A DNA stretch of 35,719 bases, from contig JADIMV010000040.1 in the NCBI GenBank assembly GCA_017694515.1, forward strand, positions 1 to 35,719, read 5' to 3'. Below the pieces are notes generated by a model. It searched no databases, had not been told where the DNA came from, and worked only from the letters and a program-made list of their open reading frames with translations. The DNA comes from Candidatus Aphodosoma intestinipullorum. GTDB lineage: Bacteria > Bacteroidota > Bacteroidia > Bacteroidales > Paludibacteraceae. Position numbers and translations under genes: made by a program. Positions 1-35,719 of this stretch are shown in pieces. Position 1 is the stretch's first letter, and the number at the start of each line of letters is the position of its first letter.

Positions 1-50
1 CGGCCACTACCCCCTCAAAGTAGCGTGTATACCAATTTCACCACCTGCGC
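1..50 (-). tRNA. tRNA-Leu (GAG), partial, truncated by window start
   Basis: Reverse complement GCGCAGGTGGTGAAATTGGTATACACGCTACTTTGAGGGGGTAG...: acceptor 5' strand, D-arm, and anticodon arm CTACT-TTGAGGG-GGTAG. Confidence 0.85.
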
Positions 51-79
51 ATACAAACTATCATGAACTTATGACCTTG

Positions 80-163
80 TGCCCAAAACAGGACTCGAAC
101 CTGCACAACCTCGCAGTTACTAGTACCTGAAACTAGCGCGTCTACCAATTCCGCCATTTGGGC
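80..163 (-). tRNA. tRNA-Leu (CAG)
   Basis: Reverse complement GCCCAAATGGCGGAATTGGTAGACGCGCTAGTTTCAGGTACTAG...GGTTCGAGTCCTGTTTTGGGCA; anticodon loop TTCAGGT, long variable arm, T-arm GGTTCGAGTCC, acceptor GCCCAAA/TTTGGGC. Confidence 0.95.
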
Positions 164-213
164 AACTCTTATCCTTTGCGCCTCTCTTGTCGGGACTCTT
201 CCCTCGGCGCGTG

Positions 214-286
214 AGCGGAAAACGGGACTCGAACCCGCGACCCCAACCTTGGCAAGGTTGTGCTCTACCAACTGAGCTATTTCCGC
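214..286 (-). tRNA. tRNA-Gly (GCC)
   Basis: Reverse complement GCGGAAATAGCTCAGTTGGTAGAGCACAACCTTGCCAAGGTTGGGGTCGCGGGTTCGAGTCCCGTTTTCCGCT; anticodon loop TTGCCAA. Confidence 0.97.
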
Positions 287-429
287 ATTATCATATCATT
301 CTCGCTTCCGCCTCTTCTTTCGCTCCTCTCCTTGTCTCCCCCCCTCGGGGCAAGACCGCGTTCTTTCGGCAAATCCGCCTTCACACACATGGAAACCCAT
401 CCTCTCGATACTGTCCCCGTTTGCGGATG

Positions 430-459
430 CAAAGGTACAACAATTTCCGGACATACAAA
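430..459 (-). promoter_or_regulatory. Bacteroidales-type promoter for the tRNA cluster
   Basis: Minus strand TTTG (456-459), 18-nt spacer, TACCTTTG (430-437); matches the Bacteroidetes -33 TTTG / -7 TAnnTTTG consensus. Confidence 0.7.
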
Positions 460-668
460 ATATTTCTGTAAAAAAATCGCGCCTTTTTTCCTGACGGCAA
501 CCTACCGGCAGCTGAGACAGGACGTAAAACTTGAAAAAAGAAAGCCGTGCCGGCATACAGGAATTTCTCTGCGGAAAGGACGGACACAAAGCGTATGCGT
601 ACTCCAACATAGGACGGACGGCGCACACGGGACCGCAGGAGTATGGCAGCCGGCACGGCGGAAAACTC

Positions 669-1298
669 TCAGATGCAGGACAGTATCACGACAAATATGG
701 CTGCGAAAAGCACTATGCCCGCAAGCACAAGCACACGCTCAGCACTGCATGCGCCGGCGAACCAGTTATATAAGAACCCGTGCGTCTCCTCCTCGTCATC
801 CGTAGCGGCCTGTTCCTCGCTGCGGCGTTGTTCCCGCCGCTGGTTGACATCGTGCTGATAGCCTATCAGCACATCCTCTATCCCCGACATATCGTCCTTG
901 TGTACCGTCAGCTTGGAGCAGATGCGGTGTACGTTCTCGAAACGCTCCGCATCGTAAGGCACTACATAGCGGCGCGGCGAGAAATGTGACATCAGCTGCG
1001 TATATAGCGTCCGCACATTGAACGAAATGTGCAGGCCCTCCTCTGCCTCGCGGCGGACGCGTGACAAAGCCTCGAAATCGGAAGCCGGCGTATCGAGTAA
1101 CATGCGGTAGAGACGGTTGGAAGTCTCGACCATAGGAGGATTGTATGGAGACATGAAGTTGGTAGGCGTAACGGCCTCCACAAGAATGGATTTAAACCCG
1201 TATGGGTCATCCGGCAACAGGGATATGCGCTCTGGCGGCGCGGCAGCGCAGCCGGTTGCAGCCTCGTCCGGGCGGGTTTCTTCTTTAATTGCGTTCAT
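669..1298 (-). CDS. Hypothetical protein with C-terminal transmembrane segment
   Basis: 209-aa ORF; C-terminal hydrophobic stretch VLVLAGIVLFAAIFVVIL; tandem TAnnTTTG motifs upstream. Confidence 0.7.
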   Translation of the reverse strand: MNAIKEETRPDEAATGCAAAPPERISLLPDDPYGFKSILVEAVTPTNFMSPYNPPMVETSNRLYRMLLDTPASDFEALSRVRREAEEGLHISFNVRTLYTQLMSHFSPRRYVVPYDAERFENVHRICSKLTVHKDDMSGIEDVLIGYQHDVNQRREQRRSEEQAATDDEEETHGFLYNWFAGACSAERVLVLAGIVLFAAIFVVILSCI

Positions 1299-1389
1299 GG
1301 TACAACTTCTTCTTTATTGCTTTATTGCCATCCGAAAGCAAACTCACTGAACTTGTTCATTGGTTATGCTGAGGCGTAGCTTAACGCTG

Positions 1390-1421
1390 CAAAGATAATA
1401 CTTATGCAAAGATAATGCAAA
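1390..1421 (-). promoter_or_regulatory. Promoter region with tandem TATCTTTG elements upstream of the 209-aa ORF
   Basis: CAAAGATA at 1390-1397 and 1407-1414 (minus strand TATCTTTG twice, 17 bp apart); TTTG at 1418-1421 lies 20 nt upstream of the first. Confidence 0.5.
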
Positions 1422-1670
1422 AGCACTAACAAGGTATATTTCACCCCCCCCTCATTTATATTTATTTAACTATACTAACAGATATAGCCCGCGTCCTTAT
1501 CACACGTTCCGCCCGCCTTCGCACGCCCGCAAACCGCGCATTTTGAGGTAAAACACGCCCGTTTGGGGCATCCTCTCGGCAAAGCGGCCTGCCGCTTTCT
1601 GAACACTTTCGTTTCCGCCGCTAATCATATATCGCGCACCCCGCTCCCATGCCTCGTCCGGCCTATTCTC

Positions 1671-2198
1671 TCAGCCCGTCACCATCCGCTCCTGTCGGCG
1701 CATACGTCTGTTCCCGTCCCGCGCCCTTTTCCGCCGCCTCTCGTGCGCAGCCCGTACATCTTCGACAATCTCTTCAATCTCAACGCCTTCCATCCCCGCC
1801 ATTCTCTTCTTCTTTCTCTCCTCGCGCCTCTGCCGCGCCTCCTCGGCCCACAACCGCAGGGCCTCCATGCTCCGCTGCTCCGCCTCCGTTGCATCCTCCT
1901 TCAGCCGCCTGACGTGATGCGCCACGCACGCACCCCGCGCCGTCTTATACCCCATCTCCGCCGCGTGAGTCTCCCAGTACAGCCGCCTCTCCGGGTCACC
2001 CATCTCCCTCTTCGTCGCCTCGCTCGCCCTCGCCAGCACATCCCGCGCCCGCAGCTGCCTCTCCGTCTCCGGCTGCGTAATCTCCACAGCCTTAACCGTA
2101 TATATCCGTCCCCAGCGTACCGTCAGCCGCAGCCCGCTCCCCCTCATCCGCCGCCTTACATAAGGCAGCCAGCCCATCGAAATCAACTCCAATCTCAT
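1671..2198 (-). CDS. Hypothetical Arg/Glu-rich protein
   Basis: 175-aa ORF; globular-looking N-terminus (ITQPETERQLRARDVLARASEATKREMGDPERRLYWETHAAEMGYKTARGA) followed by a highly charged tail; no family firmly recognised. Confidence 0.5.
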   Translation of the reverse strand: MRLELISMGWLPYVRRRMRGSGLRLTVRWGRIYTVKAVEITQPETERQLRARDVLARASEATKREMGDPERRLYWETHAAEMGYKTARGACVAHHVRRLKEDATEAEQRSMEALRLWAEEARQRREERKKKRMAGMEGVEIEEIVEDVRAAHERRRKRARDGNRRMRRQERMVTG

Positions 2199-2323
2199 AT
2201 CCTTATATCTTTAAAAACAACACATTACACAATAACCAAACCGCCATAGCCACACACATCTCCGCCTCGCCCATCTCCTCGCCTCAATCGAACCCCGCAC
2301 CATTCTCCCAAAGGAATCACTTC

Positions 2324-2593
2324 CTCCTCCCCCTTGGGGAGGTGTCGCATAGCGACGGAGGGGTATAGAAAATGTCCTAACAGCTTTCTCTTTCCCGCCA
2401 TTACGGATGTGACCCAAATTTGCAGCGAGAGCGGCGTTAAAAGGCTTTTTTGTTTGAGCCGTCAGGCGAGTTTAAAAGCCTTAGCCGCTGAGCGTCGCAA
2501 ATTTGAGGTCACGAAGTCTGGCGGCGGTTTTCTTTGGTTACTTTCTTGAACTGTAGCAAGAAAGTAACTGGGGGTATAGGGGGCAACGCCCCC
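2324..2593. repeat. Composite intergenic repeat: four consecutive inverted-repeat modules
   Basis: Modules: CCTCCCCcttGGGGAGG (~2326-2342); ~100-nt imperfect hairpin GACCcAAATTTGC...GCAAATTTGagGGTC (2411-2510); perfect 12-bp GTTACTTTCTTG/CAAGAAAGTAAC (2537-2568); GGGGGC-aac-GCCCCC (2579-2593). Confidence 0.7.
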
Positions 2594-2675
2594 ATAACGC
2601 CAGCCCCTAAAAAACACTTCAATACAAAATTACCTCCCTACCCCTACATCACCAAACCCTATCATCTTAATCAAA

Positions 2676-2692
2676 GTTAAAAACACGTACTC
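2676..2692 (+). repeat. Dispersed repeat copy A (GTTAAAAACACGTACTC)
   Basis: Identical 17-mer core shared with copies at 9987 and 22784, one mismatch to 27667; downstream flank diverged in this copy. Confidence 0.75.
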
Positions 2693-2796
2693 TAACCATA
2701 CCTCCCAGCCACCTTCTCCTTACCCTCTCCTTACCCCTCCCCACATAATCCCGCACCCCGCAGCACACCTCACTTAATTTTATCCCGGCATAACGC

Positions 2797-2826
2797 TTGC
2801 CGTGCGGAGAAAATTGAGTAAATTTG
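2797..2826 (+). promoter_or_regulatory. Promoter upstream of glnS
   Basis: TTG (2797-2799), 19 nt, TAAATTTG (2819-2826). Confidence 0.6.
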
Positions 2827-2932
2827 CGAAAGCTAACCGCGCCGTGGCGGCACAACTGGCGCAATCATCTGCACCTCACGCCATTAAGCGGCAAATCACA
2901 TCATTCACTAAGGCAATAATAAACCTATTGTT

Positions 2933-4618
2933 ATGGCAGTTACGGCTGAAGACGCTCCGAAAAGGAGCCTGAATTTCATAGAACAGATAGTAGAAAACGA
3001 CATACGTGAGGGCGTAAACGGAGGACGCATTCAGACACGCTTCCCGCCCGAGCCTAACGGCTATCTCCACATCGGCCACGCAAAAGCCGTATGCCTCGAC
3101 TTCGGCATCGCCGAAAGGTATGGCGGCGTGTGCAACCTCCGCTTCGAGGACACCAACCCCGTCAAGGAGGATGTGGAGTACGTGGACTCCATCATGGAGG
3201 ACATCAGATGGCTTGGCTTCCATTGGAACAATGTCTACTACGCATCCGACTATTTCCATAAGCTCTACGACCTTGCCGTACAGTTCATTAAGGAAGGCAA
3301 AGCCTATGTCGATGAGCAGTCGGCCGAGGAGATAGCGCGCCAGAAAGGCACTCCCACAGAGCCCGGGCAGAACAGCCCCTACCGCGATCGCCCCGTCTCC
3401 GAGAGCCTCGATCTCTTCGAGCGGATGAACCGTGGCGAATTCCCCGACGGCTCAATGGTGCTGCGGGCCAAGATAGACATGGCGCACAGCAATATGCACT
3501 TCCGCGACCCGATAATGTACCGCATCATAACCACTCACCCGCACCACAGGACAGGCACTGAGTGGAAGGTCTACCCAATGTACGACTTCGCACACGGGCA
3601 GAGCGACTACTTCGAGGGCGTGACCCACTCGCTCTGCACTCTCGAGTTCGAGGTACACCGCCCCCTCTACGACTACTATCTCGACCAGTTCGTCAAGGGC
3701 GACTACCGCCCCAAACAGCGGGAGTTCAACCGCCTCAACATAACATACACGGTGATGAGCAAGCGCAAGATGCTCCAGCTCGTCCAGGAAGGGCTTGTCG
3801 CCGGATGGGACGACCCCCGTATGCCGACCATCTGCGGCCTCCGCCGGCGCGGATACACCCCCGAAGCCATACGCGCATTCATTGATAAGATAGGATACAC
3901 GAAATATGAGGCGCTCAACGATGTGGCGCTCCTCGAAAGTGCCGTGCGCGACGACCTCAAGCCGCGCACACCGAGGGTATGCGCCATTCTCGACCCCGTC
4001 CGCCTCGTGATAACCAACTATCCCGAGGGACAGCGCGAGACACTCCTGACGGAAAACAACCCCGACAACCCCGGACTCGGCACACGCGAGATGGCTTTCT
4101 CCCGCGAACTCTACATAGAGCGAGGCGACTTCATGGAGCAGGCCGACAAGGACTTCTACCGCCTCAGCCCGGGAGGCCGTGAGGTGAGGCTCAAGAGCGC
4201 GTACATCATCCGCGCCACTGCGTGCGAAAAGGATGCCGAAGGGCGCGTCACCACTGTCTTTGCCGAGTATGACCCGGAGAGCAAATCAGGCTCGGAGGGC
4301 GGCAACCGCAAGGTGAAGAGCACGATTAACTGGGTGGATGTCGAGAGCAGCATCGAGGCCGAAGTCCGCCTCTATGACCGCCTGTTCCTCTGCGAGAACC
4401 CCTTGGCCGAGAGCGGCGGTTTCCGCGATCTGCTCAACCCCGGCTCTCTGACAGTCCTCAATGGCTGCCGTGTCGAGGCATACCTCGCCGATGCTAAGCC
4501 CGGAGACAAGTTCCAGTTCCTGAAGTCGGGCTACTTCTGTGTCGACCCGGACAGCACGCCCGGCAGCCCGGTCTTCAACCGCACGGTGTCGCTGAAAGAC
4601 TCGTGGGCGAAGAAATAA
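2933..4618 (+). CDS. glnS: Glutaminyl-tRNA synthetase
   Basis: 561 aa; class I motif FPPEPNGYLHIGHAKA, plus TVMSKRKM (KMSKS-like) and the GlnRS C-terminal beta-barrel pattern. Confidence 0.97.
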   Translation: MAVTAEDAPKRSLNFIEQIVENDIREGVNGGRIQTRFPPEPNGYLHIGHAKAVCLDFGIAERYGGVCNLRFEDTNPVKEDVEYVDSIMEDIRWLGFHWNNVYYASDYFHKLYDLAVQFIKEGKAYVDEQSAEEIARQKGTPTEPGQNSPYRDRPVSESLDLFERMNRGEFPDGSMVLRAKIDMAHSNMHFRDPIMYRIITTHPHHRTGTEWKVYPMYDFAHGQSDYFEGVTHSLCTLEFEVHRPLYDYYLDQFVKGDYRPKQREFNRLNITYTVMSKRKMLQLVQEGLVAGWDDPRMPTICGLRRRGYTPEAIRAFIDKIGYTKYEALNDVALLESAVRDDLKPRTPRVCAILDPVRLVITNYPEGQRETLLTENNPDNPGLGTREMAFSRELYIERGDFMEQADKDFYRLSPGGREVRLKSAYIIRATACEKDAEGRVTTVFAEYDPESKSGSEGGNRKVKSTINWVDVESSIEAEVRLYDRLFLCENPLAESGGFRDLLNPGSLTVLNGCRVEAYLADAKPGDKFQFLKSGYFCVDPDSTPGSPVFNRTVSLKDSWAKK

Positions 4619-4693
4619 GCCCCGTAGAAGAACGGTAAGACGATTGATGAGTTTATCTTATATAATATATTAACCATTTAAAACACTAAGACT

Positions 4694-5878
4694 ATGCGTT
4701 ATGCTAAATGTGTAGGGGAGTTCCGCCCGTCGCCGATACGCGGCATGATGAAGGCGGTCATTAACCCCAATGTCATCTCATTCGCCGGCGGTATGCCGGG
4801 AAACGACCTGTTCCCGATACAGGATGTGCGCGACATAGTGGCCACTCTGCCGGAGGCCGAGTTCGAGACCGCCATGCAGTATGGCCCGACCGACGGCCTG
4901 CCCGCGCTCATCGACCTGCTGACCAAGGATATGGCCGCAAAAGGGTTCGACATGACGAAGAACCGCATCATCATCACCACGGGCTCTACTCAGGTGATGA
5001 ACATCATCTCTAAAATACTGACCGACCCGGGCGACGTGGTACTGACGGAAGACCCCGTCTTCTGCGGCTCTGCTGGGGCGTTCTGCGCCGCGCAGGGAAA
5101 AATCTACGGCGTAAAGCTCGACGGTGAGGGCATCATAATCTCCGAACTCGAAAAGGCTCTCGAACTGAACCCGAAGTTCATCTACATCACCCCGACATTC
5201 CACAACCCCGCCGGCCTGACCTACTCCCGCAAACGCCGCGAGGAGTTCCTCGCCGTGATGGCAAAGCACCCCGACACTGTGATACTCGAGGACGACGCAT
5301 ACTGCCAGCTCTACTACGATGAGGATGTCAGGAACGAGATAGTGCCGATGAAGACCTACGCCAAGAACGAGCAGCAGATAGTCTACTGTAGCTCATTCTC
5401 GAAGATATTCGGCCCCGGCCTCCGTATCGGATGGATGGTAATCCCGAACAATATGTACGAGGCTGCCGAGATATGCAAGCAGTCCATCGATGCCTGCACG
5501 CCGCAGCTCTCGCAGATGCTGGCATACGAGTTCATGCGCTCCGGCCGCATGACGCGCTACGTGGAGCGTCTCCGCAAGGTCTACAAGGAACGCCGCGACA
5601 CTATGGTGCGCTGCATGAAGGAGTATTGCCCCGAAGTGACTTTCGTGACACCGAAAGGCGGCTTCTTCCTCTGGGCAAAACTGCCCGACGGTCTCGACAT
5701 AGACAAGTATTTCGATGCCTGCGCTGAGCGCGGCGTAGTCTTCGTCAAGGGACAGGCCTTCAGCGCGAACTACGAGAACAACGGACACATCCGCGTCTCC
5801 TTCTCCAACATCCCGCCCGAAGTCATCGAAAAGGGCGTGAAGCTCATGGGCGAGGAGCTCAAGAAGATGCTGAAGTAA
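4694..5878 (+). CDS. PLP-dependent aminotransferase (class I/II, 2-aminoadipate/MocR-like fold)
   Basis: 394 aa; ISFAGGMPGNDLFP, YGPTDGLPALIDLL, TPTFHNPAGLTYS, SSFSKIFGPGLRIGW (PLP lysine). Confidence 0.93.
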   Translation: MRYAKCVGEFRPSPIRGMMKAVINPNVISFAGGMPGNDLFPIQDVRDIVATLPEAEFETAMQYGPTDGLPALIDLLTKDMAAKGFDMTKNRIIITTGSTQVMNIISKILTDPGDVVLTEDPVFCGSAGAFCAAQGKIYGVKLDGEGIIISELEKALELNPKFIYITPTFHNPAGLTYSRKRREEFLAVMAKHPDTVILEDDAYCQLYYDEDVRNEIVPMKTYAKNEQQIVYCSSFSKIFGPGLRIGWMVIPNNMYEAAEICKQSIDACTPQLSQMLAYEFMRSGRMTRYVERLRKVYKERRDTMVRCMKEYCPEVTFVTPKGGFFLWAKLPDGLDIDKYFDACAERGVVFVKGQAFSANYENNGHIRVSFSNIPPEVIEKGVKLMGEELKKMLK

Positions 5879-5898
5879 ACAGACCTCACCGCATCAAT

Positions 5899-5943
5899 AA
5901 AGAAAGCCGCCTGCAAGAGCAAATCTTGCAGGCGGCTTTCTTT
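5899..5943. terminator. Bidirectional intrinsic terminator between convergent genes
   Basis: Perfect 20-bp stem AAAGAAAGCCGCCTGCAAGA / TCTTGCAGGCGGCTTTCTTT, 5-nt loop. Confidence 0.9.
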
Positions 5944-5962
5944 GTCTGTCTGGACGGCCGGT

Positions 5963-6592
5963 CTACTTCTTCACCCACGCCATGACAAACTCCGGATAGA
6001 CCCGGTACTCTATCGTATAGCGCGCGTGCGCGGCCGTGCAGCTCTCCTGTGCGGTCATAGTCCCCTCGAGATACGGCTGGAAGGGATTGATGATGATGTC
6101 GTTGATAAAATCTACGCTCTCCTGTCCCATCACCTTGTACAGTGCCTCCTTGGCCGACCACATCAGAGCGAGGTGCGTCTTCTCAGAACGGCTGTCTACA
6201 AACGCCAGTTCGCTCTTGTTCAGGAACTTGTGCTTCACGCGTGCCACCTTGTCCGATACTCTCTCTATGTCTATGCCCACCGGATGGCACGGATGCAGTA
6301 TGACTGCGGCATACTCTCCCGTATGGGTGATGCTTATCTGCTGCGAGTGGTCCGCCAGATACGGCATCCCGCTTGGCAGATATTCTATCGTCTGTGGTGA
6401 GCCGCATATCTCGCTGAGCATCACCCGCACGGCCAGATACTCGCGCCTCCGCTTCTCGCTGCTGAACCGGTAGACCTGCTCCATCACGAAGGGGTCAAGG
6501 TCAAGCCGTTCAAGAAGTTCGTCGGAACTCTCCGTGATGTGCCACAGGGCTATGGTTATCCCGTTCTCGTATGTAGTCTGTTCAATTAACAT
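5963..6592 (-). CDS. 4'-phosphopantetheinyl transferase superfamily protein
   Basis: 209 aa; PVGIDIERV and FLNKSELAFV...LALMWSAKEALYKVMG match the PPTase motifs; adjacent to gldD. Confidence 0.9.
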   Translation of the reverse strand: MLIEQTTYENGITIALWHITESSDELLERLDLDPFVMEQVYRFSSEKRRREYLAVRVMLSEICGSPQTIEYLPSGMPYLADHSQQISITHTGEYAAVILHPCHPVGIDIERVSDKVARVKHKFLNKSELAFVDSRSEKTHLALMWSAKEALYKVMGQESVDFINDIIINPFQPYLEGTMTAQESCTAAHARYTIEYRVYPEFVMAWVKK

Positions 6593-6623
6593 ATATCGTT
6601 GTGTTTATCATGTGTATCATACG

Positions 6624-7223
6624 TCATTTCCACTCGAGCGACTCTATGAGCCTGATGATGTCCTGCTCCACGTATGTGCTTACTGGCGCGATGGAGTCCG
6701 GGTTCGGCAGCGCGTTGAAATACAGTGCCCCACGGATGAAATGCCTTGTGCTGTCTGAGATGAAGAACTGCACGGGCGAGGCCGCGTTGCCGCTCATCTC
6801 GTACAGTATGCCGAACGCCCGCGCCGTGTCATTGGCATAAAGGCTCTCCTCTATCGCGTCCGCCCTTATCGTGTGCTTGTAGGCCAGCGTATACGACTCC
6901 TCGCTCACGGTCTGGAATGTCTCCGGAGTTATCTTCTTGTAGCTGAGGTGTATCGTGCCGTTGAGTGAGGGGTAGTCTAAGTTATACCACTCGTCATACT
7001 TGCCAGCCCACTGCTCCTCGCGCCTGTTCGCCACAGCGTATGCCGACATATCGAACTCACAGTGACTGAACACATCGCAGCGCGTATAGGCGTGTTCCGG
7101 CAGGTCTATGCGGAAATAGGCGTATGGCCTCGGCATAGGCGGCTGCGAGCATCCCGCCGGCAATAACATGGCCGCAAGCGCGGCAACGTACACTCTAATC
7201 CTCCTCATCATTCTCGTCTCCAT
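6624..7223 (-). CDS. gldD: Gliding motility-associated lipoprotein GldD
   Basis: 199 aa; lipobox LLPAGC, PRPYAYFRIDLPEHAY; overlaps gldE. Confidence 0.9.
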   Translation of the reverse strand: METRMMRRIRVYVAALAAMLLPAGCSQPPMPRPYAYFRIDLPEHAYTRCDVFSHCEFDMSAYAVANRREEQWAGKYDEWYNLDYPSLNGTIHLSYKKITPETFQTVSEESYTLAYKHTIRADAIEESLYANDTARAFGILYEMSGNAASPVQFFISDSTRHFIRGALYFNALPNPDSIAPVSTYVEQDIIRLIESLEWK

Positions 7224-8529
7224 TCCTGTCTATGGTCAGCTTCACCTCTTTTATGCGGCGGTCATCTACTGCCGTCACCTCGAATTTGCAGTTGCCGTAG
7301 GTAACGACTTCATGCTCCTCCGGTATCTCCCCCTTGATTTCAAGTATAAGCCCCGCCAGCGTATCGACCTCCCCGGTCATGTCGGCAAAAGGCGCGGGGT
7401 CTATATCCGTAGCCTTGAAAAAGTCCGTCAGCAGAATCTTGGCCTCGAACACATATGTGTTGTCGTCCACTTTCCTGTACTGCATCTCCTCTTGGTCATA
7501 CTCATCGCTGATGTCCCCCACGACCTCTTCGAGTATATCCTCCATCGTGACCATGCCCGATGTGCCGCCGAACTCGTCCACGACTATCGCTATGTGTATC
7601 TTGTTCTTCCTGAACTCCTGTAGTAGGTCATCTATCTTCTTCGTCTCCGGCACGAAATATGCGGAGCGTATAAGCGTCTGCCACTTGAAGTTATCTCCCT
7701 TACCGAGATGCGGGATAAGGTCCTTCGCATAGAGTATGCCGCGTATGTCGTCGTATGTGTTGGCCAGCACCGGCATACGCGAATACTCATGCTCCACGAT
7801 GCAGTCCACCACCTTGTCGAACGTATCGTTTATATCTACGGTCACCATATCGAGACGCGAGGTCATGACCCCCGCCGCCGTGATATTGCCGAAGTGTACT
7901 ATGCCCTTCAGTATGTCGGCGTCCTCCTCTATGCTGTCCGACGTAAGCTCCAGAGCCTGTGAAAGGTCGTCGATTGATATGTTGCTGTTATGCTTGTGCT
8001 TGGAGAGCTGTCTGTTGACTATGTTCGTTGAGCCGACGAGCAGTTTCGTGAACGGCCTCAGCACCTTGCCCGTCCTCTTCAGTGCGCCTGCCGCCCGGCG
8101 GCACATCCGCAACGGGTTCTGCGAGGCGAAGATTTTAGGCATGATTTCCCCGAATAGCAACAGGAGGAATGTGATGATGACCGTCTGTATGAGGAAGCCC
8201 AGCCACGGGGCATTCGAGAAGTCGAACGTCAGGTTGAGGCACAATGTGGAGAGCATGACTATCGCCACATTGACGAAGTTGTTGGTTATCAGTATTGTCC
8301 CCAGCAGATGCTCAGGCTCTTTGCGCAGCTCCCTGATATTGTTGCCCACGGACGAACTGTCGGCTTCTATTTCATTGAGGTCTTGCGGAGAGAGGGAGAA
8401 GAATGCCACTTCGGAGGCCGAGACGAATGCGGAGACGCAAAGCAGCAATATGACGAACACTAACGACACGACTGCCTCCCACGTGAACGGAAGGACTATT
8501 ATAAGATCAGATAATGGGTTGGGGTCCAA
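7195..8529 (-). CDS. gldE: GldE-type CNNM/CBS/CorC-HlyC domain membrane protein
   Basis: 444 aa; N-terminal TM domain, CBS region ([13 protein letters not shown]...), [25 protein letters not shown]; position between ssb and gldD. Confidence 0.92.
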
Positions 8530-8556
8530 ACTGTTGTGGTTTAATTAAACAATGCG

Positions 8557-8577
8557 GGGACGGATGTTTTCCGTCCC
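8557..8577 (-). promoter_or_regulatory. Hairpin at the predicted 5' end of the gldE leader
   Basis: GGGACGGA/TCCGTCCC 8-bp stem with 5-nt loop, just downstream (minus strand) of TATATTTG at 8580-8587. Confidence 0.45.
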
Positions 8578-8653
8578 TGCAAATATAGGGCATTTTTATC
8601 TAAACAGGAAATATCAGCCGGACATTTTTACATCCGCTGCCACCTCCCCCTTT

Positions 8654-9184
8654 TCAGAACGGCAGGTCGTCGGCCTTATCCTCCCCGTAGGGCGCATTGT
8701 CGTATGGCTCGGCATTGATGGCCGGCGACTGCGGCTGTACGAACGGCGCAGGCTGCTGATACTGTGGCTGCTGATATTGTGGCTGCGCCTGCTGCCATCC
8801 GCCCTGCTGCTGTTGCGGCTGCGGTGCGCCCGCTGGCTGTGCCTGCTGGTCGCGGCGGCCGAGCATCTGCATATCGTCCACATATATCTCCGTCACATAG
8901 CGGCGCACGCCCGTCTTGTCGTCATACGTCCGGGTACGTATCTTGCCCTCCACATACAGCTGCGAGCCCTTCTTCACATACTTCTCCACTGTCGCCGCCA
9001 GACCGTAGCGGAAAACGAGGTTGTGCCACTCCGTACGCTCCGGCACCTGTGTACCGTTCTGTAGCGTATAGCCGCGCTCCGTCGTGGCCAGTCTGACATT
9101 GGCCACACGGTTATTGTTGTCGAAATAGCGCACATCGGGGTCTGCCCCGACATTGCCTACCAGAATCACCTTGTTTACTGACAT
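8654..9184 (-). CDS. ssb: Single-stranded DNA-binding protein
   Basis: 176 aa; MSVNKVILVGNVGADPDVRY OB fold start, Q/P-rich linker, acidic C-terminal tip DDLPF. Confidence 0.96.
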   Translation of the reverse strand: MSVNKVILVGNVGADPDVRYFDNNNRVANVRLATTERGYTLQNGTQVPERTEWHNLVFRYGLAATVEKYVKKGSQLYVEGKIRTRTYDDKTGVRRYVTEIYVDDMQMLGRRDQQAQPAGAPQPQQQQGGWQQAQPQYQQPQYQQPAPFVQPQSPAINAEPYDNAPYGEDKADDLPF

Positions 9185-9383
9185 AATCTTATGATGTTTT
9201 TATTACATTTCCCGCAATGCGGGACTCGCCTCCCGCGCCCCTTCATTACGGACTTCAAAGTAAGTTCTATTTTTTCAATTATGCAATAGTCCCACATGAA
9301 TTTACCGTAGTCCTCAAACAAAAAAACGGCAAGAGACTTGTCGTCCCTATGCCGCTAAGACCTTACAATGCGCAGACGGCGCA

Positions 9384-9665
9384 TTATAAATCTATATCTA
9401 TGTCTATATCGGGCAGGTTCTTGGCCAGACAGTCAGCCTCGCTGAGATTTCCCGCGCGCTTCTTGGTAACCTTAACCCCAAGTTGCTCGGCCAACTCATC
9501 CACCTTAGTATTGATGTCATTCTTACTGCAATAGACATAGTTTGTAACCGTCGTATTGTTTGTTTTCCACGTCATCTCCCAGCAATGTGGCTTGTCCGGA
9601 TCGCACGACGTAAACATCACGGCAGTCATGCAGACCGCCATCAAAGACAAAACTAATTTCTTCAT
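9384..9665 (-). CDS. Small putative lipoprotein
   Basis: 93 aa; signal peptide with lipobox MAVCMTAVMFTSC; five-cysteine arrangement; C-terminal DIDIDIDL; good promoter upstream. Confidence 0.7.
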   Translation of the reverse strand: MKKLVLSLMAVCMTAVMFTSCDPDKPHCWEMTWKTNNTTVTNYVYCSKNDINTKVDELAEQLGVKVTKKRAGNLSEADCLAKNLPDIDIDIDL

Positions 9666-9744
9666 AACTGTATATTTATAATGTTAAACAAAACCCTGAC
9701 CATAACCGCCTCCCGCCTTATGTGTGCCATAACACAGAGACACG

Positions 9745-9775
9745 CGCAAAGGTAAGCACAAATCCCCATACCCGC
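9745..9775 (-). promoter_or_regulatory. Promoter for the small lipoprotein
   Basis: Minus strand TTG (9773-9775), 20 nt, TACCTTTG (9745-9752). Confidence 0.6.
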
Positions 9776-9986
9776 AAGAAAAACCGACCGAAAAACGAAA
9801 TTATCCCAAAAATTATATCGGCAGCGTGTAAATGGCGCATAAAACTGGCTCAATACCCCGTCCACATACATCATCAATACAACAATCTCATATAAGCAAA
9901 ACACATATTATTCCTACGCATAATACCAAACATTACAGCATCAGCGCATATCCATTCGGACACCTCTCCTCCAATTATAAATTAAG

Positions 9987-10055
9987 GTTAAAAACACGTA
10001 CTCTCGCCGAAGCTCCTCCGTAGGCTCTCCGAAGCCCCTCCCGACCCTCTCAAGA
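9987..10055 (+). repeat. Dispersed repeat copy B
   Basis: GTTAAAAACACGTACTCTCGCCGAAGCTCCTCCGTAGGCTCTCCGAAGCCCCTCCCGACCCTCTC. Confidence 0.8.
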
Positions 10056-10090
10056 CAAATCGTAACAAAATGCCCGTACTTTCCCGTAGT

Positions 10091-10122
10091 TTTGCCCATT
10101 CAGAAAAAAAACAGTACCTTTG
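10091..10122 (+). promoter_or_regulatory. Promoter of the coaX operon
   Basis: TTTG (10091-10094), 20 nt, TACCTTTG (10115-10122). Confidence 0.7.
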
Positions 10123-10152
10123 CGAGCCATAAGACGATATGCATTTTATTTG

Positions 10153-10893
10153 ATGGAACTTACGATTGACATCGGCAACAGTTATACCAAGTTCTGCATT
10201 TTCGATAATGACGCTATAACCTTCAACCTCATTACCAAAGATGTGACAGAAGAACTGTTGGCGGGCATAACGGGAAGGCACACGATATCCCATGCCATAA
10301 TATCATCTGTGACAGACAATAAAAAACATATCGGCGCGTTCTTGGAACATAGGGGCATACCCGTGCTGACGGTCACACACACCACGGCCATTCCGATTCG
10401 TAACTGCTACGGCACACCGGAAACCCTCGGCATGGACCGGCTCTCGGCCGCCGTAGGCGCGTACAGGCTCAGGCCGGGAGAAGCCTCGCTCATCATAGAC
10501 ATAGGAACGTGCATCACATACGATGTCATCGACGAGACAGGCTCTTTCCTCGGAGGCAACATTGCCCCGGGCTACAAGATGCGGCTCGACGCTATGCACG
10601 CTTTCACAGACAAGCTGCCCGACGTGCCCCCATGCGACATACCGGACTACCGCATAGGCCGCAGCACGACGGAAGCCATGAAAGCCGGGGCTTACAACGG
10701 CATCGTCTACGAGGCGGAAGGCATGGTTGCCTACCTCCGTGGCAGATACGGACGGCTCAATGTGTTCCTGACAGGAGGCGGGGCGGCATATTTCGCACAG
10801 AACATCGGATGCGGAAAAATTGCTGAGCCGAACCTTATACATATAGGCCTGAACGAGATATTAAGATACAACCTGAAGCTGACAACGGAATAA
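10153..10893 (+). CDS. coaX: Type III pantothenate kinase
   Basis: Starts MELTIDIGNSYTKFCIFD; GMDRLSAAVGAY, IIDIGTCITYDVID, GGNIAPGYKMR. The ORF track start at 10120 is an upstream in-frame TTG inside the promoter. Confidence 0.95.
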   Translation: MELTIDIGNSYTKFCIFDNDAITFNLITKDVTEELLAGITGRHTISHAIISSVTDNKKHIGAFLEHRGIPVLTVTHTTAIPIRNCYGTPETLGMDRLSAAVGAYRLRPGEASLIIDIGTCITYDVIDETGSFLGGNIAPGYKMRLDAMHAFTDKLPDVPPCDIPDYRIGRSTTEAMKAGAYNGIVYEAEGMVAYLRGRYGRLNVFLTGGGAAYFAQNIGCGKIAEPNLIHIGLNEILRYNLKLTTE

Positions 10894-12164
10894 TGAACAA
10901 AGTCCAGAACCTTATTATATTAGTTCTGACGGTAGTCATCTCAATGACGGCCGCCGGCATCGCCGCGCAGAACAACACCAACTCGCCATACACGCGGTAC
11001 GGCTATGGACAACTGCAGGACCAGGGCTTCTCCGTAAGCCAGTCGATGGGCGGAATATCATACGGACTGCGGAGCAATGCGACCATCAACCCCGGCAACC
11101 CGGCCTCATACAGCGCGATAGACAGCACAAGTTTCCTCTTCGAGTTCAGCGCATCGGGACTGCTCTCGTCATTCTCGAGCGGCGGCGCGACAAGGAACAC
11201 CTTCACGGGCAATCTCGACTACATAGCCCTTCAGGTTCCCGTCACGAAATGGATGGGGCTCAGCGCGGGAGTCATACCCTTCTCTTTCGTGGGATACAAC
11301 TACAACTTCAACGACTCGGTGAAAAACGCCGGAGGCGAGACCGACCACGGCTACACTGGCTACACGCAGGCATTCAACGGTAAAGGCGGCATCAGCCAGG
11401 TATACCTCGGCCTCGCGTTCGACCTCTTCGACCACCTCTCGCTGGGCGCGAACGCATACTATATGTTCGGCGACATCACCCACTACCGCACACTCGCGTT
11501 CGAATCGACAGACATACTGGCCAACAGCACAGTAAGCACATCCGAACTATATATCAGCAGCTTCAATGCACGCTTCGGACTCCAATACCACGAGACCGTC
11601 GGAGACAAACACGCGTTCACCATAGGCGCGGTTTACGAGTTCAAGTCCCCTCTCGGAGGTAAGCTGACCGAATCGACATCGGGCGTTGACACCGTGACCA
11701 CATCGTCCGTAGAGTCATTCGAACTGCCCGACACATACGGCGGCGGATTCACATACACATACGACGGACGATTCACCATAGGTGCCGACGCTACCTACCA
11801 GGCCTTCTCCTCGGCGAAATACTACGGCGTGACCGACAGCCTCAGCAACAGGCTCAAACTTTCCCTCGGCGCGGAGTACGTCAACGACCCGCGTGGACAC
11901 AGATACGTGGACCGGATGCACTGGCGTCTCGGCGCAAGCTACTCCGACTCATACGTCAGGGTAAACGGCGCGACGGCAAAGGATTTCGCCGTGACGTTAG
12001 GAATCGGACTGCCGCTGCGCAACTCGAAGACAATGATAAACTTTGACCTCAAATACGGCAACATAGGCGGGGCGAATCAGGCTCTGCTGAACGAGCAGTA
12101 TGTCCAGCTGGGCATCAACGTGGCATTAAACGAAACATGGTTTGTGAGGTCTAAGGTAAGATAG
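10893..12164 (+). CDS. Outer membrane beta-barrel protein
   Basis: 423 aa; signal peptide; NTNSPYTRYGYGQLQDQGF start; beta-barrel-like alternation; TAATG overlap with coaX. Confidence 0.85.
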   Translation: MNKVQNLIILVLTVVISMTAAGIAAQNNTNSPYTRYGYGQLQDQGFSVSQSMGGISYGLRSNATINPGNPASYSAIDSTSFLFEFSASGLLSSFSSGGATRNTFTGNLDYIALQVPVTKWMGLSAGVIPFSFVGYNYNFNDSVKNAGGETDHGYTGYTQAFNGKGGISQVYLGLAFDLFDHLSLGANAYYMFGDITHYRTLAFESTDILANSTVSTSELYISSFNARFGLQYHETVGDKHAFTIGAVYEFKSPLGGKLTESTSGVDTVTTSSVESFELPDTYGGGFTYTYDGRFTIGADATYQAFSSAKYYGVTDSLSNRLKLSLGAEYVNDPRGHRYVDRMHWRLGASYSDSYVRVNGATAKDFAVTLGIGLPLRNSKTMINFDLKYGNIGGANQALLNEQYVQLGINVALNETWFVRSKVR

Positions 12165-12205
12165 GAGACGTAATCGAATATAATCCAAATAACCAACCAA
12201 ATAGT

Positions 12206-13540
12206 ATGAAAGCATTAAATCTAATTGTTTTGACACTGTGCTTTTCCATGGCGGCCGGAGTAGTTTCGGCTCAGGAAAAGAAAACCGGAGAAGTGACACA
12301 GGAGTGTATGCAGAACCTCAGTCTCTTCACCACATCATGCAAGCACAAGAACTACGCCGACGCGCTCGGCCCTTGGGAAAAGGCATACGCCGACTGCCCG
12401 TATGCGCACAAGAACATATACATACTCGGTGTACAGATAGTGTCGTGGCAGATAGACAACGAGAAGGACGCGGCAAAGAAAGAGGAGCTGTTCCAGAAAC
12501 TCATGAAAGTCTACGATGACCAGATACTCTACTTCGGCAACGACCCCAAAGACCCGGTTGAGGAAATACTGGCCGACAAGGCGGTCACCTCACTGAAATA
12601 CAAGCCGAACGACCTGGCAATGCCCTACAAATGGCTCAAAGATGCCGTAACCAAACTCGGTGCTGACTGCGGCGCGACACATATACAGACATTCCTCACG
12701 ACATCGTACAGCCTGTACAAGAAAGACCCGTCGCTCACAGAGCAGTTCATCAGCGACTACACCATGTGCAGCAACGCGATAGACGGGGTCATCTCTACAG
12801 CTAAGCCCCAGTACAAGAGCACATACGAACAGTACAAGACATATTTCGACAATCTGTTCGCACAGTCTGGCGCGGCTGACTGCGACAAGCTCAACGAAAT
12901 CTTTGCCCCACAGATAGAGAAGAACAAGGCTGACCTTGCCTATTTGCAGCGCACCATGAACTTCTTCAAGCGTCTGGACTGCACCGACGAGGAGGCTTAC
13001 TTCGCCGCATCGACATACGCACACGCCATACAGCCGTCTGCCGAATCGGCAACGGGTCTCGGCTCCATGTGCTACAGCAAGAAGGACTATGCCAAAGCGA
13101 TAGAATACTTTCAGGAGGCCGCAAACCTTGCCGCAACGGACGAGGACAAGGCCAGTGAGCTGATGCGCATAGCCACTTGCTACAACGCGATGAACAACAA
13201 CGCCAAGACCCGCGAGTATGCAAAGCTGGCCATACAGAAGAACCCCAACACCGCAGCTGCGTACCTCCTGCTGGGATACATCTATGCGAACGCCGGCACT
13301 ATCTCTGACGACCCGGTGCTGAACAAGACAAAATACTGGGCGGCGGTAGACCAGTTCATCAAGGCAAGGAATGCTGACCCCTCGGAAGATAATGTGAAGC
13401 AGGCCAATGAGCTGATAAGGGCATACAGCGCACACTTCCCGACCAAGGAAGAAATCTTCATGCACCCCGACATCGAGGAGGGCAAGACATATTTTGTAGG
13501 CAGCTGGATAAGCGAAAGCACCACTGCACGTGCAAAATAA
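12206..13540 (+). CDS. Secreted tetratricopeptide repeat protein
   Basis: 444 aa; signal peptide MKALNLIVLTLCFSMAAGVVSAQ; TPR-like repeats (KKDYAKAIEYFQEAANLA; NTAAAYLLLGYIYANAG). Confidence 0.85.
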   Translation: MKALNLIVLTLCFSMAAGVVSAQEKKTGEVTQECMQNLSLFTTSCKHKNYADALGPWEKAYADCPYAHKNIYILGVQIVSWQIDNEKDAAKKEELFQKLMKVYDDQILYFGNDPKDPVEEILADKAVTSLKYKPNDLAMPYKWLKDAVTKLGADCGATHIQTFLTTSYSLYKKDPSLTEQFISDYTMCSNAIDGVISTAKPQYKSTYEQYKTYFDNLFAQSGAADCDKLNEIFAPQIEKNKADLAYLQRTMNFFKRLDCTDEEAYFAASTYAHAIQPSAESATGLGSMCYSKKDYAKAIEYFQEAANLAATDEDKASELMRIATCYNAMNNNAKTREYAKLAIQKNPNTAAAYLLLGYIYANAGTISDDPVLNKTKYWAAVDQFIKARNADPSEDNVKQANELIRAYSAHFPTKEEIFMHPDIEEGKTYFVGSWISESTTARAK

Positions 13541-13549
13541 AGCGGAAGC

Positions 13550-14176
13550 TTGAAAACGGAGTTCCGAGATAACAGGTTCAAAAACAGTATAGCAGTAATC
13601 CCGGTGATTATTGCTATGCTGTTTTTATTCACTTCATGCAGGAAAAAGGTTGTCCTGACTGACGATATAGCCGACCAGAAGGTAATTCCCCAGATGCAGG
13701 CCGACTCCATAACGACCATAATATCAGACTCCGGCATCATCCGTTACCGCCTGTTCGCGAAAAAATGGAAGGTCTACGACAAGGCTGACACTCCATATTG
13801 GGACTTTCCGGAAGGACTGCACTTTGAAAGGTTCGATGAAGAGTACAACATCGACGCGCAGATAGATTGCCGCAAAGCCATATACTATCAGAAAATGGAG
13901 ATATGGAAACTCAATGACAGCGTGCGTGCCATCAATCTGCAAGGCGAGCAGTTCGAGACCGAGGAGCTGTACTGGAATCAGGGGACCGAGCGTGTCTACT
14001 CCGACTCGGCCATACGCATCATACAGGAAGACAAGATTATAAACGGCATAGGGTTCAACTCTAACCAGACATTCACAAAGTACGAAATCAGAAACCCATA
14101 CGGCATAATTCCAGTCGACCCCGAAGAAGAGCCGGACACTGTAGCGGCAGACAGCACGGCCGGCAACAAAGATTAA
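13550..14176 (+). CDS. LptC-like LPS export periplasmic protein
   Basis: 208 aa (TTG start likely); lipobox-like LFLFTSC; repeated beta pattern typical of LptC; operon position. Confidence 0.7.
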   Translation: MKTEFRDNRFKNSIAVIPVIIAMLFLFTSCRKKVVLTDDIADQKVIPQMQADSITTIISDSGIIRYRLFAKKWKVYDKADTPYWDFPEGLHFERFDEEYNIDAQIDCRKAIYYQKMEIWKLNDSVRAINLQGEQFETEELYWNQGTERVYSDSAIRIIQEDKIINGIGFNSNQTFTKYEIRNPYGIIPVDPEEEPDTVAADSTAGNKD

Positions 14177-14180
14177 TGAG

Positions 14181-15431
14181 ATGGACGCATATTCAATCAT
14201 AATCATATCGCTTATCCTGTCAGCCTTTTTCTCCGGCATGGAGATAGCCTTCGTCTCGTCGAACAAACTGCGGATGGAGCTTGACAGGAAAAACAACGGG
14301 GTAAGCTCCAGACTGATTGATTTCTTCTACCGGCATTCCGAACAGTATATATCGACAATGCTCGTGGGGAATAATATAGTCCTCGTCATCTACGGCATAA
14401 AGATGGCGGAACTGCTCGACCCCGTATTCGCCAGCTTCATACACAACAATTTCGCCGTCTCTCTGATGCAGACCATCTGCGCCACAATAATAGTGCTGAT
14501 AACCGGCGAGTTCCTCCCAAAGACCATCTTCAAGGCCAACCCTAACCTGTGGCTGCGCATATTCGCACCTGTATTGGCCGTATTCTACGTCATACTCTAC
14601 CCTATCACCATATTGGCCACATTCCTCTCGCGGCTCATACTCTCCATATTCAAGGCATATTCCCCAAAAAGTGGACAGCAGAGCCTCAACAAGGCCGACC
14701 TCGACTACCTGATTAACGAGACTCTCGAAAGCCATGAAAGTGATGTGGAGATAGAAAACGACGTAAAGCTATTCCAGAACGCACTCGACTTCTCATCCGT
14801 AAAAATCCGGGACTGCATAGTGCCGCGCACGGAGATAATCGCCCTGCCCGAAGAGGGGACTACACTTGATGACCTCAAAAACACATTTGTAAGCACAGGC
14901 TACTCCAAGATACTGATATACAGGGATACGATAGACAACATCATAGGCTATTTCCACGCTGCAAACATATTCAAGCAGCCGGACAACTGGCGCGAGCTGC
15001 TGCTGAAAATGCCGATAGTACCGGAAACCATGGCCGCCAACAAATTGATGGACATATTCATGCAGGAAAAGAAAAGCATAGCCGTGGTAGTCGATGAATT
15101 TGGCGGCACAGCCGGGATTGTCACACTCGAAGACATCATGGAGGAGATATTCGGCGAGATAGAGGACGAGCACGACAACCGTGAATATACAGCCAAACAG
15201 ATTAATGAGCATGAGTATGTGCTCTCGGGTAGGCTGGAAATAGACGCGGCTAACAGCCAGTTCGAATTGGGCATTCCCGAATCGGACAACTATATCACGG
15301 TAGCTGGATACATACTTTACCACTACCAGAAATTTCCGAAACTAAACGAAACTATACGTATAGACAATTTCACATTTAAGGTTCTGGCTGCGCACAATAA
15401 CCGCATAGACCTTGTGAAGCTGACCAAATGA
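14181..15431 (+). CDS. CNNM/CBS/CorC-HlyC domain membrane protein (GldE paralog)
   Basis: 416 aa; [68 protein letters not shown]. Confidence 0.92.
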   Translation: MDAYSIIIISLILSAFFSGMEIAFVSSNKLRMELDRKNNGVSSRLIDFFYRHSEQYISTMLVGNNIVLVIYGIKMAELLDPVFASFIHNNFAVSLMQTICATIIVLITGEFLPKTIFKANPNLWLRIFAPVLAVFYVILYPITILATFLSRLILSIFKAYSPKSGQQSLNKADLDYLINETLESHESDVEIENDVKLFQNALDFSSVKIRDCIVPRTEIIALPEEGTTLDDLKNTFVSTGYSKILIYRDTIDNIIGYFHAANIFKQPDNWRELLLKMPIVPETMAANKLMDIFMQEKKSIAVVVDEFGGTAGIVTLEDIMEEIFGEIEDEHDNREYTAKQINEHEYVLSGRLEIDAANSQFELGIPESDNYITVAGYILYHYQKFPKLNETIRIDNFTFKVLAAHNNRIDLVKLTK

Positions 15432-15569
15432 TATGTATATCCAACTGACAATCAATACCATAAAAGATTTTGCACAAAAAACCGGCATTGTATTGCTTTT
15501 TTTCGTAACTTCGTCCCCAAAATTTTAGCGGAAATAGTCAATAATAACATGATATTTGCATAGCAGGAA

Positions 15570-17672
15570 ATGGCAACATTAGAGAAAATCAGGAGTAAAG
15601 GGACATTCCTTTTAATTGTGGTAGGTTTAGCTATTCTGGCATTTGTGATAGGAGATTTCCTCGGATCGGGCTCCACATATTTCCAGGAAAGCCGTAACAA
15701 CGTAGCCAAGATAAACGGCCAGAAAATCAAGGCAATGGACTTCATGAACTCTATCGAGCAGATGAGAAAAGTCTACGAGATGGAAATGGGTCAGGCCAGT
15801 CTCAACGATGAGGCGACAAACCAGATGAGAGAAAGCGTATGGGAGACCACGGTAAGAAGTAAAATCATAGGTGACGAGGCCAAGGCAATGGGCATGATGG
15901 TCACGAAGAACGAGCTTACCGACCAGATAGTCGGCTCTCACATAAGCCCTTACATAACCACACGTCCGGTGTTTATGAATCAGGACGGTGTGTTCGACCG
16001 TAACCAGCTGATTAATTTTCTCTCGATTATAGACGGAGAGCAGAGCGCGCAAATCCCTGCGGAAGAGCTCCAGAACTGGCGTAACTATTGGATGTTCTGG
16101 GAGAGAATGATAAAAGAGAACCGCATAGAGGAGAAATACACATCACTGATTTCCGAGGCGATAGCCGTTACACCGCTTGAAGCAAAATACGCGTTCGACG
16201 GCGGTAAGACATCGGCAGACATTGTATATGCAATGAAAAGCTATTATGCCATAGCCGACTCGACGGTGAATGTCTCCGACAGTGAGATAAAGGCACGCTA
16301 CAATAAGGAGAAAGAGCAGTTCAGACAGGAGGCTAACGCAAACATCAAATATGTAGCGTTCGACATCAAGCCTTCGCAGGAAGATTTCGATGATGTTGAA
16401 AGCTGGATTACGAAACTGAAAGACGAGTTTGCTTCTACTTCGGATATCGCGGGCGTGACAAACGGGAACTCTGATGTCACTTACAGCGGCGTGAACCTGA
16501 CCAAAGACGATGTGGACAAAGATTTCGCAGAGTTCGCGTTCAGTGGCAAGAAAGATGAGGTGTCCGGCCCGATATTTGTAAACAACACCTACAAAATGGC
16601 ACGCATCGTGGAGACTGGCATATCCTCGCCGGACTCGGTGAAACTCCGTAATATCGTGTTGTTCAGGCAGACCCCTGACGAGACACAGGCGCTTGCCGAC
16701 AGCATAGAGACAGCTCTCCTCGCTGGCTCTGATTTCGCACAGCTCGCAGAGGAACACTCCCTCGCACAGAATGCAAGGAACGGCGGTGAGATAGGTTGGG
16801 TGCGCGAAAACGAAGTGACGAAAGAGATTGCCGACAAGGCTTTCTACACCTCGACAAACGGATATTTCCATGTCAAGGAGGGCAATGCGATAATCATCTT
16901 CAATGTGGAGGAGATTGGAGGTAAAGCCGACAAGGTGAAGCTCGCGGTCATCTCGCGTGAAGTGATGCCCTCTTCGAGAACTCAGGCCGACATCTATGCT
17001 GAAGCAAAGAAGTTCGCCGTAGAGAATAACACTCTCGAAAAAATGGAAAGCGCAGCTAAGGAAGGGAATCTTAACCTGCGCAGCGCAAATAACATAAATA
17101 TCAATGCTACCCGTATTAACAATGTAAATCAGGCTCGGGAAGTGGTACGTTGGGCATTCGAGAACAAAGCCGGAACGGTATCTGATGTATTCGAATGTGG
17201 CGACAAACTCGTGGTTGCTGGAATAAACAGCGTACACGAGAAAGGCTACAGGAGCGTTGACGATGTGAAATCAAGGCTCATGACTGAAATCCGCAGGGAA
17301 AAGAAAGGCGATATTCTTACGGAACAGATGAAGGGCAAGACCATGGAAGAGCTTGCGGCAGACAACTTCTCTACCGACACAGTACGCGGTGTGAATTTCA
17401 ACAGCACATACGCGGGTTCGATTGGCAATGAGCCTGTCCTCTTCGCTCAGGTGGCCTCTGCAAAAGAAGGTGAGCTGTCGCAGCCGATAAAGGGAAATAT
17501 GGGCGCATTCGTCTATAAGGTCATATCAAAGACCGAATCGTCTGCACCATATAACGAGAAAGAGGAGATGGCTATGCTCTCCGAGCGTCAGCGTTACATG
17601 AACTCTTATCTCATCATTGATGCACTGAAAAAAGCTGCTGACATAGAGGACTTCAGATACAGATACTTCTAA
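15570..17672 (+). CDS. Membrane-anchored peptidylprolyl isomerase (PpiD/SurA-like)
   Basis: 700 aa; N-terminal TM anchor; parvulin domain (LRNIVLFRQTPDETQALADSIETALLAGSDFAQLAEEHSLAQNARNGGEIGWV). Confidence 0.92.
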   Translation: MATLEKIRSKGTFLLIVVGLAILAFVIGDFLGSGSTYFQESRNNVAKINGQKIKAMDFMNSIEQMRKVYEMEMGQASLNDEATNQMRESVWETTVRSKIIGDEAKAMGMMVTKNELTDQIVGSHISPYITTRPVFMNQDGVFDRNQLINFLSIIDGEQSAQIPAEELQNWRNYWMFWERMIKENRIEEKYTSLISEAIAVTPLEAKYAFDGGKTSADIVYAMKSYYAIADSTVNVSDSEIKARYNKEKEQFRQEANANIKYVAFDIKPSQEDFDDVESWITKLKDEFASTSDIAGVTNGNSDVTYSGVNLTKDDVDKDFAEFAFSGKKDEVSGPIFVNNTYKMARIVETGISSPDSVKLRNIVLFRQTPDETQALADSIETALLAGSDFAQLAEEHSLAQNARNGGEIGWVRENEVTKEIADKAFYTSTNGYFHVKEGNAIIIFNVEEIGGKADKVKLAVISREVMPSSRTQADIYAEAKKFAVENNTLEKMESAAKEGNLNLRSANNININATRINNVNQAREVVRWAFENKAGTVSDVFECGDKLVVAGINSVHEKGYRSVDDVKSRLMTEIRREKKGDILTEQMKGKTMEELAADNFSTDTVRGVNFNSTYAGSIGNEPVLFAQVASAKEGELSQPIKGNMGAFVYKVISKTESSAPYNEKEEMAMLSERQRYMNSYLIIDALKKAADIEDFRYRYF

Positions 17673-17690
17673 ATCGTTAGCACATACAAT

Positions 17691-17736
17691 AAAGCGGATG
17701 CGGGATTCGGCTCAGCCAAATCCCGCATCCGCTTTA
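17691..17736. terminator. Intrinsic terminator after the PPIase gene
   Basis: AAAGCGGATGCGGGATT / AATCCCGCATCCGCTTTA long stem. Confidence 0.85.
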
Positions 17737-17761
17737 TATAGGAAACAATACACACTGGCAT

Positions 17762-17880
17762 ATAAAAAACGAAAGCCTTGCTCACGCAAGACCTCCGCCC
17801 ACATTATCTATAATCTATAATCTATAAAAAAACCTTCTTTCCAATCTATGAAGAATCAAAACCAATTCTCTTGTTTTGAC
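17762..17880 (-). ncRNA. Candidate small RNA (~119 nt), unknown family
   Basis: Minus-strand promoter TTG-19-TACCTTTG with no downstream minus-strand gene; 5' hairpin TCAAAAC/GTTTTGA (17856-17879); tandem ATAGATT repeats; terminator hairpin GTCTTGC-gtga-GCAAGGC followed by TTTCGTTTTTTATA. Confidence 0.5.
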
Positions 17881-17884
17881 ACTG

Positions 17885-17914
17885 CAAAGGTACAGCTTTT
17901 ATTTTATCCCGCAA
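17885..17914 (-). promoter_or_regulatory. Orphan minus-strand promoter
   Basis: Minus strand TTG (17912-17914), 19 nt, TACCTTTG (17885-17892). Confidence 0.6.
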
Positions 17915-18114
17915 TAGGCAAATGCAAATTTAACATTAAATATATGTCCCTCGCGGCAGATTTAACAAAAATCACCCCAGATTGGCCTTTCGTACGCAAA
18001 CATTTTAATAAACATCGAGGCTTAGAACCCGCAAAGTTAATACTTACAATCTGACATATCTCACCTCGCAACGGCAATTCTTCTGCAAAATCCCTTAGAA
18101 AACACTGTTTACAC

Positions 18115-18145
18115 TTGTCTCTTAGCTCGGCTTTTACTACCTTTG
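18115..18145 (+). promoter_or_regulatory. Promoter for the 18202 gene
   Basis: TTG (18115-18117), 20 nt, TACCTTTG (18138-18145). Confidence 0.6.
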
Positions 18146-18201
18146 TATCAGAACACTGCGGTATGGATTCGTAAAAGATGGTTCAGAGCAGATAAACAAT
18201 T

Positions 18202-18843
18202 ATGAGAAAGCCCGTAAAAACTGTTTTAGTCAGCCTGCTGCTTTTGGTCGCAATCGTTTTTGTAAACGGCTGTTACTTCGTGTTTTTTCATCAGTTCAAA
18301 TCAATGTCGAAACTCCGCCAAGGCAAAGATCTGAATCTCTACGAGTGTTGTAGCGCCTACACCATGCACATGGCTGTGTGGATATTCGGCTGGCCGTTGT
18401 CCCCTGAAGCGGCTTGGGAATGTTTCCTGCTCCACTTTCCTCACAATGACGGTGCTGTGGTGAGGTTCAGAGCCTCCGATGGGCTTATGAAATCTCCCAA
18501 ACTTCAGAAAGCGATAAAGTATTTGGCAGATAAGAAGGCAGGCACATCCGTTCACATCGTATGGAACGCAGCGAAGCATTTCGCCCTGAACAGCCCTGAA
18601 CACCGCGCGGCCATAGCTTTGAATGGATGCGATGTCATAAAGGGAAAAACTGACAAGGCGACGGGTGACTATGAGATTAGGATAAGGTGTCCGATGGTCT
18701 ATCCCAAATACTTCCGGGCAGAATTCAATCTCGGTCTGTTCACCATCTACATCCACGAAGGTCTCTTCAGACATTTGGAGGAGAAAGGCTGGATTAGCCG
18801 TTACACAGCTGAATACCATACCACGGTTAAAGTGACAAAATAA
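18202..18843 (+). CDS. Hypothetical membrane-anchored protein
   Basis: 213 aa; N-terminal hydrophobic helix VLVSLLLLVAIVFVNGCYFVFF; promoter upstream; family not recognised. Confidence 0.75.
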   Translation: MRKPVKTVLVSLLLLVAIVFVNGCYFVFFHQFKSMSKLRQGKDLNLYECCSAYTMHMAVWIFGWPLSPEAAWECFLLHFPHNDGAVVRFRASDGLMKSPKLQKAIKYLADKKAGTSVHIVWNAAKHFALNSPEHRAAIALNGCDVIKGKTDKATGDYEIRIRCPMVYPKYFRAEFNLGLFTIYIHEGLFRHLEEKGWISRYTAEYHTTVKVTK

Positions 18844-18881
18844 AACCCTGTAACACAATAGACAACAAACAAATACATTGT

Positions 18882-20936
18882 ATGATACTGAATTCAATAA
18901 GATTGCCGGAGCTTCCGCTTACTGACCCCATTCCCATTTTCCTGTTGGTGCTGCTGATTATTCTTGTTGCGCCTATGCTCAACCGGATTAAGATACCGCA
19001 TATCATAGGTCTCATCATCGCAGGTATGGTTTTCGGGCCGCACGGACTGAATGTGCTGGCCAAGGACCAGAGTTTTGAACTGTTCGGGGAGGTGGGCATA
19101 CTGTACATTATGTTCCAGTCCGGGCTGGAGGTGGACATGAACACATTCAGGCAGAACAGCAAGAAAGGCATACTGTTCGGTCTGTACACGTTCTTTCTCC
19201 CGATGATTATAGGAACGGTCACATCTATGTACATTCTTAATTTCGACTTCGTGACCTCGGTCCTTCTGTCGAGTATGTATGCGTCGCACACCCTTATAGC
19301 ATACCCGATAGTGAGCAAGATGGGTATAGCGAAACACCGTGCGATTAGCATCACGGTCGTAGGTACTATTATCACGGTTGTGGGTGCGCTGCTTGTGCTG
19401 GCGGTCATCGTGGCGCGTGCCACGGGCGAAATGTCCGCCGGCTATTGGGGAAAGTTCGGTGTCGGGACTGTGATTTTCGGCATTGTTGTCTTCTGGCTGA
19501 TACCGTACATCACAAAATTGTTTCTGAAATTGAACAGCGACAATGTGGCGCAGTATATCTTCGTGCTGGCAATGGTGTTTTTCGCATCGTGGCTCGCGGC
19601 TATTGTCGGTCTGGAGGGCATTATCGGGGCGTTTTTCGCAGGACTGGTGCTGAACAGGCTCATACCGTCGGTGTCGCCCCTGATGAACAGGATAGAGTTT
19701 GTCGGCAACGCGATATTTATACCGTTCTTCCTGATAGGCATCGGCATGATGATAGACCTGCGTGTGTTCTTCACCGGTGGCGACGCGCTGCTTGTAGCGG
19801 TCACAATGAGTGTCGTGGCGACATTCACAAAGTGGCTTGCTGCATGGCTCACTGAGAAATCATGCCGCCTTACTAAGCACGAGGGCAACCTCATATTCGG
19901 CCTTAGCAACGCGCAGGCTGCCGCGACTCTGGCCGCAGTCATGATTGGCTACAATCTCGGCCTGCTCAACCTGAATGTGCTGAACGGCACGATTGTGATG
20001 ATACTCGTGACCTGCACCATAAGCTCTATCGTCACTGAAAAGGCGGCACGGGCCATCGCTTTGGCCGATGTGGCTGATAAGGAGTCGGATGACAGGCCGG
20101 AAGTGACAGGACAGGAGCGCATCCTCGTACCTATTTCTAATCCGCAGACCATGCCGCAGCTCATTGAGCTGAGCAACCTGATTAAGGACAAGAACAACAA
20201 GAAGGCGATTTATGCCCTGAGCATCAACAGTATAAACGGCGAGGACGATGAGCGTAAAGGCAAGCTGATGGAGAGCGCGGCAAAACTGGCTGCATCGACC
20301 GACAGCCAGCTCACCCCGATAGTGAAAAGGGACATAAACGTGGCTAACTGCATAGTGACCACTGCCGAAGAGTACGACATCACCGATGTACTGGTAGGTG
20401 TACACCAGAAAAGCAATATAGTCGACACGTTCTACGGCAACGTCATCTCCTCGCTGCTTAAAAGCTCCGATGAGAATCTCATCATCTACGGGACAAAGCA
20501 CCCCGTGAGCGACGTGAAGCGTCTGGTTGTAGCCGTGCCTGACAAGGCGGAGTTTGAACTCGGCTTCCCGCTGTGGTTCGAGAGGGTGAAGAACATAGCT
20601 TCGCAGCTTGGCATCAGCGTGCTATTCTTCGCAAGCCAGCGCACGACAGCGGCTCTGAAAGAGATGTGCGGACGGCAGAAGCTGAAAAACACGGACTTCA
20701 AGGAACTGGAGTCATGGGAGGATTTCCTCATCGTCACTCAGGAGGTGCGCCCGCACGACACGGTGATAATCATCTCGGCGCGGAAATCCACGCTCTCCTA
20801 CCATCCGCTCTTTGACAAAGTGCCGTACTACATAAGCAAGTACTTCACCGCGAACAACTTCATGATTATCTTCCCCCAGCAGAAAGAGCGCACTCTGCAC
20901 GAGGGCGAACTCTTCAACCCCCTGAAGATTAACTGA
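18882..20936 (+). CDS. CPA2-family Na+/H+ (or K+/H+) antiporter with C-terminal universal-stress-like domain
   Basis: 684 aa; IPHIIGLIIAGMVFGPHGLNVL, LYIMFQSGLEVDM, multiple TM helices; soluble C-terminus beginning ERILVPISNPQTMPQLIELSNLI. Confidence 0.9.
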   Translation: MILNSIRLPELPLTDPIPIFLLVLLIILVAPMLNRIKIPHIIGLIIAGMVFGPHGLNVLAKDQSFELFGEVGILYIMFQSGLEVDMNTFRQNSKKGILFGLYTFFLPMIIGTVTSMYILNFDFVTSVLLSSMYASHTLIAYPIVSKMGIAKHRAISITVVGTIITVVGALLVLAVIVARATGEMSAGYWGKFGVGTVIFGIVVFWLIPYITKLFLKLNSDNVAQYIFVLAMVFFASWLAAIVGLEGIIGAFFAGLVLNRLIPSVSPLMNRIEFVGNAIFIPFFLIGIGMMIDLRVFFTGGDALLVAVTMSVVATFTKWLAAWLTEKSCRLTKHEGNLIFGLSNAQAAATLAAVMIGYNLGLLNLNVLNGTIVMILVTCTISSIVTEKAARAIALADVADKESDDRPEVTGQERILVPISNPQTMPQLIELSNLIKDKNNKKAIYALSINSINGEDDERKGKLMESAAKLAASTDSQLTPIVKRDINVANCIVTTAEEYDITDVLVGVHQKSNIVDTFYGNVISSLLKSSDENLIIYGTKHPVSDVKRLVVAVPDKAEFELGFPLWFERVKNIASQLGISVLFFASQRTTAALKEMCGRQKLKNTDFKELESWEDFLIVTQEVRPHDTVIIISARKSTLSYHPLFDKVPYYISKYFTANNFMIIFPQQKERTLHEGELFNPLKIN

Positions 20937-20952
20937 CAAACGTACAGTCATC

Positions 20953-22641
20953 ATGAATCCGTTCAACTACTCCCGCAGGGAGACCGTACAGATACAAGTC
21001 GGCTCGACAACCGTAGGCGGCGATGCGCCCGTCCGCATACAGACCATGGCCAACACCGACACTAACGACATCGAGGCATCCCTCGCTCAGGCCGTACGCT
21101 GCTGCAATGCAGGCGCGGAGTTGCTCCGTTTCACCACTCAGGGCACACGTGAGGCGCAGAGCCTCGGCATCATCCACGACCGTCTGCGGGATCAGGGCAT
21201 CACTACCCCCCTCGTGGCCGACATCCATTTCAACCCCAAGGTGGCTGAGACAGCCGCCGCCCTCATCGAGAAAGTACGCATCAACCCCGGCAACTTCGTC
21301 CCCGGCAAGCAGGGCGAATACACGCAGGAGGAATGGGACGCCGAACTTGAAGCCATCCGCGCCAAGCTCCGCCCGCTCCTCGACATCTGCCGTCGCCACG
21401 GCACTGCCGTCCGCATCGGCGTGAACCATGGCTCTCTCTCCCCCCGCATCATGAGCCGCTACGGCAACACCCCCGAAGGTCTTGCTGCCTCGTGCATAGA
21501 GTTCATCGAGATGTGCGAAAAGGAGGATTTCCGCAATATTGTGCTGTCCGTCAAAGCGTCTAACACCCTTGTGATGATCCACGCCGTGCGCCTGCTCGTG
21601 CGCGAGATGGACTCTCGCGGTATGCGCTACCCCATCCATCTCGGCGTGACCGAGGCCGGGAGCGATGACGAAGGGCGCATCAAGTCCGCCGTCGGCATCG
21701 GCACTCTGCTCGCCGACGGCATCGGCGACACCGTACGCGTCTCCCTCTCCGAAGCCCCCGAGGCGGAACTCCCCGTGGCTCGCACTCTTGTACGCTACAT
21801 CACGGCCCGCACCGGGCATAAGCCCATCAATGGCAAACTCTGCGAAGGCTTCTCGCCCTACTCCTTCTCTCGGCGCGAAAGTGAACGCGTGGGCCGCATC
21901 GGCGGAGGACAGCCGCCAGTTGTCGTGGCCAATGACCCATGCACCGCCTCGCCGCAGGCCGACTATACCCTCAACGTCAGCCTGCCCTTCTGTTTCATCA
22001 TGCGCCCCGACGAGATGACCGACCGCATCATGCGCATACTCCGTGGCAATCCTTTCATCATCGCGATGCTCTACAGCCGCCACGCCAACCCCGTAGGCGA
22101 ACTCCGTGCCGCGATTCATCGCCTCACCGCCGCCGGGCTGAAAAACCCCGTCATCGTCAGTCGCTCTTACCGCGAGACCTCTGTCAAGACTCTACAGATT
22201 AAGGCTGCCGCCGACTTCGGCGCACTCCTTGCCGACGGCCTCGTTGACGGCATAATGCTTGAGGACACCACCCACACCTTTTCTCAGGAGACCCTCAACG
22301 ACATCATGTTCAAGATATTGCAGGCCGCCCGCGCTCGCATCACCGCCACAGAGTACATCTCCTGCCCCAGCTGTGGCCGCACCAAGTTCGACCTTCCGGA
22401 GGCCGTCCGCCGCGTCAAGGCCGCCACAGCCCACCTCCCCGGCCTGAAAATCGCCGTCATGGGCTGCATAGTCAACGGCCCGGGCGAGATGGCCGATGCC
22501 GACTACGGCTACATCGGTGCCGCCGCAGGCCGCGTTTCGCTCTATCGTGGCCGCGAGTGCGTCGCGAAGAACATCCCCGAGGCCGAGGCCACAGACCGCC
22601 TCCTCGCCCTCATCGCCGCCGACGGCCGTATCCCCTCCTGA
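20953..22641 (+). CDS. ispG: 4-hydroxy-3-methylbut-2-enyl diphosphate synthase (long Bacteroidetes-type)
   Basis: 562 aa; TVQIQVGSTTVGGDAPVRIQTMANTDTNDIEASLAQ, VADIHFNPKVAE, C-terminal CPSCGRTKFDL...MGCIVNGPGEMADADYGYIG. Confidence 0.96.
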   Translation: MNPFNYSRRETVQIQVGSTTVGGDAPVRIQTMANTDTNDIEASLAQAVRCCNAGAELLRFTTQGTREAQSLGIIHDRLRDQGITTPLVADIHFNPKVAETAAALIEKVRINPGNFVPGKQGEYTQEEWDAELEAIRAKLRPLLDICRRHGTAVRIGVNHGSLSPRIMSRYGNTPEGLAASCIEFIEMCEKEDFRNIVLSVKASNTLVMIHAVRLLVREMDSRGMRYPIHLGVTEAGSDDEGRIKSAVGIGTLLADGIGDTVRVSLSEAPEAELPVARTLVRYITARTGHKPINGKLCEGFSPYSFSRRESERVGRIGGGQPPVVVANDPCTASPQADYTLNVSLPFCFIMRPDEMTDRIMRILRGNPFIIAMLYSRHANPVGELRAAIHRLTAAGLKNPVIVSRSYRETSVKTLQIKAAADFGALLADGLVDGIMLEDTTHTFSQETLNDIMFKILQAARARITATEYISCPSCGRTKFDLPEAVRRVKAATAHLPGLKIAVMGCIVNGPGEMADADYGYIGAAAGRVSLYRGRECVAKNIPEAEATDRLLALIAADGRIPS

Positions 22642-22661
22642 CATATCAGCCTACTGTAAAC

Positions 22662-22698
22662 CTTAACGCCCTGCACCGTGCTTGATGCAGGGCGTTTT
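22662..22698 (+). terminator. Intrinsic terminator after ispG
   Basis: AACGCCCTGCA...TGCAGGGCGTTTTCATTTT. Confidence 0.85.
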
Positions 22699-22783
22699 CA
22701 TTTTGCTCTGACCGCCCTCTCTGCCGGACTCACCGATAGCCCATCCTTCCTACTTGACACCGCATCTTCTTCTCTAAATTAGA

Positions 22784-22850
22784 GTTAAAAACACGTACTC
22801 TCGCTGAAGTCCTTAGCCAGCCCCTCCGAAGCCTCACCGAAGCCCCTCAC
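22784..22850 (+). repeat. Dispersed repeat copy C
   Basis: GTTAAAAACACGTACTCTCGCTGAAGTCCTTAGCCAGCCCCTCCGAAGCCTCACCGAAGCCCCTCACC. Confidence 0.8.
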
Positions 22851-22889
22851 CATCCGTAAAGCCGGCATCCGCCTTGTTCCGTCGCACTT

Positions 22890-23002
22890 TCACCCTTTTG
22901 GGTGATTGCAACTGTATCACATATGACGTATATTTGCAAGCGGGTAACAGTTGTTGCCACCCGTGCCGATGCATTACGGCAATCGGATTTTCATTATCTT
23001 TG
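22890..23002 (+). promoter_or_regulatory. Regulatory region of the rSAM operon: two TAnnTTTG elements with inverted repeats
   Basis: TCACCCttttGGGTGA (22890-22905); TTG-20-TATATTTG (22906-22936); CGGGT...ACCCG (22941-22963); second TATCTTTG (22995-23002). Confidence 0.45.
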
Positions 23003-23043
23003 CAAGGTACAAACTATAACATTGACCCATAAACCTCTAAGCC

Positions 23044-24111
23044 ATGAAACATTTCTTGACTGCACTCTGTACCCTACTCTTCTGGGTACAGGGTATTCAC
23101 AGCACCGTACTCACCACCCGCATAGACGAGCGCATAGAACTCGCCTCCTACCTCAGCAGATATGTCGGCTTTGACCGCGATCTCCCTATCGATGGCTACT
23201 ATTTCAACTATGTCGATCGGCAGTTCGTCTCCCGTACAAAGGGACTTCTTCTTTCTGACAACATATACTATTTTATGGCCTCCGGTTATGAGATCGACCG
23301 TGAACTGCTGTTGTCCGCCGCGCTCACATGGAAAATCGACAGTGGCCACATAGTGCAGGATGCGGATAAGACCAACAGGATGAGACAGACATGGCCTGCC
23401 AAAGAGTACGATGCCCTGATGGGGTTCATAGACCAGTTCTACCGCCAGACACGCTTCGGCGAATTCTTCACGGCGCAGAAGCCGCTCTACGACAAGGCCA
23501 AGGAGCTGTATGACAGTATGGCGCTTTCCGGTTTCCACACCGGTTTCCTCGACTCCATCACCTCCGCCCCTGCCGACAGCATCACTCTCTATATCTCACT
23601 GCTCAGCTACAAGGGCAACATACCTTTGCTCGCGTCCGGTGCAGTAGTAGTCAACGGTTTCATGATCCATCAGCCCCCCAAGCCTGAAAATGTCGGCTTC
23701 TCTCCCGACGCGCTGTGGATAGACGGACTTTCCGGTGACGACGTGATATATCCGCTTCTCTGCTCCCTATCTGAACTCATCCTTTACGGCGGAGCTGACA
23801 CACAGCGCACCATATCTCGCACGGCTATGGAGTACTACAAGTCGGCCATGTACCTCTTCGACAGGGCGCACGTCTCCCCCGAGGATATTATACCCCGTCA
23901 GATGTCGCAGCTTGCCGCCCTCGCCTACCTCGAGATGTATCATGCGGACATATTGGACTTCGCCATCATCGGTGACACCCGAAGGGGATTTTTCTGGGAA
24001 AACGAACTTTACAGGCGCATGAAAAAGCTCCGCTCTGCGGACAACTTTGCCGACAAACCGTTCAAAGATATGATGAACAGCCTATTATACGAACTCAAGA
24101 CCTTACTATGA
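23044..24111 (+). CDS. Secreted protein of unknown function (tentatively DUF4932-like)
   Basis: 355 aa; signal peptide MKHFLTALCTLLFWVQGIHS; family assignment from general appearance only; ATGA overlap with the next gene. Confidence 0.8.
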   Translation: MKHFLTALCTLLFWVQGIHSTVLTTRIDERIELASYLSRYVGFDRDLPIDGYYFNYVDRQFVSRTKGLLLSDNIYYFMASGYEIDRELLLSAALTWKIDSGHIVQDADKTNRMRQTWPAKEYDALMGFIDQFYRQTRFGEFFTAQKPLYDKAKELYDSMALSGFHTGFLDSITSAPADSITLYISLLSYKGNIPLLASGAVVVNGFMIHQPPKPENVGFSPDALWIDGLSGDDVIYPLLCSLSELILYGGADTQRTISRTAMEYYKSAMYLFDRAHVSPEDIIPRQMSQLAALAYLEMYHADILDFAIIGDTRRGFFWENELYRRMKKLRSADNFADKPFKDMMNSLLYELKTLL

Positions 24112-25440
24112 TACTTTCACATTATAACTTTCCTCTCGAATACGATGGGGGCTATTACATATACAATGCGCTGTCTAATTCGTTGGTAGACATCGATCAG
24201 GACACGTATTCCGTCTTGTCATCTGAAAAAAATCAGAGCGGAGAGTTCGATACTGCAAAACTTGACGGTGAGACCGTCGAAGCTCTGCGCAAAAACAGTA
24301 TGCTGACCACCAGCTATGAAGATGAGTTCCTTATATACAAATCTATCATAAGCAGAGTCCGGGTCGAACGGGACACGATGCACATAACCATCGCCCCTAC
24401 AATGGATTGCCACTTCAATTGCCATTATTGCTTTGAAAAATTCAAACGACCCGGAAACATCTCAGAAGAGATGATGGATCGCATCATTAAATTCATATCT
24501 GGGAAAAAGGAAGTCAAGGCGTTAAGATTAACATGGTTCGGGGGGAGAGCCATTAATGGCCATACATGAAATAGAGACATTCTATGATAAGCTGAAAGCC
24601 CATCTGTCAGATATCCAGTTCAGTTCAAACATCATCACTACCGCATATGATGTGACAGAAGAGACGGTTCGCATATTAAAGAAAGTCCAGATAACATCAA
24701 TGCAGATTACAATTGATGGAATGAAAGAGACCCACAACAAAATAAAACGCATTGATGGAGTCGATGTCTTTGAACAGATCATGAAAAACATCGAATTACT
24801 CAACGATGAATACCCCGAATTGCATATAGTACTACGCGTAAATTTGACCAAAGCCAATGCCCTCGAATATCCCAAGCTAGTGGATTCTATATTCGAAAGA
24901 TTCAAGGGAAGAAAAAACATAAATCCCGCACCTGCATTTATTCTTGAAAAGGATATCCATATATGCAACGAGTGCAATACAGGTCTTTTCAATCATAAAG
25001 AGCGTTCCGCTTTTATATTGGATTTATACCATCATGGCTATGATAGCCCTTACGCAAGATACCCTAATAAAGTAATGGCCGAATGTGCCATACGCAATGA
25101 TTTAGCTGTTGCCTTTGACCCACGGGGATATGTATACAAATGTTGGGAGGTTATAGGTGATGAATCATACGCCATAGGCAAGATTGGAGACGACGGACGG
25201 ATAGTGGAGTTCAATCAGCTTGTCTATAACAGACAGATGTACGGTGCTGACCCTCTCGAAGATCCCGTATGCCGGAAATGCAGATACTTGCCTATATGCA
25301 ATGGCGGTTGCCCTATTCACCGTATCCAGAATAAATTTGAAAAATGCAGGAATAATTACTGTTCCCACTACAAAGGCTACTTGGAAGAGTTTCTGAAAAT
25401 ACATATCGCACGCTCCAAACGTGACAGATCCGACAAATGA
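24108..25440 (+). pseudogene. Radical SAM/SPASM domain enzyme, split by a +1 frameshift at ~24540-24545
   Basis: Part 1 (24108-24569) has CHFNCHYC (CxxxCxxC) and ends LTWFGGRAINGHT*; part 2 (ORF from 24556) resumes as EPLMAIHEIETFYDKL and carries the SPASM cysteines CRKCRYLPICNGGCP...C...C. Removing one G from GGGGGG restores WFGGEPLM. Could be an assembly error or phase variation rather than a true pseudogene. Confidence 0.85.
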
Positions 25441-26186
25441 CAGACGGCTTACACATTAAGAACATGGACAACCACTCGAAACAAACCCCATCTGACTTTC
25501 CCATTGAGACCGTTCTGGACGCTTTAAGCATGGGACTCTACCAGCGTTTCATCTTGTTGGATTACGCCAACGACAGGCTTCTCTACATCTCCGACAGCTT
25601 TTCCTGCATATGCGGGAAATCAAGGGAAGAGCTGTACAGCGTGCCTGCCATAAACTTTCTGCACAGCCTCCGCCCCGCCTCCGAAAACGAAAGGCTCATG
25701 GAAATTGTAGAGCAAATAAATGCACTGGTCAGCGGGACAGAAGGCTTGTCCCCGGCTGCACTCACACTGTCGGTAGACATGAACGTCCTACGGGCTGACG
25801 GAACTATATGCCTGACCAACCACCAGTACATCCCCCTCTCCTTCTCCCCAGACGGGAAAACGCTGTCCAAACTCCTGATAATACTCTCGTTGCCGACATC
25901 GGCCTTTGCGTTTGATAAAATCATCGTCTCCGACAGGCTGCACGGCATGATCTACCGGCTGACGGCCGACCGTCAATGGCAATGCAAATCCGCACAGCAG
26001 TACACCGACAGGGAATTACAGATATTGCGGTTGGCGGCCATCGGCAAAACCCGCAAAGAAGTAGCGGAAATCCTGTGCCGCTCAGAGGAAACAATTAAAA
26101 CTACCAGTGCCGGACTGATGAAAAAGACAGGTTCTAAAAACATCATAGAAGCCCTTTGCAATGCCATTCATCTCAGGCTCATCTGA
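25437..26186 (+). CDS. PAS-like sensor / LuxR-family transcriptional regulator
   Basis: 249 aa; C-terminal HTH YTDRELQILRLAAIGKTRKEVAEILCRSEETIKTTSAGLMKKTGSKNIIEAL; N-terminal LLDYANDRLLYISDSFSCICGKSREEL PAS-like; ATGA overlap with rSAM. Confidence 0.85.
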   Translation: MTDGLHIKNMDNHSKQTPSDFPIETVLDALSMGLYQRFILLDYANDRLLYISDSFSCICGKSREELYSVPAINFLHSLRPASENERLMEIVEQINALVSGTEGLSPAALTLSVDMNVLRADGTICLTNHQYIPLSFSPDGKTLSKLLIILSLPTSAFAFDKIIVSDRLHGMIYRLTADRQWQCKSAQQYTDRELQILRLAAIGKTRKEVAEILCRSEETIKTTSAGLMKKTGSKNIIEALCNAIHLRLI

Positions 26187-26264
26187 CCCCGCGCCACGAG
26201 CGGGACACACCTTGCATGACATACTCCCGTACATCTGTGTCATCTGCCCGACAAAATTCACCCC

Positions 26265-26750
26265 TCACATCTCCACCACCTCCAGCCCCGTCACCCTCCC
26301 CTTCTCCACAGTCAGCCGCAGCAGCGTCCTCACCTTTTGCCATCCGTACGTGCCAGCCGCCCCGGGATTCATCGTCATCATCCCCAGCCGCTTGTCATAC
26401 ATCACCCGCAATATATGCGAATGCCCGCACACGAAAAGATCCGGCTTCCCCTCCTCGATAAGCCCTCGTGCCCACCGCCCGTAATGTCCCGGATAACCGC
26501 CTATATGCGTCATCAGCACCCTGATGCCCTCGCACTCGAAGCGCAGCGACGCGTGCAGCTCCGCCCGCAGATCCCAGCCGTCCGCATTGCCGTACACCGC
26601 CCTCACCGGCGCAATCCTGCACAGCCGGTCGTATGTCTCCCACCTGCCTATATCCCCCGCGTGCCATATCTCGTCGGCCCACTTCAGATGCTGCCTCAGT
26701 TTCTCGTCCACACATCCGTGCGTGTCGGACAATATAATCACCTTCCTCAT
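26265..26750 (-). CDS. YfcE-like metallophosphoesterase
   Basis: Internal Met start MRKVIILSDTHGCVDEKL; WHAGDIG, VYGNADGWD, VCGHSH, NPGAAG metallophosphoesterase motifs. Confidence 0.93.
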   Translation of the reverse strand: MRKVIILSDTHGCVDEKLRQHLKWADEIWHAGDIGRWETYDRLCRIAPVRAVYGNADGWDLRAELHASLRFECEGIRVLMTHIGGYPGHYGRWARGLIEEGKPDLFVCGHSHILRVMYDKRLGMMTMNPGAAGTYGWQKVRTLLRLTVEKGRVTGLEVVEM

Positions 26751-26891
26751 AAATACGCAACAAAAAAGTAACGCAACAAAAAATGGGGGCACTGCTATCA
26801 CAGCAGCACCCGCACTCACGCCTAACTTAAAAAATAAAACTATGAAAAAATGTATGGTTGGAGGAAAAACGTCCTCCCGCGTTATCTTTCC

Positions 26892-27479
26892 TCATTGCCT
26901 CACAATCCCGCCGAACAGCACCTTGATAATGTTCTGTCTGTGATCCCTGATATACGTCCCTATCGTATGGTTCAGATACGGAGCCTCAAGCCCCTTCAGC
27001 GCATAGAGCGTCATCATCGCCGCCCACTGCGTATTCTGCACAGTGAAAATCTTCTTCTGCGCCCCGTCGTCATATATCTGCTTCAGCATCCTTATCTCCT
27101 TAACATCTATCGGCCGCCGCGCCTTCTCCACCTCATATATATTCCGGAAAAAATCCGCCTTCAGCGACCCGTTCCGCTCCACAGCCTCCTTCACCGCCTC
27201 GAACCTCACGAAGATATACTCCTCCAGCTTCCTGTCGGCGGGCAACTCCTTGGCCATCACCACCTGAAGCCTGTCTATAAGCAGGTCAAGCTCATTCTCA
27301 ATCACAGCCAGATACACCTCATCCTTATTCCTGAAATAAGTGTACAGCGTCCTCCGCCCCTTGCCTGAGGCAATGGCTATATCGTTCATAGTCACATGGC
27401 TCTTCCCGTACTGCGCGAACAGCCGCCGCGCCACATCCACAATAAGAACCCTCGTCTTCGAGACCTTTTCCTGTTTCAT
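26892..27479 (-). CDS. TetR/AcrR-family transcriptional regulator
   Basis: MKQEKVSKTRVLIVDVARRLFAQYGKSHVTMNDIAIASGKGRRTLYTYFRNKDEVYLAVIENE; start chosen at the Met just downstream of the promoter. Confidence 0.92.
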   Translation of the reverse strand: MKQEKVSKTRVLIVDVARRLFAQYGKSHVTMNDIAIASGKGRRTLYTYFRNKDEVYLAVIENELDLLIDRLQVVMAKELPADRKLEEYIFVRFEAVKEAVERNGSLKADFFRNIYEVEKARRPIDVKEIRMLKQIYDDGAQKKIFTVQNTQWAAMMTLYALKGLEAPYLNHTIGTYIRDHRQNIIKVLFGGIVRQ

Positions 27480-27507
27480 ACTGGCATGAAATCTCAAAAT
27501 AGTCATG

Positions 27508-27538
27508 CAAATATACCCTTTTCTCCCTACACCGCAAA
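27508..27538 (-). promoter_or_regulatory. Promoter of the tetR-family gene
   Basis: Minus strand TTTG (27535-27538), 19 nt, TATATTTG (27508-27515). Confidence 0.6.
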
Positions 27539-27666
27539 ACATTTCCACGGTAATAATTTTCGGATAACCACATTAACCCCAAACACACTATTGTAGACAA
27601 CGGAATTACGTGATGACAAAAGGACTTACGCCGAGGTCTCATCATGAAACCTCATTGCAAATATAA

Positions 27667-27720
27667 GTTAAAAACACATACTCTCGCCGAAGCCCCTCCG
27701 AAGCCCCGAGCCAGCCACTC
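27667..27720 (+). repeat. Dispersed repeat copy D
   Basis: GTTAAAAACACATACTCTCGCCGAAGCCCCTCCGAAGCCCCGAGCCAGCCACTC. Confidence 0.8.
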
Positions 27721-27807
27721 CCCAACAACTCGCCTTAAAACACACACTCCCCTTCCCCCCCGCCACATTTCTCACCGCCCCCCCGCTCTCATATCGCACA
27801 TATTTAT

Positions 27808-27815
27808 TACCTTTG
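27808..27815 (+). promoter_or_regulatory. -7 element upstream of pyrG
   Basis: TACCTTTG; no clear -33 element. Confidence 0.5.
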
Positions 27816-27925
27816 CAGATTGAAATCGTCCGCCTCCGCTCACCGTGGCGCGGACACACGCGCCGCCCGCAGGCAAGGACGGCTGGAACATCGGCATCAA
27901 AACACATAATTATACAGGTAAAATC

Positions 27926-29527
27926 GTGGCAACCAAGTACATCTTCGTCACTGGCGGCGTAGCGTCGTCACTCGGCAAGGGGATTATATCCTCATCTCTC
28001 GGCAAGCTCCTTCAGGCTCGCGGCTACAGAGTTACAAACCAGAAACTCGACCCATACATCAACGTCGACCCTGGCACTCTTAACCCCTACGAGCACGGCG
28101 AATGCTACGTCACAATCGACGGCCACGAGGCCGACCTCGACCTCGGACACTACGAGCGTTTCCTAAACGTCCGCACAACCAAGGCGAACAACGTCACCAG
28201 CGGACGCATATACATGAACGTAATCAACCGTGAACGCCGGGGCGACTTCCTCGGAAAGACCGTGCAGGTCATCCCCCACATCACCGACGAGATAAAACGC
28301 AACATCAAACAGCTTGGCAACACAGGCAACTATGACTTCGTAATCACCGAAATAGGCGGCGTGGTTGGCGACATCGAGTCCCTCCCGTACATCGAGAGCG
28401 TACGCCAGATGCGCTGGGAGATGGGGCGCGACTGCCTCTGCATCCACCTCACCTACGTCCCGTTCCTCGCCGCCGCAGGCGAACTGAAAACCAAGCCCAC
28501 GCAGCACTCCGTCCGCGAGCTACAGCAGGAAGGCGTGCAGCCCGACGTGCTTGTCCTCCGCACAGAGCATCCCATAACCCCCGAGGCGCGCAAGAAAGTC
28601 GCCCTCTTCTGCAATGTCGACGCCGACTGCGTCATCGAGAGCGCCGACGCGAAATCCATCTACGAAGTACCCGTGCGTATGCAGCGCGAAGGGCTTGACT
28701 CCGTAGTACTCAAAAAGTTCGGCATCAACCCCGACGAGACAGTCGCCGACATGAAGGACTGGAACGACTTCCTCCACAAGCTCCACACCGCGACAAAAGA
28801 GGTGCGCATAGCCCTCGTGGGCAAATACGTCCGCCTGCCGGACGCATACAAGTCCATCACCGAGAGCCTGATCCACGCCTCCGCATACAACGACCGCAAG
28901 CTGCGGCTCGACCTCATCCTCTCCGACGACATCGATGAAAGCAACGTGGAAAAGACACTCGCCGGATACGATGGCATACTCATAGCCCCGGGCTTCGGCG
29001 AACGCGGGATGTACGGCAAGATGTACGCCGCACAGTACGCCCGCGAGCACGACATACCCTGTCTCGGCATCTGCTTCGGTATGCAGGTGATGGCCATAGA
29101 GTTCGCACGCAACGTGCTGGGCATCAAGGACGCGCACACCGCCGAAATCGACCCTCACACTCCGAACAAGGTCATCGACATGATGGAGGAGCAGAAGACT
29201 GTCCTCGAAAAAGGCGGCTCCATGCGTCTCGGCGCATACGCCTGCACGCTCCGCCCCGGCACAAAGGCGGCGGCCATATACGGCAAGGAGCTGATACACG
29301 AGCGTCACCGCCACCGCTTCGAGTTCAACAACTCATACAAGGAGCGTTTCGAGGCCGCAGGCATGATTGTCTCCGGCACAAACCCCGACACCGGCCTTGC
29401 AGAGATAATCGAAAGCACTGCAAACCGCTGGTACATTGGCGTGCAGTTCCATCCTGAGTACTCCAGTACAGTGCTGCGCCCCCACCCGCTGTTCATAGAG
29501 TTCATCAAGGCGGCAATTAAAAAGTAA
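27926..29527 (+). CDS. pyrG: CTP synthase
   Basis: (V)ATKYIFVTGGVASSLGKGIISSSLGKLLQARGY; glutamine amidotransferase CLGICFGMQ; GTG start at 27926 is more likely than the upstream track start. Confidence 0.97.
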   Translation: MATKYIFVTGGVASSLGKGIISSSLGKLLQARGYRVTNQKLDPYINVDPGTLNPYEHGECYVTIDGHEADLDLGHYERFLNVRTTKANNVTSGRIYMNVINRERRGDFLGKTVQVIPHITDEIKRNIKQLGNTGNYDFVITEIGGVVGDIESLPYIESVRQMRWEMGRDCLCIHLTYVPFLAAAGELKTKPTQHSVRELQQEGVQPDVLVLRTEHPITPEARKKVALFCNVDADCVIESADAKSIYEVPVRMQREGLDSVVLKKFGINPDETVADMKDWNDFLHKLHTATKEVRIALVGKYVRLPDAYKSITESLIHASAYNDRKLRLDLILSDDIDESNVEKTLAGYDGILIAPGFGERGMYGKMYAAQYAREHDIPCLGICFGMQVMAIEFARNVLGIKDAHTAEIDPHTPNKVIDMMEEQKTVLEKGGSMRLGAYACTLRPGTKAAAIYGKELIHERHRHRFEFNNSYKERFEAAGMIVSGTNPDTGLAEIIESTANRWYIGVQFHPEYSSTVLRPHPLFIEFIKAAIKK

Positions 29528-29564
29528 CATTCTGAAAACCCAAACAGTACAGACTCATACACCA

Positions 29565-31466
29565 ATGGATAAAAATACGATTATCGGACTCGTCCTCATA
29601 TTGGCTATATTGTTCGGATTCTCATACCTCAACCGCCCTTCGGAAGAGGAGATTGCCGCACGTCAGCGTTATCAGGACTCCGTGGCAATGGCCAACGCGG
29701 AACAGATCAAGGAACAGATTGAATTCGAGAAAAAGCAGCGCGAACTCGACTCCATCGCCCTCGCCGAACACACCATCGACACAGCCCGCGCCCTCTCCCT
29801 CTACGGCGACTTCGCGGGCGTGGCCTTCGGCGACGATAGCCTTATGACCGTAGAGTCCGACCTGCTCCGCCTTCAGTTCTCAACCCGTGGAGGCCGCGTC
29901 TCGTCAGCAGAACTGAAAGAGTACCGCACACACGACTCCCTCCCCCTCGTCCTTTTCGAAGGCGATGAGTCGGAGATGAACTTCGTTCTGCTCACTCACA
30001 ACAACCGCGTGCTTAACACCAAAGACCTCTATTTCAAACCGATGCTGACTAAGACCGATGACGCGCAAATCATGACAATGCGCCTCGAGGTAGACTCCGC
30101 CAGCCATCTGGACTTCGTCTATACCATACCTGACAGCAATTACATGACCCGTTTCGAGATACGGGCGCACAATATGGCACAACACCTCGACCCGCGCACA
30201 AACTCCCTCGAGATGCAGTGGAAATCGCTCATCCGCCAGCAGGAGAAAGGGCGCAAGTTCGAGAGCCGCTATGCCGTACTCTATTACAAATATGCCGGGG
30301 ACGACGTGGAGGAAATGTCCCAGAACAAGAACGATGCCGAAAAGCCCACCGGCAAAGTACGTTGGGTAGCTTTCAAAGACCAGTTCTTCAGCACCATAAT
30401 GCTCGCTGACAACTCGTTCACATCCACCGCCCTCGAAAGTGAGATTATGCCGGAGCAGTCCCGATACATAAAGGCTTACAGCATGGATGCCGTAGTCGAC
30501 TTCGACCCCACAGGCCAGCACCCGACTATGATGCAGACCTACTACGGACCTAACCAGCACCGCATACTCAAATCATACGACAAGGATCTGAAAGGCGACG
30601 ACCAGCTCGACCTCGAGAAAATCATACCTCTCGGATGGTCTCTCTTCCGCTGGGTGTCGCAGCTGCTGATAATACCCATGTTCAACTTCTTCGGCCGCTT
30701 CATATCCAACTACGGTATCATTATCTTGCTGATGACCATAGTCATAAAGCTGATACTGCTGCCGCTCACGTTCAAGTCCTATATGTCGTCGGCCAAGATG
30801 CGTGTACTCCGCCCGCAGATTGAGGAGATCAACGCCCGCATCCCGGCGGAAAAAGCCATGGAGCGCAATCAGGCCACGATGGCTCTCTACCAGAAAGCCG
30901 GCATTAACCCCATGGGCGGATGCCTGCCGTTGCTCCTTCAGATGCCGATACTGTTCGCCATGTTCAGCTTCTTCCCCACGGCTATTGAGCTGCGCCAGCA
31001 GAGCTTCCTCTGGGCGGACGACCTGTCGTCCTATGATGCGATTGTCTCGTGGGACACATACATACCCTTCATATCCAGCACATTCGGCAACCACATATCG
31101 CTCTTCTGCCTGCTGATGACCGTGACCAACCTTATATATACCAAGGTGAACATGGCCTCGCAGCCCTCTGGCGGGCAGATGGCCGGCATGAACATCGTCA
31201 TGTACCTCATGCCCATTATGTTCCTGTTCATTTTCAACAACTATGCCTCCGGCCTCTCGTACTACTATTTCGTGTCGCTGCTCATCACGATAGGCCAGAC
31301 ATACCTCTTCCGCCTTTTCGTGGACGAGAAGAAACTGTTGAAAAAGATAGAGGCCGCCAAGGCCAAGCCGAAGAAGAAATTAGGCTTCATGGCACGCCTC
31401 GAAGCCGCGCAGAAAGCTCAGCAGGAAGCCATACGCAAGCAGCAACAGCAGCACAGGAAACGCTGA
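29565..31466 (+). CDS. yidC: Membrane protein insertase YidC
   Basis: 633 aa; MDKNTIIGLVLILAILFGFSYLNRPS; periplasmic domain; KSYMSSAKMRVLRPQIEEIN...MALYQKAGINPMGGCLPLLLQMPILFAMFSFFP. Confidence 0.97.
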   Translation: MDKNTIIGLVLILAILFGFSYLNRPSEEEIAARQRYQDSVAMANAEQIKEQIEFEKKQRELDSIALAEHTIDTARALSLYGDFAGVAFGDDSLMTVESDLLRLQFSTRGGRVSSAELKEYRTHDSLPLVLFEGDESEMNFVLLTHNNRVLNTKDLYFKPMLTKTDDAQIMTMRLEVDSASHLDFVYTIPDSNYMTRFEIRAHNMAQHLDPRTNSLEMQWKSLIRQQEKGRKFESRYAVLYYKYAGDDVEEMSQNKNDAEKPTGKVRWVAFKDQFFSTIMLADNSFTSTALESEIMPEQSRYIKAYSMDAVVDFDPTGQHPTMMQTYYGPNQHRILKSYDKDLKGDDQLDLEKIIPLGWSLFRWVSQLLIIPMFNFFGRFISNYGIIILLMTIVIKLILLPLTFKSYMSSAKMRVLRPQIEEINARIPAEKAMERNQATMALYQKAGINPMGGCLPLLLQMPILFAMFSFFPTAIELRQQSFLWADDLSSYDAIVSWDTYIPFISSTFGNHISLFCLLMTVTNLIYTKVNMASQPSGGQMAGMNIVMYLMPIMFLFIFNNYASGLSYYYFVSLLITIGQTYLFRLFVDEKKLLKKIEAAKAKPKKKLGFMARLEAAQKAQQEAIRKQQQQHRKR

Positions 31467-31541
31467 ACATTGTAATTCAGCACATTATTGAATCAGAGGA
31501 AAAGTTTTACCCTCTGACAGCAAAAAACGGTATACAATTGT

Positions 31542-31571
31542 TTGTCGGGCAAAAAAATAATCGTATATTTG
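31542..31571 (+). promoter_or_regulatory. Promoter upstream of the OmpA-family gene
   Basis: TTTG (31542-31545), 18 nt, TATATTTG (31564-31571). Confidence 0.65.
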
Positions 31572-31598
31572 CCCCCGTAATCTATAAAAAACGCTGTT

Positions 31599-33287
31599 AT
31601 GAACAGATTTAAGCCAATTTTCATTCTCATATTGGCACTGCTTTTTGTAGTACCATGTGAAGATGCCATGTCTGCGCGGCGCAAACGCCGTAGCTCGAAA
31701 AGATCTCCGGTAAGGTCATACATCGATATATATGGCGGAGCCGGATACTCTCTGATGATGCACAACATCGGCGGCTCGAAGACCCCGGGAGGTGGAGCCG
31801 GCATGATTGGTGTCGGTTATGACCTCAAACACCGCCGTAATCCTCTCATTTTCCATGCCGGACTTGAGTTCATGCTGCTCAATTCGACAACCAAGATGGA
31901 TCCATTCCGCCTCGAAGGGAAATTCAACTATGGAGACCCCACAATCAGCGGCAACTATCCCATGGATTTCTACATGGACTTCGACCCGTACAAGGAGTCG
32001 CACAACCGTTTCTCGATAAACGTGCCTGTACTCGTCGGTGCGGAGTTCGACCGCTGGTACATCATGGGAGGTGTCAAGGCGCAGATAGGCGTACTGGGCT
32101 TTTATAATACAAAGGGTACAGTGACTACATCGGCACACGACCCCCAGCTCATCGATCCGTTCGAGGAAATGTGGACACACGCTTTCCAGTCTTCGGACTT
32201 CAAGAGCAACGGCAACATTAACTTCGGCATAGACGTGACGGCCTCACTCGAAGGCGGCGTTGTCCTTGACGAGTGGATGCCGCGCGATATGCTCAAACTG
32301 AACAATAAGAACCGCACGAAACTCTCATACCGTGCGGGACTTTTTGCGGACTACGGCATACTTAACATCAACTCCAACAAGACAGAAGGCAGCATACTTC
32401 AGTTTCCGAACCCAGATGGTGGATTCTATGACATTAACAGTGGCATCCCTGCTGATCAGGTAAAGAATGTATCGCCCAAAAGCCTTCTGGCTTCTGACAA
32501 GGCGGCAGGGACAAAGCTCAATTCACTCGTTGTAGGAGCGAAGTTCACGGTGCTTTTCCAAGTCAGCAAAGAGCCTGTCAAGAGAAAAAGACCGAAACCG
32601 AGACCGAAACCGAGACCGAAACCTCAGGTGCCGCTGCCGGATCCTCCGTTCTTCTATGTGCTTGTGCGTGACTTCGATACAGAGAAGCCTATCGATGCCG
32701 ATGTCAAGCTGTACAGGAACATCGCACCGTTCGATACAGTGTTCGTGGCACGTACAGATGCGGAGACAGGTATGGCTCAGACCCGCGTGAAATCATCGCC
32801 TATGGGACTGCGCGTAAGCCGTTCGGGTTACATCGAGTACGTGGACTCCCTGCCGGGCATATATAACGACACGGTATATGTAGATCTCCAGCCTATCAAG
32901 GAGAACACCATCGTGATACTCGAGAACCTGCTGTTCGACTTTGACAAGGCGACAATCAAGAACGACTCTACATCGTCTGTCCTTGAGCTCGAGAAGCTCA
33001 TGAAGGAGAACCCGAACGTCATAATTGAGATTACGGGTCACACCGACAACGTAGGCCGCGAGTCGTACAACAAGAAACTTTCGGAAAGACGTGCTAAGGC
33101 TGTGTATGACCTGATGATACAGCGGGGTATACCGGCAGACCGCATGACGTACAAAGGCATGGGTAGCCGAGACCCGATCGATACCAACGAGACGGACGAA
33201 GGCCGCGCAGCTAACCGCCGCGTAGAGTTCATGATTATCTACGCGGACGACAACGGGGCTGGCGAAACCGAAGCTGCCGCCAACTGA
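31599..33287 (+). CDS. OmpA-family outer membrane protein
   Basis: 562 aa; N-terminal beta-barrel-like region; KPRPKPRPKPRPKP linker; C-terminal OmpA domain LLFDFDKATIK...ITGHTDNVGRESYNKKLSERRAKAVYDLMIQRGI...NRRVEFMI. Confidence 0.93.
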   Translation: MNRFKPIFILILALLFVVPCEDAMSARRKRRSSKRSPVRSYIDIYGGAGYSLMMHNIGGSKTPGGGAGMIGVGYDLKHRRNPLIFHAGLEFMLLNSTTKMDPFRLEGKFNYGDPTISGNYPMDFYMDFDPYKESHNRFSINVPVLVGAEFDRWYIMGGVKAQIGVLGFYNTKGTVTTSAHDPQLIDPFEEMWTHAFQSSDFKSNGNINFGIDVTASLEGGVVLDEWMPRDMLKLNNKNRTKLSYRAGLFADYGILNINSNKTEGSILQFPNPDGGFYDINSGIPADQVKNVSPKSLLASDKAAGTKLNSLVVGAKFTVLFQVSKEPVKRKRPKPRPKPRPKPQVPLPDPPFFYVLVRDFDTEKPIDADVKLYRNIAPFDTVFVARTDAETGMAQTRVKSSPMGLRVSRSGYIEYVDSLPGIYNDTVYVDLQPIKENTIVILENLLFDFDKATIKNDSTSSVLELEKLMKENPNVIIEITGHTDNVGRESYNKKLSERRAKAVYDLMIQRGIPADRMTYKGMGSRDPIDTNETDEGRAANRRVEFMIIYADDNGAGETEAAAN

Positions 33288-33323
33288 TTGGCATAATCTT
33301 GAATTTGCTCATAATAACAGTGG

Positions 33324-33360
33324 AGCGGTGGGGACGAAAATCCCCACCGCTTTGTTTTTC
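33324..33360 (+). terminator. Intrinsic terminator after the OmpA-family gene
   Basis: AGCGGTGGGGA-cgaaaa-TCCCCACCGCT followed by TTGTTTTTC. Confidence 0.88.
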
Positions 33361-33375
33361 CATTCACACATCTGA

Positions 33376-33404
33376 TTGTAATCGGCGGCATTTCACTATC
33401 TTTG
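33376..33404 (+). promoter_or_regulatory. Promoter upstream of the TldD/PmbA-family gene
   Basis: TTG (33376-33378), 18 nt, TATCTTTG (33397-33404). Confidence 0.6.
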
Positions 33405-33480
33405 TTTCACGAAGATAGAATGACTGCACCGACTACGCCCATCAGGCATAAAACAAACGATATAAAAAACAACTGAATAA

Positions 33481-34794
33481 ATGATACAGGAATACGAGAA
33501 AGATATTGCCCAGAGGGCATTGGAAAAGGCGATGAAATATGGGTGTGACGGCTGCCGCGTCACCTTGAAGAAAGGCACGGAGAATGAACTTGAAGTGCGT
33601 GACGGAGAGACCGACCGACTGCACCATTCGTCCGGATGCCAGCTGACTGTAGATCTCTACGCCGACGGGAAGTACAGCAGTGTATCGACCAATAAAATCT
33701 CTGATGAAGAGATAAGCCGGCTTATCAGGAATGGGATAAAAAACTGCCAGTGCCTTATGGCAGACCCATATCGGCTGATGCCGGAAAGCCAGCTCTACTA
33801 CAAAGGAAATGACGTTGAAATGGGGCTGTACGACCACAACTTCCGTGCTATTACGCCCGAAATGAAACTCTCTACGGCCCTGTCGGCCATAGACGAAATG
33901 AAAGACCCTGACGGGAATGTCATAACCGCATCTGCTATGGTAGACGACTACGAGGCGCACACATACATCATCTCATCAAACGGTTTCGAGGGCATGGAAA
34001 GCAGATCATCATACGCGCTGTCAGCCTCCATAAGCGTACGTGACGAGGGCGACAGCCGCCCGGAAGCGTGGTGGTACATATCATCCCCGCATTGGGACGC
34101 TATGCCGAAAAAGGGCATTGGAGAGACAGCATTGCGCCGCGCACTGAGGAAAAGAGGCAGCAGGAAGACCCACTCAGGACGCTACACGATGATAGTGGAA
34201 AACATGGTAGTCTCGCAACTGCTCGCCCCTATGATAGGTGCGATGAAAGGTGAGGCACTGCAACAACAAAGCTCGTTTCTGACCGATAAAAAGGGAGAGG
34301 CGATAGCCTCACCACAGCTGACCCTCACGGACAACCCGCTTCTCACAGGACATCCCGGAGCAAGGTGTTTCGATGCAGAAGGTATCGCCCTGAGACCTAT
34401 GACCGTCATCGAAAACGGCATACTGTGCAACTACTACATAAGTCATTATATCGGCAGAAAAATGTGTGCTGAGCCTACGACCGGAGCTACCTCAATACTG
34501 CTCACACCGCAAGGTACGGAAAGCGCGGAAAGCATGATAGCCTCATGCGTGCACGGGCTGTTCGTCACCGGCTTCAACGGGGGCAACTGCAACGGCGCGA
34601 CCGGTGACTTTTCATACGGCATAGAGGGGTTCGTGATTGAAAACGGAGAACTGACAGCCCCTTTCTCCGAGATGATAGTCACAGGCAATATGCTCACACT
34701 GTGGAAGAACCTCTCTAAAATGGGGAACGACGCGCCTGAATTCATGGCGTGGAGCCTGCCTACGATGCAGTTTGAGGACGTGGCTGTCTCATAA
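33481..34794 (+). CDS. TldD/PmbA (TldE) family protein
   Basis: 437 aa; SSGCQLTVDLYADGKYSSVSTNKI, HPGARCFDAEGIALRPMTVIENGIL, GFNGGNCNGATGDFSYGIEGFVIENGE. Confidence 0.92.
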   Translation: MIQEYEKDIAQRALEKAMKYGCDGCRVTLKKGTENELEVRDGETDRLHHSSGCQLTVDLYADGKYSSVSTNKISDEEISRLIRNGIKNCQCLMADPYRLMPESQLYYKGNDVEMGLYDHNFRAITPEMKLSTALSAIDEMKDPDGNVITASAMVDDYEAHTYIISSNGFEGMESRSSYALSASISVRDEGDSRPEAWWYISSPHWDAMPKKGIGETALRRALRKRGSRKTHSGRYTMIVENMVVSQLLAPMIGAMKGEALQQQSSFLTDKKGEAIASPQLTLTDNPLLTGHPGARCFDAEGIALRPMTVIENGILCNYYISHYIGRKMCAEPTTGATSILLTPQGTESAESMIASCVHGLFVTGFNGGNCNGATGDFSYGIEGFVIENGELTAPFSEMIVTGNMLTLWKNLSKMGNDAPEFMAWSLPTMQFEDVAVS

Positions 34795-34819
34795 GGATAG
34801 CAACAAGCATAGGATATAA

Positions 34820-34857
34820 ATAGTGCGCCGCTATGGATGACCATAGCGGCGCACTAT
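34820..34857. terminator. Bidirectional intrinsic terminator
   Basis: Perfect 17-bp stem ATAGTGCGCCGCTATGG / CCATAGCGGCGCACTAT between convergent genes. Confidence 0.9.
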
Positions 34858-34882
34858 TTATACTTTGGCATCAATCAGACTT

Positions 34883-35719
34883 TCAGAATCCGACATCAGG
34901 GCCTCCCTCTCCTCCAACCGACTCATGCGTGCGGCGTTTGTCGAAGCTGAGATTGCCGAAACTGTATGACGCGGAGAGCTGGAAATATGTGCCACGGGAA
35001 GCGAACTCCGAGTACTGCCAGAAATTGTCGCCCCAAGTGGTCTGCCGCCAGCGGCGGGTGTTGAAAATGTCCCGGATTGTGAGGTTAAGGTTAAGTGATT
35101 TCTTCAGGAACGACTTGCGCAGACCAAGGTCGACAGCATAGTGCGCCTTTGTACGTCCCTGCGCCACGACATCGGGCGAATGGTAAAAGCCGGTCAGCTG
35201 CCCGGAGAAGCCGAGAGGCATGATGAAATTAGCCATGATGCGGGCAGAGAACGAGAACGTGTTCTGTGCGGGAGAGAGGAGGTCTTCCGTACCATCAAGG
35301 TTCGTATCGTAGTAGACATCACCGAGATACGAATAGTAACCGTTGAGTGTCGTAGTGAGGTTGAGCCATTTGGTCACCTTGTTCTTCGCCACGATTTCAA
35401 GCCCGGCTGAATGGCCGTCGGATATGTTTTCAAACGTGGAGTACATCACATCGTCAGCACCGAGGTAGCTCACGCGCCGCACCATGTTGGACATGTGTCG
35501 GTAGTAGAGCGATGCCGAGAGGGCGTGCTCCTCCCATGTCTTTATATAGTTGAACTCTGCGGCATCGGCATATTCGGGGTCGAGGTACGGGTTACCGAAC
35601 GAGATGTTCGTGGAGTCACTGACATCGCGGAAAGCGTTTATCTGCCAGCCACGCGGGCGATTGATGCGGCGCGTATAGTTGACCTGCAACTCATTGCCTG
35701 CGGGGAGGGAGTATGAGAG
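34883..35719 (-). CDS. TonB-dependent receptor-like outer membrane protein, partial (C-terminal part)
   Basis: Open frame continues to the window edge (LSYSLPAGNELQVNYTRRINRPRGWQINAFRDVSDSTNISFGNPYLDPEY); beta-barrel pattern to the C-terminus. Confidence 0.88.
   Translation of the reverse strand, partial: LSYSLPAGNELQVNYTRRINRPRGWQINAFRDVSDSTNISFGNPYLDPEYADAAEFNYIKTWEEHALSASLYYRHMSNMVRRVSYLGADDVMYSTFENISDGHSAGLEIVAKNKVTKWLNLTTTLNGYYSYLGDVYYDTNLDGTEDLLSPAQNTFSFSARIMANFIMPLGFSGQLTGFYHSPDVVAQGRTKAHYAVDLGLRKSFLKKSLNLNLTIRDIFNTRRWRQTTWGDNFWQYSEFASRGTYFQLSASYSFGNLSFDKRRTHESVGGEGGPDVGF

Follow-up and report, generated by a model that had tools for sequence, protein, structure and literature searches.

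A DUF4932, radical SAM/SPASM and LuxR gene trio of Candidatus Aphodosoma intestinipullorum as the probable remnant of a Bacteroidales RiPP cluster

Analysis of the window (the whole stretch of 35,719 nucleotides) revealed three overlapping genes that are probably an orphaned and eroding remnant of a Bacteroidales RiPP cluster. Judging from the gene orders of the relatives, the complete form of this cluster is a GG-leader Cys-rich precursor, a DUF4932 protein, a SPASM radical SAM (rSAM) enzyme, a C39-peptidase ABC exporter and an HlyD-type partner, sometimes with a PAS-LuxR regulator.

Layout of the locus and its promoter

The window contig (C154) belongs to a Bacteroidales assembly of 2.44 Mb in 162 contigs that is 85% complete. 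The features of the locus are as follows.

22906..22936, + strand: predicted Bacteroidota-type promoter, TTG-N20-TATATTTG, exact pattern match
22995-23003: second -7-like box TATCTTTGC, sequence pattern
23044..24111, + strand: DUF4932 gene, 355 aa, PF16286 match
24108..24569, + strand: rSAM/SPASM gene, first frame, 153 aa; N-terminal recognition-type region and radical-SAM CX3CX2C motif
24541..24546, + strand: G6 run at the +1 frame break, inside the WFGGEP motif
24556..25440, + strand: rSAM/SPASM gene, second frame, 294 aa counted from the first ATG, with homology from 24541; remaining barrel and SPASM
25437..26186, + strand: PAS-LuxR transcription regulator, 249 aa; GerE and PAS_9 matches

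The sequence-only reading had proposed a translationally coupled unit of a secreted protein, a peptide-maturase-type rSAM enzyme and a PAS-LuxR regulator. This proposal was borne out by the SPASM identity of the middle gene and by the 4-nt ATGA overlaps, both of which are present (24108-24111 and 25437-25440). The rSAM gene is also AT-rich relative to its neighbours, as the same reading had it, with a GC content of 41-43% (0.429 and 0.405 for the two parts) against 51-63% (DUF4932 0.525, LuxR 0.51 and IspG 0.63). Analysis of the third gene product found an LuxR/GerE HTH (GerE, 37.5 bits) and a PAS-like domain (PAS_9, 20.8 bits, under gathering), in agreement with the PAS-LuxR coding unit described earlier.

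The predicted promoter upstream of the operon is an exact TTG-N20-TANNTTTG match. The -33/-7 pattern, with one mismatch allowed, is enriched in the window, with 22 occurrences against a mean of 6.7 in shuffles. The window also carries, at 9993-10005 and 22790-22802, a 14-mer AACACGTACTCTCG that occurs in 182 copies in the assembly (98 forward and 84 reverse; 0 for the reversed control). These copies are sometimes paired in inverted orientation about 55 bp apart, and the 14-mer is an abundant dispersed intergenic palindromic element.

The split radical SAM gene and the degenerate DUF4932 protein

The middle gene product was identified as a SPASM/rSAM protein (TIGR04085, 58.7 bits against a cut-off of 27), as expected; however, it is not encoded by the single open reading frame assumed in the sequence-only reading. 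Two frames, 24108-24569 and 24556-25440, share a 14-nt overlap with an ATG at 24556, and the reading frame moves by +1 at 'ttcggggggagagcc' (around 24541-24546), inside the WFGGEP (GGEP) motif. This motif is uninterrupted in the intact relatives, which have no G6 run there. The downstream frame was open in 0 of 2000 shuffles and the split of the gene across frames is therefore not due to chance. Both halves align to one 446-aa homologue across its length, and the second frame is 55-56% identical to an intact paralogue on contig C64 of the same genome. A single intact reading frame for the whole enzyme was not found in the present assembly.

The radical SAM motif CX3CX2C is present in the first frame as CHFNCHYC, with three cysteines that are invariant across the clade, and the SPASM region of the second frame keeps all seven conserved C-terminal cysteines, giving 10/10 conserved cysteines for the two halves. 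Family-invariant positions are kept at 81% and 89% in the halves, within or near the family range. Retention of all radical-SAM and SPASM cysteines suggests that the break is either recent or a sequencing error, and the frameshift, seen in one assembly, is either a mutation or a sequencing error; no same-species strains were available for comparison among the genomes searched. Programmed frameshifting was rejected, as no signal of structured RNA was detected at the frame break (z 0.30). Synonymous sites were saturated when dN/dS estimation was attempted. Overall, either the window maturase was under constraint until recently or the frameshift is a sequencing error.

Comparison with characterised enzymes revealed that the rSAM halves and the intact paralogue have their highest family scores with the RiPP maturases CefB (NF038107), TIGR04463 and Clo7bot (TIGR04334), with which they share the full-length architecture. 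The window rSAM scores far under the equivalog cut-offs of these three maturases, as does the intact paralogue (170 vs 600 for CefB, 193 vs 525 for TIGR04463 and 169 vs 600 for Clo7bot). Among solved structures, CteB (PDB 5WGG), a SPASM thioether-forming peptide maturase, is closest to the rSAM family profile (E 1.5e-23, 86.5 bits, positions 22-405 of 447), although the similarity is low and the substrates are unrelated.

The upstream gene product matches DUF4932 (PF16286, 39.5 bits against a gathering threshold of 28.7) over profile positions 2-163 of 332 only. Its description as a secreted-type protein agrees with an apparent N-terminal signal peptide, recognised by inspection. The relatives' counterpart of this co-encoded protein is a putative zinc metallopeptidase of the DUF4932 family, in which the HExxH...E residues (H235, E236, H239 and E281; L014 protein numbering, Met at 11635) are invariant among seven DUF4932 partners. 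The gluzincin-like combination of HExxH and a downstream Glu, found in all seven, is absent from the window protein, which carries Y236, P237, C240 and R285 at these positions (Y-P-x-x-C...R; codons at 23749-23761 and 23896), so that all zinc ligands are gone. Alignments further revealed that its C-terminal Ig-like domain is missing, and that the partner family has no conserved cysteine. Only 0.45 of the family-invariant columns are kept, compared with 0.70-0.97 in active-type proteins. The protease partner in the window has thus drifted far, while the maturase stayed constrained until recently or up to the present.

Fold searches gave no match for the DUF4932 peptidase domain. The model of the L050 protein (pLDDT 83.7) matched mainly via its C-terminal Ig-like/CopC-like part, which dominated the search, and the model of the window protein (pLDDT 65.6) gave no significant fold match. 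Full-length DUF4932 genes without HExxH were also found (L048b and L066), and loss of the motif therefore need not signal decay. L066, at 8088-9548 of its locus on contig C58, is the third DUF4932 gene of the window's own genome and stands alone. In L048 (1304-5665), the rSAM gene has a DUF4932 gene on either side, one with HExxH and one without it, which suggests an active/pseudoenzyme pair.

Relatives of the locus and the search for a precursor

Four close loci (L048-L051) emerged when 85,462 species genomes were scanned, and L068, L131, L129 and L130 came from surveys across the order. DUF4932 lies directly upstream of the rSAM gene in 8/8 clade loci for which the upstream side was available, the window included. 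Homologues without both neighbours, or a housekeeping rSAM family, had been named as evidence against the proposed unit; this case did not arise, since DUF4932 is present in all eight of these loci. The ATGA overlap between DUF4932 and rSAM recurs in L048, L051 and L068. Six relatives have a Cys-rich GG-leader precursor upstream of DUF4932, and the six precursors share the leader "KFxIIEE...GG" with K6, F7, E11, E12, M21, G26 and G27 invariant (L014 numbering). Downstream of the rSAM gene, every locus whose contig extends far enough has a C39-peptidase ABC exporter (L014, L048, L049, L050, L068 and L131, and also L129, where it lies at a contig end); in L050 the reading frame of the exporter is cut short. 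With precursor, DUF4932 and exporter present in the clade loci, the window unit is of the kind of a GG-leader RiPP module.

Damaged rSAM genes were observed in two other relatives. In L131 (G337; 1521-2858) the gene has two in-frame stops and lies between an intact DUF4932 gene and an intact C39 exporter gene. In L130 (G179; 109-1255) the N-terminus and the body of the gene are on opposite strands at the contig end, as a result of either an inversion or a chimeric assembly.

The Merdivivens cluster L048 has the order precursor, DUF4932, rSAM, second DUF4932, ABC exporter, HlyD and PAS-LuxR. Its regulator shows weak similarity to the window PAS-LuxR along the full length (21%, pairwise E 1e-8). 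The suggestion that the LuxR regulator could belong to the system is consistent with this, and on account of the full-length similarity the third gene of the window plausibly was once part of such a cluster.

The window genome itself has a second, intact rSAM copy on contig C64 (L014), with 56% identity to the window rSAM. The C64 order is LanC-like, M16-like peptidase, lantibiotic dehydratase (LanB; PF04738, 447 bits), thiopeptide-type protein (TIGR03891), TPR-type regulator (named by inspection), precursor, DUF4932, rSAM and C39-peptidase ABC exporter. The precursor, 97 aa long, is Cys-rich and carries a GG leader, and the DUF4932 protein has HELTH; the cluster is complete and adjoins the lanthipeptide genes. 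Upstream of the C64 precursor, a gene for a small secreted protein (L014 10527-10940) is apparently broken by an in-frame TAG near 10848.

While a peptide substrate is encoded nearby in six relatives, none is encoded in the window, where the leader region holds no precursor-like open reading frame, as the sequence-only reading had stated. The only Cys-rich frame in this region, at 22874-23032 (52 aa, TTG start), was considered as precursor and rejected because it has no GG leader and spans promoter elements. The exporter is absent from the window copy as well. A search of the genome with leader-only and full precursor profiles found the C64 precursor alone, with no second leader homologue in the assembly; the option of a precursor encoded elsewhere thus has one candidate. 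The relatives' precursors do not reach the TIGR04149 cut-off of 25: two of the six score 16.0 and 14.6 bits, and the others have no score.

Phylogenetic analysis joined the window rSAM to G179 (support 86/86) and placed the C64 enzyme in a separate group with L048 and L068 (96/97). The window rSAM is therefore no fresh duplicate, and a recent in-genome duplication of the C64 maturase was ruled out. The rSAM gene is absent from the genus siblings. The nearest sibling (G001) has IspG followed by SerC in place of the trio, which indicates a rearranged or acquired site; a clean empty site was not found in the siblings, in which the trio is absent and the flanks are rearranged.

Interpretation and comparison with known clusters

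In the complete cluster, the rSAM enzyme would act in the cytosol, recognising the KFxIIEE leader and introducing cross-links into the Cys-rich core. Cleavage behind GG and export of the peptide would fall to the C39 transporter, and the periplasmic DUF4932 protein would trim the peptide or protect the producer. The window copy as assembled should yield no peptide, since the precursor and exporter are absent, the zinc site and C-terminal domain are lost and the rSAM gene is broken at the G6 run; the parts are gone, and loss of function would be the expected outcome. Against erosion stand an rSAM constraint near the family range, a promoter that looks intact and the open frames of LuxR and DUF4932.

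The rSAM constraint and the promoter, together with the conserved rSAM cysteines, would fit a functional orphan maturase pair, with the frameshift introduced in sequencing or assembly and the enzyme acting in trans. Its substrate would be the C64 precursor, the one with the right leader in the same genome, or a precursor encoded in the unassembled part of the genome (roughly 15%), given 85% completeness and 162 contigs. We consider this reading rather unlikely, as the C64 cluster has its own intact maturase, from which the window enzyme is separated in the tree, and the window DUF4932 has lost its catalytic residues and one domain. A related proposal, in which the dead DUF4932 is a binding or regulatory partner of a functional exporter-less pair and the rSAM enzyme, its production set by G6 slippage, modifies the precursor of the unlinked C64 cluster, would give one peptide two rSAM maturases; we see only a slim chance of this.

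The position of the break exactly at the G6 run, together with the 14-nt frame overlap and its ATG, would also be expected of a switchable or recoded enzyme, with phase-variable slippage or programmed frameshifting, so that a fraction of cells or of ribosomes yields intact rSAM, or with two coupled polypeptides that complement each other. This seems very improbable, since intact relatives do without the run at this motif, the RNA structure signal is absent and six bases are short for phase variation. The earlier suggestion that the rSAM enzyme modifies the co-encoded secreted protein, with LuxR feedback, draws on the translational coupling and conserved adjacency of both genes, but found no support and is scarcely credible: the relatives' partner is a putative metallopeptidase without a conserved cysteine, and the GG-leader Cys-rich peptide just upstream, with a C39 exporter alongside, is the obvious substrate. 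An orphaned and eroding cluster remnant is hence the reading that we favour.

Stool-metagenome clusters of LanB, rSAM-SPASM, thiopeptide-type, S41 and DUF4932 genes were reported in 2017 in one sentence, with DUF4932 as a putative metalloprotease (PMC5410138). The C64 cluster resembles that description, its rSAM/SPASM and DUF4932 genes adjoining those for LanB and a thiopeptide-type protein; an S41-like peptidase is additionally present in L049. The window copy differs from the clusters as described in that sentence: it lacks lanthipeptide genes, precursor and exporter, its DUF4932 is degenerate and its rSAM gene is broken. The sentence is silent on both the precursor leader and the overlap. 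A 2023 survey covered Bacteroidales RiPP clusters with rSAM and C39 (peptidase-containing) ABC exporters (PMC10352776). The window's relatives share with these the common order, GG-type leaders, SPASM maturase and C39 exporter, whereas the window has neither precursor nor exporter, and the main text of the survey mentions no DUFs, metalloprotease or LuxR. This study adds a leader family common to the precursors, the conservation of the gene overlap, the assignment of HExxH...E and the occurrence of degenerate forms.

The comparison ties DUF4932 to a defined RiPP module and to a testable zinc-site assignment, and the leader family of the relatives' precursors is only grazed by NCBIfam models. 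The window copy, with its precursor and exporter absent, its protease partner degenerate and its maturase broken, suggests a route by which such clusters may be lost.
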